Below are positions 1 to 64,000 of a stretch of DNA of 64,000 nucleotides, piece after piece. How positions within the stretch are numbered: the stretch's first letter is position 1; the number at the start of each line of letters is the position of its first letter. The notes beneath the pieces are model-generated. The model ran no database searches. It was not told where the DNA came from and saw only the letters and a list, made by a program, of their open reading frames with translations. This DNA is from Pseudochrobactrum saccharolyticum (lineage in GTDB: Bacteria; Pseudomonadota; Alphaproteobacteria; Rhizobiales; Rhizobiaceae), in the NCBI RefSeq assembly GCF_008801715.1, contig NZ_VZPG01000001.1, positions 496,001 to 560,000 of the forward strand, in the 5' to 3' direction. Position numbers and translations under genes: made by a program.

Positions 1-1222
1 GCAGCGCATCTCCTATGTGGCAGTTGATGCCAAGTCCGATCAGGGCTGGCCTGCACTGAAAAAACTCATCAAGACCAAACCGGCGGATATCCGCGCTTTT
101 TATCTTGCCGTCAGCCCGAGCCTGTTCGGTGATATTGCCCAGCGTTTGCAGAGCAATGATCTCATCAGCGATCATACACGCATCGTTGTTGAAAAACCGA
201 TTGGCCGCGATCTGGCATCCGCGCAAATCCTCAATGACACGATCGGCAGCGTTTTCCGCGAAGACCAGATTTTCCGTATCGACCATTATCTCGGCAAAGA
301 AACAGTGCAAAATCTGATGGCGCTGCGTTTTGCCAATGCGCTTTATGAGCCGCTTTGGAACTCAGCCCATATTGACCATGTGCAGATTACTGTTGCGGAA
401 GCTGTCGGACTTGAAGGACGTGCAGGCTATTACGACACAGCCGGTGCGCTGCGCGATATGGTGCAGAACCATATTCTGCAATTATTGTGCCTTGTCGCTA
501 TGGAGCCACCGGCTTCACTGGAAGCCGATGCTGTGCATGATGAAAAAGTTAAAGTACTGCGCTCGCTCACACCTATTACTGCCGACAATGCGCAGGAAAA
601 TACTGTACGCGGCCAGTACCGCGCCGGTGCTTCTGCAGGCGGGCCGGTTAAATCTTATCTCGATGATCTGGAAAGCACTACCAGCAATACGGAAACCTTT
701 GTGGCGTTGAAAGCCGAGATCGGCAACTGGCGCTGGGCAAATGTGCCGTTTTATCTGCGCACCGGCAAAAGACTGGCCGAACGCGTTTCAGAAATCGTGG
801 TGACATTCAAACCTATTCCCCACTCGATTTTTGAAAGCAGTGCGGGGCAGATTATTGCCAATCAGCTGGTCATCCGCCTGCAGCCGGACGAAGGTGTGAA
901 ACAGTGGATCATGATTAAAGATCCGGGTCCGGGCGGTATGCGTCTGCGTCATATTCCGCTGGATATGAGCTTTGCGGATTCTTTTGACGAGCGTAATCCG
1001 GATGCCTATGAGCGGCTGATTATGGATGTCGTGCGCGGCAACCAGACGCTGTTCATGCGCCGCGATGAGGTTGAAGCTGCATGGCGCTGGATTGACCCTA
1101 TTCTGGAAGCCTGGGAAAGCAATGAACAGAAAGTTCAGGGCTATACATCCGGCACATGGGGGCCTTCCGGTTCTATCGCCCTGATCGAGCGTGACGGCCG
1201 CACATGGCATGATAGTCTCTGA
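1..1222 (+). CDS. zwf: Glucose-6-phosphate 1-dehydrogenase, 5' end missing
   Basis: Oxidises glucose 6-phosphate to 6-phosphogluconolactone with NADP (or NAD), the entry step of the Entner-Doudoroff and pentose phosphate routes in the cytoplasm. The reading frame is open from base 2, so the gene starts upstream of the window and the N-terminal nucleotide-binding fold is mostly outside. About 406 residues are visible. The family signature RIDHYLGKE with its substrate-binding His/Lys is present at bases 275-301, and the EKPIG motif precedes it. The C-terminal half is intact and ends with a TGA at 1220-1222. A GTG at 17 is in frame but is only an internal valine. It is followed by pgl and edd in the same direction, the usual rhizobial arrangement. 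Identification is certain; cofactor preference cannot be read here. Confidence 0.97.
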   Translation, partial: QRISYVAVDAKSDQGWPALKKLIKTKPADIRAFYLAVSPSLFGDIAQRLQSNDLISDHTRIVVEKPIGRDLASAQILNDTIGSVFREDQIFRIDHYLGKETVQNLMALRFANALYEPLWNSAHIDHVQITVAEAVGLEGRAGYYDTAGALRDMVQNHILQLLCLVAMEPPASLEADAVHDEKVKVLRSLTPITADNAQENTVRGQYRAGASAGGPVKSYLDDLESTTSNTETFVALKAEIGNWRWANVPFYLRTGKRLAERVSEIVVTFKPIPHSIFESSAGQIIANQLVIRLQPDEGVKQWIMIKDPGPGGMRLRHIPLDMSFADSFDERNPDAYERLIMDVVRGNQTLFMRRDEVEAAWRWIDPILEAWESNEQKVQGYTSGTWGPSGSIALIERDGRTWHDSL

Positions 1223-1375
1223 CGAGACTGGGGATACAATAACCGTAATAAAAATTGAGGTCGGAGCACCGCTAAAAAGGCAGGAAATGAATACCGTCTG
1301 AGGCGGTATTCTGTATAAAGATACAAAATGACTGCGCCACACCCCACATAGGGGTGTAAAGGCGCAGAAACACTG

Positions 1376-2101
1376 ATGGAGACTGACATAACCAATATTG
1401 AAAGGCATGATTTTGCAGAGCCATCCGCTTTGGCGCTGCAATTAGCCGGAACAATCGCGGATCAACTGAATAAAGCAGTCGCGGCCAAAGGACAGGCCGT
1501 ACTCGCTGTATCCGGCGGTACAACGCCGGTACAATTGTTTGAGGCGCTCTCCATGCAGGATGTGGCATGGAAACAGGTTACGATTACTCTTGTCGATGAA
1601 CGTTTTGTAGCGCCGGACAATGACCGTTCGAATGAGAAACTGGCGCGCGAACATCTTTTGCAGAACAAGGCGGCGCAGGCCGTTTTTGTCAGTCTTTATA
1701 TTCCTGCCCAGACAGCCAGTGTTGCTGCGGTCACTGCTGCAAACCGCATTGATGCACTGCCGAAACCCTTTGACGTCGTGGTTCTCGGCATGGGCAATGA
1801 CGGCCATACCGCCTCTTTCTTCCGCGGCGGCAGCAGGCTGGATCAGGCCATTGATCCGACAACCCGTGCTGTTGTGCTGCCAATGCAGGCTGAAGGCGCA
1901 GGCGAACCGCGTCTGACACTTACACTGCCGGTGATTGCAAATGCCGATCTGCTGATCCTGCATATTGAAGGGCAGAAGAAACTGGCTGTTCTGGAAGAAG
2001 CACTGGCCAGCGATTTCAGCGAAGCAGATATTAATCTGATGCCCGTGCGCGCTGTTTTTGCCCATGCGAAACAAGCCGTACAGCTTTACTGGGCACCATA
2101 A
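1376..2101 (+). CDS. pgl: 6-phosphogluconolactonase
   Basis: Hydrolyses 6-phosphogluconolactone to 6-phosphogluconate, the second step after Zwf. The 241-residue product has the normal length for the DevB/Pgl type of the glucosamine-6-phosphate isomerase fold. Visible motifs are SGGTTP at residues 46-51 (phosphate loop), DERF at 74-77, and GMGNDGHTASFF at 138-149, which carries the catalytic Asp/His. The start is the ATG at 1376; no strong Shine-Dalgarno is seen, only a weak GATGGA stretch next to it. It lies 153 bases after zwf and 226 bases before edd, so co-transcription is plausible but a hairpin after pgl may separate edd. Confidence 0.95.
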   Translation: METDITNIERHDFAEPSALALQLAGTIADQLNKAVAAKGQAVLAVSGGTTPVQLFEALSMQDVAWKQVTITLVDERFVAPDNDRSNEKLAREHLLQNKAAQAVFVSLYIPAQTASVAAVTAANRIDALPKPFDVVVLGMGNDGHTASFFRGGSRLDQAIDPTTRAVVLPMQAEGAGEPRLTLTLPVIANADLLILHIEGQKKLAVLEEALASDFSEADINLMPVRAVFAHAKQAVQLYWAP

Positions 2102-2126
2102 TTCCAAAACGATTACTGCAATATCC

Positions 2127-2162
2127 GCTCATTCTCCGATGATACTCGGCCGGAGAATGAGC
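2127..2162 (+). terminator. Perfect 12-bp hairpin after pgl
   Basis: GCTCATTCTCCG (2127-2138) and its exact reverse complement (2151-2162) can form a strong stem with a 12-base loop. The T-run (ccttttt) comes only about 13 bases later, so it is an imperfect intrinsic terminator; it may instead protect or attenuate the zwf-pgl message before edd. Confidence 0.5.
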
Positions 2163-2327
2163 CGGATTACACACCTTTTTCTCCCCGTCCATTCCCGTGC
2201 GCTTTATAGACGCATCAGCCTTTTTCCACTCTTTCGCTATACTTGTTTTCCGTATATTAAAACATCTATTAAATCGGTTTAAATATTAATGCGCATGACC
2301 GGTTTCTGACCGGTACGGGAGACTGAA

Positions 2328-4142
2328 ATGACCGTGAATCACACCCTGCAGGCGATCACCAACCGGATTATCGAGCGCTCCCGCCCGACCCGTGAAGCCT
2401 ATCTGGGGCGGATCAGTGAAGCTGCATCACGCAAGCCCGTGCGCACTGCACTTGGCTGCGCCAATCTGGCTCATGGTTTTGCGGCCTGCGGCCCTTCCGA
2501 CAAAGCAGGACTGGCTGGCGATCAACTGCTCAATATCGGCATTATCACCGCTTATAATGATATGCTCTCCGCGCATCAGCCATTTGAGACTTTTCCGCAG
2601 CTTATCAAACAGGCAGCGCGTGAAGCAGGCGGCATTGCGCAGGTTGCCGGTGGCGTGCCTGCAATGTGTGACGGTGTTACGCAAGGTTTTGCGGGCATGG
2701 AACTGTCGCTGTTCTCACGCGATGTGATTGCCATGGCCACTGCCGTCGGCCTGTCCCATGATATGTTTGACGCTGCCGTCTATCTCGGTGTTTGCGACAA
2801 GATTGTGCCGGGGCTGGTGATCGGCGCCCTCACCTTTGGTCACTTGCCTGCGATTTTTATTCCGGCAGGGCCTATGACATCCGGCCTGCCAAATGATGAA
2901 AAAGCCCGCATCCGCCAGCTTTATGCGGAAGGCAAAGTCGGTCGTGCAGAATTGCTGGAATCCGAGTCCAAATCCTATCACGGCCCCGGCACCTGCACTT
3001 TCTATGGCACAGCCAATTCCAATCAGATGCTGATGGAAATCATGGGACTGCATATTCCGGGTTCATCCTTCATCAATCCGAATACACCATTGCGCGATGC
3101 GATGACGAAGGAAGCCGCCAAGCGCGCTTTGCAGATCACCGCCTGCGGCAATGATTATACGCCGGTCGGCGCAATGCTGGATGAGCGCTCTTTCGTCAAT
3201 GGTGTTGTTGGTCTCAATGCCACCGGCGGTTCCACCAACCACACCATCCATCTGATTGCCATGGCCGCAGCCGCAGGCATCAAACTGACATGGCAGGATA
3301 TATCCGATATTTCGGCTGCTGTGCCGCTGCTTGCCCGCGTCTATCCGAATGGGCTTGCCGATGTGAACCATTTCCATGCGGCAGGCGGCATGGGCTATCT
3401 GATCCGTGAATTGCTGGATGCCGGTCTGCTGCACGAAGATGTGCGCACCGTCTGGGGTGAGACTCTACGCGACTATACGATTGAACCGGCGCTCAATGCA
3501 GATGGTACGATTGCACGCAATCCTGCCCCTGAAGTGAGTGCTGATGCAAAAGTTCTCGCCAAAGCCAATGCGCCTTTCCAGCCGGATGGTGGTATCAAAG
3601 TACTGAGCGGCAATATTGGCAGCGCGATCATTAAAGTTTCGGCCGTCAAACCGGATCGCCATGTGATTGAAGCGCCTGCGAAAATCTTCCACGATCAGTC
3701 GGAAATGCAGGATGCTTTCAAGGCAGGCAAGCTCGAAGGTGATTTCATCGCCGTTGTCCGCTATCAGGGCCCGAAGGCCAATGGTATGCCGGAACTGCAC
3801 AAGCTGATGACTGTGCTTGGTATTTTGCAGGATCGCGGACAGCGCGTGGCACTTGTGACCGACGGCCGTCTCTCCGGCGCATCCGGCAAAGTGCCTTCCG
3901 CCATTCATGTCACACCGGAAGCCCTTGATAATGGTATGATTGCAAAGATTCAGGAAGGCGACATTATCCGCCTTGATGCCGTGCAAGGCACCCTGTCTGT
4001 CCTGCTGAGCGAGGATGAATTGCAGTCACGCAATATTGAAACACCTGATCTTACCCGTAATCATTTTGGTATGGGACGGGAATTGTTCTCCGCATTCCGG
4101 CACATTGCAGGCCATGCGGATCAAGGCGCATCAGTATTTTAA
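2328..4142 (+). CDS. edd: Phosphogluconate dehydratase
   Basis: Dehydrates 6-phosphogluconate to 2-keto-3-deoxy-6-phosphogluconate, the committed step of the Entner-Doudoroff pathway. The 604-residue length matches Edd rather than the shorter amino-acid dihydroxyacid dehydratase IlvD. Iron-sulfur-cluster ligand candidates are the Cys in CDGVTQG (residue 114) and the Cys in GVCDK (about 156), and the family block [10 protein letters not shown] lies near residue 273. The ATG at 2328 follows a GGGAGACTGAA ribosome-binding site. It closes the zwf-pgl-edd cluster; the aldolase eda is not in the window. A bidirectional terminator lies directly after it. Confidence 0.96.
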
Positions 4143-4149
4143 AAGGTAA

Positions 4150-4187
4150 CAAAAAACGGCGCGATCAAAATGACCGCGCCGTTCTTT
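4150..4187. terminator. Bidirectional terminator between edd and folD
   Basis: AACGGCGCG (4155-4163) pairs with CGCGCCGTT (4175-4183), with CTTTT on the plus side and a run of A on the left that becomes U on the minus strand. It can end both convergent genes. Confidence 0.87.
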
Positions 4188-4200
4188 TAACTACTTAAAA

Positions 4201-5118
4201 TCAAAATTTCGGTATCTGCACACCGGCAGCGCGGCAAGCGGCGACCAGCGTATTGGCCATCAGCATTGCAATGGTCATAGGGCCAACACCGCCCGGAACC
4301 GGCGTAATCGCTCCGGCCACTTTTGCAGCCTCTGCATAATCCACATCGCCGACGAGACGGGTCTTGCCTTCACCCTTTTCCGGTGCATCAATGCGGTTGA
4401 TACCCACATCAATCACAGTCGCACCCGGTTTGATCCAGTCACCCTTCACCATTTGTGGTCGACCAACCGCTGCCACCAGAATATCAGCCGTGCGTGCCAA
4501 GGCCGGCAGATCTTTAGTGCGGCTATGGGCAACGGTAACGGTGGCATTGGCTGCAAGCAGCAAATTCGCCATTGGCTTGCCAACAATATTGGAGCGGCCG
4601 ATAACAACGGCTGTAAGACCGGACAGGTCACGGCCAAGCTGACGCTCAATCATAATCATGCTGCCAGCCGGTGTGCATGGCACAAAAGCACTGTCCACAG
4701 CGCCGGTGCCGAGCTTGCCGACATTGATATAATGGAAACCGTCAACATCTTTATCCGGCACAATCGTCTGGATGACACGACCTTCATCAATATGTTTCGG
4801 CAGTGGCAACTGCACCAGAATACCGTGAATGGCAGGGTCATTATTGAGACTGTCGATCAAATCCAGCAGATCCGCCTCAGATGTGTCTTCAGTCAATGTG
4901 TGCTGTACAGAGTGGAAACCGCATTCGCGTGCTTTGCGGCCTTTGGAGGCGACATAAACCTGACTGGCCGGATCTTCCCCGACGATCACCACAGCAATCC
5001 CAGGCTTTGTGCCGGTTGTATTTAACAAGTCGGATGTTGCAGCTTTAACCGCTGCCACCACATCTTCCGCCAGCAATTTACCGTCGATTACTTTTGCGCC
5101 GCTCGTCTCAGTCGCCAT
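4201..5118 (-). CDS. folD: Bifunctional methylenetetrahydrofolate dehydrogenase / methenyltetrahydrofolate cyclohydrolase
   Basis: Interconverts 5,10-methylene-THF, methenyl-THF and 10-formyl-THF in cytoplasmic one-carbon metabolism. The 305-residue product carries an N-terminal catalytic domain with the YxxxK type motif in [11 protein letters not shown] (about residues 53-63) and the VQLPLPKHI motif near residue 102. The C-terminal NADP-binding domain has [16 protein letters not shown] near residue 170 and the terminal [16 protein letters not shown] block. The ATG at 5118 gives an N-terminus ([13 protein letters not shown]) slightly longer than many homologues. It is convergent with edd and shares its terminator. 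Confidence 0.96.
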
Positions 5119-5259
5119 CTCACAACTCCGTCAGACAAAAAAACAATGCAAGGCCGAAATTGCGGGATCACAAAGCCACGCGCTCACATCCTGCCCCCGC
5201 ATAATCTGCCAGCGCGATGATGACAATCAAAAAACGGTCATGCTATCGGAATAACGGCA

Positions 5260-5865
5260 TCAACGTGACGAATTTTCATTCTGTCTGGCACTGGCCAGCT
5301 TCTCATGTTCACGCAATGCCTGCCGGATTTCGGCCAGTGCATGGGAAAGGTCTGCAGCTTCAGGAATAGTCTGATCTGCCGCAGCAGTGCCGAGCGCATT
5401 TTTGCGCATGGCAGCATAGGTTTTGGAAACCGGCTGGCGCATTTCCGCAATAGCCTCTTCCGCCGGTTGCTGTTTCGGCTCCTGCGGTTCTGCATCGGCC
5501 TGTTTCACAGGCATTTGCTTTGCCACAGGCGCGACAGGCATTTGCCTTGTAACCACCGGCTGCGCAGGCTGTTCCGCAGCGGTTTCAGCTTGTTTGCCGC
5601 GCTTTAAAAGGCCGGACAGGTTCAGCCACAGTTTCTTGAACAACGAAGATGACGAAGCCGGTGCAGGTTCGGCAAGTACAGCTCTGTCAGCTTTTACCGA
5701 TGTCTGTGCGGGAGCCTGTGCATGACTGCGCAGCGGCTGCACGCCCGTGCGCCCCATTGCGGCACGCGCACGGTAAGCGCGGGAACGCTGGATGTTCAGG
5801 CCAAAATCCTGCGGTGCATAGGCCAAAAGCGGTAATGTGCCGGAAAATTTATCATCACGTTCCAT
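5260..5865 (-). CDS. Unknown protein, Pro/Gln/Ala-rich and probably disordered
   Basis: I do not recognise a family. The 201-residue product begins MERDDKFSGTLPLLAYAP, is basic through about residue 50 (RSRAYRARAAMGR) and then becomes a low-complexity stretch rich in Ala, Pro, Gln and Glu between about residues 55 and 145, where the short unit KQMPV/RQMPV occurs twice. The C-terminus from about residue 165 is predicted helical (ALAEIRQALREHEKLAS). No signal peptide or membrane segment is seen. It lies alone on the minus strand downstream of a 549-base gap. Codon use looks like that of the neighbours, so I consider it a real, fast-evolving gene. Confidence 0.72.
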   Translation of the reverse strand: MERDDKFSGTLPLLAYAPQDFGLNIQRSRAYRARAAMGRTGVQPLRSHAQAPAQTSVKADRAVLAEPAPASSSSLFKKLWLNLSGLLKRGKQAETAAEQPAQPVVTRQMPVAPVAKQMPVKQADAEPQEPKQQPAEEAIAEMRQPVSKTYAAMRKNALGTAAADQTIPEAADLSHALAEIRQALREHEKLASARQNENSSR

Positions 5866-6414
5866 AATGCCGCCCCGTCTTAAAATTTATTTACACAGTC
5901 ATTCATAAAATGCGCCAGAGACGCAGGTATAATATGCGCCGGACACGCAAACGGCATCCGGTATCAGAGTGTTTTGCCCCTCCTCTGCACATTCCAAAAA
6001 TCCGGCCAAAACCGAGGTTTTTTGGAAATTCCATGTCTGAAACGCCTGTTCTGCCCGAAAAAACGGACTCATAAGAACCTGACCGACCGGAATAAAATTC
6101 ACAGCAGATCATGAAAGCTTTTCAAAACTGTTCGCAGATAAGCGACACGCCAGAAGCAACGCATTTCACAATGTAAATCACGTTTACCCGTTACGCCTTT
6201 GCAGCGCGGCGAAGCCGGTGCAAATCACTCTGCCTTATGGTTAACAAAACCTTAATGACTCTGGCAACCACTATAAGAAATAAATTTCACATTTATCTGA
6301 TTAATGTGACACCGCGCCTGTCACGATGCCGGAATTTCACTCTGTGCAGCGAACGATATTTCCATCTGCCGGTCGAATGTTCTATGGTCGGGCAAATCAC
6401 AGGAGAGGCATTTG
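5866..6414. other. 549-base gap: tandem repeat and hairpin, no gene
   Basis: Between the divergent 201-residue gene and proC. It holds an imperfect 24-base tandem repeat (5905-5952), an inverted repeat TTCCAAAAA (5992-6000)/TTTTTTGGAA (6018-6027), and the proC ribosome-binding site. Short minus-strand frames at 5899-6112 run through the tandem repeat and have no homology I recognise. Promoters of both flanking genes must lie here, but I cannot place them. Confidence 0.6.
5905..5952. repeat. Two-copy 24-base imperfect tandem repeat
   Basis: Units 5905-5928 and 5929-5952 share 18 of 24 positions with the common core ATGCGCC followed by ACGCA. Function unknown; it sits immediately upstream of the minus-strand gene at 5260-5865. 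Confidence 0.6.
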
Positions 6415-7227
6415 ATGGCAAATAACACTGTTGTTCTGGTTGGTTGCGGCAATATGGGGTTTGCCATGCTGCAAGGATGGCTCTCCTCGGGCAAGTTACA
6501 GCCTTCTGACGTGACAGTTGTTGAACCGGCAGACACTTTACGCGAACGTGCGACAAAACTCGGCGTTAAAGCACTGCCGGACAGCACAGGCATTACCGGC
6601 TCTCCGCAGCTGATTATCATTGCGGTCAAACCACAGGTCATTCAGGACATTCTGCCTGCCTATAAAAACTATGCATCTGCCTCGGCTTTTCTCAGCGTGG
6701 CTGCCGGTACACCGGTTGCCTTATTCGAGAAAATTCTGGGCGCGCAGGCCGCGATTATCCGCTGTATGCCGAACACACCGGCAGCGATTGGCAAAGGCAT
6801 GATGGTGACATTTGCCAATAGTAATGTGCAGGCAGATGTCATGCGTTTCACCGAAGAATTACTGGAAACCAGCGGTCAGGTCGCACAGGTCAAAGATGAA
6901 AACCTGATGGATGCCGTAACCGCAATATCCGGCTCCGGCCCCGCCTATGTGTTTCATTTCATTGAATGTCTTACACAAGCCGGCATAACCGCCGGTCTGC
7001 CGCAGGATATTGCTGCCATGCTTGCCATGCAGACAGTTTACGGTGCAGGCGCGCTCGCTGCGGCAAGCACGGATACGCCATCGCAATTGCGCATTAATGT
7101 CACCAGCCCTAACGGAACAACAGCAGCTGCTCTCGAAGTGCTGATGGGTGATAATCGCCTGCAAAATCTTGTCAGCGAAGCGGTTGAAGCTGCCCGTAAC
7201 CGCTCTGTGGAACTCGGAAAAAGCTGA
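6415..7227 (+). CDS. proC: Pyrroline-5-carboxylate reductase
   Basis: Reduces 1-pyrroline-5-carboxylate to proline with NAD(P)H, the last step of proline synthesis. The Rossmann motif GCGNMG is at residues 10-15, and the C-terminal signature region SGSGPAYVFHF and the terminal SPNGTTAAALEVL block are present. I place the start at the ATG at 6415, seven bases after AGGAGAG (6401-6407), rather than at the TTG one codon earlier. This gives 270 residues, standard for ProC. It stands alone with a long gap on either side, so it probably has its own promoter. Confidence 0.96.
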   Translation: MANNTVVLVGCGNMGFAMLQGWLSSGKLQPSDVTVVEPADTLRERATKLGVKALPDSTGITGSPQLIIIAVKPQVIQDILPAYKNYASASAFLSVAAGTPVALFEKILGAQAAIIRCMPNTPAAIGKGMMVTFANSNVQADVMRFTEELLETSGQVAQVKDENLMDAVTAISGSGPAYVFHFIECLTQAGITAGLPQDIAAMLAMQTVYGAGALAAASTDTPSQLRINVTSPNGTTAAALEVLMGDNRLQNLVSEAVEAARNRSVELGKS

Positions 7228-7639
7228 AACACAATACCGCATTTCCACAGGGAGAGAGGACGGGTCGTCTTCTTCCTTTTCGTATTTTAAAAAGATTTTT
7301 CTTTTTTACAGCATTATCCGAAAGTACGATAATATCGGGATTTACCGGAGCGATATTTTCGTTACTCTGACAGGCACGATCTTTGTTTCATGATCGTCTT
7401 TGCGGGTTAAAAGCCCGAACAGAAAACACGGCTGAAACAGCCGTCCATTATAGAACTGTCATATAATCAGGCGATAATCAGCCGACACTTTCCGGTTCAG
7501 GCTTTGATGCCGGAAACAGATTTATATTTTCAACGGCCTGTCTGTGCGCCGCAAAACACAGAAACAGGCATTTTTTCAAATTACTGCGAACTCCATGCAA
7601 GGAAAGTTTGCAGTAAGCAGCCCGACAGAGGAGACAGGA
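7228..7639. other. 412-base gap, no gene recognised
   Basis: AT-rich region after proC. A small hairpin ACGGCTG/CAGCCGT lies at about 7427-7443. Poly-T tracts at 7289-7307 lack a GC stem. I see no convincing reading frame; the end holds the Shine-Dalgarno of the next gene. Confidence 0.5.
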
Positions 7640-7987
7640 ATGTCAAGTTTACTGCCGCCGCTCCATAACGGACATGCATCAATTTATCTGCTGAACGGCT
7701 TCCACGAAGCTGTTCATGCCTATGAAGACTGGGATATGGCCGGTCAGGAACCACAGGTTGCCGTTTACGGAAAATCCGTCCGCATCAGCGTGATTTTCCG
7801 CCGTCTGACCCAATGTTCAGACCGGTTGCCACAACATGTTCTGCAATCACTAAAAGCGGCGATACCGCATATTATGAAATATCAGCCCGCAGATTTCCCT
7901 GCCACTTATGCAGATGCAAGTGGTTTGCTGCGTCAGGCTCTGCGGAATTATACATGCAATCCGGTGATCGCGGCCCGTTTCAATTAA
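7640..7987 (+). CDS. Unknown 115-residue protein
   Basis: No family recognised. I place the start at the ATG at 7640 because AGAGGAG (7627-7633) lies seven bases before it; an in-frame frame extends upstream to 7544 but has no ribosome-binding site. The product is soluble in appearance, with no signal peptide or membrane helix, and contains a His/Glu-containing early block (GFHEAVHAYEDWD) and the segment SVRISVIFRRLTQ. It is monocistronic: a long gap precedes it and a clear terminator follows. The good ribosome-binding site and terminator argue that it is real. Confidence 0.65.
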   Translation: MSSLLPPLHNGHASIYLLNGFHEAVHAYEDWDMAGQEPQVAVYGKSVRISVIFRRLTQCSDRLPQHVLQSLKAAIPHIMKYQPADFPATYADASGLLRQALRNYTCNPVIAARFN

Positions 7988-8017
7988 ACGGGGCTAAGCT
8001 TTACAAAAACACAACAT

Positions 8018-8046
8018 ACGGGCAGATTTTCTATCTGCCCGTTTTC
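8018..8046 (+). terminator. Intrinsic terminator
   Basis: ACGGGCAGA (8018-8026) and TCTGCCCGT (8034-8042) form a 9-bp stem followed by TTTTCC. It ends the 115-residue gene. Confidence 0.85.
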
Positions 8047-8170
8047 CATTTTACATAGGTAATATTTCTCACTTTCCGACAAGACCTTTAAGCTGCTATA
8101 GGCAATTCTTATATGCGGTCGCAGAGCTGCGATCAGCTAAAAATATAAGCCGCTCAGGCAAAGGTTAGTC

Positions 8171-8911
8171 ATGCAGAAACCGCAGATTAAAGCATTCATC
8201 ATTCATCTGGAGCGCGCAACAGAACGCCGTGCGCAGGTGAATGAACTGATCTCCCAATTACCGGTACCGGCAGAAATCATTACAGCTGTTGATGCAAAAC
8301 AACTGAGCGATGCAGATGCGGCACAGGCCTATCAGACGCGCCTGCACAAGCCTTATTATCCGTTCCGCCTGAGCCGCAACGAAATTGCTTGTTTCCTGTC
8401 GCACCGCAAAACTTGGCAGACAATCATCGATCAAAATCTCGATGCAGCACTTGTGCTGGAAGATGACGTGGCACTGACAGCGGACTTTCCTGCTGCTTTT
8501 AAAGCGGCCACAGAGATTGCAAAACAAGGCGGGCTGGTGCGTCTGCCGTTCCGTTCCGACCGTGAGACCGGCGCTGTCGTGCTCGAACAGGGAACAACGA
8601 AAGTCATTCGTCCCGTACCTGTCGGGCTGGGCATGGTCGCGCAACTGATTACCCGTGACGCTGCGCAGGCACTGTTGAAAGCAACCGAGAAATTTGACCG
8701 CCCTGTTGATACTTTTGCCCAAATGAACTGGGTAACCGGATTGCAGCCGCTTTCCGTTGTTCCGGGCGGTGTGCAGGAAATATCTGCCAATCTGGGCGGT
8801 AGCACCTTGAAACAGAACCGCTCTCTGGCGCATAAACTGCACAGAGAACTGATGCGGCCTTTCTACCGGCACAGCGTCAAAACCTATTCCCGCAAATCCG
8901 GAAAAGCCTGA
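8171..8911 (+). CDS. Glycosyltransferase family 25 protein
   Basis: Family 25 enzymes add sugars, often galactose, to lipopolysaccharide or other surface glycans at the inner face of the membrane. The 246-residue product begins with the characteristic IKAFIIHLERATERR strand and has the acidic metal-binding motif LVLEDDV near residue 97 and the SRNEIACFLSH block near 72. Acceptor and sugar cannot be inferred. Its stop overlaps the start of the following polysaccharide deacetylase (TGATG at 8909-8913), so the two are translationally coupled. A second GT25 lies at 46208-47065. The start ATG at 8171 has only a weak AAAGG upstream. Confidence 0.87.
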   Translation: MQKPQIKAFIIHLERATERRAQVNELISQLPVPAEIITAVDAKQLSDADAAQAYQTRLHKPYYPFRLSRNEIACFLSHRKTWQTIIDQNLDAALVLEDDVALTADFPAAFKAATEIAKQGGLVRLPFRSDRETGAVVLEQGTTKVIRPVPVGLGMVAQLITRDAAQALLKATEKFDRPVDTFAQMNWVTGLQPLSVVPGGVQEISANLGGSTLKQNRSLAHKLHRELMRPFYRHSVKTYSRKSGKA

Positions 8912-9621
8912 TGAAATCTTCTGCTATTCCCATTCTTCTCTATCATTCGATTGATGTACCGCCTACACGCGACAAGCCGTTTCGCAGCCTGCATGTGTAT
9001 CCGGACCGGTTCCGCTCGCAGATGCGCTGGCTGAAAAGACTGGGCTATCAGGGATTGTCCATGCGCGATGCCCGCCCTTATCTTGAGGGCAAAAAACAGG
9101 GCAAGGTTGCGGTTATCACGTTTGATGACGGTTTTCTCAATGTCTATCAGCACGCCATGCCGGTGCTGAATGAGCTGGGTTTTACTGCCACCAATTATTT
9201 CGTCGCCAATCAGATCGGCGGACGTAATGAATGGGACATTCCGAAAGGCGCAGTTGAAATTCCCTGCATGAGTGCCGAACAATTGCGCGACTGGGCTGCA
9301 CATGGCCATGAGGTTGGCGCACATACGCTTGACCATATCTATCTGCCGGATGCGGATTTGCAGGAAGCAGAACGGCAGATAGCCGGTTCAAAGAAAATTC
9401 TTGAAGAGATACTTGGCGCTGAAGTCACTAATTTCTGCTACCCTTATGGCGGCGAAACACAGGCTGTGCGCGATGTGACCCGACAAGCGGGCTATGTTCA
9501 CGCCACCACCACCAAACGCGGTCATGCCCGCGCAACAGATGATCCGTTTGGCTTGCCGCGCCGTTATATCCGCCGCACCGATGGCGGATTATTGTTCCTG
9601 AAAAAGCTCTTCGGCCTCTGA
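8911..9621 (+). CDS. Polysaccharide deacetylase family protein
   Basis: NodB-fold (carbohydrate esterase 4) enzymes remove N- or O-acetyl groups from glycans. The 236-residue product shows the metal/catalytic motif VITFDDGF near residue 69, the HTLDH zinc-ligand motif near residue 137, and CYPYGG near 176, so the active site looks complete. It has no signal peptide, suggesting a cytoplasmic or membrane-associated role. The one-base stop/start overlap with the GT25 gene indicates a transferase plus deacetylase pair acting on the same glycan, an inference from gene order only. Confidence 0.88.
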   Translation: MKSSAIPILLYHSIDVPPTRDKPFRSLHVYPDRFRSQMRWLKRLGYQGLSMRDARPYLEGKKQGKVAVITFDDGFLNVYQHAMPVLNELGFTATNYFVANQIGGRNEWDIPKGAVEIPCMSAEQLRDWAAHGHEVGAHTLDHIYLPDADLQEAERQIAGSKKILEEILGAEVTNFCYPYGGETQAVRDVTRQAGYVHATTTKRGHARATDDPFGLPRRYIRRTDGGLLFLKKLFGL

Positions 9622-9778
9622 CAGCCGGAGAGAAAACTTTTATTCCGGCACCATTTCAAAGAAAATTACTTTACCGCAGAATTGCAAAACCGGATTTCAT
9701 TACTATAAACTGGCAGCGACCTGTAATAATTTTTTTCTTACAGATTACAGCATCGTCACCTGAAGCCGGATATATGTT

Positions 9779-11314
9779 TTGACTGTATTGCCTTCTGCCT
9801 GCACTGACCGCCCGCATCATGAAAACCAGCACAAATCCATCATCATTATCGGGGGCGGCTTCTCCGGCGCTTCTCTGGCCTATCATCTGGCAGCGATAAC
9901 CGATCCGGCAAAACTTCAAATTACAATCATAGAACCGCGCTCCTCTCTTGGTGCCGGTCTGGCTTATTCCACCAATGAGGATGCCTTCCGCCTCAATGTT
10001 CTCTCCGACCGGATGAGCATATTTTATGAGGACAAGCCGCATTTTGCCCGCTGGATGGAAGAGCAGCACAGTCTGAACAATGATCCGGAAGCCATGACGG
10101 AGAACGGTCAGATTTACGCAAGGCGCAGCACTTTCGGCACCTATATGGCGGAACAGCTTGCACCGCTGCTTGCAAGCGGACAAGTGCAGCATATTCGTGC
10201 CAGCGCTACCGGCGCCAAACGCTGCGCCTCCGGCCGCTATCAGGTTACCACAGATAAAGGCGAAACGCGGGAAGCGGATTTTCTGGTGATCGCTGCGTCA
10301 CATCCGCTGCCTGCCCTCCCCGCACCATTGCGAGAACTCCAGCAATCCGGCCAGAGCCATGTAAAAGGACTGATCGCCAATCCTTATCAGGCAGGTGCTC
10401 TGCGGCAATTGCTTCAGGAGACAGGTCCGGGCAGTTCGGTTCTGATCGTCGGCGCAGGTCTCACCTCTGCCGATATGGTTGCAGGGCTGTCACAACACGG
10501 ACATCGCGGCAATATCACCGTTTTGTCCCGTCACGGTCTGCGCTCCCGTTCCAATCTGCGGCTCAAAGCCAATGAGCCAAGACCGCCGCGTTTCTTCGGT
10601 GATTTTATCAATCCGCCGGAAACATCGGCCGTGCGCCTGCTGCACAAAATCCGCCGGACAATCCGCGAAGCGGCACAACAATCTGTGCCATGGCAATCGG
10701 TGATTGATACTTTGCGCGATCAGGGCGGCGAGATATGGCTTGCTCTGCCGCTCAGTGAGCGCAAGCGCATTGTCCGCCATCTGCGCACTTTCTGGGATGC
10801 GCATAGGTTTCGCTTAGCAACTCAGACAGATGATGTTCTTGATGAACGCTGCCGTGCCGGAACACTGAAATTTCTCGGCGCACACCTCACGGATGCTGCA
10901 CGCGTTGATGACGGTCACGGCTATATCGTGACCTATCGCCTGCGCGGACAATCAGGAACAATCAGACAGCATTTTGACGCTATTATTGTTACCACCGGCC
11001 CCGCACATGGCGATATTATCGGTCAGTGCCCGCCATTGGCAATGCTCTGCGAAGACGGTTTGATTGAAATGGATCCTACAGGTCTTGGTTTGCATACAAG
11101 CCGCACTGAGCAGACGGATACAACCATGCGTGCCATCGGCAAAAACGGTAGCATTGCTGATAATCTGTTCATCGCAGGGCCTTTAGCCCGCGGTACATTC
11201 GGGGAATTAATGGGCGCGCCGGAAGTGGCGCGCTATACAGAAACATTGGCGGATGTCATCAGACAGGCCGCTGCACTTATTCAGCAGCCTCATAAATCTG
11301 CTGACGTCTGTTGA
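9779..11314 (+). CDS. FAD/NAD(P)-binding protein (oxidoreductase-like)
   Basis: The N-terminus has a dinucleotide-binding motif, IIIIGGGFSGASLAYHL, near residue 20, and a second nucleotide-binding motif, VLIVGAGLTSADMV, near residue 220, the layout of the FAD-NAD(P)-binding family (pfam13454 type). Substrate is unknown. The 511-residue frame begins at TTG 9779 without a ribosome-binding site; TTG 9788 is another option, and the only nearby ATG (9821 region) is out of frame, so the start is uncertain. Its last 38 bases overlap the 3' end of the convergent TetR gene. No partner gene is apparent. Confidence 0.8.
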   Translation: MTVLPSACTDRPHHENQHKSIIIIGGGFSGASLAYHLAAITDPAKLQITIIEPRSSLGAGLAYSTNEDAFRLNVLSDRMSIFYEDKPHFARWMEEQHSLNNDPEAMTENGQIYARRSTFGTYMAEQLAPLLASGQVQHIRASATGAKRCASGRYQVTTDKGETREADFLVIAASHPLPALPAPLRELQQSGQSHVKGLIANPYQAGALRQLLQETGPGSSVLIVGAGLTSADMVAGLSQHGHRGNITVLSRHGLRSRSNLRLKANEPRPPRFFGDFINPPETSAVRLLHKIRRTIREAAQQSVPWQSVIDTLRDQGGEIWLALPLSERKRIVRHLRTFWDAHRFRLATQTDDVLDERCRAGTLKFLGAHLTDAARVDDGHGYIVTYRLRGQSGTIRQHFDAIIVTTGPAHGDIIGQCPPLAMLCEDGLIEMDPTGLGLHTSRTEQTDTTMRAIGKNGSIADNLFIAGPLARGTFGELMGAPEVARYTETLADVIRQAAALIQQPHKSADVC

Positions 11315-11993
11315 AAACGGCCTGCGCACCATCAAGGATCAGAAGCAGTTTTTTGTCCCACCAATCCTTCGGATGATCGGTCATCATACGGCTCATAATC
11401 AGGATCGGCCGCGCCGTATCCGGATTGCGGGCAGCTTCTGCCTGCCACGACTGCACAACCTTCTCAATTCCGCGTTCGCCAATGCGGCCCGGTTTTTTAT
11501 AGGCTCTGCGCCAGCCGGTGAAGTAATCGACCGTCATATCCATCATACTGTCGATCAGCACAACGGCTTCCTCAGCCGAGAAACCATATTCCACAAACTG
11601 GTTAGCCATTTCGCCAAAAGCGCGGATACCGGATGGCGGGGATACTTCCAGTTCCCGCATAGCATCAGCCAGCCCCGGATGTCTGTTGAATAATTCCCAG
11701 GCCGAATTGGCGACATTTTGCGCAAACTCATACCAGTCGGCAGGATTACCGCGCCAGTCCAGTTCGGTAATGGCCAGATCGGCAGCAGCCAGCAGCAATT
11801 CATTGCGGCCTTTGACATAGCGGTAGAGGGAGGAGTGATCGACCCCGAGCGCCTGACCGACAGCAATCATCGTCACATCATCGAGACCGATTTTCAGCGT
11901 CACACGCGCAATTTCCTCAAGAGAAATCCGCGCCGGACGACCGATACGCGGGCTTGGCGCCACACATGACTTTGCCGAAATTTGCTTTTTCAT
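11277..11993 (-). CDS. TetR/AcrR family transcriptional regulator
   Basis: A 238-residue regulator with an N-terminal helix-turn-helix at about residues 22-68 (VTMIAVGQALGVDHSSLYRYVKGRNEL) and a helical ligand-binding domain behind it. The ATG at 11993 follows GGGGCGG. Ligand and targets are unknown. It is divergent from hemA across 277 bases, in which two inverted copies of a roughly 15-base box (12035-12088) may be its operator. The gene converges with the FAD protein and overlaps its end by 38 bases, so the two transcripts are partly antisense. Confidence 0.92.
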   Translation of the reverse strand: MKKQISAKSCVAPSPRIGRPARISLEEIARVTLKIGLDDVTMIAVGQALGVDHSSLYRYVKGRNELLLAAADLAITELDWRGNPADWYEFAQNVANSAWELFNRHPGLADAMRELEVSPPSGIRAFGEMANQFVEYGFSAEEAVVLIDSMMDMTVDYFTGWRRAYKKPGRIGERGIEKVVQSWQAEAARNPDTARPILIMSRMMTDHPKDWWDKKLLLILDGAQAVFNRRQQIYEAAE

Positions 11994-12034
11994 AGCCGCC
12001 CCGTCCGAAAATTATGCATGCACGCAAGGATTAA

Positions 12035-12088
12035 ACACTCTGTTGCAAACTCAATTAGCGTTGAATGCGCCCTTTTACAACAGAGTGT
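12035..12088. promoter_or_regulatory. Inverted pair of boxes, possible TetR operator
   Basis: ACACTCTGTTG (12035-12045) recurs as its exact reverse complement at 12078-12088; extended to 15 bases the two differ at one position. The centre-to-centre distance is about 43 bases, roughly four helical turns. It lies 42-95 bases upstream of the TetR start codon. Operator role is inference; a stem with a 32-base loop is the alternative. Confidence 0.5.
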
Positions 12089-12159
12089 GACTAAAATTGC
12101 GGACAGCTCCGGCCTTTTCAACCGGAATATATCGAAAACCCGTAGCGGAGGCGGCCTGA

Positions 12160-12173
12160 TTGACTGAAATCAA
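12160..12173. promoter_or_regulatory. FNR/FnrN-type box upstream of hemA
   Basis: TTGAC-tgaa-ATCAA differs from the consensus TTGAT-N4-ATCAA at one base. It is centred about 104 bases before the hemA start. hemA control by FNR-family proteins under low oxygen is known in several alphaproteobacteria; binding here is inferred. Confidence 0.65.
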
Positions 12174-12270
12174 TGCCGCAAAACCGGCCTAGGTCTATTT
12201 ACCGCACATGTCCTTATAGACGGCGCGTCTCTAAAGGATTAGGTAACGGTGAAGAAAAGGAAGATGCCTC

Positions 12271-13515
12271 ATGGACTATAGCCGGTTTTTTGAAGCGGCC
12301 ATTGACCGCCTTCACACTGAAAATCGTTACCGTGTATTTGCTGATCTGGAGCGTATTGTCGGCCGCTTTCCGCAAGCAATCTGGCGCCATAACGGTCAGG
12401 CGCGTGAAATCACCGTATGGTGCTCCAATGACTATCTCGGTATGGGGCAAAATCCTGATGTTCTGAAAGCCATGACCGATGCAGCCGTCTCGCAAGGGTC
12501 CGGCGCCGGTGGCACACGCAATATCTCCGGCAATAATCATCCGCTTGTTGAGCTTGAACATGAGCTCGCGGATTTGCACGGCAAAGAAGCCGGTCTGGTT
12601 TTTACCTCCGGCTTTGTCTCCAATGATGCCTCTATCTCGACCATTGCCAAGCTGCTGCCGGATTGCCTGATCCTGTCGGATGAACTCAATCACGCATCGA
12701 TGATCGCCGGCATCCGTCATTCCGGTGCCGACAAGCAGATTTTCCGGCACAATGATGTGCAGCATCTTGAAGAGCTTTTGAAGGCTGCGGGCAAAGACCG
12801 CGCCAAGCTGATCGTTTTTGAATCCGTCTATTCCATGGACGGCGATGTGGCACCGCTGAAAGCAATTGTGGAACTGGCAGAAAAATACAATGCCATGACC
12901 TATCTTGATGAAGTCCATGCCGTTGGTATGTATGGCGCACGCGGCGGCGGCATTTCAGAACGCGAAGGCCTGAGCCATCGTATTGATATTATTGAAGGTA
13001 CATTAGCCAAATCCTTCGGCACACTGGGCGGGTATATTACCGGTTCCAAGGCTGTGGTTGATGCTGTGCGCTCCTATGCGCCGGGCTTCATCTTTACCTC
13101 AGCCCTGCCACCGGCAATTGCCAATGCGACTGTTGCAGCCATTCGCCATCTCAAAGCCTCGGGCACCGAACGCGAATTGCAGCAGAAGAATGCACAATTG
13201 ACCAAGGACACGCTGAAACGTGCCGGCCTGCCGGTTATGCCAACTGAAACACATATTGTACCGCTCTTTGTCGGCAATGCGGATTTGTGCAAAAAAGCTT
13301 CTGATCGCCTGCTGGAAGTTCATGGCATTTATATTCAGCCGATCAACTTCCCGACCGTACCACGCGGCACTGAACGCCTGCGCATCACACCGACCCCTGT
13401 TCACGGGGAAGAACTGATTGCCGGCCTGAAAGAGGCTCTGCTGGAAGTCTGGCAGGCTCTGAACATTCCTTATGCAACGGACTTTACCGGCAACCCGCTG
13501 AAACAATCCGCTTAA
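12271..13515 (+). CDS. hemA: 5-aminolevulinate synthase (C4 pathway)
   Basis: Condenses glycine and succinyl-CoA to 5-aminolevulinate, the first step of tetrapyrrole synthesis in alphaproteobacteria; pyridoxal-phosphate enzyme of the alpha-oxoamine synthase family. The 414-residue product has the N-terminal ALAS-specific segment, the glycine-rich [12 protein letters not shown] block near residue 73, [10 protein letters not shown] near 131, [10 protein letters not shown] near 213, and the cofactor lysine K247 in [11 protein letters not shown]. The C-terminal tail beyond the core also matches ALAS rather than 2-amino-3-ketobutyrate ligase. AGGAAGATGCCTC precedes the ATG. An FNR-type box upstream suggests oxygen control. 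Confidence 0.96.
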
Positions 13516-13549
13516 TAGCGCCGTGTACCGTTTCAATCCTTACAGCCGC

Positions 13550-14626
13550 TCAGAGCTCCGCCTGTGCGGCTGTTTGCTTTTCATCCATACGGCGCAGCGA
13601 TCGGGCAAGAAACGGCACAAAAATCGCAATCATCATAAAGCGCACAACATGATGCGAAGCCACATAGGCCGGATCAACACCCAGCGAGAAAGCGATCACA
13701 GTCAGCGCTTCCAATGCACCCGGCGCAAAAGCCAGTGCAATTTGTGCCGGATGCAGCCCTGTTGCCAGCCATGCCAGCGCACAGATTGCGGCAGCTGTTC
13801 CCGTACCGACGATGAAAGCCATCAGCGCCACCGGCAAATAATTCAGGATAGCGCCGCGATGCCGTGCATCAACCCGCGAGCCGATCAGAGCTCCGAGAAC
13901 AACCATACCAAAATCCGCCATTTCAGGCGGCACGCGCACAGTTACAAAACCGGTCACATAGACCAGCGCACTGGCGAGCAATGCGCCCAGCATCATCCCG
14001 CCCGGTAAACGGCTGTAATGGCCGATCAGCGCACCAAGGCCACCCGCAGCGAACAACCATAGCCATTCTTTTTGCTGGCTGCCTGAACCGGCAACAAAAT
14101 CGATATGCGGTGCGGATTGCCCAAGCACATTAAGCACCGGCGCCAGCAACCCGATGAGCAACAGCAGGCGCACAGTCTGAATAATGGTGATTTTAACCAG
14201 ATCGGCACGGGTTTCGCTGGCTGCAGCCATCACGAAAGACAAGGCACCGGGCAAAGAGGAGAAAAAAGCCGTTTGTGCATCCCAGCGAAACACATAGCGC
14301 AGCAGCATAAATGTAAAACCGGTTACCGCCACCAGCATCACAAACAGCAGCATAAAGCTCAAAGGCCATTCGCCGATCTGACTCAGCGTTTCGGGACGCA
14401 CACCGGAACCGGCTTGCAGGCCGAGCATGATAAAAACCGCATTACGCAACCAGACAGGCAGATAAATGCGGATACCGCTCAGAGATGCAATGGTCACGCT
14501 GCACATTGAGCCGAGCAGAAAAGGAATGGGCAGTCCGGTCAGATAAGCGATTGCGGCACCGCTGCCGGCAATCAGAAATGTCAGGAAAAGCGCATAGATA
14601 TTTTTCAGAGAGAACTGACGGGACAT
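13550..14626 (-). CDS. AbrB-family membrane protein
   Basis: A 358-residue, strongly hydrophobic protein with about nine to ten membrane segments, made of two similar halves as in the AbrB family (duplicated about-150-residue unit; historically annotated as putative ammonia monooxygenase). The motifs LPIPFLLGSM (near residue 28) and ALPGALSFVMAAA (near 131) are family hallmarks, and LPGGMMLGALLAS is the matching block in the second half. Transport substrate is not established for the family. It converges with hemA 35 bases apart. It should not be confused with the AbrB DNA-binding regulator. Confidence 0.85.
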   Translation of the reverse strand: MSRQFSLKNIYALFLTFLIAGSGAAIAYLTGLPIPFLLGSMCSVTIASLSGIRIYLPVWLRNAVFIMLGLQAGSGVRPETLSQIGEWPLSFMLLFVMLVAVTGFTFMLLRYVFRWDAQTAFFSSLPGALSFVMAAASETRADLVKITIIQTVRLLLLIGLLAPVLNVLGQSAPHIDFVAGSGSQQKEWLWLFAAGGLGALIGHYSRLPGGMMLGALLASALVYVTGFVTVRVPPEMADFGMVVLGALIGSRVDARHRGAILNYLPVALMAFIVGTGTAAAICALAWLATGLHPAQIALAFAPGALEALTVIAFSLGVDPAYVASHHVVRFMMIAIFVPFLARSLRRMDEKQTAAQAEL

Positions 14627-14735
14627 GGGATATTCTTAACCAGAGCATTTCCGGATGGCAGGCATAATCGTCGCGCCGGAGTCTTGTTGAATTGGCCGCA
14701 TTTTATGCAACCAAAATATCAGACAAATTAAAAAT

Positions 14736-14765
14736 AAACCCGGCTTCATTTCTGAGGCCGGGTTT
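14736..14765 (-). terminator. Terminator of mscL
   Basis: AAACCCGGC (14736-14744) pairs with GCCGGGTTT (14757-14765). Read on the minus strand the stem is followed by ATTTTTAATTT. It lies 13 bases past the mscL stop. Confidence 0.82.
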
Positions 14766-14777
14766 AGGATTTTATAA

Positions 14778-15194
14778 TCAGGCTTTTTTCGCCAGAAGAT
14801 CACGGATTTCTGTCAGCAGAACCTGATCTGCCGGAATTGCGGCTTCAGCTTCAGGCTTGGCCTCTTCCTTTTTCTTCATGCGGTTCATGCCTTTAACAAC
14901 AAGGAACAGAACCCAGGCGATAATCAGGAAGTTAATCAGCAGCGTAATGAAATTACCGTAAGCAATGGTTGCACCGGCTTCACGCGCTGCCGCCAATGTA
15001 CCCTTAGGCTCACCGGCCAGCTGGATAAACATGTTGGAGAAATCAATACCACCGGTGATGAGACCGATAATCGGCATGATAATGTCATTCACGATGGAAT
15101 TGACCAGACCACCAAATGCACCGCCAATGATGACACCGATGGCCAGATCGACCATATTGCCCTTGAGGGCAAATTCACGAAATTCCTTTAGCAT
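14778..15194 (-). CDS. mscL: Large-conductance mechanosensitive channel
   Basis: A homopentameric inner-membrane pore that opens under hypo-osmotic shock. The 138-residue protein has the amphipathic N-terminal helix [13 protein letters not shown], first membrane helix with the gate-forming [14 protein letters not shown] (residues about 15-28), a periplasmic loop, second membrane helix [19 protein letters not shown] (about 80-100), and a C-terminal charged bundle helix. All landmarks are in the family positions. AAGGATAGCTC gives a good ribosome-binding site before ATG 15194. It is a single gene with its own terminator. Confidence 0.97.
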
Positions 15195-15426
15195 GAGCTA
15201 TCCTTTACAAGTACGGGGGCTTACTCTTTTTATATCCGGCAATAAAAACAAAGTAGCGGAGATTATTATAGTCTCAAGATCAGAAAGCAGCTTACTGCTT
15301 GATTATCCTGAAGTGTTGCATACAAACATAGGTACAGAATAATCAGCGGACAGAGACTGCCATTATTGCAGCCATATACAGGATCTTTCTGTCCCGCAAT
15401 CATTAACCGGTCAGCAAGGGGGCTGA

Positions 15427-18400
15427 ATGCACGGCTGGATCATCATCGGCATCGCATTTCTCTATCTGATCCTGCTCTTTGCGGTTGCCAGTATTGGCGA
15501 CAGTAAAGCATCGCGCTGGGGCTCCAAGCCAAGACCCTATATTTATGCATTCAGCCTTGCTGTTTACTGTACATCATGGACCTTCTTCGGCTCGGTCGGG
15601 CTTGCAGCTGACCGCGGGCTTGAGTTTCTGGGCATTTATATTGGCCCCATTCTGGTTTTCACCTTCGGCAATAAATTTCTGCGTCATGTGGTGCGGCTGG
15701 CAAAAGCCGAGCGCATTACCTCTATCGCCGACTTTCTCGCCGCCCGTTACGGCAAAAGTACCAGCGTCGCCACGATCGGCACCTGCATCGCCGTGGTCGG
15801 CTCGATGCCCTATATTGCTCTGCAGCTGAAAGCCGTATCCGGCAGTGTCGATATGGTTCTGGCTGAATATCAGGCTTCCTATGACCCGATTGTCTATGTC
15901 TTCGGCGACATATCGCTGTTTGTTACTGCGCTGCTGGCTATATTCGCCATCCTTTTCGGCACCAGACATACGGATGCGACTGAGCATCAGGACGGGCTGA
16001 TTCTTGCGGTTGCGTTAGAATCCGTCATCAAAATCACCGCTTTTCTGATTGTCGGCATTGCCACAACCTTCTTCCTCTTCGGCTCGCCTTTTGATCTGCC
16101 GCAGCAATTGCAGGAGCGGAATATTGATTTCTGGGGCATGTTAACCCGTACCAGCCCCAGCACCTGGATTGTTCACACCGTTCTGAGTGCCGCGGCAATT
16201 CTGATGCTGCCGCGCCAGTTTCACGTCACTGTGGTTGAGAACCGCAGCGAAAAGGAATTGCGCACAGCCCGCTGGCTGTTTCCGGTCTATCTGATCCTGA
16301 TTAACCTGTTCGTCCTGCCAATCGCCCTGCAAGGCATTATCAATCTCGGCCCCACAACCAATGCAGATCTCTATGTTCTGGCTCTGCCGCTGGCAGCAGG
16401 CTCACATCTTTTAACTCTGCTGGCTTTTGTCGGCGGGCTTTCTGCTGCAACGGCGATGGTGATTGTGGCCTGCGTGGCGCTGTCGATCATGATCTCCAAC
16501 CATCTGCTGCTGCCATTGCTGATCCGCTACGTCTATCGTCGCCAAAAACATCAGCAACGAGATCTGACCCGCCTTATCCTCTATACCCGCCGTGCAACCA
16601 TTGTGATTATTCTGGCGGTGACTTTCAGCTATTACCGCGCCAGTTCCAGCACTTTCGGGCTGGCTTCTATCGGTCTGGTTTCTTTCGCAGCGATTGCACA
16701 ATTTGCGCCCCCTCTGATCGGCGGACTGATCTGGCGCAATGCCAATGCACGCGGAGCCGTTTTGGGCATGGTCAGCGGCTTTGCTGTCTGGGCCTATACG
16801 TTGCTGCTGCCAACACTGGCAAATCCTGATGCGCCGATCCTGCGGGAAGGTTTATGGGGGCTTTCCTATCTGCGTCCGCAGGCACTCTTCGGCGTTGATG
16901 CCCTGCCCCTCACCCATGGCGCTCTGTGGAGCCTCGCCATTAATGCACTGTTCTTCGTAATCGGCTCACTCTCCCGACAGTCCACACCGCTGGAGCGCAT
17001 TCAGGCCAGCACATTCATGCCGCGCAATCTGAAAACCGTGCCGGTTCTGCGTCGTTTCCGCACCAGTGTCACTGTCGGGGAAATTAAAAATACGATTGCC
17101 CGCTATCTGGGTGAAGACCGCGTTGCTCTTGCTTTCAGCCGCTATGAACATAATGGCGATCAGCCGCTCGATGATAAAGCTGTCGCTGATGTGCCGCTGA
17201 TCCGTTTTGCCGAGCAAATATTGGGTAGTGCCATCGGCTCCTCTTCCGCGCGGCTGGTGCTGTCACTGCTGCTTCAGCGCAAGGACAATACCGCACCGGA
17301 CACGCTGCGCCTGCTGGATGATGCTTCAGAAGCCTTGCAGCACAATCGCGACCTGCTGCAAACCGCTCTGGATCAGATGGAACAGGGCATTACCGTTCTC
17401 GACAAGGATTTTCGCCTGACCTGCTGGAACCGGCGTTTCCGCCATCTTCTGCAATTGCCGGACGGGCTGACACAGGTTGGCACACCGATTTCCGATGTGC
17501 TCGACCGGTTGCTGCATAATGGCGAAATTCATGCGGGCGATGCCGCGATGATGATGCGCACATTGGAGCGCACTCATGAGCCAAGCCGTATCCTCTTACA
17601 CTCCACCGGCAAAATCATTGAAATTGCAGCCAATCCGATGCCGGATGGCGGCATTGTTGCCAGCTACACTGATATTACTGCCTCGGTTGAAGCCGATAAT
17701 TCCATGAAGCGTCTCAATGAAACGCTGGAACAGCGCGTCGCCGACCGCACCACCGAACTGCTTGAAGTGAACCAGCAGCTTGTCCGTGCGCAGAAACTGG
17801 CGGAAGAGGCCAATTTCGGCAAAACACGTTTTCTCGCCGCTGCCGGTCATGATATTTTGCAGCCGCTCAATGCTGCCCGCCTCTACAGCACAGCCTTGAG
17901 CGAAAGGCTCGGCGCATCGGAAGCGCAACTGGCGCGCAATATTGACTCCTCCCTTGAAGCGGTTGAAGGCATTCTCAGTGCGCTGCTGGATATTTCACGG
18001 CTTGATACCGGCGCGCTCAAACCGGAGCTTTCGCTGTTCCGTCTGGATCGCCTGCTCCAGCAGGTTGTCACAGACTTCACACCGCTTGCTGCCACAAAAG
18101 GTCTGAAACTTCGTGTCGTGCCCTGCTCCCTCACAGTCTATAGCGACCGCAATCTTCTGCGTCGTCTGCTGCAAAATCTGATCTCGAATTCGATCAAATA
18201 CAGCCGCAGCGGCAAAATTCTTCTCGGTGTGCGTCGTCGCGGCGGTGATCTGGAAATCAAGGTTGCCGATACCGGCATCGGCATCGCACCGGAAAAACAG
18301 CAGCTGGTTTTCCGCGAATTTTACCGGCTGGATGAAGGGATCAGTCAGGCAGACGGGCTGGGACTTGGCCTTTCCATTGTCGACCGTATTGCCCGTGTGC

Positions 18401-18924
18401 TGGATCTGACGATCCGTCTGCAATCCGAACATGGCAAAGGCACCTGTTTCAGCATCATTATGCCGGTGTCTCAGGAGCCTGCGGTTGAAGTTTCACCTGA
18501 ACCGTCACAGGCCAGACGCCGCAGCAATGCGCTCGAAAATATGCGGGTTTTGTGTATTGATAATGATCCGCTGATCCTCGACGGCATGCGCATTCTGCTG
18601 GAAGGCTGGGGTTGTGACATCACTCTGATCCGTGACGGCGCACAACTTAAGGACTGGTGCAATCATATCGCCCGTTCACAAGCGAGCGTCAGGATACTGC
18701 CGGATATTATTCTGGCTGACTATCATCTCAACCGTGAAAACGGGCTGGATATGATCGGCTATATCCGCGAAACGCTGGGTCATGCCATACCGGCCGTACT
18801 GCTGACGGCCGATCGTTCAAAAGAGGTCAAATTACAGGCCACAGAAGAAAATGTTCATGTGCTGAACAAGCCGCTGAAACCCGCAGCATTGCGGGCTTTG
18901 CTGGCGCATTATCATATGCGGTGA
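15427..18924 (+). CDS. Transporter-fused hybrid sensor histidine kinase
   Basis: A 1165-residue membrane sensor. Residues 1 to about 490 form a sodium:solute-symporter-like domain of some 12-13 helices; a linker and PAS-like domain follow (about 630-745), then a coiled coil (LEQRVADRTTELLEVNQQL), the dimerisation domain with phospho-acceptor H808 in AAAGHDILQPLN, a HATPase domain with NLISNSIKYS and DTGIGIAP and a GLGLGLSIV loop, and a C-terminal receiver with D1098 in ILADYHL. This is the NahK/ErcS' architecture of the SLC5-kinase type. The sensed molecule is unknown. AAGGGGG lies before the ATG. The neighbouring convergent LuxR-type regulator is its probable partner. Confidence 0.93.
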   Translation: MHGWIIIGIAFLYLILLFAVASIGDSKASRWGSKPRPYIYAFSLAVYCTSWTFFGSVGLAADRGLEFLGIYIGPILVFTFGNKFLRHVVRLAKAERITSIADFLAARYGKSTSVATIGTCIAVVGSMPYIALQLKAVSGSVDMVLAEYQASYDPIVYVFGDISLFVTALLAIFAILFGTRHTDATEHQDGLILAVALESVIKITAFLIVGIATTFFLFGSPFDLPQQLQERNIDFWGMLTRTSPSTWIVHTVLSAAAILMLPRQFHVTVVENRSEKELRTARWLFPVYLILINLFVLPIALQGIINLGPTTNADLYVLALPLAAGSHLLTLLAFVGGLSAATAMVIVACVALSIMISNHLLLPLLIRYVYRRQKHQQRDLTRLILYTRRATIVIILAVTFSYYRASSSTFGLASIGLVSFAAIAQFAPPLIGGLIWRNANARGAVLGMVSGFAVWAYTLLLPTLANPDAPILREGLWGLSYLRPQALFGVDALPLTHGALWSLAINALFFVIGSLSRQSTPLERIQASTFMPRNLKTVPVLRRFRTSVTVGEIKNTIARYLGEDRVALAFSRYEHNGDQPLDDKAVADVPLIRFAEQILGSAIGSSSARLVLSLLLQRKDNTAPDTLRLLDDASEALQHNRDLLQTALDQMEQGITVLDKDFRLTCWNRRFRHLLQLPDGLTQVGTPISDVLDRLLHNGEIHAGDAAMMMRTLERTHEPSRILLHSTGKIIEIAANPMPDGGIVASYTDITASVEADNSMKRLNETLEQRVADRTTELLEVNQQLVRAQKLAEEANFGKTRFLAAAGHDILQPLNAARLYSTALSERLGASEAQLARNIDSSLEAVEGILSALLDISRLDTGALKPELSLFRLDRLLQQVVTDFTPLAATKGLKLRVVPCSLTVYSDRNLLRRLLQNLISNSIKYSRSGKILLGVRRRGGDLEIKVADTGIGIAPEKQQLVFREFYRLDEGISQADGLGLGLSIVDRIARVLDLTIRLQSEHGKGTCFSIIMPVSQEPAVEVSPEPSQARRRSNALENMRVLCIDNDPLILDGMRILLEGWGCDITLIRDGAQLKDWCNHIARSQASVRILPDIILADYHLNRENGLDMIGYIRETLGHAIPAVLLTADRSKEVKLQATEENVHVLNKPLKPAALRALLAHYHMR

Positions 18925-18945
18925 GAGACTGTGAAATGCTCCGGC

Positions 18946-19596
18946 TCAATCCAGAAGTGCAAAACCCGGACCAAGCCGCGAGAGCAGAATCACCGCCTGT
19001 GTGCGGCTGTCCACGCCCAGCTTCTGCAGAACCGCAGATACATGGGCTTTCACCGTGGCTTCTGAAATATTCAGCTCATAAGCCAGCTGCTTGTTCAGAA
19101 GCCCCTGTCCAAGCATTGAAAGCACGCGGGTTTGCTGCGGTGTGAGTGCTCGGATACGGGCAATCAGATCAGCAATCTCCGCATCATTTTCCGCGCCGAG
19201 TTCCATATCACCGGACACCCATTCCCCGCCGTCCAGCACGGTGCGCACGGCCTCGCCGATTTCCTCAAGACTCGCGGATTTTGAAACAAAACCGGAGGCT
19301 CCGAGCTCCATGGCGCGGCGGATTGTGGTGACATCATCGGTAGCGGAAACAATCATAACCGGCAGCTGCGGATGCTGCGCCTTGAGATTGATAAGGCCGG
19401 ACAAACCACTGACACCGGGCATAGTCAGATCGAGAAACAACAGGTCAACATCCTGTGCTTCTTCTGCAACCTGTTGCAATTGCTGATAATTGTCAGCCTC
19501 AGTCACACTCTCAGGCTGAAAACCGTCCTGTAAAATCTGTCGCAATGCGCCACGGAATAAAGGATGATCGTCGGCAATAATAAAATTCAATTCCAT
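18946..19596 (-). CDS. LuxR/NarL-type response regulator
   Basis: A 216-residue regulator with an N-terminal receiver (acidic pocket D9/D10, phosphorylation site D56 in LLFLDLTMPG, K106 in GFVSKSAS) and a C-terminal helix-turn-helix at about residues 150-206 (LTPQQTRVLSML...NISEATVKAHVSAVL). It ends 21 bases from the stop of the hybrid kinase on the opposite strand; this convergent kinase-regulator layout suggests a functional pair in the style of the ErcS'/AgmR-like systems. Target genes cannot be read from the window. Confidence 0.93.
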   Translation of the reverse strand: MELNFIIADDHPLFRGALRQILQDGFQPESVTEADNYQQLQQVAEEAQDVDLLFLDLTMPGVSGLSGLINLKAQHPQLPVMIVSATDDVTTIRRAMELGASGFVSKSASLEEIGEAVRTVLDGGEWVSGDMELGAENDAEIADLIARIRALTPQQTRVLSMLGQGLLNKQLAYELNISEATVKAHVSAVLQKLGVDSRTQAVILLSRLGPGFALLD

Positions 19597-20130
19597 AAAT
19601 TTCCTACCCCTTGCCTGCCCCCTCAGCAGTCTCCCCGCAAATCATCTCCTGAAAGCACCTTATCTCTTTATATAACCAAAGATAAAGTTAGAAATGACCT
19701 GTTTTCATCTTGCATTTTCTTCAGGCATAGAGCCCTTCCCGCTCCGCCTGCATTCCTAAGAATGCTCTGTTCTTTGTTTTTACATGCAACAGAACTGATC
19801 CGTAATCAGGATCAGAAACCGGTCAGATAAACTGGTTTCCATACCTCAGCGCTTCACAATTTCGCAATGCGCTCCGGCCACCGGCATTTCATTTCAATGA
19901 TAAATCCGGCTTGAGAAAACCGGTGAATGCAATTTCCAGCACAATAAAAGCCGCCTGTAGCAGACGGCATGCATATTCATTATGCAATATTACAGGCAAA
20001 GCGTACAATATACAGTCTGATTTCTGCTTTTGCCGCGATGGTGCCGTATTGTCAGTTAGGGTGATGCCTGCTCTATATGCAAGAGAAAATCTTATTGCTT
20101 CGCAGATAAAATAACGCAAAAGGACGACCT
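19597..20130. other. 534-base gap, no gene accepted
   Basis: Lies between the divergent response regulator and pip. It contains several small palindromes: GCATTC/GAATGC at 19750-19765, CTGATCC/GGATCAG around 19795-19815 and AAACCGGT/ACTGGTTT near 19817-19840. Overlapping short frames on both strands at 19889-20119 have no recognisable similarity or ribosome-binding site. Part of the GCATTC motif resembles the dispersed palindromes seen elsewhere in the window. Confidence 0.5.
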
Positions 20131-21087
20131 ATGACACGCCACAGCCTCTATCCGGAAATTCAACCCTATCGGGAAGAGATGTTGCAGGTCTCATCGCTGC
20201 ACCGGATTTATTTTGAGGAATGCGGAAACCCGAACGGTAAGCCGGTCATCATGATCCACGGCGGACCGGGTGGCGGCATCTCGCCGACTATGCGCCGTCT
20301 GCATGATCCTTCAGCCTATCGCATTATCCTGTTTGACCAGCGCGGCTGCGGCCGCTCCACGCCCCATGCGGAATTGCGCGAAAATACCACATGGGATCTG
20401 GTTGCGGATATGGAGCGTCTGCGCACCCATCTCGGCGTTGAAAAATGGCAGGTTTTCGGCGGCTCTTGGGGCTCGACCCTCGGCCTCGCTTATGCACAGA
20501 CCCATCCGGAGCGCGTCAGCGAACTGGTACTGCGTGGTATCTTTCTGGCACGTCGTTTTGAAGTGGACTGGCTCTATAGCAACGGCGCCAGCATTATCTA
20601 TCCGGATCGCTTTGAAGCCTATCAGCTGCATATTCCGGAAGCCGAGCGCGGTGATATGGTGGCGGCCTATTACCGCCGCCTGACTGATCCGAATCCGCAG
20701 GTGCAGATTGAAGCGGCACGCCGCTGGTCACGCTGGGAAGGCTCGGCAATTTCCCTGCTGCCGGATCCGGAACGCGAAAATGCCTTTGCACAGGATCACT
20801 TCGCCATCGCTTTTGCGCGTATCGAATGTCACTATTTCCAGAACCGCGCTTTCTTTGACACCGATGATCAGCTGCTGCGTCTGGCTGACCGTATCCGCCA
20901 TATTCCGGGTGTTATCATCCATGGCCGCTACGATATGTGCACGCCGTTCATCAATGCATGGCATCTGAAGAAAGTCTGGCCGGAAGCTGATCTGCGCATC
21001 GTCGAAGACGGTGGTCATGCAGTGACCGAGCCGGGTATTACCCACGAGCTAATCGAAGCGACACGCCGCTTTGCCAATATCGGCTAA
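20131..21087 (+). CDS. pip: Prolyl aminopeptidase (proline iminopeptidase)
   Basis: Cleaves N-terminal proline from peptides in the cytoplasm; peptidase family S33, alpha/beta-hydrolase fold. The 318-residue protein has the oxyanion motif HGGPGGG at residues 43-49, nucleophile S112 in GGSWGS, and the rest of the triad at D268 (GRYDMCTP) and H296 (GGHA). The DQRGCGRS motif follows the first strand block. Length and motif spacing fit classical bacterial Pip. AAAGGACGACCT precedes ATG 20131. A terminator follows directly, so it is a one-gene unit. Confidence 0.95.
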   Translation: MTRHSLYPEIQPYREEMLQVSSLHRIYFEECGNPNGKPVIMIHGGPGGGISPTMRRLHDPSAYRIILFDQRGCGRSTPHAELRENTTWDLVADMERLRTHLGVEKWQVFGGSWGSTLGLAYAQTHPERVSELVLRGIFLARRFEVDWLYSNGASIIYPDRFEAYQLHIPEAERGDMVAAYYRRLTDPNPQVQIEAARRWSRWEGSAISLLPDPERENAFAQDHFAIAFARIECHYFQNRAFFDTDDQLLRLADRIRHIPGVIIHGRYDMCTPFINAWHLKKVWPEADLRIVEDGGHAVTEPGITHELIEATRRFANIG

Positions 21088-21105
21088 AACCAATTTAAGA
21101 GAATA

Positions 21106-21133
21106 AAAAAGCGCCGGAAACGGCGCTTTTTCT
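21106..21133. terminator. Bidirectional terminator after pip
   Basis: AAAAAGCGCCG (21106-21116) and CGGCGCTTTTT (21121-21131) form an 11-bp stem with a GAAA-type loop and tracts suitable on both strands. It serves pip and the convergent gene at 21144. Confidence 0.92.
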
Positions 21134-21143
21134 TTGGGAGAAA

Positions 21144-21620
21144 TTATGTGCGGTTCGGCACCGGTGCCGGCTCATCAAGGCTCTTGGCTACGCCCATAAA
21201 AGACCGCATGAAACGCTCCATATAACCGAGCCCTTTTTCGAACTCTTCTTCACTTGGCAGGGTGCTGTTGGCGACACCGCTTTTCTCAAGCTTGGCGATA
21301 CGCGCCGTCAGATCGGCAACCTGTTTTTCCAGCAGCACTGTGCGTTCGTCATTGCTCAGCTGTGCCGGTTTGGTTTCAGCACATTCAATTTTACCGGCCT
21401 GTTCCTTACACAGTGCAAACTCACCGGTCTGGCGGTCAAGGCGGATAATACCGGCTTCGGTTTTCTCCATAGAGTAGCGCTGCATATCCTGTGCCGGAGA
21501 CGGGCTCATACCCCAAACCAGAGCCAGACCTGTGAGAGCCGAAAGAACGGCACTGCGTATGATAAGCTTGGATTTGTTTTCTTTTGCCACCGCAATCGCG
21601 ATACCGGACCGGTTCTTCAT
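21144..21620 (-). CDS. Unknown protein with one N-terminal hydrophobic segment
   Basis: No named family recognised. The 158-residue product has a basic N-terminus, a hydrophobic segment at about residues 19-42 (LIIRSAVLSALTGLALVWGM) and a proline-containing SPSPAQD that could be a signal-peptide cleavage region. The exported part contains a two-Cys segment (FALCKEQAGKIECAE) and a predicted coiled coil (about 97-113, LLEKQVADLTARIAKLE). The C-terminus carries EEEFEKGLGYMERFMRSFMG. I expect a periplasmic or inner-membrane anchored protein. Homologues of this kind occur beside DUF952-pyrD in related genomes as far as I recall, but this is not proven here. Confidence 0.8.
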   Translation of the reverse strand: MKNRSGIAIAVAKENKSKLIIRSAVLSALTGLALVWGMSPSPAQDMQRYSMEKTEAGIIRLDRQTGEFALCKEQAGKIECAETKPAQLSNDERTVLLEKQVADLTARIAKLEKSGVANSTLPSEEEFEKGLGYMERFMRSFMGVAKSLDEPAPVPNRT

Positions 21621-21868
21621 CTGCCCACTCCTTTAATCTGTCTGCCTGGTATATGGGTTTTATCCAAGCATTTTCCAGTGCATCCTGTCAAAAACACAGA
21701 GCTGTCAAAGCGCACTTTTGCTCATTTGCAAAAATGGCGTTAACCCTTTATTAAAATTTAGAGGTGGCTTGTGACTTAATTTTGTCTTAAAAGCTGCCGG
21801 ATGCGCCAAACCGGCCAGATATATAAAATGTCTGAACAGCTTTTCCGTTCACAACAATAGCGTTTTTC

Positions 21869-22234
21869 ATGTCAAACAGTGATCCGTCACACCATACCAT
21901 CTACAAGATCGCCACGCGCGCCCAATGGGCAGACGCTGAAAAGGCAGAGCATTTTTCCGGTGCCCCTGTTGATTTACAGGATGGTTATATCCACTTTTCC
22001 ACCCATGACACGGTTGCCGAGACCGCTGCCAAGCATTTTGCCGGTCAGGATGACCTGCTGCTGGTGGCTGTTGATGCAAATCAACTGGGCGATGAACTTC
22101 GCTATGAAATTTCCCGCGGCGGCAAAGCCTTCCCGCATCTCTACGCACATCTTCAGCTCACTGCGGTGCGCTGGGTGAAAGACCTGCCGCTCGACAGCGA
22201 CGGCAAGCATCAGTTTCCGGAGCTTGAACAATGA
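21869..22234 (+). CDS. DUF952 domain protein
   Basis: A 121-residue protein that matches the DUF952 family throughout: the N-terminal HTIYKIATRAQW, the central DGYIHFSTHDTVAETAAKHFAG and a C-terminal hydrophobic strand RWVKDLPLD. Biochemical role is unknown. Its stop overlaps the pyrD start by four bases (ATGA at 22231-22234), so translation is coupled to dihydroorotate dehydrogenase; this pairing is frequent in Hyphomicrobiales. No signal peptide is seen. Confidence 0.9.
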   Translation: MSNSDPSHHTIYKIATRAQWADAEKAEHFSGAPVDLQDGYIHFSTHDTVAETAAKHFAGQDDLLLVAVDANQLGDELRYEISRGGKAFPHLYAHLQLTAVRWVKDLPLDSDGKHQFPELEQ

Positions 22235-23331
22235 GCGGTTTTTTTGAAAATATTGCCCGTCGCGCACTTTTTGCGATGGATGGTGAGCAGGCGCATGGCC
22301 TGTCGATTGCAGCGCTGAAAACCGGCGTTCTCTCCAGCCCTGCCCCGCTTGACCCTGCTTTGCAGCAAACGATTGCCGGTCTCAAATTTACCAATCCGCT
22401 GGGTATGGCCGCAGGTTTTGACAAAAACGCCGAAGTGCCGGATGCACTGCTGAAACTCGGTTTTGGTTTTGCGGAAGTCGGCACTATCACGCCGCGCGCG
22501 CAGGCTGGCAATCCGAAGCCACGCATCTTCCGCCTTGTGGAAGACCGTGCGGTGATCAACCGTCTGGGCTTTAATAATGAAGGCCATGAAGCGGCCTATA
22601 AACGCCTGAGCCAGCGCAACAGCTGTAGCAGTTGCGGTATTGTCGGCGTGAATATCGGCGCCAATAAAGACAGCGAAGACCGTGTGGCCGATTATGTGGC
22701 CGGTATTCACCGCTTCTACAGCGTGGCGAAATATTTCACCGCCAATATTTCTTCCCCGAACACACCGGGTCTGCGTGACCTGCAAGCCAAAGACAGTCTG
22801 CATATTCTCTTGGAAAAAGTTCTGGAAGCCCGCGATCAGGAAGCTGAAAAATGCACCCTGAAACGCCCTGTATTCCTGAAAATTGCACCGGATCTGACCG
22901 AAGAAGGTCTGGATGATATTGCCGAAGTGGCGCTTGCTCATCCGCTTGATGGTTTGATTATCTCCAACACCACTTTGTCGCGCACCAATTTGCTCAATCA
23001 GGTGGAAGCCAAAGAGACCGGCGGCCTTTCCGGCGTGCCGATTTTTGAACGCTCGACCATTGTGCTTGCCAAAATGCGCCAGCGTATCGGCAAAGCGATG
23101 CCGATCATCGGCGTGGGCGGTGTGGACAGCGGCGCAACCGCGCTTACCAAGATTAAAGCCGGTGCCGATCTGGTACAGCTTTATACCGGTATGATTTATC
23201 GCGGCCCGACTGTACCAAAAGAGATCGTCAAAGAACTCTCCGCATTGGTGAAGCAGGCTGGCGTCACCAATATTTCCGAGCTGCGCGACATGGAAACTAC
23301 GGCTTGGGCGGCCAAAGATATTCCGGCCTGA
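22231..23331 (+). CDS. pyrD: Dihydroorotate dehydrogenase (quinone), class 2
   Basis: Oxidises dihydroorotate to orotate with ubiquinone at the inner membrane, step four of pyrimidine synthesis. The 366-residue FMN protein has the N-terminal membrane-associating helices of class 2 enzymes (FFENIARRALFAMDGEQAHGL), the NPLGMAAGFDKN block near residue 53, catalytic serine in NISSPNTPGLR near 171, NTTLSR near 248, and the FMN-phosphate loop GVGGVDSG near 292. It starts inside the stop of the DUF952 gene. An inverted-repeat element starts two bases after its stop. Confidence 0.96.
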   Translation: MSGFFENIARRALFAMDGEQAHGLSIAALKTGVLSSPAPLDPALQQTIAGLKFTNPLGMAAGFDKNAEVPDALLKLGFGFAEVGTITPRAQAGNPKPRIFRLVEDRAVINRLGFNNEGHEAAYKRLSQRNSCSSCGIVGVNIGANKDSEDRVADYVAGIHRFYSVAKYFTANISSPNTPGLRDLQAKDSLHILLEKVLEARDQEAEKCTLKRPVFLKIAPDLTEEGLDDIAEVALAHPLDGLIISNTTLSRTNLLNQVEAKETGGLSGVPIFERSTIVLAKMRQRIGKAMPIIGVGGVDSGATALTKIKAGADLVQLYTGMIYRGPTVPKEIVKELSALVKQAGVTNISELRDMETTAWAAKDIPA

Positions 23332-23332
23332 C

Positions 23333-23476
23333 AGAGCCTGATCCAAAAGTCGCCATGCCGGTCTGCAAATGGCGACTTCTGCGCTTCCGGTACTCACGTA
23401 CCTCAAAGTACGCTCCGCTCCGGTTCTCGAAATCACCATTTTCGCCACAGCCTGTCGCTTTTTGATTCAGGCTCTC
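23333..23476. repeat. 144-base inverted-repeat element between pyrD and glyS
   Basis: Left arm AGAGCCTGATCCAAAA (23333-23348) matches the reverse complement of the right arm (23459-23476) apart from one base change and short end differences. Inside are a second stem (TCGCCA/TGGCGA, 23350-23376) and a GTAC-rich core ending in CGCTCCGCTCCGG. No coding capacity. It fills the gap between two convergent genes. It looks like a dispersed palindromic element or small non-autonomous transposon relic; copy number cannot be checked here. Confidence 0.6.
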
Positions 23477-23484
23477 AATTGTCG

Positions 23485-25656
23485 TTAACCGCTGATCTTT
23501 GAGAAATCAGCAACCTGACCGGTCACCGAGCGGATTTTAGCCAGCAGTGCCAAACGATTGGCGCGGATAGCTTCATTCTCGTCATTGACCATGACCTTGT
23601 CAAAGAAGGCATCAACCGGCGCACGTAACTCGGCCATAGCCGACATAGCCGCTGAGAAATCTTCCTTGGCAATTGCCTCGGCGGCCTTGGTTTCTGCTGA
23701 CTGCACAGCAGAAAACAGTTCCTTTTCCTCTTCATTGTTGAAGAGTGCAGCATCAACATTTGCAGCAATAACAGTGCCTTTTTTCTCTTCAGCACCGAGA
23801 ATATTGGCTGCACGCTTGGTGCCTGCCAGCAAGTTTTTACCGTCTTCTTCATTGATGAAAACGATCAGCGCTTCAAGACGACGCGCTACCAGCAGCAGAT
23901 TATCAGCATCGGCTGACAGTACCGCATCAATCGCATCGTGACGCGCACCTTCATCCTTCAGATAGACCTTGAAACGGTCATGGAAGAAGGACAGCAGATC
24001 AGCACCAACATCTTTTGATGCCAGACCTTCGATTGAAGCCATCGGCTTTTCTGCCTGTGCAATCAGTGCTTTCAGTTCTGCACGGATGTCATTTTCGAGG
24101 ATCAGGCGGATCACACCAAGGGCTGCACGACGCAACGCATAAGGGTCTTTCGAACCTGTCGGCTTTTCATCAATCGCCCAGAAACCGACAAGCGTGTCGA
24201 TCTTATCAGCCAATGCTACGGCAACCGAAACCGGATCACGTGGTACGCGGTCGGACGGGCCCTGCGGCTTGTAATGATCTTCAAGCGCTGTTGCGACAGC
24301 AGCATCTTCACCCTGAAGCAAAGCGTATTTATGCCCCATAGCGCCCTGCAATTCAGGGAACTCGCCAACGACTTCTGTCTGCAGATCGGCTTTAGCCAGC
24401 ACTGCTGCGCGGGCAGTCAAGGCAACATCTGCGCCGACCAGCGGTGCAATTGCCTCAGCAAGCGCCTTGATACGCGCCACGCGCGCACCCTGCGTGCCGA
24501 GCTTGGCATGGAAGGTCACATTCAGCGCATCGAGACGCGCCATACGCTGATCGAGTGGCTTGGCCAGATCAAGCGCGAACTTCGAAGCAGACGCTTTGAG
24601 CTTGTCCATATCCGGCATATAGGCCTGATCGGTATGCCAGAAATACAAGGCATCGGACAGGCGTGCACGCACAACCTTGCCGTTACCGAAAGCGATTTCC
24701 TTGCCGCCGTCACGGGCAGCAATATTGGAGATCAGAATGAACTTGTTCGACAGTGCTTCCGTCTCGCCCTGATTGCGGGTGACGAAGCATTTCTGATTAG
24801 CGCGGATGGTCAGGCGGATTACTTCCGGCGGAATCGAGAGGAACTCTTCCTCAAATTCACCCATCAGCACAACCGGCCATTCAACCAGACCGGACACTTC
24901 TTCCAGCAAGCCTTCGTCCTCAACCAGCTCCAGACCGGAAGCGAAGCTCAGATTGCGGGCATCGGTGAGGATGATTTCCTTGCGGCGTTCAGCATCAAGC
25001 ACCACATGCGCTTTTTCCAGCTTTTCAACATAATCGTCAAAGCGGCGCACGGTGATCGGCTGACCATCACTCATGAAACGGTGACCGCGTGTAGTGTTAC
25101 CGGAGCGTACGCCGCCGACTTCAAAATCCACCACAACGGTTTCTTCGGTTTCAGGACCAAACAGGCAGATGATCGACTGCAGCGGACGTACCCAGCGCAT
25201 CGCACCCGACTGTGCCGAAGCTTTGCCCCAGCGCATGGATTTCGGCCACGGGAAATTCTGCACCACATTCGGCACCAGTTCCGCAATAATTTCTTCCGCG
25301 GCACGTCCGGATTTGGTGATGTGCGCGACATAGAAATCGCCCTTTTTCGGGTCGGAATGCACATGCGCCTGCGCAATATCGCTCAAGCCAGCTTTACGCA
25401 GGAAACCTTGAATTGCGGCTTCCGGTGCAGAAACGGACGGGCCTTTGATATCTTCATGCACGTCTTTTGAGCGCACGGTCAGACCGCGAATATCCAGCGT
25501 GAGGCGACGCGGCGTCCAGTAAGGCGTTGCCGCCTCATAGGTCAGACCGGCCTCAACCAGACCATCGGTGATCATTTTCTTCAAATCACCGGCAGCTTTA
25601 CGTTGCATGCGCGCCGGGATTTCCTCGGAGAACAATTCTAACAGTAAATCAGGCAT
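23485..25656 (-). CDS. glyS: Glycyl-tRNA synthetase beta subunit
   Basis: With GlyQ forms the alpha2beta2 glycyl-tRNA synthetase; the beta subunit supplies tRNA recognition. At 723 residues it has the usual length, starting [17 protein letters not shown] and continuing with the [12 protein letters not shown] and KSMRWG blocks; the C-terminal part carries the helical HD/anticodon-type region. The ATG at 25656 overlaps the stop of a 37-codon mini-gene (TGATG) and has GGAGG ten bases upstream, supplied by that mini-gene. The reading frame is intact, so the enzyme should be functional. Confidence 0.96.
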
Positions 25657-25769
25657 CAGCGTGCGCCCTCCGCATGCTCATTTTTTGTTTTGTCCGTCCT
25701 CACTTCGTTGCGGGCGGACGGCTGTGCCGGAATTTCTTCCGAGAAAAGTTCAAGCAACAAATCAGGCAT
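25656..25769 (-). CDS. 37-residue mini-gene: duplicated head of glyS
   Basis: Starts at the ATG that overlaps the glyQ stop (TGATG, 25771-25767) and ends in a TGA overlapping the glyS start. Its first 15 residues, [15 protein letters not shown], are identical to GlyS, yet 8 of these 15 codons differ, all silently. The remaining 22 residues ([12 protein letters not shown] then a basic/acidic tail) are unrelated to GlyS and are encoded partly by a palindrome at 25692-25719. It may be a leader peptide that couples glyQ to glyS translation, the abandoned original glyS start after allele replacement, or simply a relic. Expression as a peptide is unproven. Confidence 0.6.
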
Positions 25770-26770
25770 CAGCGTGTCTCGTTCTTGTAGTTGACGCCAC
25801 CGGCATCGGTCTGAAGGAAGGCTTCACCGCACTGGCGCGCAAGATTGCGCACACGCAGAATATAGCTCTGGCGTTCGGTTACCGAGATAACACCACGGGC
25901 ATCCATCAGATTGAAAATATGCGAGGCTTTGATCGCTTGATCGTAAGCAGGGAAAACGCACTTATGTAAGCTCCCTGTTGCACCTTCTTGTGGCGCACCT
26001 GCAGCGAGAACCGCTTTACATTCCGCTTCCGCATCAATGAAATGCTGGTGCAGCATATCGGTATTGGCGATCTCGAAATTGTAGCGCGAATATTCCTGCT
26101 CGGTCTGGAGGAACACGTCACCGTAAGTAACTTTGTCCCCACCTTCGAGGCCATTGAAGTTCAGGTCATAAACATTGTCCACGCCCTGCACATACATAGC
26201 GAGACGTTCCAGACCATAGGTCAGTTCACCGGCAACCGGCGAGCATTCAATACCGCAAACCTGCTGGAAATAAGTGAACTGCGAGATTTCCATGCCATCG
26301 CACCAGCACTCCCAACCCAAGCCCCAAGAGCCGGTCGTCGGGTTTTCCCAGTCATCCTCAACAAAGCGGATATCGTGCAGATCGGTATCAATGCCGATGG
26401 CTTTCAGCGAGCCGAGATACAATTCCTGCAGGTTCGGCGGGCTTGGCTTCAGCAAAACCTGATACTGGTAATAATGCTGCATACGGTTCGGGTTTTCACC
26501 ATAGCGACCGTCTTTCGGACGACGTGACGGCTGCACATAGGCAACATTCCACGGCTTTGGCCCCAGAGCGCGCAAAGTGGTGGACGGATGCAGCGTACCC
26601 GCCCCGACTTCCATATCGTAAGGCTGCAAAATTGTGCAGCCATGCTGCGCCCAGTAGTGCTGGAGCGCCATGATAAAGCCCTGAAAAGAGCGGGTCGGAT
26701 GCAGGTATTCAGGCAATGTGCTGGTCACGGAAGGCCTCGTTGGAGCATTCTTGGCGAGATCGGCTATCAA
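25769..26770 (-). CDS. glyQ: Glycyl-tRNA synthetase alpha subunit
   Basis: The catalytic subunit that activates glycine in the alpha2beta2 enzyme. The 333-residue length is slightly above the usual 300 because of an N-terminal extension ([23 protein letters not shown]). Core motifs are present: [32 protein letters not shown] (motif-2-like region, about residues 28-59), [22 protein letters not shown], and [20 protein letters not shown] later start cannot be excluded, since the second Met (in IMAL) lies inside the core but no other ATG precedes it. The stop overlaps the mini-gene start. Confidence 0.96.
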
Positions 26771-26908
26771 AACTGATCTTCTTGCAAATCATGCGTGGTG
26801 AAAACGGTGAAAGCTGAGCCATAACAGCCCAGCTCCGCCGAAAAACAGATAGTTTGTCCTAATTATTCCGCGTTAAACGGTCAAGACTTAAAGCCGGATA
26901 GCAAGGCA

Positions 26909-28759
26909 TTATGGCTTAGCAGCAGGATCGGCAGGCTTAGCATCCGGTGCTTTCTCCGGTGCCGTGTCAGGCTTTGCCGGCGCAATATCTTTCACTTCGG
27001 CTTCCGCCGTCTGTGTCAGCCCCTGCTTCAGCTTCTTCTCGATCTTGGCCAATTCTGCCGCTTCAGGCTTACCGGCGATGGCATGGTTCCACTGGAAAGT
27101 CGCTTCCAGCCCGCGCCCTGCCTGCCAATAGGCATCGCCCAGATGATCATTGATTGTCGGATCTTCAGGCCGTAGTTTAACTGCCTTTTCAAGCTCAACA
27201 ACGGCCTCATTATAACGGCCAAGCTTGTAATAGGCCCAGCCAAGGGAATCGACGATATAACCGTCCTGCGGACGCATCTCGACAGCCTTGCGGATCATCT
27301 GCAAAGCTTCTTCCAGATTTTCACCGCGATCGACCCATGAATAACCGAGATAATTCATCACCTGCGGCTGGTTCGGAAACAGCTCCAGTGCTTTGCGGAA
27401 ATTAGGTTCAGCCTTATCCCACTGTTTCAGGCGCTCATAAGCAATGCCGCGCTGATAGAAAACCGGCCAGTCCTGACGTACAGGTGATTTAAGTTCCGCA
27501 ACGGCCTGATCGTAAGTCTTTGCCGCATTTGCCCAATCTTCTTTCTGGGCATAAACACCGCCCAGCGCCAGATAGGAACGGTTGTCCTTATCATTGCTGC
27601 GCAGATTGTTTTTCAGATGCTCAATCGCCTCATCCGGCTTGTCTGTTTCAGCCAGATTAAGCGCCAGCTGCATTTCCGCATCGCGCTTATAAGGCGATTT
27701 ATCCGCAACGCGGCCGTAATATTTAATCGCTTTTTCCGGCTGGCGCAGTTTGGCAGCAATATCGCCAAGCTGGAACAATGTAGCGTCATTATTCTCGCGC
27801 AGCTCACCGGACATTTGCAGATAAATGGTTGCAAAAGCCTCTGCACCGCCGCGGTTAATCGCGGTGCCCAAAGAATACAGAACCTCAGCCGCGCCCTGCT
27901 GCGGACTGCGCATCTGCGGATCAAGCTTTTCACCGTCTTCAAGCTTCTGGCGTACTTCGCGCAGGATCACGCGGCCGCTGAGAATTTGCTCGGCATCTTC
28001 CACCAGTTTGATTGCACCGGCTTTATCGCCCTGACGCTGTTTGAAATCGGCATAAGCGTAAATGATGCGCTCATAAGTATCGGGCGCAGCGCTGCCGCCT
28101 TCTTTATCAGCCACAGCCTGCGCATAAAACTTATCCGCAGCCTTGGTCTGACCGGCGCTGTCTGCAATCAATGCCGATGTGTAGGTTTTGAAAAGATCGT
28201 ACCAGACCGGTCCATCAAGCTTATCCACCGCTGCCAGCGCGTCTTTCGGGCGACCTTCGCCGTAGAATGTCCATGCCGTCATCAGGCCGGTTGCTAAGCG
28301 ATCCATTTCTGACTGCTGGGTGAGCTTCAGATTGGTGCGGGCAGTGCGGTAATGTTTGTCGTTGAAAGCCTTGATCGCCAGAATAATACGGGAGAAACGC
28401 TCGACTTCCGGCTCATTTTTGAGCGCGCGGGCAAAGGGCAGCGCTTCGTCCAGCTGACCGTCGGTCAGATAGGACAGCAACAGGTCACGCTTCATCGGCT
28501 GGTTTGACGGATCAAATGCCAGTGCCTGACGATAATAAGCGATGGCTACAGGAAGATTATTGTCGATCTCGGCAATGCGACCGGCCAGATAGGCACCAGG
28601 GAAAGAGCCTGCACGCGAGACAATCACCGGCTCGTCTGTCGACACCGCTGTCTTTGCCGCAGATGCAGCATAGGCCGCGCCGGAGACACCACTTGTGAAA
28701 GCCGCCCCTGCCATCAAAGCGAAAACCAGAGCACACGCTTTAACTGTATTCCGCCGCAT
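26909..28759 (-). CDS. Exported tetratricopeptide-repeat protein
   Basis: A 616-residue protein with a signal peptide (MRRNTVKACALVFALMAGAAF, cleavage likely near AAYA at about residue 31) and a long array of TPR units from about residue 55 to 560, such as PVAIAYYRQALAFDPSNQPM and YNEAVVELEKAVKLRPEDPTINDHLGDAYW. The tail after residue 575 is rich in Ala, Pro and Lys. TPR arrays bind partner proteins; a periplasmic scaffold role, perhaps in envelope assembly, is inference. I prefer ATG 28759, which has AGGGGA seven bases upstream, over the in-frame ATG 18 bases earlier. Confidence 0.9.
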   Translation of the reverse strand: MRRNTVKACALVFALMAGAAFTSGVSGAAYAASAAKTAVSTDEPVIVSRAGSFPGAYLAGRIAEIDNNLPVAIAYYRQALAFDPSNQPMKRDLLLSYLTDGQLDEALPFARALKNEPEVERFSRIILAIKAFNDKHYRTARTNLKLTQQSEMDRLATGLMTAWTFYGEGRPKDALAAVDKLDGPVWYDLFKTYTSALIADSAGQTKAADKFYAQAVADKEGGSAAPDTYERIIYAYADFKQRQGDKAGAIKLVEDAEQILSGRVILREVRQKLEDGEKLDPQMRSPQQGAAEVLYSLGTAINRGGAEAFATIYLQMSGELRENNDATLFQLGDIAAKLRQPEKAIKYYGRVADKSPYKRDAEMQLALNLAETDKPDEAIEHLKNNLRSNDKDNRSYLALGGVYAQKEDWANAAKTYDQAVAELKSPVRQDWPVFYQRGIAYERLKQWDKAEPNFRKALELFPNQPQVMNYLGYSWVDRGENLEEALQMIRKAVEMRPQDGYIVDSLGWAYYKLGRYNEAVVELEKAVKLRPEDPTINDHLGDAYWQAGRGLEATFQWNHAIAGKPEAAELAKIEKKLKQGLTQTAEAEVKDIAPAKPDTAPEKAPDAKPADPAAKP

Positions 28760-28777
28760 CGGCACTTCCCCTTGCAT

Positions 28778-28880
28778 TTATAGAGCATTTCCAATTTTGA
28801 AACAGAAGGAATGCTCTATCTCTTTATTTTACACATTTCCTGACGCAAAACCGGTTGCCACTTTTGCTGGAAATGCTCTG
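28778..28880. repeat. Dispersed AGAGC/GCTCT palindrome, GCATTTCC type
   Basis: TAGAGCATTTCC (28781-28792) pairs with GGAATGCTCTA (28808-28818); a further inverted match GGAAATGCTC lies at 28869-28878 after CAAAACCGGTTGCCACTTT. It sits upstream of the TPR gene and between two minus-strand genes. Related copies occur near 35142, 36608, 43843, 57831 and 63181. Confidence 0.7.
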
Positions 28881-28997
28881 GTCTGGCTTATTTCCGAAAC
28901 AAACACACCATCCGGCCATGTCGTGGTTTTTATATGGCCGGAGAAAAGGGTATTTCAAAGTCCGGTACCGGAAATATGCGCCGGTACCGGTCAATAA

Positions 28998-30020
28998 TCA
29001 GTTTACACGGCTGATGCAGAAATCAATCACATCAATCAGAGCATCTTTTTGCGGGCTCTGCGGCAGCGGCGCCAGTGCATCACGGGCGATTTCGCCAAAA
29101 TGACGCGCACGCTGTACGGTATCGGCAATTGAACCATGCTTGGTCATCAGGCCGATAGCCTTCTGCAAGGCTTCATCATCATTATTGCCCTGCTCAATGG
29201 ATGACTTCCAGAAAGCACGTTCGTCTTCGGAACCACGGCGATAGCTGAGCAGTAGCGGCATGGTGATTTTCCCTTCACGGAAATCATCACCCACATTCTT
29301 GCCGAGATCCGCAGCCGAACCGCCATAATCCAGCGCATCATCAATCAGCTGGAAAGCAAGACCGAGATTAAGACCATAGGAGCGCAGTGCCAGACGCTGT
29401 GCACGCGGAGCATCGGCGATGATCGGACCGACTTCGGCAGCAGCAGAGAACAGCGCCGCAGTCTTGGCTTTGATAACGGCCAGATATTCGTCTTCCGTGG
29501 TTTCCATATTTTTAGCGGCGGCGAGCTGCATCACTTCACCTTCGGCAATCACCGAAGCCGAAGTTGCCAGCACATCCAGCGCGTCAAGCGAGCCGACATC
29601 CACCATCATTTTGAAAGCCTGGCCGAGCAGGAAATCGCCGACCAGAACGCTGGCCTGATTGCCCCAGATCATCCGCGCGGTGCTTTTGCCGCGACGCAGA
29701 TCGCTCTCATCCACCACATCATCATGGAGAAGCGTTGCCGTGTGCATGAATTCAACGCTGGTTGCGAGCTGCACGTGACCTTCGCCCTCATAGCCGAACA
29801 TGGCTGCAGCAGCGAGCGTCATCATCGGACGCAAACGCTTACCACCCGATGAAATCAGATGATTGGCCACTTCCGGTATCATCTCAACATCAGAACCGGC
29901 CTTGGACAGGATAAGCGCATTGACACGTCCCATATCCGCTTTCGTCAGATCAACCAGCTTCTGAATGGACGCCTGCTGATTTTTTTTCTCATCGAGATTG
30001 AGAACCACACCCAATGCCAT
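28998..30020 (-). CDS. ispB: Polyprenyl (octa/deca/nonaprenyl) diphosphate synthase
   Basis: Makes the long isoprenoid tail of ubiquinone by adding isopentenyl units to an allylic starter. The 340-residue trans-type prenyltransferase has the first aspartate-rich motif in LLHDDVVDESD (D100-D104), followed by RRGKST, and the second in LIDDALD (D227-D231). Chain length cannot be decided from motifs; alphaproteobacteria commonly make Q10. The ATG at 30020 has CTGGAGAT just before it. It is divergent from a methyltransferase gene across 273 bases. Confidence 0.93.
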   Translation of the reverse strand: MALGVVLNLDEKKNQQASIQKLVDLTKADMGRVNALILSKAGSDVEMIPEVANHLISSGGKRLRPMMTLAAAAMFGYEGEGHVQLATSVEFMHTATLLHDDVVDESDLRRGKSTARMIWGNQASVLVGDFLLGQAFKMMVDVGSLDALDVLATSASVIAEGEVMQLAAAKNMETTEDEYLAVIKAKTAALFSAAAEVGPIIADAPRAQRLALRSYGLNLGLAFQLIDDALDYGGSAADLGKNVGDDFREGKITMPLLLSYRRGSEDERAFWKSSIEQGNNDDEALQKAIGLMTKHGSIADTVQRARHFGEIARDALAPLPQSPQKDALIDVIDFCISRVN

Positions 30021-30293
30021 ATCTCCAGTTCACGCGGCCTGATAATGAGACCCGTTTTATAGCCACACATTATTCAAGGCGGCCTTTATGCTCAAGCGTC
30101 AAATGCACCAAAAGCCGTGCTAAAGGCAAGTGTTGCGAGCTGCAACACAACACAATAAAGCATATTCTGCTGATATAAGATGTCAAATTGCTGTCAGCAA
30201 ACAGAAATGCGGCTTTCACCGCCTCTATACAGAATCGGTTAAAGCCGGTTTGATCGCTTTCAGTCTGCAACAAGTCAGGAAATTGCCGTCTTT

Positions 30294-31076
30294 ATGTCTG
30301 CTCCGTTCAGCTCTCTGCCCTATGGCGAAACTCTCGATGCCTTTCACCGTGGTGCATTCTATCTGGTGCAGCCATCCGCAAAAGGCCACCGTTCGGGGAT
30401 TGATGCCATGATTTTGGCAAGTGCGGTACCAGCGGATTTTAAAGGCAAAGTTGCGGATCTTGGTGCCGGTGCCGGTGCGGCAGGACTGGCCGTTGCTTCA
30501 CGCTGCGCAAACACAGATGTCACCCTGATTGAGCGTTCACCGGAAATGCTGCTCTATGCGGAAAAATCCTGCGCATTGTCCGAGAATACCCACATGCATG
30601 GCCGTCTGTCATGCCTGCAGGCTGATGTGACCATGACCGGCCCTGCCCGTCATGAAGCAGGGCTGACTGATAATCAGTTTGACTATGTGATTATGAACCC
30701 GCCTTTCAACCAGAGCCATGACCGTGCCACGCCGGACGATTTAAAGGCACAGGCGCATGTGATGCATCAGGGCATGTTTGAAAGCTGGATACGCACAGCA
30801 TCGGGCATTTTACGTCCGCGCGGGCATATTGCGATTATCGCACGTCCCGCCAATCTGAATGAAATTCTGTCTGCGATGGAGCGCCGTTTTGGCGGCATCG
30901 CAATTGTTCCGCTCTATGCCAGACCGGATGAACCGGCCATCCGTGTCGTAATTACGGGCATAAAAGGCAGTCGCGCTCCGGTTTTCCTTGCGCCGCCGTT
31001 AATTTTGCATAAAAGTTCCGGCCATGAATTTACGCCACGTGCAGAAAGCCTCATTAATGGTTGCGACAACCTGTAA
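30294..31076 (+). CDS. TrmN6/YfiC-like adenine N6-methyltransferase
   Basis: A 260-residue SAM-dependent methyltransferase with the cofactor motif [13 protein letters not shown] (about residues 53-65) and the catalytic NPPF motif at 135-138, characteristic of adenine-N6 enzymes such as the one modifying A37 of tRNA-Val. The early segment [13 protein letters not shown] is typical of the YfiC group. The exact RNA substrate is not proven. ATG 30294 lacks a strong ribosome-binding site (AGGAAATTGCC further up). It is transcribed away from ispB and toward nhaA. Confidence 0.85.
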
Positions 31077-31228
31077 CGGTTGTTGTTCAGGAGGACGGAG
31101 CACATTTTCCCGAAAACACGGACTGTCCGAACAGGTCTTTCGCTCTATTTAAAGCGCGGAACTCTGAGGACAGATCAAGGGTTGAGCGTTGTCAAAACGC
31201 TGCCCGCAAAGAAAAAGGCCGATACCGG

Positions 31229-32410
31229 ATGACACAAAGCCAGACCAAGCGCCCCTTCTCAACGCTCCGCCATTGGCTCGACAGTGAATCCGCCAGCGGT
31301 ATTGTACTAATGATTACAGCGGCGCTTGCTTTGATCGTCGCCAACTCCCCGTTATCAGCCACGTATTTTCAGGTTCTGGAGAGCAAGCTCGGCCCGATGA
31401 GCGTTCTGCACTGGATTAATGACGCGCTGATGGCCGTCTTCTTTCTTCTCGTTGGCCTCGAAATCAAACGTGAATTTCTCGACGGCCAGCTTGCCAGCTG
31501 GTCGAACCGTGCTTTACCGGGCATTGCCGCCGCTGGTGGCGTGATTGTTCCGGCACTGGTTTTTGCCGGTTTTAACTGGTCAAATCCGGAAACCATTCGC
31601 GGCTGGGCTATTCCGTCGGCAACCGATATTGCCTTTGCACTTGGTGTGCTGTCGCTGCTCGGCCCACGCGTACCAACCAGTCTGAAAGTCTTTCTGGCAA
31701 CACTCGCCATTCTTGACGACCTTGCGGCCGTTGCGATTATCGCCGTATTTTACACCGCCGATATTGCCACGCTCTATCTCGCCGGTGCTGCCGGTATTTT
31801 TGCGCTGATGTTTATTCTGAACAAGATGGGCATTATGCGCCTCACCCCATATCTGATCCTCGGTGCCGTGCTTTGGTATTTTGTACTGCGCTCCGGTGTT
31901 CATGCAACGGTTGCCGGTGTGCTGACCGCGCTGACTATTCCGATCAAGCCGGCACTTGGCCGTCCTGATGATATGAGCTCTCCGCTGCACACGCTGGAAC
32001 ATGCGCTGGCAAAATGGGTCGGCTTTGTCATTGTACCGATCTTCGGTTTTGCCAATGCAGGCGTTTCCTTCGCCGGCATGAGCCCGTCGATCCTAGGTGA
32101 CTCGCTCACACTCGGCATTGCGCTCGGCCTGTTTGTCGGCAAGCAGTTTGGCGTCTTCGGTGCGGCATGGATCGCTATTCGTGCAGGGATTGCCACCAAG
32201 CCGATGGGCGCAAGCTGGACACAGCTCTATGGCGTGGCACTGCTCTGCGGTATTGGCTTTACCATGAGCCTGTTCATCGGCCTGCTGTCCTTTGACAATG
32301 ACCTGCTGCACAGCGAGACCAAGATTGGTGTTCTGCTCGGCTCCCTGCTCTCCGCCGTTTGTGGCTGGGCATTGCTGCGCATTTCCACACGCAACCGCGC
32401 TGTAAAATAA
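31229..32410 (+). CDS. nhaA: Na+/H+ antiporter NhaA
   Basis: Exports sodium (or lithium) in exchange for protons at alkaline or salty conditions. I place the start at ATG 31229, giving 393 residues as in classical NhaA; an upstream in-frame extension to 31061 overlaps the preceding gene and is not family-like. The protein has 12 predicted membrane segments; the ion-binding aspartates lie in [17 protein letters not shown] (about residues 160-175), and the [11 protein letters not shown] loop and [10 protein letters not shown] near the end are hallmarks. A strong hairpin follows the stop. Confidence 0.95.
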
Positions 32411-32418
32411 CAGGTTCA

Positions 32419-32460
32419 GTTTTCACCCGCTGCAGCTATAACAGCGGGTGAAAACTATTT
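32419..32460 (+). terminator. Terminator after nhaA
   Basis: GTTTTCACCCGCTG (32419-32432) and its perfect 14-base complement CAGCGGGTGAAAAC (32442-32455), followed by TATTTTA. It makes a start at GTG 32448 for the next gene unlikely. Confidence 0.8.
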
Positions 32461-32492
32461 TATCGTCTGCTTTTTCACACCGGAGATTTTCA

Positions 32493-33347
32493 GTGCCGTC
32501 ACTCATCAGCCGTGTTATCCCGCGTCGCTTCCGGGCTTCCGTTGTTGAAATTCCGGTTGTCCGGCTGAGCGGTGCGATCATGACCGGCAACAGCCCTCTA
32601 CGACAAAATCTGTCGCTTGAAGGCATCGCGGTTCAGCTGGAAAAAGCTTTTGACAACAAACACAGTCCTGCTGTGGCGCTGAGTATTAATTCTCCCGGTG
32701 GCTCACCGGTACAATCACGGCTGATCTATAAGCGTATCCGCGATCTGGCCGAAGAAAAGAACAAGAAAGTCCATGTCTTTGTTGAGGATGTGGCGGCTTC
32801 CGGCGGCTATATGATCGCCATTGCCGGAGACGAAATTATTGCTGATCCGTCTTCCATTCTGGGTTCGATCGGCGTGGTTTCCGCTTCCTTTGGCTTTACC
32901 GAACTCATCAAGAAAATCGGCGTTGAACGCCGCGTGCACACAGCCGGTAAAAACAAAGCCACGATGGATCCGTTTCAGCCGGAAAAAGCATCGGATGTCG
33001 AACATATCAAAGCGCTGCAACTGGAAATTCACCAGACCTTTATTGATATGGTGAAAGAGCGCCGCGGCAGTAAATTGCAGGACAATGACGATCTTTTCAC
33101 CGGTCAGTTCTGGACAGGTATTACGGCTTTGCAGCTCGGGCTGATTGATGGTCTTGATGATATGCGCTCACATCTGCGCAAGCTCTATGGCGAAAAAACC
33201 AAGCTTAATCTGATCCAGCCTTCGCGCGGACTGCTGGGGCGCAAAAGTACCGGCGGTATTTCTCATGCGCAAATGCTTGGCGCAGCAGGCGACAGCCTGA
33301 TGAATGTACTCGAAGAAAAAGCTCTTTGGTCACGCTATGGCCTGTAA
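32493..33347 (+). CDS. S49-family serine protease (SppA/SohB-like)
   Basis: Peptidases of family S49 degrade signal peptides or membrane-protein fragments at the inner membrane. I place the start at GTG 32493, eight bases past GGAG, instead of GTG 32448 inside the nhaA terminator; this gives 284 residues. The catalytic Ser is in VEDVAASGGYMIAIAGDEI (about residues 92-110) and the Lys candidate in the later KNKATMDPFQPEK region. The SPGGSPVQSR block near 68 is conserved. No clear membrane anchor is visible, so it is a short SohB/SppA-like member. Confidence 0.9.
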   Translation: MPSLISRVIPRRFRASVVEIPVVRLSGAIMTGNSPLRQNLSLEGIAVQLEKAFDNKHSPAVALSINSPGGSPVQSRLIYKRIRDLAEEKNKKVHVFVEDVAASGGYMIAIAGDEIIADPSSILGSIGVVSASFGFTELIKKIGVERRVHTAGKNKATMDPFQPEKASDVEHIKALQLEIHQTFIDMVKERRGSKLQDNDDLFTGQFWTGITALQLGLIDGLDDMRSHLRKLYGEKTKLNLIQPSRGLLGRKSTGGISHAQMLGAAGDSLMNVLEEKALWSRYGL

Positions 33348-33460
33348 CAGGCTTATGTTATCATAATATCATCAGAATAAGATGCTATAAGAGCTTCTTG
33401 AAACGAGGTTACAGCCTGATTAAATCAACAGGCATGTTATTTTTCCGGAAAGGAGCCGGT

Positions 33461-33649
33461 ATGCCACAGCTGATTTTTCTGATCCTTCTGGTTGCAGCTG
33501 CGATCTATGGCTATCGCTCCTTCAAGCGCGAAGCGGCGCGTGTTTCCCAAAAAGTCCGTCAGGCCGAACAGGAAGCCCGCACAGGTGCCAGCGGCACACT
33601 GGTACGCGACCCGAAAACCGGTGTTTACCGTCCGGCAGATAAAGACTGA
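33461..33649 (+). CDS. Small single-span membrane protein
   Basis: A 62-residue protein starting at ATG 33461, six bases after AAAGGAGC. It has one hydrophobic segment at residues 3-14 (QLIFLILLVAAAIYGY), then a basic/acidic helix (SFKREAARVSQKVRQAEQEA), and ends in TLVRDPKTGVYRPADKD. This TLVRDPxTGVYRP ending recurs in short alphaproteobacterial membrane proteins, but no function is known to me. It precedes ispE by nine bases and may share its transcript. Confidence 0.8.
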   Translation: MPQLIFLILLVAAAIYGYRSFKREAARVSQKVRQAEQEARTGASGTLVRDPKTGVYRPADKD

Positions 33650-33658
33650 TCCTAAAGC

Positions 33659-34582
33659 ATGCCAGATATTTTAGCTTCACAGGCAGCGAGCCAACAGACT
33701 GCCTCACATCTTCGCGCCACAGCCTATGCCAAGCTTAATCTGGCGTTGCACGTGACCGGACGGCGCGAGGACGGCTATCATCTGCTGGATACGCTTGTTG
33801 CCTTTGCCGATTACGGTGACGAACTCACCGTTTCCTCTGCACAGGAAGACAGTTTTACGCTTTCCGGCCGCTTTGGTGCGGGGCTGCCAGCCAATGGCGA
33901 CAATCTTGTTTTAAAAGCGCGTGATCTTCTGCGCGCGCATTTTCCGCAGCACAGCTCCGGCGTTGCCATTCATCTGGAAAAAAATCTCCCGGTTGCCTCC
34001 GGTATCGGCGGCGGGTCAAGCGATGCCGCCACAGTGCTGGCACTGCTTATGCGCCTGTGGAATATCGAAGCGGAACAGGCTTTGCTTGAGCAGATTTGCC
34101 TTCAGCTTGGTGCCGATGTGCCGATGTGCTTGCATGGTCAGCTCAACGGCGGTGCATTGATTGCCAAGGGCATCGGTGAAGACGTGCAAAGGCTGACCGG
34201 CCTGCCAATGCTGTCACTGGTGCTTGTGAATGACGGAACAGCAATTTCCACGCCGCAGATTTTCAAACATATGCAGAAGCGTGATAATCCTGCACTGCCG
34301 GAACTGACACGCTTGAATAGTCAGGCGGAGCTTTGCAACTTCCTGCAATCAACCCGCAATGATCTATTGCCGCCTGCTGCAGAACTTGCACCACAATTGC
34401 CGGAAATTCTGCAGGTTTTGCGGGACAGCGGCGCACAATATGCGCAAATGTCCGGCTCAGGCGCGACCTGCTTCGGCATTTATGATACAGCGGATCAGGC
34501 GCAACAGGCGGCAATGCATTTGCAACAGCACAATCCGCATTGGTTTGTCTGCGCAACCACGACCCTGTCCGACAAGATTTAA
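33659..34582 (+). CDS. ispE: 4-diphosphocytidyl-2-C-methyl-D-erythritol kinase
   Basis: Phosphorylates CDP-methylerythritol with ATP in the non-mevalonate isoprenoid pathway. The 307-residue GHMP kinase has the substrate motif AKLNLALHVTGRREDGYH (about residues 24-41), the ATP loop PVASGIGGGSSDAA (111-124), and the third motif MSGSGATCFGIY near residue 264. It starts nine bases after the small membrane-protein gene and is followed 12 bases later by the MoaB-like gene, so the three are likely one transcript. Confidence 0.95.
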   Translation: MPDILASQAASQQTASHLRATAYAKLNLALHVTGRREDGYHLLDTLVAFADYGDELTVSSAQEDSFTLSGRFGAGLPANGDNLVLKARDLLRAHFPQHSSGVAIHLEKNLPVASGIGGGSSDAATVLALLMRLWNIEAEQALLEQICLQLGADVPMCLHGQLNGGALIAKGIGEDVQRLTGLPMLSLVLVNDGTAISTPQIFKHMQKRDNPALPELTRLNSQAELCNFLQSTRNDLLPPAAELAPQLPEILQVLRDSGAQYAQMSGSGATCFGIYDTADQAQQAAMHLQQHNPHWFVCATTTLSDKI

Positions 34583-34594
34583 CCGGAGACAGCC

Positions 34595-35143
34595 ATGTCC
34601 GATACAGCCAAAGCCGAGCGTCCGTTCATTCCGGTGGGTATTGCGGTACTGACGGTTTCAGACAGCCGGACATTGGAAACAGATACATCCGGTGCATTTC
34701 TTGCCTCCCGTATTGAAGAGGCAGGCCATCTGCTGCGTGACCGGCAGATCGTGACTGATGATGCTGCAAAAATTCGCGAGCTGGTTGTGCAATGGTCCAA
34801 AGATCCGGCAATTGATGTAGTGATTACCACCGGCGGCACCGGCTTCACCGGACGCGATGTGACACCTGACGCCTTGGAGCCGGTCTTCGACAAACGTATG
34901 GACGGGTTTTCGGTTATCTTCCATCAGCAGTCCTATGCCAAGATCGGTACTTCCACGATCCAGTCCCGCGCAACTGCCGGTCTCATCAACCAGACATTTG
35001 TTTTTGTCCTGCCGGGTTCCGGCGGCGCTTGCCGCGATGCATGGGACGGTATTCTCGCCCAGCAGCTCGACTATCGTCACCGCCCGTGCAATTTCGTTGA
35101 AATCATGCCGCGCCTTGATGAACATTTGAAACGCAAAAGCTAG
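34595..35143 (+). CDS. moaB: Molybdenum cofactor biosynthesis protein B
   Basis: A 182-residue MogA/MoaB-fold protein; the family binds molybdopterin and may adenylate it before metal insertion. The binding loop TTGGTGFTGRDVTPDALEP (about residues 79-97) and the AVLTVSDSR strand near residue 18 are canonical. The length and the C-terminal LPGSGGACRDAWDGIL region fit MoaB. GGAGACAGCC precedes ATG 34595. Its TAG stop lies inside the first arm of a dispersed palindrome that begins at 35142. Confidence 0.93.
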   Translation: MSDTAKAERPFIPVGIAVLTVSDSRTLETDTSGAFLASRIEEAGHLLRDRQIVTDDAAKIRELVVQWSKDPAIDVVITTGGTGFTGRDVTPDALEPVFDKRMDGFSVIFHQQSYAKIGTSTIQSRATAGLINQTFVFVLPGSGGACRDAWDGILAQQLDYRHRPCNFVEIMPRLDEHLKRKS

Positions 35144-35248
35144 AGCATAATTCCTTAAGCTGGGATCGGTTTAAAGTGAAATTATGCTCTAATTTTAAAA
35201 GTGTTAGAGCGACCTTTGTGTGTCAGGTCTGGCACACGGCGCTCTAAT
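35142..35248. repeat. Dispersed AGAGC/GCTCT double palindrome
   Basis: TAGAGCATAATT (35142-35153) pairs with AATTATGCTCTA (35181-35192), and TTAGAGCG (35205-35212) with CGCTCTAA (35241-35248). The same two-stem design, with nearly the same arms, occurs at 57831-57923. It overlaps the moaB stop codon. Confidence 0.8.
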
Positions 35249-35413
35249 TGCGAAAAAGACATAAATTAAGTTCTTGCTTTGTTCTTATTTTCAGATTAAA
35301 TTTGAACCATAAACGGCGCATCAGAGTCGCACATTTCGCGCTGTATTCATTGCTTCATTTTAATTGTTTTGCTCCGGTCATGCTGTCACGGCATTTCCGG
35401 CAAGGAGAAAGCT

Positions 35414-36598
35414 ATGGCAATTTTACAGGAGGTTTTCGGACCAGCCGATCAGGCCGTCTTCTCCCGTTCGGCTGTCTTCGGATCGGAGCGCACGGATCAG
35501 GCAAATGCTATTGTTGACGGCACCGGCTTGCGGATTGACCACAGCCGTCGTCGCGGACGTGGTGCAGGTATCAATCCTTCCGGCCGGTTTGAAAGTCAGA
35601 CACGCATCGACAGTGATGACGGCTGGAACTCTCTGGAAGAGCTGGAGCCGTTCAAGACAGAAGTCCAAATCGAAAAGCCGCGCACCATTATCACCCGTAA
35701 TGACTCACCGGATATTAATTTTGACCGCTCAATCAATCCTTATCGCGGTTGCGAGCATGGCTGTATTTATTGCTTTGCCCGCCCTACCCACAGCTATATG
35801 GGACTGTCTGCCGGCCTTGATTTTGAAACCAAACTCTTTGCAAAGCCGGATGCAGCACGGTTGCTGGAAAAGGAACTTTCCAAAGCCGGTTATACTCCCA
35901 AGACGATCGCCATTGGCACCAATACAGACCCTTATCAGCCGGTAGAAAAAAAATGGCGGATTATGCGGGATATATTGAGTGTGCTGGATGCCGCCAATCA
36001 TCCGGTCGGCATCGTCACCAAATCCGCACTGGTTACCCGCGACATTGATATTCTGGGTTCGATGGCCGAGCGTGTTCTGGCAAAGGTTGCCCTCTCTGTC
36101 ACCACGATGGATGCCAAATTAGCACGGAATATGGAGCCGCGTGCCTCAACACCGGGATTGCGCTTACAGGCCATCCGGCAGCTGAATGAAGCAGGTATTC
36201 CGGTATCGGTGATGCTTGGCCCTGTGATCCCCGGCATCAACGACCACGAGATTGAACGTATATTGGATGCCGCCTATGCGATGGGCGCACGCGAGGCGGG
36301 ATATGTCTTGCTGCGCCTGCCTTATGAGGTCGCGCCACTCTTCAAGGATTGGCTGCTGCAGCATTTTCCTGACCGTTACCGCCATGTCATGTCCCTGTTG
36401 CGCTCAATGCGCGGCGGCAAGGACTATGATGCGGAATGGGGCAAGCGGATGCGTGGTGATGGTCCTTATGCGTGGCAGATTGGCCGCCGCTTTGAAATTA
36501 CCTGTAAAAAGCTCGGGCTGAATATTCATAAACGGCGCCTGCGTTGTGATCTGTTCACCCCGCCGCAAACAAGCGGTGTTCAGCTCTCGCTTTTCTGA
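35414..36598 (+). CDS. PA0069-family radical SAM protein
   Basis: A 394-residue radical S-adenosylmethionine enzyme of the PA0069 (SplB-like) group, whose reaction is not known. The [4Fe-4S] motif C-x3-C-x2-C is in YRGCEHGCIYCFARP (C113, C117, C120). The upstream RSINPYRG and the following THSYMGLSAGLDFETKLFAKP are family blocks. I choose ATG 35414, eight bases after CAAGGAGAAA, over an ATG 45 bases earlier. The N-terminal basic patch HSRRRGRGAGINPSGRFE (about 43-60) is a usual part of this family. It is followed by a dispersed palindrome and rnhB. Confidence 0.92.
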   Translation: MAILQEVFGPADQAVFSRSAVFGSERTDQANAIVDGTGLRIDHSRRRGRGAGINPSGRFESQTRIDSDDGWNSLEELEPFKTEVQIEKPRTIITRNDSPDINFDRSINPYRGCEHGCIYCFARPTHSYMGLSAGLDFETKLFAKPDAARLLEKELSKAGYTPKTIAIGTNTDPYQPVEKKWRIMRDILSVLDAANHPVGIVTKSALVTRDIDILGSMAERVLAKVALSVTTMDAKLARNMEPRASTPGLRLQAIRQLNEAGIPVSVMLGPVIPGINDHEIERILDAAYAMGAREAGYVLLRLPYEVAPLFKDWLLQHFPDRYRHVMSLLRSMRGGKDYDAEWGKRMRGDGPYAWQIGRRFEITCKKLGLNIHKRRLRCDLFTPPQTSGVQLSLF

Positions 36599-36607
36599 TC
36601 TGCCCTC

Positions 36608-36690
36608 AGAGCGGCTCCAATCAATATCGATACGTTGGAACCGCTCTTTTTCTTTGTTTTCACGCATTTCCGTATGCATCGGAAATGCTC
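36608..36690. repeat. Dispersed palindrome between radical SAM gene and rnhB
   Basis: AGAGCGGCTCC (36608-36618) pairs with GGAACCGCTCT (36637-36647), followed by GCATTTCCG (36664-36672) and CGGAAATGC (36680-36688). Same family as the copies at 28781 and 43843. The T-run after the first stem (TTTTTCTTTG) may also terminate the upstream gene. Confidence 0.75.
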
Positions 36691-36781
36691 CGGCAGATAT
36701 AGGCTGCCCGTCCTTTTGCCGGCAGCCTTCCACATCGTGCCCCCCCCTTTTTGCGATGTGGCTTGCGGAGAATTGGATAGG

Positions 36782-37507
36782 ATGCAATCTCAGCACATGA
36801 GTAAAGCACCATCTGATTCTCCGCTTTTTTCTGAAAAGCGACCGAAGTCGCCAGCCAAGATAAAGGCTGACAAATCTGAAATCTTCACGCCGGATTACAG
36901 CCATGAGCAGCAGTTGCAAGCTCAGGGGTACAAACTGATTGCAGGGCTCGATGAAGTCGGCCGCGGCCCTCTTGCAGGGCCCGTAGTTGCGGCCTGCGTG
37001 ATCCTCGATCCTGATAATCTGCCTGAAGGTCTGGATGACTCAAAAAGGCTTACTGCTGCCAAGCGCAACCGGCTGTTTGAAACAATTATGGAAAAGGCTG
37101 TTGCCGTCACATTATGCAGCCTCAGTGCGCGTGCGATTGATGAAAGCAATATTCTGGCAGCCTCACTGCTGGCCATGAAGCGCTGCGTTGGTGCGCTGAC
37201 GGTTCAACCCGATTATGCTTTGATTGACGGCAATAAAACCCCAGGCGGATTGCCCTGCCCTGCCATGACATTAGTCAAAGGCGATCAGCGATCCCTGACC
37301 ATTGCTGCCGCTTCAATCATTGCCAAAGTCACCCGCGACAAGATGCTGGAACGCGCAGGTCTTATCCATCCTGCTTACGGCCTTGAGAAACATGCAGGAT
37401 ACGGCACTGCGGCGCACCGGCAGGCGATTGAAGAACAAGGGCCGGTTGCCGGTCTGCACCGCTACAGCTTCGCTCCGATTAAGGGACGCTGGACAGCGGA
37501 TAAATAA
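36782..37507 (+). CDS. rnhB: Ribonuclease HII
   Basis: Removes ribonucleotides from DNA duplexes and RNA primers. The 241-residue protein carries the [17 protein letters not shown] motif with catalytic Asp-Glu at residues 57-58 and the later DGNK and SIIAKVTRD blocks. I start at ATG 36782 (GCGGAG 11 bases upstream); ATG 36797 is the alternative, and an upstream frame to 36635 runs through a C8 tract and a dispersed palindrome and is not credible. A Lys-rich linker occupies the first 40 residues. The gene converges with atpF over a strong terminator. Confidence 0.94.
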
Positions 37508-37604
37508 GCGAGGCACCGAATACGCGCCCCCGAGCCGGTTTCAGGATATTCTTAACTGCAAGAAATAAGCATCGCCGCAGAACAACAAGCCCGATTTCAG
37601 ACAT

Positions 37605-37637
37605 AAAAAAACGCCGCATAAAGCGGCGTTTTTTTTT
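37605..37637. terminator. Bidirectional terminator between rnhB and atpF
   Basis: AAAAAAACGCCGC (37605-37617) and GCGGCG followed by nine T (37623-37637) with a five-base loop. Good tracts on both strands. Confidence 0.93.
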
Positions 37638-37655
37638 GAACTTTATGAACTGCAA

Positions 37656-38135
37656 TCAATTCAGGTTGGTTTTAACCTGATCCAGTGATGCTTTGAACAT
37701 TTCACCGGCAGTTTTTGCGTCCATTTTATTTGCAATCAGCGAACCGGCAGCAGCAACAGCAATTTCCACTGCAGATGCACGAACCTGATTAACAGCATCA
37801 CTTTCAGCCTGAGCGATTTTCTGTTCAGCCAGCTTATTGCGGCGAACAATATAATCTTCCGACTTCGCTTTTGCTTCGCTCAGCAGAGCTGCAGCTTCAC
37901 GCTGTGCAGCAGCAACGATTTCGCCAGCTTCTTTTTCAGCTTCTTTGCGCTTGCGGTGATATTCAGCAAGCAGAGCCTGAGCTTCTTCACGCAATGTGCG
38001 TGCTTCGTCCAGTTCCTTGGCGATATTGGCAGCACGTTCATCAAGCGAACGGCCAATCATGCCAGGCACTTTAAGATAGGCCAGCAGCGCCAGGAAAATA
38101 ATCAGACCGACGAGGGCAATAAATGTTGCATCCAT
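37656..38135 (-). CDS. atpF: ATP synthase Fo subunit b
   Basis: Part of the peripheral stalk joining Fo to F1. The 159-residue protein has one N-terminal membrane helix (FIALVGLIIFLALLAYLKV, residues about 5-23) and then a long charged helix rich in Ala, Glu and Lys (ANIAKELDEARTLREEAQALLAEYHRKRKEAEKE). It is the last gene of the minus-strand Fo operon, 11 bases after the b' gene. Alphaproteobacteria with two b-type subunits carry them in this order. Confidence 0.95.
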   Translation of the reverse strand: MDATFIALVGLIIFLALLAYLKVPGMIGRSLDERAANIAKELDEARTLREEAQALLAEYHRKRKEAEKEAGEIVAAAQREAAALLSEAKAKSEDYIVRRNKLAEQKIAQAESDAVNQVRASAVEIAVAAAGSLIANKMDAKTAGEMFKASLDQVKTNLN

Positions 38136-38146
38136 AATGGTCTCCC

Positions 38147-38758
38147 TTACGCGCTGACAGCTTTAACAGCAGCTGAGATTTCAGCTTTGTCGGACTTGCC
38201 GCCAAGCAGTTTCTCAACGATTTCTGCAGTTGTTTCTTCAGCAATCGAGCCGAGATCGCTCATCGCTTTTGCCTTAATGGCAGCGATGCGTTCTTCAGCT
38301 TCAGCCAATTTCTTTTCAAGCGATGCTTCAACGGTTTTGCGTTCAGCATCAATGTCATGCTTTGCCTTGTCGCGGGCTTCCTGACCGATAACAGCCGCGC
38401 TCTTGCGGGCTTCAGCCAGTTCCTGCTCGTAAGCAGCAATTGCATTGTCAGCATCGGTTTTCAGGCGTGCAGCCTGTTCCAGATCCTGTGCAATACGGTC
38501 ACGACGCGTTTCGATGACGCCGCCGATACGTGGCAGCACAACGCGCGACATGAACAGATAGAACAGCCCGAAGGTAATCGCGAGCCACAGAAGCTGCGAT
38601 GCATAATGGGTGGAATCAAATGGTGGAAACACGCCTTTACCGGCATCGTGCGCCACACCTGTTTCAGTGTGCACAACAGAGTTGCCACTGTCAGCTCCCG
38701 ACACTGGTGCCGGCTGAGAGTCAGTTGCGGTTTGGGCAAACGCCGTGGACACGAACAT
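38147..38758 (-). CDS. atpG: ATP synthase Fo subunit b'
   Basis: The second, divergent b-type stalk subunit. From ATG 38758, chosen because AGGGGAA lies five to seven bases upstream, it has 203 residues. The N-terminus is longer than in subunit b and holds a Pro/Ser/Gly-rich stretch ([19 protein letters not shown]) before the single membrane helix near residues 55-75 ([20 protein letters not shown]). The C-terminal half is a long coiled-coil helix. The gene symbol follows rhizobial usage (also called atpF'); it must not be confused with the F1 gamma gene. Confidence 0.92.
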
Positions 38759-38869
38759 CCATTTTCCCCTTATCACTCAGGCTTAATAAACGATAACCAG
38801 CCGCATATGCCTTCAGGTCTCACAAGGAGATTTTTGCATATGCGGCCGATTTAATCCGGCAGCTTAAGA

Positions 38870-39097
38870 TTAAACTGCGAACAGGAGCAGAAGCGCGATG
38901 AGCAGCGAGAAGATGCCCAGAGCTTCAGTTACGGCGAAGCCGAATACCAGACGGCCGAACTGGCTGTCAGCGGCAGACGGATTGCGCAGTGCACCCGAAA
39001 GAAAGCTACCGAAAATGTTGCCGAGGCCGAGAGCCGTACCGGCCATACCGAAACAGGCCAGACCTGCGCCGATGTACTTTGCTGCTTCCGCTTCCAT
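38870..39097 (-). CDS. atpE: ATP synthase Fo subunit c
   Basis: The proteolipid that forms the rotating proton ring. The 75-residue protein has two membrane helices ([23 protein letters not shown] and [22 protein letters not shown]) linked by a polar RNPSA loop. The proton-binding carboxylate is the Glu in VTEALGIF near residue 58. The length, the loop and the Glu are all standard. AGGAGCTTAAC precedes ATG 39097. It lies between b' and a, separated from atpB by 181 bases. Confidence 0.97.
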
Positions 39098-39278
39098 GTT
39101 AAGCTCCTTCTGGATTGATATAAATGCGGATTTCAGTTCTGGCGGAAACCCGCCGGTGATATTTCAGAGCGACCTGTTATTTCAAAATCATGTGTCAGAC
39201 ACAGGTATTTTCAAAATGCAGAGCCTGATTGGTAGATAGGCAAGACTGCTGCCCGATAACGGACAGCAGTAATTTCAG

Positions 39279-40031
39279 TTAGTGACCGTCCGGATGAACT
39301 GCATCATTGATATACATGCAGGTCAGAACAGTGAACACATAGGCCTGCAGGAATGCGACCAGGAATTCCAGACCGGTAATAGCAACGGTCATGAACAGAG
39401 GCAGGATCGCACCACCAACACCGAGCGGACCGAGTGCTGCCATGGAAACCACGAAGCCTGCGAAAATCTTTACGGTGATGTGACCGGCCAGCATACTGGC
39501 GAAAAGACGCACAGAGAGGCTGATCGGACGGGACAGGAAGGAAATGATTTCAATCGCGGATACCAGCGGCACGATAGCCATAGGAACACCACTTGGCACG
39601 AACAGCTTGAGGAAGCGGAAACCGTGCTTGAAGAAACCGTAAATAATCACTGTTCCGATCACCAGCAGCGCCAGCGCGAAAGTAACAATAATCTGACTGG
39701 TTACGGTATAGAAATACGGGAACAGACCGATAAAGTTTGCTACAAGGATGAATGTGAACAGAGAGAACACAAACGGAAAAAATTTCATCCCATGAGAACC
39801 GGCAGAATCCCGCAAGGAGGATGCCACAAACTCATAGGCCATCTCAGAAACTGACTGCAGGCGTGTCGGAACAATGCCGCGACCTGCTGATGTCAGAAAC
39901 AGAAAAGCGGAAGCGGTTACGACAGTCAGCACCATAAAGGCGGACACATTCGTAAACGACAGATCGACACCGCCGACATCGATAGGAATCCATCTGGAAA
40001 CCTGAAACTGATGGATCGGATCGTTTGCCAC
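39279..40031 (-). CDS. atpB: ATP synthase Fo subunit a
   Basis: The stator channel protein that carries protons to and from the c ring. I take GTG 40031 as start (GGTGAGG six bases upstream), giving 250 residues starting [14 protein letters not shown]; another GTG 18 bases earlier would add MTGEVK. The essential arginine lies in the [14 protein letters not shown] block near residue 170 and the [10 protein letters not shown] and [23 protein letters not shown] blocks are typical. Five to six membrane helices. It follows atpI on the minus strand. Confidence 0.95.
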
Positions 40032-40211
40032 CTTAACCTCACCTGTCACCCGTGCCCGAAGGCGTTACATTCATGCCCGAGGGCGCTTCTCAACCGCAAA
40101 CTTGCGTTCCGGTCTTTTCAGAACACTCAAAAGCAAATCTGCCTGAGCCGCCCTGATTGCCTTTACAGGCTTATTCACTGCCGTGCATATGAAGGATAAC
40201 CTTTATGCACA

Positions 40212-40637
40212 TTATTTTTCTTTCTGTTGCTTCTCGCCCACATTATTGCCGCTTTCTGCAACATATCCTGCGGTGCGTAAAACATTCAGAGTACCGGCAC
40301 CGAATCCTAAAAAGAGAAAGATAATCAATCCCCAAGGGTTCGTACCCAGAACACGGTCAAAAAACCAACCTAAAACTGCACCTACCACGATACCAGCGAT
40401 AAATTCACTGGATAATTTCATGGCCTGCGCCATAGAGCTTGCGTTTTTCTCAGCCTGTTCGTCTTTTTTGGATTCCACCCCCACGCCCTTAGCAGCCAAA
40501 TGGCTTTCAAGCTTACGAAGACGGTCGTCCAGACTCCCCTGAGCGTCGGCCTGAGATCCGGTCTGCACCGGACCACCAGCTTCGCTTGCCGCATCATCGG
40601 ATTGCTGAGGCTTTTCGGGTGTTTTCCCGACTGCCAT
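40212..40637 (-). CDS. atpI: ATP synthase protein I (AtpI family)
   Basis: A small membrane protein often first in the Fo operon and thought to assist c-ring assembly or magnesium supply. The 141-residue protein begins with a polar, disordered segment (QSDDAASEAGGPVQTGSQ), has a charged helix, then two membrane helices near residues 75-95 (SSEFIAGIVVGAVLGWFFDRV) and 103-125 (PWGLIIFLFLGFGAGTLNVLR). The Gly/Phe pattern FIAGIVVGAVLGWFFD is the family signature. AGGAGGCATGA precedes the start. Confidence 0.9.
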   Translation of the reverse strand: MAVGKTPEKPQQSDDAASEAGGPVQTGSQADAQGSLDDRLRKLESHLAAKGVGVESKKDEQAEKNASSMAQAMKLSSEFIAGIVVGAVLGWFFDRVLGTNPWGLIIFLFLGFGAGTLNVLRTAGYVAESGNNVGEKQQKEK

Positions 40638-40848
40638 TCATGCCTCCTTTGGCAAGAAAACCGAGGTTTCCACCCCACTCTGAAGTCGGCCGCAACATAT
40701 TAACAGCCAACTCATTCGTCAAGGCACTGTCTGCACAGAAGTTGAAGGTTTTTTGTATTATTAAATCATATACTTAACAGGCAGCAGCATGAAGCAGGCC
40801 TTGAATCCTGCTTCACACCGTGATTTCAGACAGCGAATCCTTGACAGA

Positions 40849-42147
40849 TCAGCTCCAGCCGCCGCCATAAGTCCGGTAGAAAACATGCAGGCCGATCTTT
40901 TTGACTTTTTCCATCGTTGACGCCCAGCGGGGACGTACATAAGTCGCATGATAATGGGTCGCCGAACCCACTTCCGGCAGCCAGATCTGACCCGCTGTGA
41001 CAGCTTTCGCTACCTGCTGTGCCATACGCCAGTGACCAGGCTCTGTGACACGATGTTTTAAACCGTCACAGGCAAAGGAAAACTGACAGGCATTACGCCA
41101 GTCTTTATTCTGATAAACTACGCCGCAGATCGTGGAAGGATAAGCAGGATTGCGCACGCGATTGAGAATGACCTGACCAACGGCCGCCTGCCCTTTGACC
41201 GGCTCGCCGCGTGCTTCAAAATAGATACCTTCAGCCAGGCATTTCTGCTCTGCCGCACTGAATGCTGCCGGTGGCAACGGGGTCGCTGCCCAATTGTGAT
41301 CCCGCGCACTGATTGGCGGAATGAAGCGTCCATTGTCCTTTTCCGGCACCAGAATGCTCTCAAAAGGCGATATTTTGGCATAATCCGGCTTGGACGGCGC
41401 ATAACCGAGCGCCAGCACATCCGGTGTATCATTGGTAATCAGCGATGCGAGTGCTGTCGGCACCGGCACGACCGGCTTCACTTCCGGACGGTGGAAAGCA
41501 AGTGTGATTTCCACTTCCTTGCCGCGGATCGGACCTTTAACGAAAGCTGTTTTGACGTCTTTTTTACCGGCTACCGGCTGCATCAGCCTGGGACTCACCG
41601 ATGAAACCTGCTCTGCCAGCGAACCGGCATTGAACATGCGTGCCGGAGCTTTAGTCTGCACGGAAACCAGACGCCCCTGCTTGTCAGTGCGACTAATACG
41701 TTTTTCATCGGGATTAGGATCGTCGACACCGCGTTTTCCGCCGGCAACGCGTCCGCTCATTACCACGCGACCCACGCCGCTGATATCTGCCGCAGCGCTC
41801 AGGCTGCCTGTGACTACGGACGAATCAACAAACGGCATTTCCGCCTGATGAATGGAACCGGCAGGCGCATCCACCATATAGGTTGCCCAGCGGCTGCCCG
41901 ATTGCTCGGCAACACTCATCATACTGGCCATATCCTGATAGGCGATGACATTGCTTGAATAGAAAAACAGCCCTACTCCGGCGAGAAGCTTTGGCAGGGT
42001 CGCGGATTTGCGCTTCTGCTTAACTGTTACGGCCACCGGATAATAGCGGCCATCCTGCGGGCAGTAACCCTCGGAAGGATAATACCAGACCTGTGCTGGC
42101 TCATTGCCGGATCGGCCAAACAGGGCCCGCAAAGCTACACTACGCAC
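40849..42147 (-). CDS. SleB-like cell wall hydrolase
   Basis: The C-terminal 130 residues match the hydrolase_2 (SleB) domain: AEGIYFEARGEPVKGQAAVGQVILNR with the catalytic Glu, then the CGVVYQNKDWRNACQFSFACDG block. The enzyme is expected to cut peptidoglycan. The N-terminal half has one membrane helix or signal anchor (about residues 55-72, LPKLLAGVGLFFYSS) and a long linker without recognised domains. The start is uncertain: GTG 42147 has GGAG six bases upstream and gives 432 residues; TTG 42171 gives 440. It lies alone with a long AT-rich upstream gap. Confidence 0.88.
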   Translation of the reverse strand: MRSVALRALFGRSGNEPAQVWYYPSEGYCPQDGRYYPVAVTVKQKRKSATLPKLLAGVGLFFYSSNVIAYQDMASMMSVAEQSGSRWATYMVDAPAGSIHQAEMPFVDSSVVTGSLSAAADISGVGRVVMSGRVAGGKRGVDDPNPDEKRISRTDKQGRLVSVQTKAPARMFNAGSLAEQVSSVSPRLMQPVAGKKDVKTAFVKGPIRGKEVEITLAFHRPEVKPVVPVPTALASLITNDTPDVLALGYAPSKPDYAKISPFESILVPEKDNGRFIPPISARDHNWAATPLPPAAFSAAEQKCLAEGIYFEARGEPVKGQAAVGQVILNRVRNPAYPSTICGVVYQNKDWRNACQFSFACDGLKHRVTEPGHWRMAQQVAKAVTAGQIWLPEVGSATHYHATYVRPRWASTMEKVKKIGLHVFYRTYGGGWS

Positions 42148-42484
42148 CGGAATACTCCACTCACTCAACAAGATGACTATAGTCAGATAATGATCTATTA
42201 ACCTTGATGCTTCGTTAACGCCGGTAGCGTTTAGTCATTGATTTTATTTATTAATTTTTAATTAACACGAAGATTGCCAGTCACCTTAAGCGGTTAGTTT
42301 TTATTGACCTTTCCCGTGGCAGGGCGGCAAAAATCCGGACTTCACCCACAGGGATAGTTCATAAAAAATATTTCTAATTTAGAAAAATCATTAGTCCAAA
42401 AATAAACCTGCCGGATCATCAGTGCATGATGATCCGGCAGGTTTAATATTGTCCATTACAGGCTTTAATGCAGAACCGGCTTCG
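42148..42484. other. 337-base AT-rich gap with MATE terminator
   Basis: Between the SleB-like gene (leftward) and the 3' end of the MATE gene (also leftward). It holds the MATE terminator at 42397-42444. The remaining part, 42172-42390, is very AT-rich and probably carries the promoter of the hydrolase; no reading frame is convincing. Confidence 0.6.
42397..42444 (-). terminator. Terminator of the MATE gene, 18-bp perfect stem
   Basis: AAACCTGCCGGATCATCA (42404-42421) is the exact complement of 42427-42444 with a five-base loop. On the minus strand the stem is followed by ATTTTTGG. Confidence 0.9.
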
Positions 42485-43843
42485 TCAGGCGACCGGAAAC
42501 TCCCCGCGATAGCGCCTTGGCAACATCGCAGACAGAGTAACGCCGCGAATAAACAGGAACATATTCAGCGCCAGCCACAGGCTGTGATTACCCAGCCAGT
42601 CACGGGTACCGTAGAGTACACCGAAAAACACAAACAGCGACAGGAACATCATATTGCGCATGTCTTTCGACCAGGATGCGCCGATAAAAATACTGTCCAT
42701 CTGGAAAGCATAAAGACCGGTGAGTGCAGTGAGCGACACCCAAGGCAGATAATAAACCGCCATCATGCGGACATCCGGCTCCGTTGTCAGAATATTGACC
42801 AGACGATCTCCGAAAGCGAGGAAGATCAGCCCCATGACAAAAGCCATGACCATGCCCCAGAAGAAGGTCAGCTGAATGGAGCGCCGGAAGGCCGGACTGT
42901 AACGCGCACCGACTGCCCGCCCTGCCAGCTGCTCGGCAGCAATCGTTACCCCTTCCAGAAAGAAGCCGACAACGAGATAGAAATTCATCAGCACCGCATT
43001 GGCCGCCAGAGTGATTGTGCCCATTTCATTGCCGACGCGGGCAAAGAATACATAGGTCGACATCAGCAACAGCGAGCGGATCATAATATCGCGGCTGATA
43101 ACGATCATCCGCCACATACCGGCTTTGTCGAACAGGCGATTGACATCCAGCTTGCGCAAAGCGCCGCCGCGCCAGATCAGCACTGTCATACCTGTAATGG
43201 CTGCCACGGTTTCGCCGGTGACAGTCGCCCATGCAACACCGGAAACCTCCCAGCCAAGCCCCAAACCCAGAACCAGCGCCAGAATAATATTGATACCATT
43301 GAGCAGAAATTGCAGCGCAAGGCCGAACAGCCCCTTCCCGCGGCCGAGCAGCAGCCCCAGCACCGAGAAATTGACCAGCGCCATTGGTGCCGAGAGCATA
43401 CGGATCGACACATATTCATTCAGCGCTTTGGCTGTATCCGATGTAGGCTTGAGAATATCATTGGCCGCATAGAGTGTGAGCGGCAGAAGCGCGATCATCA
43501 ACAAACCGGCAACCAGCGCCACAATAATTGCGCGCCAGAACACCATAATTTCTTCCGAACGGTCACCGCGCCCCATGGCCTGTGCAACAAGCCCTGTCGT
43601 ACCCGAACGCAAAAAGCCGAAAATGGAAAACAGACAATCGAAGACCAGAGCGCCCATGGCCAGACCGCCGAGCATACCGGCATTGCCAAGCTGCCCGATC
43701 ACACCTGTATCCACCAGCCCGAGCAAAGGCGTGGTCATACCGGCCAATGTCATAGGAATAGCGATTGTCAGCACCATCCGGTGCGTGACATTGAACGGGC
43801 GAACGAGAGACGTTTCGAGCGCGTCATTATCTGGCTTGAACAT
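42485..43843 (-). CDS. MATE-family efflux transporter (DinF type)
   Basis: Exports drugs or metabolites with proton or sodium antiport. The 452-residue protein has about 12 membrane helices in two halves, with the DinF-type opening AIPMTLAGMTTPLLGLVDTGVIGQLG (about residues 28-53) and the SGTTGLVAQAMGRGD block near 83. The ATG at 43843 lies exactly at the inner edge of a dispersed palindrome (43841-43883) that forms the 5' untranslated region; the GGAA of one arm is the only ribosome-binding-like sequence. A start at the later Met (43777) would cut the first helix, so I keep 43843. Confidence 0.92.
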   Translation of the reverse strand: MFKPDNDALETSLVRPFNVTHRMVLTIAIPMTLAGMTTPLLGLVDTGVIGQLGNAGMLGGLAMGALVFDCLFSIFGFLRSGTTGLVAQAMGRGDRSEEIMVFWRAIIVALVAGLLMIALLPLTLYAANDILKPTSDTAKALNEYVSIRMLSAPMALVNFSVLGLLLGRGKGLFGLALQFLLNGINIILALVLGLGLGWEVSGVAWATVTGETVAAITGMTVLIWRGGALRKLDVNRLFDKAGMWRMIVISRDIMIRSLLLMSTYVFFARVGNEMGTITLAANAVLMNFYLVVGFFLEGVTIAAEQLAGRAVGARYSPAFRRSIQLTFFWGMVMAFVMGLIFLAFGDRLVNILTTEPDVRMMAVYYLPWVSLTALTGLYAFQMDSIFIGASWSKDMRNMMFLSLFVFFGVLYGTRDWLGNHSLWLALNMFLFIRGVTLSAMLPRRYRGEFPVA

Positions 43844-43945
43844 AGAGCGGTTCCACTTAAAGCGGCCTCAAGGAGCCGCTCTATTTGGGTATTAACGCAT
43901 TGTCCGGCGCACAACCGGCTTCCACTGTTACTGGAAATGCTTAGA
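43843..43945. repeat. Dispersed palindrome abutting the MATE start
   Basis: TAGAGCGGTTCC (43843-43854) pairs with GGAGCCGCTCTA (43872-43883) with one mismatch; a GCATT...GGAAATGC stretch follows to 43940. Same family as 36608 and 28781. The MATE start codon ends this repeat. Confidence 0.75.
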
Positions 43946-44136
43946 TACCACACGAATACTGTCAGCGAATAAAAAGACCCTGCTGTCAGCCGTGCGTGCT
44001 CCTCACCTGAAGATAGTAAGTGCAGATAGTTTTTCCGGTCAGCGCAGAAGATCCTGCACTGTCATATCCTGTTTTCCTGTCATGGTCAGCAGGTTTCTGT
44101 ATCAGGACATCAAATTGTCGCGGCCGCCAGTGCAAT

Positions 44137-44631
44137 TTACGGCAGATCAACACCGTAGAGCATCGCCCAATAAAGATAATGCGGCTTGTCTGCCCGCGCC
44201 GCATAGGCAAGGCCATAGCGGGTAAAAATCGGATCGAGCAGATTTTTACGATGACCGGCAGAATTCAGCCAGGCATTCAGTGCGTCCGGCACGTCTTTTT
44301 GGCCGGATGCAACATTTTCTGCAGCAGGGCCGCGGATACCGGCCTGTTTCAGCCTGCCGCCAAAACTGTTTCCCCAGCCGATACTGTGACCGATCTTGCC
44401 GTGCTTTGCCATTAACTGCGCCTGATGCAGTGCGGCCTGTTCAAGCTTTGCTTCCGGCATCATCGGCGGCGCACCATATTGGCGGCGCACTTTATTCACC
44501 ATAGCCGCCACATCCTCTTCCGCAAAAGCATCAGAGAGCGGCAGGATGGCAGGGCTCAGCAACAAAGCGCCACCGGTAACCAGTAACCGGCGGCGTGAAA
44601 TCAGCGCAGAAGGCAGCAATGTATCAGTCAT
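44137..44631 (-). CDS. CAP/SCP-domain protein with twin-arginine signal
   Basis: A 164-residue exported protein. The N-terminus has a twin-arginine-type signal (SRRRLLVTGGALLLSPAILP, about residues 10-29), so export in folded form by Tat is likely. The CAP domain follows, with the His/Glu cavity residues in QAQLMAKHGKIGHSIGW and a C-terminal SAGHRKNLLDPIFTRYGLAYA block. Function of bacterial CAP proteins is largely unknown. ATG 44631 is preferred because it places the RR motif correctly; an upstream ATG at 44670 adds 13 residues. No good ribosome-binding site is visible for either. Confidence 0.87.
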   Translation of the reverse strand: MTDTLLPSALISRRRLLVTGGALLLSPAILPLSDAFAEEDVAAMVNKVRRQYGAPPMMPEAKLEQAALHQAQLMAKHGKIGHSIGWGNSFGGRLKQAGIRGPAAENVASGQKDVPDALNAWLNSAGHRKNLLDPIFTRYGLAYAARADKPHYLYWAMLYGVDLP

Positions 44632-44703
44632 CGAAAACCATAAATAAAAAGAAGGATTTTTCAGATGCATTCCCGAAGCCGCTACACGCCTTCAGAATGC
44701 ATT

Positions 44704-44970
44704 TTATTTCCTGTAATTGATAATTCTGAGCAAAATAAAGGCAGGGATCACAACTGCCGCGCCCAGCAGCAGATAATCAGCAAAACGGGACAAGGCCGAG
44801 AAACCCATATTCCAGATTCTCACGAAGAAATCGCGAATGTTCCAGAGAATATCATAAGGTGTCCAGTTAAAGGCATGCATCACAACGCCGACAATCAGTG
44901 ACACCAGTATCAGTTTAACGATGACACGACCCGGTGTATCGCCCAGAAAGCGGGTAGCACGGTCAGACAT
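44704..44970 (-). CDS. Small membrane protein, DUF6460-like
   Basis: An 88-residue protein from ATG 44970 with AAGGAGTGCTTCT just before it. Two hydrophobic segments are visible: residues about 17-35 (VKLILVSLIVGVVMHAF) and 62-80 (YLLLGAAVVIPAFILLRII). The amphipathic segment between them contains PYDILWNIRDFFVRIWNMG, the usual core of this small alphaproteobacterial family. Function unknown. It lies between the CAP gene and the AraC regulator, all on the minus strand with gaps, so a shared transcript is possible but not shown. Confidence 0.85.
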   Translation of the reverse strand: MSDRATRFLGDTPGRVIVKLILVSLIVGVVMHAFNWTPYDILWNIRDFFVRIWNMGFSALSRFADYLLLGAAVVIPAFILLRIINYRK

Positions 44971-45071
44971 AGAAGCACTCCTTTGTTGAGACCAACAAAT
45001 AAGCGCGAATATCTGAAGAGACAAGCCTTCCCTGCGCCGGATATTGACCGGTTGCGTTCCACATTCAGGTA

Positions 45072-46067
45072 TCAGCGGCTGTTTTTATAGGTACGCGGCA
45101 GGCTCTGGCTCTGGCGCAGAAAAGAGCGGTTCATGCTGCGTGTGTCTGTGAAGCCGCTGGCCACAGCCACTTCAAGCAGAGATGCATTTCCGCTCATCAG
45201 CAATTCCTTGGCGCGCTGCACACGCAATTCCTCGCGCACCTGAAAAGCGGTTTTGCCCAATCCCAACCGGAACCCGCGCTCCATCTGGCGGGTGGAAATC
45301 CCAAGACGGCGTGCGACTTCAGCCATTGCCAGCGGATCTTCCAGCGTTTCCTCAAAAATACGGATTGCCTTGCGGATCATCGGCGAGCGAACACCGTTGA
45401 AACTCAGCGCAGGTTGCTCCGATGTCAGCAACTCATAAGGAAACATCAGGATAGAAGCACTTTTACGTGCCAGCTCCTCGGAGATTTCCGCCTGAATGAT
45501 GGAGAGTGCCAGTGAAGCAGCGCCCAAACCACCCGCGCAGGTAAAATGCCTGCCACTGCGATGAAACAGGCTGGTCGTATCCGCCGTGAACCCGTCAAAT
45601 AATTGCAGAAAATCGTCTTTATGAAACCAGTTCACGCAGCAATTGCGATCTTCCAGCAATCCGGCCTCAGCCACAATGAAAGCGGCAGTACATAGGCCGA
45701 TGACATTTTTCTTCTGCCGGTCGGCGCGTTTCAGCACTTCAATCAGCGTATTTTGCCCCGGCCGGTAATGAGGAAGAACCCCGCCGACAACAACAATATA
45801 ATCACAATCATCCAGCGCACCGATCGGAGCGGTTGGTTCCACCGCCATGCCGGAGCTGGATTCCACCGGCAGGCCGGTGAGCGTACAGATTTTCCAGCCG
45901 CAACGGATTTGGCGGCTTTTGTCCTTATCATCTGCGGCAAGGCGAAACGGATCGAGAAACAGGCTGAGCGCAGACAAGGTAAAACCGGGCAAAACAACAA
46001 TACCCAGCGTCAGACGCTGTGTTTCTGTTTCTGTGTTTAAAACTGTTCGGTTCTTTTCCATTGCCAT
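45072..46067 (-). CDS. GlxA-type AraC family regulator
   Basis: A transcriptional activator with an N-terminal DJ-1/PfpI-like domain (VVLPGFTLSALSLFLDPFR; VVVGGVLPHYRPGQ; VIGLCTAAFIVAEAGLL with the nucleophile-elbow Cys, about residues 100-140) and a C-terminal AraC double helix-turn-helix (ISTRQMERGFRLGLGKTAFQ, about 280-330). This architecture is found in regulators of choline, carnitine and arginine catabolism; the ligand is unknown here. The start is ambiguous; I take ATG 46067 (331 residues), with GTG 46082 and ATG 46061 as options. AGGGGAG lies 14 bases before ATG 46067. Confidence 0.9.
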   Translation of the reverse strand: MAMEKNRTVLNTETETQRLTLGIVVLPGFTLSALSLFLDPFRLAADDKDKSRQIRCGWKICTLTGLPVESSSGMAVEPTAPIGALDDCDYIVVVGGVLPHYRPGQNTLIEVLKRADRQKKNVIGLCTAAFIVAEAGLLEDRNCCVNWFHKDDFLQLFDGFTADTTSLFHRSGRHFTCAGGLGAASLALSIIQAEISEELARKSASILMFPYELLTSEQPALSFNGVRSPMIRKAIRIFEETLEDPLAMAEVARRLGISTRQMERGFRLGLGKTAFQVREELRVQRAKELLMSGNASLLEVAVASGFTDTRSMNRSFLRQSQSLPRTYKNSR

Positions 46068-46207
46068 GATCGTGCGTATCACTCCCCTTGAAACGCATAA
46101 TCCTGTCTGTCATCCGGCATACAGGCCAATCTGAGCGATAAAGTCCGTCACAGCTTTTGTAAAGAGCGCATAGAATTGTGAGTACAATACGCGCTCTTAT
46201 CGACCTC

Positions 46208-47065
46208 TCATTCGGCAGGGCTGATTTTGGGCGGCAAAACAATCTGATCAGCCACCGGCAGAGCAGAATTACCGCTCAGGCGCCGCTTCAGACGTGCTGT
46301 CCATAAATGCCGGTAGGAGCGCAATTTGTTGAGCACAAACCATCTTTGCCGGATCAGATTGTAGAAGAAATGTTTCTCAACGGACGCAGCCGTTCTTGAT
46401 CCGGTTCCTAGCGCATCTATGTCACTTTGCGCGCCGCGCGCTTTGACTAAAGGCGGCCAAACGGCCAGACCTGTATTGGTTCTTGTCAGCCAGAAACGCA
46501 GATAATTATCAACCGGCGCAAAAATCTCATGCTGACTGTTGACGAAATTCTGCGCACCGGCACGCGACCATATCAAACCGCCCGTCGTCATCGGAAAATA
46601 ATGCGCACTGGTCAGATTGCGCTGCTGATCCTGCCCTTGAAGAGTGCAAAGCGGGGTATGACGTTTTATTCCGTCTGTGCCGATATTAATGAGATCCCAG
46701 TAACGCCCGTCTTTTTCCAGCCATGACAGCAGTTCTTCCGCCATTTTAGCAAGGTCTGCGGGAACGGACATATCGTCCTCCAGCACCATTGCGTATTGCT
46801 CGCCGGAATCCAGAAACATCTGCGCCGCTTTAAGATGGCTCAGATAACATCCGAGCTCTCCTCCGCTGACCTGACAGCCCATAAACGCCAAAGCGCGCTT
46901 TTCATGATAGGCCGGATGCGCTCTCGGATCACTTTTCCGGCCATCTACCGCCGGAACGCGGATAAATTCTATACCCGCGCGCTCCAATTGCCCGCGGGAA
47001 ATGTCAAGCCGTTCCTGACTGCCATCAAGATTTACAAGATAGGTTCTCACCATAGTCTCCGCCAT
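46208..47065 (-). CDS. Glycosyltransferase family 25 protein (second copy)
   Basis: The 285-residue protein shares the GT25 landmarks with the copy at 8171: a first strand TYLVNLDGSQERLD, the acidic motif MVLEDDMSVPADL (near residue 108), and GGELGCYLSHLKA near 88. It is longer at the C-terminus. It should transfer a hexose to an envelope glycan; acceptor unknown. ATG 47065 is used; ATG 47053 (GGAG only three bases away) is a possible alternative. No polysaccharide gene lies next to it, unlike the first copy. Confidence 0.86.
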   Translation of the reverse strand: MAETMVRTYLVNLDGSQERLDISRGQLERAGIEFIRVPAVDGRKSDPRAHPAYHEKRALAFMGCQVSGGELGCYLSHLKAAQMFLDSGEQYAMVLEDDMSVPADLAKMAEELLSWLEKDGRYWDLINIGTDGIKRHTPLCTLQGQDQQRNLTSAHYFPMTTGGLIWSRAGAQNFVNSQHEIFAPVDNYLRFWLTRTNTGLAVWPPLVKARGAQSDIDALGTGSRTAASVEKHFFYNLIRQRWFVLNKLRSYRHLWTARLKRRLSGNSALPVADQIVLPPKISPAE

Positions 47066-47165
47066 AAAATGGCTTAAAGCCTCCTGCCAAAAACCGGCAG
47101 GCGCGCATCAGCGACGTATCACTAGATGTTCATTTGCGGAGATACAATCAAGAAATTATGAGTTT

Positions 47166-48269
47166 TTAACGGAAATGTTTTGACAGTTTCAAACCCTGCG
47201 CCTGATAGTGCGAGCCAAGATCACTGCCATAGAGCGCTTTCGGCCGTTTGAGCATGTGTTCATAAATCAGACGGCCGACAATCTGTCCGTGTTCAAGGAT
47301 AAACGGCACTTCATGACTGCGCACTTCCAGCACTGCGCGGCTGCCCTTGCCACCGGCAGAGACATTACCAAAACCCGGATCGAAGAAACCCGCATAATGC
47401 ACGCGGAACTCACCGACCAGCGGATCAAAAGGGGTCATTTCCGCAGCATAAAGCGGCGGCACATGCACGGCTTCCTGTGAAACCAGAATGTAAAACTCAT
47501 CGGGATCGAGAACCAATTCGCGATGTCCGCGATCATAGATCGGCTCCCAGAAATCCAGCACATCATGCTGCGCGCGTTTATCGACATCAACAACAGACGT
47601 ATGATGTTTGCCACGATAACCGATCAGGCCGTTTTCACCACCGCTCAGATCAATCGACAGGGCAATCCCGCCATTGGAAATATTCGGCACAGCGGAAGCC
47701 ACCAGCGTTTCCGCCGCGTGCAATGCAGCGAGTTCGGCTTCATTGATATGTGCGGTGCCTTTACGGAAGCGGATCTGCGACAGGCGCGAACCGGTACGCG
47801 CCACAATCGGAAATGTGCGCGGGCTGACTTCCAGATAAAGCGGGCCGTTATAACCGGCAGGCACCTTGTCAAATTCCTGCGCATTATCGGTAATCACGCG
47901 GGTGAAAATATCGAGGCGGCCGGTCGAGCTTTTCGGGTTTGCGGAAGCCGACAATTCCGCTGGCAGTGACAGACCTTCCAGCAGCGGCACGATATAGACG
48001 CAACCGGTTTCCAGCACCGCACCTTCACGCAGATCAATCTCATGCAGCTTCAGGCGTTCCAGTTTTTTGGCAACCGGTGTGTCCGGCCCCGGCATGAAAG
48101 ATGCGCGGACGCGATAGGCTTTCTCACCAAGACGCAGATCAAGACTGGCAGGCTGTATCTGATCATGATCCAAGTCCCGCGCTGAAGTCAGCGCACCGGT
48201 TTCAAACAGAGCTGCAATATCGCTGTCTGCCAAAATTCCGCTATCTCGGGTCATCATTTGTCCAGTCAT
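47166..48269 (-). CDS. dcd: dCTP deaminase, double-length alphaproteobacterial type
   Basis: Deaminates dCTP to dUTP, feeding dTMP synthesis. At 367 residues it is about twice the E. coli enzyme (193) and looks like two tandem dUTPase-fold halves: PASLDLRLGEKAYRVRASF and LSASANPKSSTGRLDIFTRVI in the first, LDPDEFYILVSQEAVHVPP and VHYAGFFDPGFGN in the second. Alphaproteobacterial annotation usually gives this size. The active-site residues of one or both halves cannot be proven here. The start (MTGQMMTRD) is ambiguous between several Met codons. Confidence 0.88.
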   Translation of the reverse strand: MTGQMMTRDSGILADSDIAALFETGALTSARDLDHDQIQPASLDLRLGEKAYRVRASFMPGPDTPVAKKLERLKLHEIDLREGAVLETGCVYIVPLLEGLSLPAELSASANPKSSTGRLDIFTRVITDNAQEFDKVPAGYNGPLYLEVSPRTFPIVARTGSRLSQIRFRKGTAHINEAELAALHAAETLVASAVPNISNGGIALSIDLSGGENGLIGYRGKHHTSVVDVDKRAQHDVLDFWEPIYDRGHRELVLDPDEFYILVSQEAVHVPPLYAAEMTPFDPLVGEFRVHYAGFFDPGFGNVSAGGKGSRAVLEVRSHEVPFILEHGQIVGRLIYEHMLKRPKALYGSDLGSHYQAQGLKLSKHFR

Positions 48270-48417
48270 AAAATACTATTTTGCCGCAATCTAGCCTTGA
48301 ACGGTTAAAAGAGGGCTACTGTGATATGCGCATTTACAGATAGATTTCACTCCCCGCTGTCAAGTCCTGTGAAATCGAGTGCTTGACATTATAATCATAA
48401 CAGTCCTACAAAATCAG

Positions 48418-48468
48418 TCGTGGTGATTTGGCCGGCCGGCTTGCAGCCACGTTAAAGAAGTCGCTAAA
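48418..48468 (+). promoter_or_regulatory. SAM-II riboswitch aptamer upstream of metZ
   Basis: The segment matches the SAM-II (metA motif) consensus: TCGTGGTGATTTG at the 5' end, CCGGCTTGCAGCCACG in the centre, and TTAAAgAAGTCGCTAAA at the 3' end. CGTGG (48419-48423) pairs with CCACG (48447-48451) as P1, the rest forming the pseudoknot. SAM-II commonly precedes methionine genes in alphaproteobacteria, and the next gene is metZ. High S-adenosylmethionine is expected to reduce expression. Confidence 0.93.
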
Positions 48469-48485
48469 TATGGCCGCGGTTCCGA

Positions 48486-48524
48486 GCCGGTCTTTTTGCG
48501 TCTTCATGCAAAGGCCGGTTTTTT
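48486..48524 (+). terminator. Terminator of the SAM-II leader
   Basis: GCCGGTCTTTTTGC (48486-48499) pairs with GCAAAGGCCGG (48508-48518) and is followed by six T. It lies 18 bases after the aptamer, so it is the likely expression platform. Confidence 0.85.
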
Positions 48525-48578
48525 ATTGGCCGGTGTGGCCCGAACCCTGCCGACCATCCTTTTATATAGGCTGGACCG

Positions 48579-49775
48579 ATGACAAAGACACATATTCGCA
48601 CCCTTCGCCCTGCAACTCAGCTTGTGCATAGCGGCACAACCCGCACGCCTTATGGCGAAACATCAGAAGCGCTGTTTCTGACGCAGGGTTTTGTTTATGA
48701 CAGCGCCGAGGCTTGCGAAGCCCGTTTTACCGGTGAAGATCCGGGTTTCATCTATTCCCGTTATGCAAACCCGACGACGGATATGTTTGAAAAGCGCATG
48801 TGCGCGATTGAAGGCGCAGAAGAAGCCCGCGCCACTGCCTCCGGCATGGCTGCTGTTGCTGCGGCCATTCTCTGTCAGGTTCGTGCAGGTGATCACGTTT
48901 TGGCTGCCAAAGCGATGTTCGGCTCCTGTCGATACATCATTGAAACCCTTCTGCCGAAATACGGCGTTGAATTCACTTTGATTGATGGCGTGAATATTGA
49001 GAACTGGGAAAACGCCATCCGCCCGAATACCAAAGTGCTGTTTCTGGAAAGCCCGACCAATCCGACACTGGAAGTAATGGATATCGCCAGAATTGCAGGC
49101 ATTGCCAATAGTGTTGGTGCCAAGCTGATCGTCGACAATGTGTTTGCCACTCCGCTCTATCAGCGGCCACTGGCGCTCGGCGCTCATATTGTTGTCTATT
49201 CTGCCACCAAACATATTGACGGTCAGGGACGTTGCCTCGGTGGTGTTGTTCTGTCTGATCGTGAATGGATTACGGAAGTTTTGCAGGATTATTTCCGCCA
49301 TACCGGTCCGGGTCTCAGCCCGTTCAATGCATGGACGATGCTCAAAGGTCTGGAAACACTCGCCGTGCGTGTGGAAGCACAGACCCGCTCTGCTGCAAAA
49401 GTCGCGGATTTTCTGGCCGAACAGAATGCCATTGCCCGTGTGATTTATCCGGGTCGCAAAGATCACCCGCAGGCAGACATTATCGCCAAACAGATGAGCG
49501 GCGGCTCAACCATGATTGCGCTGGAGCTGAAAGGCGGCAAGAAAGCAGCTTTTGCTTTTGAGAATGCGCTGGAAGTCATCAGCATTTCCAACAATCTCGG
49601 TGATGCAAAAAGCCTGATTACCCATCCGGCAACCTCGACCCATAAAAATCTCAGCGACGATGCCAAGGCAGAACTCGGCATTACTGACGGCCTGCTGCGT
49701 CTTTCCATTGGTCTGGAAGATACAGATGATCTGATAGACGATATTGGCTTTGCACTGAAAGCGGCTCAAGGCTAA
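48579..49775 (+). CDS. metZ: O-succinylhomoserine sulfhydrylase
   Basis: Forms homocysteine from O-succinylhomoserine (or acetyl form) and sulfide, in methionine synthesis. A 398-residue PLP enzyme of the Cys/Met metabolism family. Cofactor lysine is K211 in [13 protein letters not shown], and the [12 protein letters not shown] and [15 protein letters not shown] blocks near residues 60 and 85 are typical. The SAM-II riboswitch just upstream confirms a methionine role and separates it from cystathionine enzymes. It is a single gene; apaG follows 77 bases later. Confidence 0.95.
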
Positions 49776-49852
49776 ACTGGTATCAGACGGCTGCTGATTT
49801 GCCAGCAGCCGTCATATCCAGCCAGCTCCCGTGGCTTTCCAGAGTAACCTCT

Positions 49853-50263
49853 ATGTATCGCGCAATTACCGAGAATATCGAAGTAACCGTTGAGCCGTTT
49901 TATCTGGAAGAGCAATCTTCACCGGATGAATCCCGATATGTCTGGGCTTATCGGGTAACGATTATCAATCATTCGGATATTCCGGTGCAATTGCGCTCAC
50001 GGACATGGAAAATCACCGATGCCCATGGCCGGACTGAAGAAGTGCGCGGCCCCGGTGTCGTTGGCGAAGAACCGTTTCTGAAACCGGGTGACAGCTATCA
50101 ATATTCGTCCGGTTGTCCGCTGACGACTTCATCCGGCATGATGTCCGGCAGCTATATGATGCAAAATCATGAGGCTGGCAGCCCTGATGAAGGCAAACTA
50201 TTCCCCATTACTATTCCGGCATTTTCGCTCGATATGCCCGGACACAGACCGGTTCTGAACTAA
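49853..50263 (+). CDS. apaG: ApaG protein
   Basis: Small beta-sandwich protein of the ApaG/DUF525 family, linked to divalent cation (Co/Mg) handling and polyphosphate-related functions but not firmly assigned. I start at ATG 49853 ([22 protein letters not shown]), giving 136 residues, within the family range; the in-frame region upstream to 49799 has no family match. The signature [26 protein letters not shown] (about residues 25-50) and [20 protein letters not shown] (about 73-92) are clear. It converges with the GNAT gene, whose stop is the next base. Confidence 0.92.
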
Positions 50264-50803
50264 TTATAGTGTTCTGATCATCGCCACGCGGCGTTCAATC
50301 GGCAGGCCGATGGACTGTTCCAGCTCGGCAATGGAACGGAAACGCGCATTATATTGCGATACCGGCAATACCTGATAGCCACAGCTTTCATAAAAAGGCC
50401 GGTTCCATGGTATATCGCCAAATGTCGTCAGGCTGAGGCTTGTGCAGCCCTGCGCTTTCGCAAGGTCAGCCGCACCATCCAGCAATTTACGGCCAAACCC
50501 GCGCCGCTGGAAATCCTGATGCACAGATAGCTCCCAGACATGCAGGCAACCTTCATCCGGCATGGCTTCTGCCACCAGAAAGCCGCCAAGCACAGTATCG
50601 CATTCTGCAACCAGCACATGGCCTTTCTGCATAAAATCGAGATGCTGCTCCGCAGACATGACAGGCATATCGAGAATAAAATGCAAAGACGGGTCAGCTG
50701 CAAATGTTGAAGCTGCCGAGCGTTCAATCTCCGGCAGCAACGCAGCATCAGACGGCAGTGCCCGCCTTATCAGGCAGGCACTTTTGTCATGCTCAGCACT
50801 CAT
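50264..50803 (-). CDS. GNAT-family N-acetyltransferase
   Basis: A 179-residue acetyl-CoA-dependent acetyltransferase. The CoA-binding motif A is QDFQRRGFGRKLLDGAADLAKAQG (about residues 97-120), preceded by the ELSVH strand and followed by LSLTTFGDIPWNRPFYESCGYQVLP (motif B). The acceptor is unknown; the group resembles enzymes annotated as amine or amino-acid acetyltransferases. ATG 50803 overlaps the hslO stop by four bases, so translation is coupled to the redox chaperone gene. Confidence 0.9.
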   Translation of the reverse strand: MSAEHDKSACLIRRALPSDAALLPEIERSAASTFAADPSLHFILDMPVMSAEQHLDFMQKGHVLVAECDTVLGGFLVAEAMPDEGCLHVWELSVHQDFQRRGFGRKLLDGAADLAKAQGCTSLSLTTFGDIPWNRPFYESCGYQVLPVSQYNARFRSIAELEQSIGLPIERRVAMIRTL

Positions 50804-51828
50804 TGTGGTGCGTTAATTTCCGAAGGGTCAAAATCATAACGGCTGGAGCAGAACTCACAGGTCACCGAGATTTTGCCATTCTCAGTGCTGTGTTCGATTT
50901 CTTCAGCCGAGAAGCCTTTGAGCACACCGAAAATCTTGTCCCGCGAACAGGCGCAATGATCGACAACTTTCGTGCCTTCATAAACGCGCACGCCGCGCTC
51001 ATGGAACAGACGATAAAGCAGACGTTCAGACGGCACCTGCGGGTCAGTCAGCTCGGAATCCTCAATGGTCGCAACCAGTGAACGGGCTTCCTGCCATTCA
51101 TCCTCAACCGGAGCCTGTTCAGCCTCAGTACCATTCGGATTATCACCGCCATGCAGATCGCGATGACGCGCACGCAATTCGGACTGCGGCAGAAACTGCA
51201 CCATCAGACCACCGGCACGCCATTGTTCACTCGCTTTGCCATCGGCACCGCGCTCGAAAAGCTTGGCAACAGCCAGCTGAACTTCAGTCGCAATCTGCTC
51301 AGACTGCATGAAGTAATTGCGTGCAATATCTTCCAGCGACGAGCCGTCCAGCGCAACAATACCCTGATAGCGCTGGGTGAATTCGCCCTGATCGACGGTC
51401 AGCGCCAGCGTACCCTTGCCCAGTAATTCTTCCGGCTTGGTTTTACCGGCAGCCACGAACTCTGCCACACGCTCTTCATCAAAACGGGCATAAGCGCGGA
51501 TTGCATCCGGTGTGCGGAAATCCACCACCAGCATATCCACCGGACCATCCGAGCGGGTCTGGAAAATGAACTTGCCTTCAAATTTCAGAGATGTGCCGAG
51601 CAACACGGTCAGAACCGCGGCTTCGCCCAACAGGCGGGACACAACTTCCGGATAATTATGGCGTTTCAGAATAGCATCCAGCGCCGCGCCGAGCTGCACT
51701 GTGCGGCCGCGCACATCCAGACCTTCAACCTGAAAAGGCACAACAACATCATCACCGGACAGGGTAATATGGTCTGGCATCGGGCTATCAATCATCATCT
51801 GGTCTGTACTGGTCTGGTTATTCATCAC
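50800..51828 (-). CDS. hslO: Redox-activated chaperone Hsp33
   Basis: Holds unfolding proteins after oxidative stress. The 342-residue protein shows the redox-switch zinc cysteines as a CxC pair (C292/C294, in VVDHCACSRDK) and a CxxC pair (C324/C327, in VTCEFCSSRYDF), and the N-terminal core with VVPFQVEGLDVRGRTVQLG. Length is slightly above the family because of an Asn/Glu-rich insertion (DNPNGTEAEQAPVEDEWQEA, about residues 229-248) that many alphaproteobacteria share. Start at ATG 51828; a second ATG directly follows. Confidence 0.95.
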   Translation of the reverse strand: MMNNQTSTDQMMIDSPMPDHITLSGDDVVVPFQVEGLDVRGRTVQLGAALDAILKRHNYPEVVSRLLGEAAVLTVLLGTSLKFEGKFIFQTRSDGPVDMLVVDFRTPDAIRAYARFDEERVAEFVAAGKTKPEELLGKGTLALTVDQGEFTQRYQGIVALDGSSLEDIARNYFMQSEQIATEVQLAVAKLFERGADGKASEQWRAGGLMVQFLPQSELRARHRDLHGGDNPNGTEAEQAPVEDEWQEARSLVATIEDSELTDPQVPSERLLYRLFHERGVRVYEGTKVVDHCACSRDKIFGVLKGFSAEEIEHSTENGKISVTCEFCSSRYDFDPSEINAPQ

Positions 51829-51993
51829 TTATCTCTTTTTTATTGGCTGCCACGGGTGTCGCCACTGGGGCTGCATCACTGCGCCATAAATAACACACGG
51901 CTCGCAGGCGTTATACGACCTGCAAGCCGTGGTTCAATCTTCAAATCAGGATCAGGCAGCCGATCCATACGTTATCCTATAGATAAGAAGCGA

Positions 51994-52920
51994 TCAGCGT
52001 CCTTCAAGACACCAGGTCAAAATCGCTTTCTGCGCATGCATACGGTTTTCCGCCTCATCAAAGACCACGGATTGCGGGCCGTCGATCACTTCATCCGTCA
52101 CTTCCTCGCCACGATGGGCTGGCAGACAGTGCATGAACAAAGCGTCCTTATTGGCTTTCGCCATCAAATCCGCATTCACCTGATATGGCATGAAAACATT
52201 ATTGCCGCGCGCATTATCTTCCTGCCCCATCGACACCCATGTATCGGTCACGATGCAGTCAGAACCGGCCACAGCCTTTTCCGCACTGGTGGTCGAGAAG
52301 ATTTTTGCGCCTTTTGCATTTGCCCAGTCAACAAAACGCGACAGCGGTTCACTGCCCGAAGGTGTCGCAATATTCAGACGGAAATCAAACTGCGCCGCAG
52401 CCTCAATGAAGGAATGCAGCACATTATTGCCGTCACCGCTCCATGTGACCGTGCGGCCCTTGATTGGTCCGCGATGTTCTTCAAAAGTCAGAATATCGGC
52501 CATGATCTGACACGGATGGGTATCATCGGTCAGCGCATTGATAACCGGCACGGTCGCATGCTCGGCGAGTTCGAGCATGCGATCATGAGAGGTTGTACGG
52601 ATCATAATGGCATCGACAAAACGTGACAAAACTTTGGCTGTGTCCGCAATGGTTTCACTGCGGCCAAGCTGCATTTCCGAACCGGTCAGCATGATTGTTT
52701 CGCCGCCGAGCTGGCGCATACCCACATCAAAAGAGACGCGGGTTCGCGTGGACGGCTTTTCAAAAATCATAGCCAGAACTTTACCATCAAGCGGCTTATC
52801 GCGCTCACCGGCTTTTAATCGTTCTTTGCGGGCGCGCGCTTCATCAAGGATGAAGCGCAGATCCTGCGGGCTGACTGCAGAGAGGTCGGTAAAATGCCTT
52901 AAAGTCTTATCATTTGCCAT
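51994..52920 (-). CDS. argF: Ornithine carbamoyltransferase
   Basis: Makes citrulline from ornithine and carbamoyl phosphate in arginine synthesis. The 308-residue protein has the carbamoyl-phosphate motif STRTR at residues 57-61, the HPCQIMAD block near 134, and the [15 protein letters not shown] signature near residue 263 with the ornithine-binding Cys. It lies 12 bases behind argD on the same strand and upstream of hslO, the usual argD-argF-hslO order of Hyphomicrobiales. Trimeric cytoplasmic enzyme. Confidence 0.96.
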
Positions 52921-52932
52921 TATTAGTCACCG

Positions 52933-54126
52933 TTATGCAGGAGCTTTGGAAAGCTTGGCTGCAACCTTTTCAATCCGGTTCAGAGCTTCACGCATATCAT
53001 CTGCCGTTACTGTCAGCGGAGGCAACAAACGCACAACATTGTCACCGGCGCCAACGCTCAGCATATGCTCGGCGCGCAATCCGGTAATTACATCTGTATT
53101 TGGCACGGCGCATTTCAGACCGATCATCAGGCCTTTACCGCGCACTTCGGTGAACACATCCGGATAGCGGTCGATGATCGACGCCATACCCTGACGGAAC
53201 TGCGATGCCATTTCATTAACATGGTCAAAGAAACCATCGGCCAGCATTACATCCAGCACAGCTTCACCCACGGCCATCGCCAGCGGGTTACCGCCATAGG
53301 TGGTGCCATGCACACCTGCGACCATGCCCTTGGCTGCTTCAGCGGTTGCCAGACAGGCGCCCATCGGGAAACCGCCGCCGATACCTTTGGCAGTTGCCAG
53401 CAGATCAGGTTCAATACCTGCCCATTCATAGGCATAGAATTTGCCGGTACGACCAACGCCCGTCTGCACTTCATCCAAAATCAGCAGCAGGCCGTTTTCG
53501 TCGCAGATCTGACGGATCAGACGCAGAAATTCATTGGAGAAGGAGCGAAGACCGCCCTCACCCTGTACCGGCTCCAGAAGGATAGCCGCTGTTTCCGGTG
53601 TAATAGCAGCACGCAGGGCTGCTTCATCACCGAACGGCACCTGATCAAAACCATCGACCTTCGGGCCGAAACCTTCCAGATATTTGGCCTGTCCGCCGGC
53701 TGCGATGGTTGCCAGTGTACGCCCGTGGAAAGCACCTTCAAAGGTAACGATGCGATAACGCTCAGGCTGACCATTGGCAAAATGATAGCGGCGCGCGGTT
53801 TTAATCGCGCATTCCAGAGCTTCGGCGCCGGAATTGGTGAAGAAAACTTTATCGGCAAAAGTATTATCGACGAGGCGCTGACCAAGGCGCTCCTGACCCG
53901 GCACTTCATAGACATTGGAAAGGTGCCACAATTTGGCGGCCTGATCCTGAAGTGTCTTTACCAGATGCGGGTGGCTGTGTCCGAGTGAATTCACAGCAAT
54001 ACCGGCTGCGAAATCGAGATAGCGTTCGCCGCCCTCGGTAATCAGCCAAACGCCCTCCCCTCGCTCAAAGCGCAACGCTGCACGATTATAGGTGTCGTAA
54101 AGCGGGTGCACAGTCGCAGTCGTCAT
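52933..54126 (-). CDS. argD: Acetylornithine aminotransferase
   Basis: PLP enzyme that transaminates N-acetylglutamate semialdehyde in arginine synthesis and may also serve lysine or succinyl-ornithine pathways. The 397-residue class III aminotransferase has [19 protein letters not shown] (about residues 95-113), the GAFHGRT block, [15 protein letters not shown] and the cofactor lysine in [14 protein letters not shown] near residue 250. It heads the argD-argF unit. Upstream lies a 607-base gap that contains an unexplained terminator on its own strand. Confidence 0.96.
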
Positions 54127-54733
54127 GCCAATAAGGCCTCCAAAGCCTTTAAATTGAAGCGGGCATCAACATCAGTCTTCACCGGTCTCCGTGAGTTCTC
54201 TCAAACTCCCCCCGGAGAAGCGGTTGTTGCGCGCGGATGAAATCAAAAAGCCGCCCTCAGGGCGGCTCGACAATGCACTATTGTTCGCCAATATATAAAT
54301 GTCAATCAAAGACCGCGGCCCTGCGGGGTGAAAACCGCCCCCTTAAAATGTGCAAAAATGTCGCTGTTGCGCAATTTTGTTACGCAGGCTTCAATAAGGG
54401 ATCCGGCCTGAACAACAGGCCGGTACAACCATAATTGTCAATTTTCAGCCCCGTGCCCGTGAAATAAACTCCGAAGTGTTGCACGAAAACCTTGTATTTA
54501 AAAAAAACCGGTCTATTAAATGCCCGCTGATCTCCAAGGTTGGGGAAAACCATTCCAGCACCGGGCGCCGCGCTTGTCACGGAGTCCTTGCTTAAGGTAG
54601 TTTCATATTAAAGTAAGACTAGATTTAGTGCGACAGCGCCAGCTGTCCGGTACATATGGTGCCTGCTTGGACGGGCCCGTAAAAACGATAGCCGGACGCT
54701 ATAAAGATTATAAAGAACGGAGCCTGAGCCACA
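54127..54733. other. 607-base gap between argD and gcrA, possible RNA gene
   Basis: Divergent promoter region. It holds a minus-strand terminator (54245-54267), an 8-bp hairpin CCGGCCTG/CAGGCCGG (54403-54423), a minus-strand promoter-like TTGACA (54305-54300) with AATAGT 17 bases away, and one GANTC (CcrM) site at 54582-54586. Small overlapping frames of 60-85 residues have no recognisable product. A small RNA or an argD leader is the best explanation for the terminator; see finding. Confidence 0.55.
54245..54267 (-). terminator. Intrinsic terminator upstream of argD, minus strand
   Basis: AGCCGCC (54249-54255) and GGCGGCT (54261-54267) with loop CTCAG; on the minus strand the stem is followed by TTTTTGATTTC. 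It lies about 120 bases upstream of the argD start and no gene precedes it on that strand. Confidence 0.82.
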
Positions 54734-55294
54734 ATGAACTGGACAGATGAACGCGTCGAGCTTCTCAAGAAATTGTGGAGTGAAGGTCTGAGTGCAAGCC
54801 AGATCGCAGCCCAGCTGGGCGGCGTCAGCCGCAATGCGGTGATCGGGAAAGTGCACCGGCTTAAACTATCCGGACGCGGCAAAACAACAACTGCCGCGCC
54901 ACGCAGCAAGAAACCGGCTCCCGCTCCGGTCGCTGCACCGCGCCCGACAACAACATCAAGCAGCAGCATGTCATCCGGCAGTGCAAGTGCACCGCAGCCG
55001 ACAATGCGTGCCACAGTGATGAAAACCTCCGGTGCCGCAGCACTGCAGGCAGAAGTTCTGGCTGATGCCGTTGCGGAACCGATTATCCGTCACAATGAAA
55101 ATGTTGTTGTGCCGATTTCCCGTCACCTGACCCTGCTGCAGTTGACAGAACGCACATGCAAATGGCCGGTCGGTGATCCGCTGCACGAAGATTTCCACTT
55201 CTGCGGTCATGAATCCGGTGAATCCAGCCCTTATTGCAGCTATCATTCCAAGCTGGCTTTCCAGCCGACTGCAGAGCGCCGCCGCGCTCGCTAA
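54734..55294 (+). CDS. gcrA: Cell-cycle regulator GcrA
   Basis: Binds methylated GANTC sites and RNA polymerase to regulate cell-cycle genes in alphaproteobacteria. The 186-residue product has the diagnostic N-terminus MNWTDERVELLKKLWSEGL and the helix-turn-helix SASQIAAQLGGVSRNAVIGKVHRLKLSGRG (about residues 19-48). A Ser/Thr/Pro/Ala-rich linker covers about 50-95, and the C-terminal domain has RTCKWPVGDP and HFCGHESGESSPYCSYH with conserved Cys/His (about 143-172). A GGAG lies 12 bases before the ATG. A terminator follows the gene. Confidence 0.96.
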   Translation: MNWTDERVELLKKLWSEGLSASQIAAQLGGVSRNAVIGKVHRLKLSGRGKTTTAAPRSKKPAPAPVAAPRPTTTSSSSMSSGSASAPQPTMRATVMKTSGAAALQAEVLADAVAEPIIRHNENVVVPISRHLTLLQLTERTCKWPVGDPLHEDFHFCGHESGESSPYCSYHSKLAFQPTAERRRAR

Positions 55295-55312
55295 TCGGCA
55301 CCATATGCAAAC

Positions 55313-55340
55313 AAAAAGGCGCTTTTCAGCGCCTTTTTTA
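55313..55340. terminator. Bidirectional terminator after gcrA
   Basis: AAAAAGGCGC (55313-55322) and GCGCC followed by seven T (55329-55340). It separates gcrA from the leftward polysaccharide gene block. Confidence 0.9.
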
Positions 55341-55440
55341 TTGTCCTGATATCATGCGCAAGTGGCATTAATTCATCCGCATATAGTGCAAAGGCAAAGC
55401 AGGAAATGCACTGCTTTTTGCACCACTCAGCGCGCAAAAC

Positions 55441-56568
55441 TTAAAGCAGGCGCTGATAAACCGCCAAAGTCTGATCTGCGATTCCAGACCAGCTGTAGTT
55501 TTTTGCAATTTCCGCACTCTGTTCAGCCGCCTGCGCTGCACTGAAAGGCTGATCCAGTTTTTCAGCCATTTGCTTTGCTAAGGCCTGCGTATCTCCGAGA
55601 GGGAAATAATCAGCCTCCGGCAAGCCGACTTCAAGATTGGCGGTAATATCACTGGCCAGAACCGGCAATCCGTAGCCCATCGCCTCCATCATCGCGATCG
55701 GCATGCCTTCATGACTGGACGGTAAAACAAACAAAGCTGCATTGCTGTAAAGCGCCCTCAGATCATCGCCGCGTTGCATGCCGGTGAGCACGATATTCGG
55801 CGTTTTGGCAGCCAGAGCTTTCACCTGATCGACATAAGGTGACTGATGATCGGCGGCACCGACAATCGCCAATTTCTTATCCGTGTGATAACCCGCAGCC
55901 TGCATGGCAGCAAAAGCGGCAATCAGATCGTGCTGGTTCTTTTCCGGCACGATACGGGCAACCATCACCACATATTTCTTCTGCTCCAGTGCAAATGTCT
56001 GCAACACAGCGCTTGCCCCACCGGTTTCCCGTAAGGTCACACCATTCGGAATAAATTGTGCGGAAACCTGATAGCGTTCTGCCATAGCCTCAGCGATATG
56101 ACGGGAAACGGCAATCCGCTGACTGGCAAAACGCATCCCTGCCCATTCGCCGGTTTTCAGCATTTTGCGGGCAAGTCCGCCCCATTTATCGCGGTTATAA
56201 TCAAAACCATGATGGGTAACGACGGTTTTAAGCCCAAGCAATCGTGCCAAAGGGGTCAGCAAAGCCGGTCCGATTGCATGAATATGCAGGATGTCAGGAC
56301 GTCGAACTGCCGCCACCAGCACGCCGAGAAATGTATGAGCAATCGCTTCAAATTTCGTGGAAAGCGGCGCCCAAAGCGGCGTGACCTGCACACCCTCCCA
56401 TTGATAAGGCTTTTTCTGGGTCAGATAGGGTTTGCGTCCCAGCACTTCGACATCCCAGCCTTTTTCAACAAAAACGCGGGCAAGCTCTTCAACATGCTTC
56501 TCCACACCGCCCTGCACTTGCGGCACACCACGCAAACCGAGCATCATCACTTTGGGGCGCTTACTCAT
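55441..56568 (-). CDS. Glycosyltransferase family 4 (GT-B fold)
   Basis: A 375-residue transferase using a nucleotide sugar to extend a surface polysaccharide repeat unit in the cytoplasm. The N-terminal half starts VMMLGLRGVPQVQGGVEKHVEELA and the C-terminal donor domain carries the E-x7-E motif in LPSSHEGMPIAMMEAMGYGLPVLASD near residue 280. Donor sugar unknown. ATG 56568 overlaps the stop of the upstream GT4 gene by four bases, so the two are coupled. It is the last gene of the leftward block. Confidence 0.9.
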   Translation of the reverse strand: MSKRPKVMMLGLRGVPQVQGGVEKHVEELARVFVEKGWDVEVLGRKPYLTQKKPYQWEGVQVTPLWAPLSTKFEAIAHTFLGVLVAAVRRPDILHIHAIGPALLTPLARLLGLKTVVTHHGFDYNRDKWGGLARKMLKTGEWAGMRFASQRIAVSRHIAEAMAERYQVSAQFIPNGVTLRETGGASAVLQTFALEQKKYVVMVARIVPEKNQHDLIAAFAAMQAAGYHTDKKLAIVGAADHQSPYVDQVKALAAKTPNIVLTGMQRGDDLRALYSNAALFVLPSSHEGMPIAMMEAMGYGLPVLASDITANLEVGLPEADYFPLGDTQALAKQMAEKLDQPFSAAQAAEQSAEIAKNYSWSGIADQTLAVYQRLL

Positions 56569-57809
56569 GCGCGTACTCCCAGATCAGCGTAAAGAGCGAG
56601 CATACGATTACGATAGGCTTCAGCCGAGAATTCATTCAAAATCCATTCACGCCCGGCCAGCCCCATCCGGTTACACTCCGCAAGCGGCATAGCAGCCATA
56701 TGGCTTAGTTGTGCTGCCAGATCATCAGCATTACCGGCCTCAGCAGTCAGTCCGGTCTCACCTTCACGGATCATCTCCGGAATACCGCCAATACGTGCGC
56801 CGATCACCGGTGTGCCCAGCGCATAGGCCTCCAGAATGCTGACCGGTGCATTTTCATACCATTCTGACGGCAGAACCAGCGCCCTTGCCTCACCGATCAG
56901 ACGATGCAGCTTTTCGCCGGTCACATAACCGGCGAAAGCTACCGGCGCGCTGAGTTCCGCTGCCAGTGCTTTCAATTCGGCCTCATCAGGGCCCGTACCG
57001 GCAATGACCAATTTCACATCGGATTTTGCCGCTGCAGTGATAAGCGTTTTGAGGCCTTTTTCTGGTGCTAAGCGACCGGCAAACAGCAGATAGTCCTGCG
57101 CCTCATAAACCGGCTTCAGATGATCCGTTTCCACGAAATTCGGAATATAGACCAGTTGCTCCGGCGGCCAGCCCCATTCAATCAGCTTCTCACGGTAGAA
57201 ACGGCTCGGCACCACAAAGCGGTCAACTTTATTGCGGTAAAGGCCGAGCATCCGGTGAACAGCAGTTTCGACAAAAACCAGTCCGCTGAGCGAAACCGAC
57301 CCTTTGATGCAGCGATTGGCGACCACATTATAAATCCGGCCACCTTTGCACTGCTCACAAACATGACCGTCAACCAGCATTTTATAAGCAGGACAGGCCA
57401 GTTTCAGATCATGCACGGTCATTACAACCGGAATATTATGCTGCTTCAGCGTCGCAAAAATTGACGGTGACAAATGGTGATAGACATTATGCGCATGAGC
57501 GATATCCGGTTTCGCGGCTTCCAGCAATTGGCTCAGATTTTGCTGCGCCTCGCGGGAATAAATGATCTTAGCAGCCTGCTTAACCTTGGTCAGCGCAGAG
57601 CTTTCACGGCCATATTCAATTTCAGATACAAAATAGCGCGACCAGTCTGAAGGCAGATTTTCCGGATGCTGCATGGCAAAAGGCACGGCATCCCAGCCGA
57701 TATCCTCGAACAGGCTCATATGATCGAGAAAGATCGCTTCCGCTCCGCCACGCCGGTAAAAATAATTATTAATTGCCAGCAGACGCATCTGCTTCTCATC
57801 TAAGGTCAT
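56565..57809 (-). CDS. Glycosyltransferase family 4 (second)
   Basis: The 414-residue GT-B enzyme (start ATG 57809, six bases after GAGG; a TTG 12 bases earlier is in frame, and ATG 57788 would also fit) has the N-terminal YFYRRGGAEAIFLDHM and the donor motif VLPSEWYENAPVSILEAYALGTPVIG near residue 310. A cluster of Cys (DGHVCEQCKGG near 140) resembles a small zinc-binding loop in such transferases. It should add another sugar of the same repeat unit. Two-gene coupling with the following transferase. Confidence 0.9.
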   Translation of the reverse strand: MTLDEKQMRLLAINNYFYRRGGAEAIFLDHMSLFEDIGWDAVPFAMQHPENLPSDWSRYFVSEIEYGRESSALTKVKQAAKIIYSREAQQNLSQLLEAAKPDIAHAHNVYHHLSPSIFATLKQHNIPVVMTVHDLKLACPAYKMLVDGHVCEQCKGGRIYNVVANRCIKGSVSLSGLVFVETAVHRMLGLYRNKVDRFVVPSRFYREKLIEWGWPPEQLVYIPNFVETDHLKPVYEAQDYLLFAGRLAPEKGLKTLITAAAKSDVKLVIAGTGPDEAELKALAAELSAPVAFAGYVTGEKLHRLIGEARALVLPSEWYENAPVSILEAYALGTPVIGARIGGIPEMIREGETGLTAEAGNADDLAAQLSHMAAMPLAECNRMGLAGREWILNEFSAEAYRNRMLALYADLGVRA

Positions 57810-57828
57810 GCGTTCCCTCAAGCAGGCC

Positions 57829-57926
57829 TGAGAGCATAATTTCTTAAACTTGAAACAGAAATTATGCTCTCACTTTAAAGTGTCAGAGCGAGTTTTGTGC
57901 ACCCAATGGGTGTCTGGCGCTCTAAA
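57829..57926. repeat. Dispersed double palindrome inside the polysaccharide locus
   Basis: AGAGCATAATTTC (57831-57843) pairs with GAAATTATGCTCT (57858-57870), and AGAGCG (57885-57890) with CGCTCT (57918-57923). Near-copy of 35142-35248. It sits between the deacetylase and the GT4 genes on the same strand. Confidence 0.8.
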
Positions 57927-57945
57927 GCTTTATAAATTTTACACA

Positions 57946-58725
57946 TCACACAGCATGTGCAGATGCATAATCATCCAGTGCTTCATCAACTGTTAAAATT
58001 TCACATCCGCTTTGCACCGCATATTGAACCAGTTTTTCAAAGGTCGCCGGTGTGCAGCCATAGGATGTCGGTGTTTCAGAAATGTCATGCGTAAAAAAGA
58101 TCAGCCAGCCCGGCTGCGCTTTCACCGCATCAATTTCCCGCGTCAATTGTAATGAATGTGCCTCTGGCTGGCGGATCTCCATACCATACAACATTTGCGG
58201 GCTTATTGCCCCGCGATTGATCCGGTTTTCTCCGGCGCGGCAAGTACGGTAATTGCGCGCCAACCGCCGATGGGCAAAATAGGAAACCGCATTATAGGGA
58301 TAGGCAAAATTAAACTTCGGACCATGTCCGCCTTTGTTATCTCCCAGAATCCGGCTCAGAAATGACCGGTTTCGGTCAATCTCACTTTGCAACTGCGCAT
58401 CCTTAAGTGCCGCAACATTCGCATGTGAAAATGTATGGCACCCGATTTCATGCCCGCGTTCCGCCAGTTCACGAATTCCGCTTTCGGTAATCAGTTTACG
58501 GCTGGTTTCTGATGTACCGGCGAGCCCTCCGGCCACATAAAATGTTCCGCGCAATCCGTATTTTTCCAATATGGTCGCGCCATAATACAAAGTGCTGTCA
58601 GGCACATCGTCGAAAGTGAACGTGATCACCGCATGATCCGTTGGCACATGAAGTGTTTTAGGAGCGAGACGGGACATCAGCCGTGCCTGTAAACGAGCGA
58701 CCCAGTATTTAATTTTGTGCTTCAC
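57946..58725 (-). CDS. Polysaccharide deacetylase of the polysaccharide locus
   Basis: A 259-residue NodB-fold protein with TFDDVPDSTLYYG (near residue 32) for metal/catalytic Asp and the zinc motif HTFSHANV near residue 97; FAYPYNAVSYF and the later FFTHDISETP (His) complete the site. It has no signal peptide, so it may act on lipid-linked precursors. GTG 58725 overlaps the stop of the Wzy-like gene (GTGA), which ties deacetylation to polymer assembly. The enzyme differs from the deacetylase at 8911. Confidence 0.87.
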   Translation of the reverse strand: MKHKIKYWVARLQARLMSRLAPKTLHVPTDHAVITFTFDDVPDSTLYYGATILEKYGLRGTFYVAGGLAGTSETSRKLITESGIRELAERGHEIGCHTFSHANVAALKDAQLQSEIDRNRSFLSRILGDNKGGHGPKFNFAYPYNAVSYFAHRRLARNYRTCRAGENRINRGAISPQMLYGMEIRQPEAHSLQLTREIDAVKAQPGWLIFFTHDISETPTSYGCTPATFEKLVQYAVQSGCEILTVDEALDDYASAHAV

Positions 58726-60041
58726 CGTGTCACTCCGATACTGCCTGATGCGAACGCAAGCGAGGGCGCATCGTCATAAGGAACCGGCACTGCCAATGCC
58801 TGCAAACGCAAGCCGAACAGAGCCATCATAACGCTGAACCATAATAAACTGCCGGTTTCAAAGAATACACTTTCAAGCGCGCCCCCAAACAAACCGTAAA
58901 GCCAGATACGTACATAAAGCCGCACAACAGGCGTATAGAGGTTTTGCTGTGAAATCCGCCTGATGTAAAGTAATGGCAGCACTAAAATCCAGATAAAGAC
59001 AAGCAAAAAACCAATAACACCGAGATTAATTAACGCATCGACCCATGCATTGTGACCGTTAAAAGCACGCGGAGACCAGTTTTCCACTGTATCATTATTA
59101 ACCAGAGCGTCCGTCAGCCAATAACCATGAAGCCCGTGCCCGATCAATGGCCTATCAGCAATTGCCCCTACAGCCAGTCGCCAGATATCCGAACGGTTGG
59201 TGAAACTGGCATCAATGCCGAGCGATGTAATAAACTCATAGACAGACGGTATCAATGCAGCGCCGACCGTTAAAAAATTGATCGTTAACACACCGCCGAC
59301 AGCAATCGGCACACGCAGCCACTTAATTTTCTCGAAAACATAGGCGATCAGCAGGATCATCGGGAACATGGCTGTCGATGTCTTGCCGCCGGTATGCATC
59401 AAAAAGAACACCGACAAAACAAGGATCAGCCAGCCCGCAAGGTGATAGCCTTTATCTTTCAGGTAAAGCCCGAAGAAGCCACTGACCAGCATGGCTGCAG
59501 AGGCAACATTCTTATGGGCAAAATGACCGCGCCAGTTCCCTAACTGCTCATCGCCTAATTCGGAACTGAACTGATGTATAGCCACTAACGGCTTGAACAT
59601 TACACCGAAATAGGCAAGCCCCAGCATGACAAACAGCCCTGCCATAATCATTTTGGCGAATTGCTCTTCAGAACGCGGCAATAACAGGAATACCGAGGCA
59701 TTGAGCATAATGATGCAGGAAAGAATAAGCTGTTTTAAGGATTCAACCCGCTCTGCAGAGAAAAGCGCCGCGAGCAAAATCCATATGACCAGCAACACGA
59801 TTAAAGGCCTGGGTTGCAATACCAGCTTCTTTAACGGGCTGATGGCAACATAACAAATAGCACTTGCAAAGAGCAGCAAGGAAACGACCTGATTAAACAG
59901 GCTTGAGCCGCCTTCAGCCGCCGCCGAAGCCGTTTCCGCAGGAAAAGGCTCGATCGTCACCCAGAGGTAAAAGAACTGCGCCATGAATAAGGTCGCAGCA
60001 AGAAAACCCCTTATATCGCTCATGCCGGAGGTGCGGATCAT
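58722..60041 (-). CDS. O-antigen ligase/polymerase-like membrane protein (Wzy/ExoQ type)
   Basis: A 439-residue integral membrane protein with about 10-12 helices and the Wzy_C/O-antigen-ligase loop (DRPLIGHGLHGYWLTD near residue 280, and HNAWVDALINLGVIGFLLVFIWI near 315). It could polymerise repeat units (Wzy) or ligate chains. ATG 60041 is chosen over TTG 60047. It lies 15 bases after the Wzz/GumC-like gene and is coupled to the deacetylase by a GTGA overlap. Confidence 0.87.
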   Translation of the reverse strand: MIRTSGMSDIRGFLAATLFMAQFFYLWVTIEPFPAETASAAAEGGSSLFNQVVSLLLFASAICYVAISPLKKLVLQPRPLIVLLVIWILLAALFSAERVESLKQLILSCIIMLNASVFLLLPRSEEQFAKMIMAGLFVMLGLAYFGVMFKPLVAIHQFSSELGDEQLGNWRGHFAHKNVASAAMLVSGFFGLYLKDKGYHLAGWLILVLSVFFLMHTGGKTSTAMFPMILLIAYVFEKIKWLRVPIAVGGVLTINFLTVGAALIPSVYEFITSLGIDASFTNRSDIWRLAVGAIADRPLIGHGLHGYWLTDALVNNDTVENWSPRAFNGHNAWVDALINLGVIGFLLVFIWILVLPLLYIRRISQQNLYTPVVRLYVRIWLYGLFGGALESVFFETGSLLWFSVMMALFGLRLQALAVPVPYDDAPSLAFASGSIGVTR

Positions 60042-60056
60042 CTGCAACCTGCTTCA

Positions 60057-61613
60057 CTATTTTTTATAAGAAGCGCGGGACTGTGCACGTAAGAGACCGA
60101 TAAATCCGAAAAGCAAGGCCAGCCCTGTACCAAGACCACCGCCGACAACGGCACCGGCAACAGTAAGAAGAGCTGTACCCGGAGGCCATGAACGGCTTTT
60201 CGGTGGCAAGGCCGGTGAAGCAATACGGATATTAGTCGCATCGATCTGCTGGCGTTGCGCAATTTCCTGCGCACGGGTCAGATAGGTCTGATACAGCGTA
60301 GTCTTTGTCAGGCGGTCGCGTTCAAGATCATTCAGCGTAACCTGTGCATCCGTATCGAGGGAAACCGCTGACCGGGCAGTCTCAATCTGACGGCGCAAAG
60401 TTTCGACCACAGAATTTGCCTGATCCAGATCCAGCTTTGCGGCACGTAAAATCCGTGACGTTTCCTGCGAAATTTGTGCCTGCAGGCCTGCAATTTGCGA
60501 CTGCGTGCTGGCCAGTTCAGGATAACGCGGACCATAAGTCATGGTCATAGCATCAAGACGCTGTTTCAGGGTCGCATATTGTGTGCGCAATGCAGTCAGC
60601 GTCGGGGATTGCAATGTACCGGACGGATCCAGAGCCTGATTGCCGGCACTGGTCAGTTCTGCATAACGGGATTTTGCCTCGGCCTGACGGCTCAGAGCGC
60701 CGACGAGCTGTGAATTGATTTCTGTCAAAGCCTGTGCACTGACCAGCTCACCGGTATTACCGGTCTGAAGCCCCTGCGCATTGCGGAACTGCGCTACTTT
60801 CATTTCGGCTTCAGTTGCAGCCTTTTTCAGCTCACTCAGCGGTTCTGTCAAAGCACGGGCAGCGCGTGCGGCACCATCCCGCTCATTCTGTGCAACTTCA
60901 TCCTGAAAGGCCTTGGCGACAGTATCTGCCAATATAACGGCCTTTTCAGGCTCCCGCGCCCAGACAGTGAGGTTAATCAGATAAGAACGCTCCGGACGGC
61001 GCGCCTCAACACGTGATGACAATTCACGCAAGGCTGCAATATTCTTTGCCTGTTGCGGATCGACAGTATCATCCTTCTTCGGCTCACCCAGAAGACCGGA
61101 GAATAATGTTTTCTCTGTTCCGTTAAATTCCGGATCATCCTGCAATTTCAGTTCGTCGACCACACGTTGCATCACATTACCGGATGTCAGCAAGCGCAGC
61201 TTGCTTTCAATATCCATCAGCTGGCTTTCTGCCTGCATACTGGTGGCATAAACATCATTCGGCACAACCTGCAAATTTGATGGTGCAACAATGATATCCG
61301 AACCCGCAGTGAAACGCGGCTTGGCGGTTTTACCAAAACCTATGCCGACAGCTGCCCCCACCAGAGCCAGCAGCAGGATCAGCCACCAAAAGCGCAGCAA
61401 CCAATTGATAATATCTGAAAAACCAACAACCGGAAAAACCCAGCTGCGCTGTGCAGAACGCGCCTCGTCACTGTCTGCATAATCCTGTTGCGAAGAGGAA
61501 GAAACGGCTTGAGAGGCTCGTATATCTGTATCCGGCTGCAAAACAGCTTCTGCACCACGGCTGCCGGCAGACGCGGGTTTGGCTTTTTTAGCTAATTCTT
61601 GCAGCGTATACAT
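60057..61613 (-). CDS. Wzz/GumC-like polysaccharide co-polymerase
   Basis: A 518-residue inner-membrane protein that controls polymer chain length and export. The N-terminal 60 residues are Ser/Gln/Ala-rich and cytoplasmic; a membrane helix (about 74-92, LLRFWWLILLLALVGAAVGIG) is followed by the Wzz domain (RFTAGSDIIVAPSNLQVVP), a long coiled coil (about 270-440) and a second helix (about 485-508). No tyrosine-kinase domain is attached, which sets it apart from ExoP-type proteins. It is the first gene of the leftward block. Confidence 0.9.
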   Translation of the reverse strand: MYTLQELAKKAKPASAGSRGAEAVLQPDTDIRASQAVSSSSQQDYADSDEARSAQRSWVFPVVGFSDIINWLLRFWWLILLLALVGAAVGIGFGKTAKPRFTAGSDIIVAPSNLQVVPNDVYATSMQAESQLMDIESKLRLLTSGNVMQRVVDELKLQDDPEFNGTEKTLFSGLLGEPKKDDTVDPQQAKNIAALRELSSRVEARRPERSYLINLTVWAREPEKAVILADTVAKAFQDEVAQNERDGAARAARALTEPLSELKKAATEAEMKVAQFRNAQGLQTGNTGELVSAQALTEINSQLVGALSRQAEAKSRYAELTSAGNQALDPSGTLQSPTLTALRTQYATLKQRLDAMTMTYGPRYPELASTQSQIAGLQAQISQETSRILRAAKLDLDQANSVVETLRRQIETARSAVSLDTDAQVTLNDLERDRLTKTTLYQTYLTRAQEIAQRQQIDATNIRIASPALPPKSRSWPPGTALLTVAGAVVGGGLGTGLALLFGFIGLLRAQSRASYKK

Positions 61614-61887
61614 CAGACATCTCTAATAGCTTGAGGCAAAACCCGTATAGAGGGCTCAATTGCTGTATCTACTTATGCAGTAACAGAGATATTAAAAAAA
61701 AAGGTTAACAAAGCCTCATCGGCATAGTTTAAGTATTAGATTCCATGAAAAGCATTATTTTAAATTTTACTTATAATAATTAATAACAGGCTTCCCCTGC
61801 CTTTTTGTTTTCCGGCCTAAATCGGTCTAAAATTGTTCCCTTTCACAGGAAAATGCTATAGAGAGGCTGCGACAAGGGAAATAAACT
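61614..61887. promoter_or_regulatory. Divergent AT-rich promoter region, wzz/wzx
   Basis: A 274-base AT-rich gap between the leftward block (first gene GumC-like) and the rightward flippase gene. Both promoters must lie here; individual -35/-10 boxes cannot be chosen safely. A tract of nine A occurs near 61692-61701. Confidence 0.5.
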
Positions 61888-63183
61888 ATGAGTGAAACGG
61901 AGTTGCCGGACAACCGCATGTCTGCACGTATCCGACGATATTTACCGTCGCTCCTCTCCTATATGGCTTCCAGCGGCAGCCTCATCATGGCAAGTGTAGC
62001 ACAGCTTGCGACATTTGCTATTCTCGCGCGTTTTCTCGGCGCGGCTGAATTTGGTATGTTCATCACTATCATGGCAATCACCAGCATTGTCGTGCATATT
62101 TGCGGCATTGGCAGCGCTGAAAGCCTGCTGCGGCGCGTGGCGCAGAATAAAAAAATATATCCGGTCATGCTCGGTCACAATCTGATATTGATCGGTATCA
62201 GCGGTGCTCTGCTCGTAGCTGCCGGAATGCTTATCCTGCCCTACTGGATCGAATTTTCACCTGATCCTGTCACCAACACGATCAGTCTCTTTCTCTATCT
62301 TGTCACCAATATTGTCTTGCTGCGCATGATTTTGCTGGCTGAGGCCGTCTATATCGGACACAGCAATTTCAAAGCAGCCAATCTCTCTGTGGTCGGCTTC
62401 GCCCTTGCCCGTACGCTTGCGGCGGTTCTGGCTTGTGTTGTGTTTGGCGTCAGCACCATTAACGGCTGGGCCTGGTGGCAATTTGCCTGTCACGTATTAG
62501 TTGCCGGAATATACTGGCTGTTTTTAATGCGGCTGGGCAAACCCATCTTCCATATTATGCGTGAGGAAATCAAACTCGGTATCTTCTTTGCCACCCCGTT
62601 CATCTTCCGCGCCATTCGCCAGAATATCGACTTGTTGCTGCTTGGTCTTCTTCTCTCCCCCGCAGTCATCGGCAGCTACGGCGTTGCACGACGGATTGTC
62701 GACAGCAGCTATCTGAATATTGATGCCATGAGCCGTTTGCTCTATCCCCGCTTTGCTAAAATGAGTGCGAACGGCATCGACAAAGCCTGGCCTCTGGCAC
62801 AAAAAGCCACGCTGATGGCATTGGGTATTTCCGTTTTCACAGCGACATTTGTTTATTTTTTGGCACCATATCTGCCACTGATTTTCGGTCAGGAATATCA
62901 GTCCATGGTATATTTTACGCAGGTGCTGTGCTGGGTCATTATTTTCTATGCATTATGGTCTGTCAGCGTCGAGGTAATGGGGTCTGCCGGTGAGCACGGC
63001 TATCGCGCGGCTATTCTTAACACCGGCAATATAATCGGCGCGCCGATACTGGCATTTGCCACATGGCTGATGCCGCCGACAGGTACATTTATTTCAATCT
63101 ATCTGATTGAAATCTCCATCGCCATCTGCGCATGGCTGGTGCTGTTGCGCTTGATGCGCAGGGCAAAACAGAGTTCAGTTTAG
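61888..63183 (+). CDS. Polysaccharide flippase (Wzx/MATE-like, oligosaccharide exporter)
   Basis: A 431-residue membrane protein with about 12-14 helices, starting with a basic cytosolic segment and LIMASVAQLATFAILARFLGAAEFGMFITIM, the hallmark of the polysaccharide-synthesis flippase family. It moves lipid-linked repeat units across the inner membrane. Later blocks such as RQNIDLLLLGLLLSPAVIGSYGVARRIVD support this. It is transcribed away from the other locus genes. ATG 61888 with AAGGGAAATAA upstream. Confidence 0.92.
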   Translation: MSETELPDNRMSARIRRYLPSLLSYMASSGSLIMASVAQLATFAILARFLGAAEFGMFITIMAITSIVVHICGIGSAESLLRRVAQNKKIYPVMLGHNLILIGISGALLVAAGMLILPYWIEFSPDPVTNTISLFLYLVTNIVLLRMILLAEAVYIGHSNFKAANLSVVGFALARTLAAVLACVVFGVSTINGWAWWQFACHVLVAGIYWLFLMRLGKPIFHIMREEIKLGIFFATPFIFRAIRQNIDLLLLGLLLSPAVIGSYGVARRIVDSSYLNIDAMSRLLYPRFAKMSANGIDKAWPLAQKATLMALGISVFTATFVYFLAPYLPLIFGQEYQSMVYFTQVLCWVIIFYALWSVSVEVMGSAGEHGYRAAILNTGNIIGAPILAFATWLMPPTGTFISIYLIEISIAICAWLVLLRLMRRAKQSSV

Positions 63184-63355
63184 AGCGACCTTATTGCACC
63201 CGAAGAGGCGCCCGTCGCTCTAGAGCGGTTTAAGTCCAGATTGGATCATAGCGCTCGCGTCTCAATTCTTTGTTTGGTCGCATTATCACGGGCGTCAAGT
63301 TGATCCAACTTGACATAATCAAGAAGTCAAGTTGATCCAACTTGACTGTGAAATG
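63181..63355. repeat. Repeat cluster in a convergent gap: dispersed palindrome plus twin 21-base palindromes
   Basis: TAGAGCGAC (63181-63189) pairs with GTCGCTCTA (63214-63222). Further right, two identical 21-base near-palindromes with arms GTCAAGTTG and CAACTTGAC lie at 63294-63314 and 63326-63346, 11 bases apart. AAATGCTCTA follows at 63351-63360. The gap lies between the 3' ends of the flippase and the GT2 gene, so terminator or repeat functions are both possible. Confidence 0.7.
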
Positions 63356-63357
63356 CT

Positions 63358-64000
63358 CTAATGCTTGTTTTCCTGAATGATTTTGCTCTCGATCATAGCA
63401 GCAGGATTTTTGCGTGGCGTGAAAAAGCCAAGCGGTAGTGCCGCTGCATGAAAAAACCATGCTGTAACTGAATAGAGCCCGATTGAAAAACTGCGATGTT
63501 TCACGCTCATCAAAGCTACTGCAGCAGCAATCATTGCCAGATCAATCAATAGCGCAATACCGGTTGGCAAGACAGCCAGCACCAGCAGCATAGCGATAAT
63601 CCATCCATAGACTGCCATCCACAGTCGCAATTCCGGCAATTCGGCAAACAACATCCTGAAATGTGGCTTGCCCGTTGCCGAGCGCAGCAATTCTCCGATG
63701 CCGCGAATATATTTTGACTGCCAGCGCTTAATTAGAAGCTTGTATGCATTGGCACTATGCCCCGTGTGATACACGAAGCGCCGGTCGAGACGAAACAATG
63801 TCCAGCCCTTGGCACGCAACCGCACACCCAGATCATATTCTTCATAGCTGTGCAGATTACGGTCAGACAAATAGCCGATTTCTTCTATCGCCTCGCGCCG
63901 GTAAAGTCCTCCGCAATTAATACGGTCGATCGTTCCGACTGCTTTATACGCGGTTTTCCGCAAGCCGCGCCGGACATATTCAAGGCTCTCATTATTGCGC
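63358..64000 (-). CDS. Glycosyltransferase family 2, 5' part outside the window
   Basis: The frame is open through base 64000, so about 213 C-terminal residues are visible. The acceptor-side part of a GT-A enzyme is present: INCGGLYRREAIEEIGYLSDRNLHSYEEYDLGVRLRAKGW (ED/acidic catalytic-like motif SYEEYD, corresponding to the usual ED/QxxRW region) and KRWQSKYIRGIGELLRS with the QxxxW-like end. Two to three membrane helices follow (IIAMLLVLAVLPTGIALL; LAMIAAAVALM; LYSVTAWFFHAAALPLGFF), so it is a processive or membrane-bound type. Donor unknown. Confidence 0.88.
   Translation of the reverse strand, partial: RNNESLEYVRRGLRKTAYKAVGTIDRINCGGLYRREAIEEIGYLSDRNLHSYEEYDLGVRLRAKGWTLFRLDRRFVYHTGHSANAYKLLIKRWQSKYIRGIGELLRSATGKPHFRMLFAELPELRLWMAVYGWIIAMLLVLAVLPTGIALLIDLAMIAAAVALMSVKHRSFSIGLYSVTAWFFHAAALPLGFFTPRKNPAAMIESKIIQENKH

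Follow-up and report, generated by a model that had tools for sequence, protein, structure and literature searches.

Integrative islands of the dusA type (IMEVchUSA3) and the prfC type (SXT) replace the gene end that they interrupt, as set out in PMC8409611. These islands carry an integrase, whereas the insert described here comprises about 110 bp without an integrase and has a hairpin and a short antisense copy of its site; the stop/start overlap, by which translation would be handed over, is likewise a feature of the present element, unlike these islands. The ends of tRNA genes are usual landing sites of islands, and the prophages e14 and 21 sit in icd, where they supply an alternative gene end with synonymous differences. 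It is this alternative end with its synonymous differences that our element shares with e14 and 21, but these are full prophages and supply the 3' end only. In the IS200/IS605 family, cleavage sites are chosen by tetranucleotide guides located 5' to palindromes, and the stems of REP sequences may carry a required bulge, both according to the part of PMC8266576 that treats them. Our element resembles REP/TnpAREP and IS200/IS605, as portrayed there, in having a small irregular hairpin with a guide-like sequence beside it; their guide, however, has four nucleotides and stands at the palindrome's foot, and gene ends do not belong to their description in that part of the source. In IS110 and IS1111, a non-coding part, the bridge RNA or seekRNA, chooses the site, as PMC11187229 and PMC11208160 have it. 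These elements encode a DEDD transposase, and their RNA is structured, with a target loop and a donor loop, while the present element has no gene and a single contiguous complement. The choice of site by IS110 and IS1111 proceeds by base pairing.

The window that we analysed, a stretch of 64,000 nucleotides from Pseudochrobactrum saccharolyticum, contains glyQ and glyS on the minus strand, with a mini-ORF between them (Table 1). Namely, the TGATG at the end of glyQ opens a reading frame for 37 amino acids, and a second TGATG at the end of this frame opens glyS; the flank CACGCTGATGCCTGATTT is common to both junctions. Residues 1-15 are identical between the mini-ORF and glyS, while codons 4, 5, 6, 8, 10, 11, 13 and 15 differ, all of them synonymously, and in this the sequence agrees with the initial annotation, which had described a second glyS head with 15 identical residues and eight synonymous codon differences. 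The native glyQ/glyS overlap is formed with the outer copy of the head (O), and the insert, 113 bp long, has its junction 45 bases from the glyS start codon. The repeat of the glyS head is far above chance (at this locus, L141, the flanking repeat has a score of 33, and the highest score among 200 shuffles is 15) and is the only 40-bp repeat of its kind in the window (85-199 bp apart, at least 31 of 40 positions identical). That the mini-gene ties glyQ to glyS by a stop/start overlap and supplies a GGAGG site, as had also been noted at the outset, held on closer comparison; this GGAGG is likely to be the ribosome-binding site of the glyS restart. The initial annotation mentions neither the hairpin nor the family, nor that part of the insert is complementary, in reverse, to the target site.

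Table 1. Features of the glyQ-glyS junction, with positions counted from the first letter of the window
Feature	Position	Strand	Basis or remark
glyS (glycyl-tRNA synthetase beta), host gene	23485..25656	-	
glyQ (glycyl-tRNA synthetase alpha), gene upstream	25769..26770	-	ORF as listed; true start may lie further in
Mini-ORF of 37 codons that opens at the start codon of O and reads through the hairpin; its TGA overlaps the ATG at which glyS restarts	25656..25769	-	
O: outer 15-codon copy of the glyS head, adjoining the native flank of glyQ	25725..25769	-	
Conserved hairpin CCGTCCGCCCGCAACGAAGTGAGGACGGA; family pattern CCCGCARC..loop..YGAGGACG	25693..25721	-	single copy in genome
A-rich linker	25678..25692	-	
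Putative guide GCATGCGG, reverse complement of the glyS insertion site	25670..25677	-	7 of 8 nt here
GGAGG, likely ribosome-binding site of the glyS restart	25667..25671	-	
I: inner copy of this head, running on into the body of glyS	25612..25656	-	
Target site CGCATGC (glyS codons 16-18), matched by the guide	25605..25611	-	insertion junction at upstream edge

The same 113-bp insert is found in G001, another genome of the genus (a 471-base match at 92% identity), and this recurrence makes an assembly error unlikely. The glyQ-glyS overlap is uninterrupted in four other genomes of the genus (G002, G003, G004 and G006); the seventh genome compared, G005, which is 61% complete, gave no match to the region. 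Empty sites are thus available at glyS in four genomes, and also at mmsA (e.g. G561, locus L453, compared by eye with the filled G550, locus L448), and in them the flank that adjoins O in filled genomes instead adjoins the intact gene end. Occurrence within the genus is patchy, and gain and loss are not ordered here, since the filled genomes form no clade in a nine-sequence tree of the genus, the support of which is mixed. Patchiness and the lack of a clade could speak for an assembly artefact, or for recombination between two glyS alleles private to the strain. However, many genomes and genera show the same structure, and the family refutes this explanation, to which we assign a practically negligible probability. 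Replacement of glyS by the allele of a relative, another early suggestion, likewise found no support, the structure recurring at about ten unrelated targets.

Namely, the element belongs to a family found across the Hyphomicrobiales, with the same structure in many genomes and genera. A copy begins with O, followed by the conserved hairpin, a short linker and, in most cases, a putative guide, and closes with I, which is joined to the gene; it measures roughly 95-135 bp, most glyS inserts having 112-134 bp. The targets are the 5' ends of glyS, hisF, hisA, cimA and rnhA and the 3' ends of mmsA, ilvC, sdhB, groEL and tRNA-Gln, where sdhB, cimA, groEL and tRNA-Gln are represented by one locus each. 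The point of insertion falls within the gene, at a distance of 40-49 bases from its start or stop codon (glyS, hisF, hisA, ilvC and mmsA), the native end is left outside as O, and the gene is completed by I at 5' and 3' ends alike; in other words, the interrupted gene is restored, as by the gene-end integrative elements of the dusA and prfC type. In four mmsA units, O has been lost. A flanking duplication accompanies 70 of 72 hairpin-forming pattern matches, compared with 0 of 31 non-hairpin matches, in a set of 90 loci, 30 of which were returned by the search and 60 picked from its list (42 chosen by eye as hairpins and 18 as non-hairpin controls). Elements of one class share descent, and element counts are for this reason not counts of independent events. 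As for the hairpin itself, across 100 distinct hairpins and beyond the first two pairs, a hairpin's own arms pair in 97.0% of cells versus 74.8% for arms of different hairpins; G-C, C-G and A-T exchanges are seen in the arms, and there are conserved internal mismatches. Covariance models of Rfam 15 returned only a tRNA and one match under the gathering score on eight element loci. A terminator in the insert was rejected, given that no T run follows the hairpin in either direction and that at 3' ends the hairpin runs in the opposite sense to the gene. A simple tandem duplication was rejected as well, because a hairpin and a guide distinguish the units, and these lie at many genes; here the early statement that no simple recent tandem duplication was at hand is supported.

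We therefore believe, with a probability of roughly 0.7, that these are very small, site-specific, non-autonomous insertion elements of the Hyphomicrobiales, which bear a guide and re-supply the interrupted gene end, and that the mini-gene between glyQ and glyS is one copy of them. The element appears to be built to sit in gene ends without breaking the gene. One could, instead, see in it the remnant or miniature of an integrase-borne island of the kind found in dusA and prfC, the interior of which was lost, and the replacement of interrupted ends by such islands, as well as their preference for tRNA ends, both mentioned above, would fit. However, a similar hairpin core occurs at ten targets, in elements of similar size and in tandem arrays, and neither an integrase nor a large version was seen beside the fetched hairpins; beyond the mini-ORF, nothing else would fit into the 113-bp insert, or into the 112-134 bp of most glyS copies, and hence there is no integrase of its own. 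What is more, no phage record matched positions 25560-25800 of the window, and no true copy on a viral contig was present among the matches listed (at least 120 stretches), six out of a subset of 80 having passed the hairpin rule. The sole flanking repeat in the whole set, L279, lies inside repetitive coding DNA and was rejected by eye. Such an origin in islands is, in our view, very improbable. A composite query against plasmids gave weak matches only, including three Paracoccus loci without flanking duplication and a Caballeronia plasmid match that failed the hairpin rule.

The putative guide is a reverse complement of the uninterrupted target site, 7-12 nt in length, and reaches at least 7 nt in 63 of 72 elements; it starts 10-17 nt after the hairpin in 62 of these 63, and 11-14 nt after it in 56. 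Over the 72 elements, the longest reverse-complement match of a spacer to its own site has a mean of 8.4 nt, as compared to 5.1 nt when the spacer comes from another target class and 5.0 nt after shuffling, and this mean was reached in none of 300 shuffling rounds (highest value 5.3), with single shuffles reaching 11 nt. The own target class provides the best guide match in seven of seven classes. The matches have 9 nt at groEL, tRNA-Gln and cimA and 7 nt at rnhA, the mean of the mmsA class is only 6.3 nt, and several hisF matches span only the left half of the site. Guides shorter than 7 nt are found in nine of the 72 elements (L154, L182, L186, one unit of L189, one unit of L198 with N after it, L202, L213, L217 and L218). 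Among 21 glyS elements, in the finding of which the guide played no part, the guide is the best conserved part (pairwise identity of 0.875, against 0.786 for the hairpin core and 0.565 for the linker). Could hairpin, inverted site copy and duplicated end have arisen at once, through template switching in an accident of replication or repair, with the guide as a by-product and spread by ordinary exchange of housekeeping alleles? Fold-back copying could conceivably leave the reverse complement of a site beside a hairpin, no enzyme was found, and copies per genome are few; yet target genes that are unrelated share the hairpin sequence across many genera, the linker is less well conserved than the guide, and the repeats found in 629 kb included no other hairpin of the same layout, so that we regard an accident as unlikely.

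Read on the complementary strand, the antisense copy of the site lies 5' of the hairpin, and this arrangement, together with the conserved internal mismatches, recalls a non-autonomous relative of REP or IS200/IS605 that would be moved in single-stranded form by a Y1 (HUH) transposase and would use a longer guide. However, the guide is not only longer than that of IS200/IS605 but mostly 11-14 nt away, no GTAG-like tetranucleotide stands at the hairpin foot in the consensus of 21 glyS elements, and the element carries a gene end. Neither were many dispersed extragenic copies per genome seen, as REP sequences have them: the source genome holds one copy of the hairpin, for which reason a repeat scattered through it was rejected, and elsewhere there are at most four exact-pattern matches per genome, tandem copies included. 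In the Mesorhizobium-like genus, Y1 transposases (PF01797) are present in 24 of 144 genomes, and the hairpin pattern is matched in 9 of these 24 versus 61 of 146 genomes overall, chance matches included; there being no association in this one genus, a Y1 transposase was rejected as the mobiliser. None of 30 Y1 loci examined contained the hairpin, and we consider such kinship a rather poor candidate. The searches found no transposase, recombinase or autonomous relative.

In all 53 gap-free 5' elements, a count without the copies that contain N (one of hisF, two of glyS), the frame of O comes to its end between -1 and +8 relative to the restart codon, versus 5 of 53 and 0 of 53 for the other frames. 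Of 37 distinct glyS copies, 33 have an O frame that overlaps this codon and 2 have one that abuts it or ends one base short, while the remaining 2 hold a run of N. Being open through the hairpin and stopping at the restart codon, the O frame would therefore allow ribosomes from the native start to hand over. At glyS, where O copies were placed without any peptide rule and L168, with an inner copy that is degenerate too, is absent from all counts, O and I differ in 35 copies by 135 synonymous and 10 nonsynonymous codons; comparisons among O copies, made over 25 pairs of related genomes that are not independent, give 141 and 14, and those among I copies 85 and 0. Going by these codon counts, the glyS O copy is constrained as a peptide, as the initial annotation had surmised, and, as far as the sequences allow one to judge, a conserved peptide and a stop/start overlap, the marks of a leader ORF, are both present at glyS. 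The constraint is stronger there than at hisF (40 synonymous and 30 nonsynonymous differences between O and I in 16 copies) or at other targets, where the counts for mmsA, ilvC and hisA are small, three rows below 70% identity are omitted and the ilvC counts include the junction codon. At hisF and hisA the position of the stop is kept, the peptide less so. Would it then be simpler to regard the mini-ORF as a leader-peptide gene, conserved for a regulatory role, be it in coupling the synthesis of GlyQ to that of GlyS or in sensing translation? The excess of peptide constraint at glyS and the overlap in 33 of 37 copies argue for it, but the same structure stands at hisF, hisA, cimA and rnhA and, what is more, at 3' ends and a tRNA gene, where a leader is impossible; in addition, the frame in which the tail peptide is read varies, and the glyS element went undetected in 73 of 80 named relatives. 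We thus find a leader gene improbable as the explanation and grant the mini-ORF a secondary leader function at most. The idea that the mini-gene is special to the synthetase is not supported, hairpin and duplicated end occurring at about ten genes.

Returning to site-specific insertion, the reverse complement may serve to pick or mark the site in the manner of a guide. It would then correspond to the insertion point where the gene is empty and, where it is filled, to the right-hand edge of the unit, I being looped out. An enzyme acting in trans could recognise the hairpin, and I could be carried in or copied at insertion. In this respect, the presence of the rare residue Cys10 in both O and I of L207 favours local copying of I over carriage from a donor. 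Recombination between O and I would remove the insert and restore the empty gene, and this possibility may account for the patchy distribution. That the displaced glyS head stayed under peptide selection could be due either to alternation of filled and empty states or to a leader peptide that gained a role. A more far-reaching proposal, to which we would give slightly less than even odds, is that of a programmable homing element without a gene of its own, in which an antisense guide of about 9 nt, at a near-fixed distance from the hairpin, selects the site, and which brings along, or copies, precisely the gene end that makes it harmless there, including, at 5' ends, a hand-over of ribosomes; changing guide and end together would retarget it, hence the ten targets, and the glyS copy would additionally be kept as a translated leader. 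If the guide reading is true, about 110 bp would here suffice for a mobile element that is both guided and site-specific, in which a non-coding core chooses the target and the cargo repairs it, and the enzyme that moves it would be a new one for programmable DNA insertion, to be sought in rhizobia and their relatives. To our knowledge, no smaller guided site-specific mobile element is known. Our literature search found no description of the element, which, with subscription papers and preprints poorly covered, is weak proof of novelty. Even without mobility, the family accounts for a class of mini-genes, and of repeated gene ends, that had been puzzling in genes otherwise well studied, and its filled and empty pairs in many species provide material on gain, loss and translational hand-over.

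Finally, small palindromic insertions are also tolerated in genes of related bacteria in the form of the RPE-type repeats of rickettsiae, which are in-frame palindromic repeats in proteins. The likeness ends there, as RPE-type repeats extend the protein in frame, whereas the present element stops the frame and restarts the gene. Similar-looking in-frame palindromic repeats were seen inside glyS.

The initial annotation's second, silently diverged head of glyS between glyQ and glyS is confirmed: the first 15 codons of the 37-codon open reading frame lying there and those of glyS itself encode the same peptide, with 8 codons differing, all synonymously. Its interpretation as a matter of glyS alone is replaced by a family of self-patching insertion elements bearing a putative guide, as hairpin and repeated gene end are also found together at other genes. 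With seven genomes of the window's genus compared, the same insert is present in one further genome (G001), and glyQ and glyS overlap directly in G002, G003, G004 and G006, an empty-site comparison that shows insertion; G005, for which completeness is 61%, yielded no match. The insert is present at 7 of 80 named glyS loci of relatives, namely those of Falsochrobactrum (L013), Mesorhizobium (L022, L025, L027 and L028), an uncultured Hoeflea (L042) and Jiella (L088). In these, the peptide of the outer gene-end copy (O), which adjoins the native flank, matches each host's own glyS head, residue 9 being Phe in the window's genus and Falsochrobactrum and Arg in the Mesorhizobium, Hoeflea and Jiella copies. 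Downstream of O in the glyS copies follow the hairpin, an A-rich stretch, in most GCATGCGG, and then the restart.

Features at the glyQ-glyS junction, in window coordinates
Feature	Position	Strand	Remark
glyQ	25769-26770	minus	joined by TGATG to the 37-codon ORF
37-codon ORF	25656-25769	minus	between glyQ and glyS; joined by TGATG to glyS
glyS	23485-25656	minus	directly after the 37-codon ORF
Putative guide match	25605-25611		7 nt, CGCATGC

A search with the insert core in six insert-bearing genomes gave matches at the 5' end of hisF and the 3' ends of mmsA and ilvC, in every case with a copy of the gene end on either side of the hairpin; hisF has three heads in a row. The hairpin pattern matched in 22 of 150 genomes of the order, 84 of 394 of the family and 61 of 146 of the Mesorhizobium-like genus, tallies that count some chance matches and overlook decayed copies (e.g. 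L446-L450). In 90 loci from the family-wide search, 72 of 103 pattern matches can pair internally, and the flanking repeat accompanies 70 of these 72 vs none of the 31 non-pairing ones; the two pairing matches that lack it are L193, which forms the outermost unit in a tandem array, and L233, apparently a chance match. Four mmsA units (L378, L389, L404 and one of L410) have lost O. The targets, one representative of each gene being identified with NCBIfam (the cimA and mmsA stretches were partial and below the curated cut-off), are glyS, hisF, hisA, cimA and rnhA at the 5' end and mmsA, ilvC, sdhB and groEL at the 3' end, with tRNA-Gln as a further target; sdhB, cimA, groEL and tRNA-Gln are represented by one locus each, rnhA by two and hisA by three. 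Several targets carry tandem arrays, with two to five ends. The largest one observed, at rnhA in L127 (genome G161, about 1000-1630, minus strand), is a 136-bp tandem array with five heads and nearly identical units, a candidate for recent activity. At L222 (contig C43 of genome G281), with hairpins at 800 and 1908, hisA and hisF elements lie 1.1 kb apart, each with a separate guide. In the mmsA region, L446-L450 and L452 have damaged hairpins or retain little besides the guide beside the gene end, and such decayed elements would help to order gain and decay.

In hairpin orientation, the order is native flank, O, hairpin, linker, guide, (ribosome site), inner copy (I) and gene body. Hairpin cores vary in sequence yet remain self-complementary. 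Among 100 distinct hairpins, which were selected on the pattern plus a flanking repeat, pairing holds in 97.7% of inner-stem cells, with G-C, C-G and A-T exchanged, and a hairpin's own arms pair at 97.0%, vs 74.8% for arms of different hairpins (two pattern-restricted pairs omitted). Measured from the start codon, the junction falls at 45 bases in glyS, 46 or 49 in hisF and 43 in hisA; measured from the stop codon, it falls at 40 in ilvC and 46 in mmsA. On a manual reading, groEL has it 15 from the stop, with a duplicated end that extends into the flank downstream, and tRNA-Gln about 12 from the tRNA end. Empty sites also show insertion at mmsA in G561 and others (the call in G559 was made from two overlapping matches): compared by eye, the downstream flank stands next to the intact end in G561 and next to O in the filled site of G550.

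3' of the hairpin lies a stretch that is the reverse complement of the target site in its uninterrupted form, the match often spanning the junction; this putative guide reads GCATGCGGG for glyS, GCCGTGGATC for ilvC, GCACTGGCC for hisA, GCATGGGCG for groEL and CTACCGCCC for tRNA-Gln. The longest match of a spacer to its own site averages 8.4 nt over 72 elements, vs 5.1 with spacers of other classes, and none of 300 rounds of shuffled spacers reached this mean (highest 5.3); for all 7 classes, the own target class scored best. A match of at least 7 nt is present in 63 of the 72 elements, beginning 10-17 nt past the hairpin in 62 of these, and the guide is the best conserved part of 21 glyS elements (0.875 vs 0.565 for the linker). 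That said, the match is below 7 nt in 9 of the 72, the mmsA class averages 6.3, only the left half of the site is matched in several hisF elements, and single shuffled spacers match up to 11 nt. Computation shows the family, its layout, the frame hand-over and the constraint in glyS; we infer that the guide directs the choice of site and that the element is mobile. Insertion between the two halves of the site that the guide matches, with I either brought along or copied and arrays formed by repeated insertion or unequal exchange, would account for the observed layouts, arrays included.

How do the interrupted genes survive? In 3'-end elements, I restores the C-terminus or tRNA end. In 5'-end elements, the O frame stays open across the hairpin, and the end of its stop codon falls at -1 to +8 of the restart codon in all 53 gap-free copies (35 glyS, 15 hisF, 3 hisA), vs 5 and 0 of 53 for the remaining two frames of the same DNA; this suggests that translational hand-over is selected for, irrespective of the peptide made. 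When O is positioned with no recourse to the peptide, O and I differ by 135 synonymous and 10 nonsynonymous codons in glyS (35 copies), vs 40 and 30 in hisF (16 copies; 40 and 28 in a separate count of 17 pairs), 21 and 12 in mmsA (8), 5 and 5 in hisA (2) and 3 and 18 in ilvC (10). Between related genomes, glyS O copies show 141 synonymous and 14 nonsynonymous differences (25 non-independent pairs), glyS I copies 85 and 0, and hisF O copies 48 and 20 (10 pairs). The glyS O head is therefore retained largely as a peptide, and other O copies decay faster. Two explanations of this constraint remain: the leader may have a function, or the locus may frequently revert to being empty, O then serving as the live head.

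Of the known systems, dusA and prfC islands likewise re-supply the interrupted gene end (PMC8409611), and REP and IS200/IS605 elements combine hairpins with tetranucleotide guides (PMC8266576); as described there, neither fits the element's size, guide length, gene-end cargo and absence of a gene. Searches for the element in the open PMC library turned up no description of it. Y1 transposases showed no association with it in the Mesorhizobium-like genus, no autonomous hairpin copy occurred among the loci examined, and no true copy was found in phage records (window insert region), the viral-contig matches listed or the plasmid loci examined.

Other repeats and insertions occur in or near glyS. 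In many relatives (among L011-L090), 12 to about 63 extra residues are inserted into GlyS at a single point, about residue 542 of the window's GlyS, and the inserts look unrelated between genera; this essential enzyme thus has a hypervariable point of insertion. In-frame palindromic-looking repeats of the types PISPLVGEM...SPTRGEI and LPLEGGG...PPPQGEG lie within glyS at about residues 293-300, 407 and 584 (L023, L025, L031, L033, L054, L064, L070, L074, L075 and L088, among others). Finally, upstream of glyS in Rhizobium tubonense (L075, about 1764-1990), two repeats made of CTCCCCCTTGAAGGGGGAG-type palindromes stand 187 bp apart, a repeat family different from the hairpin element.
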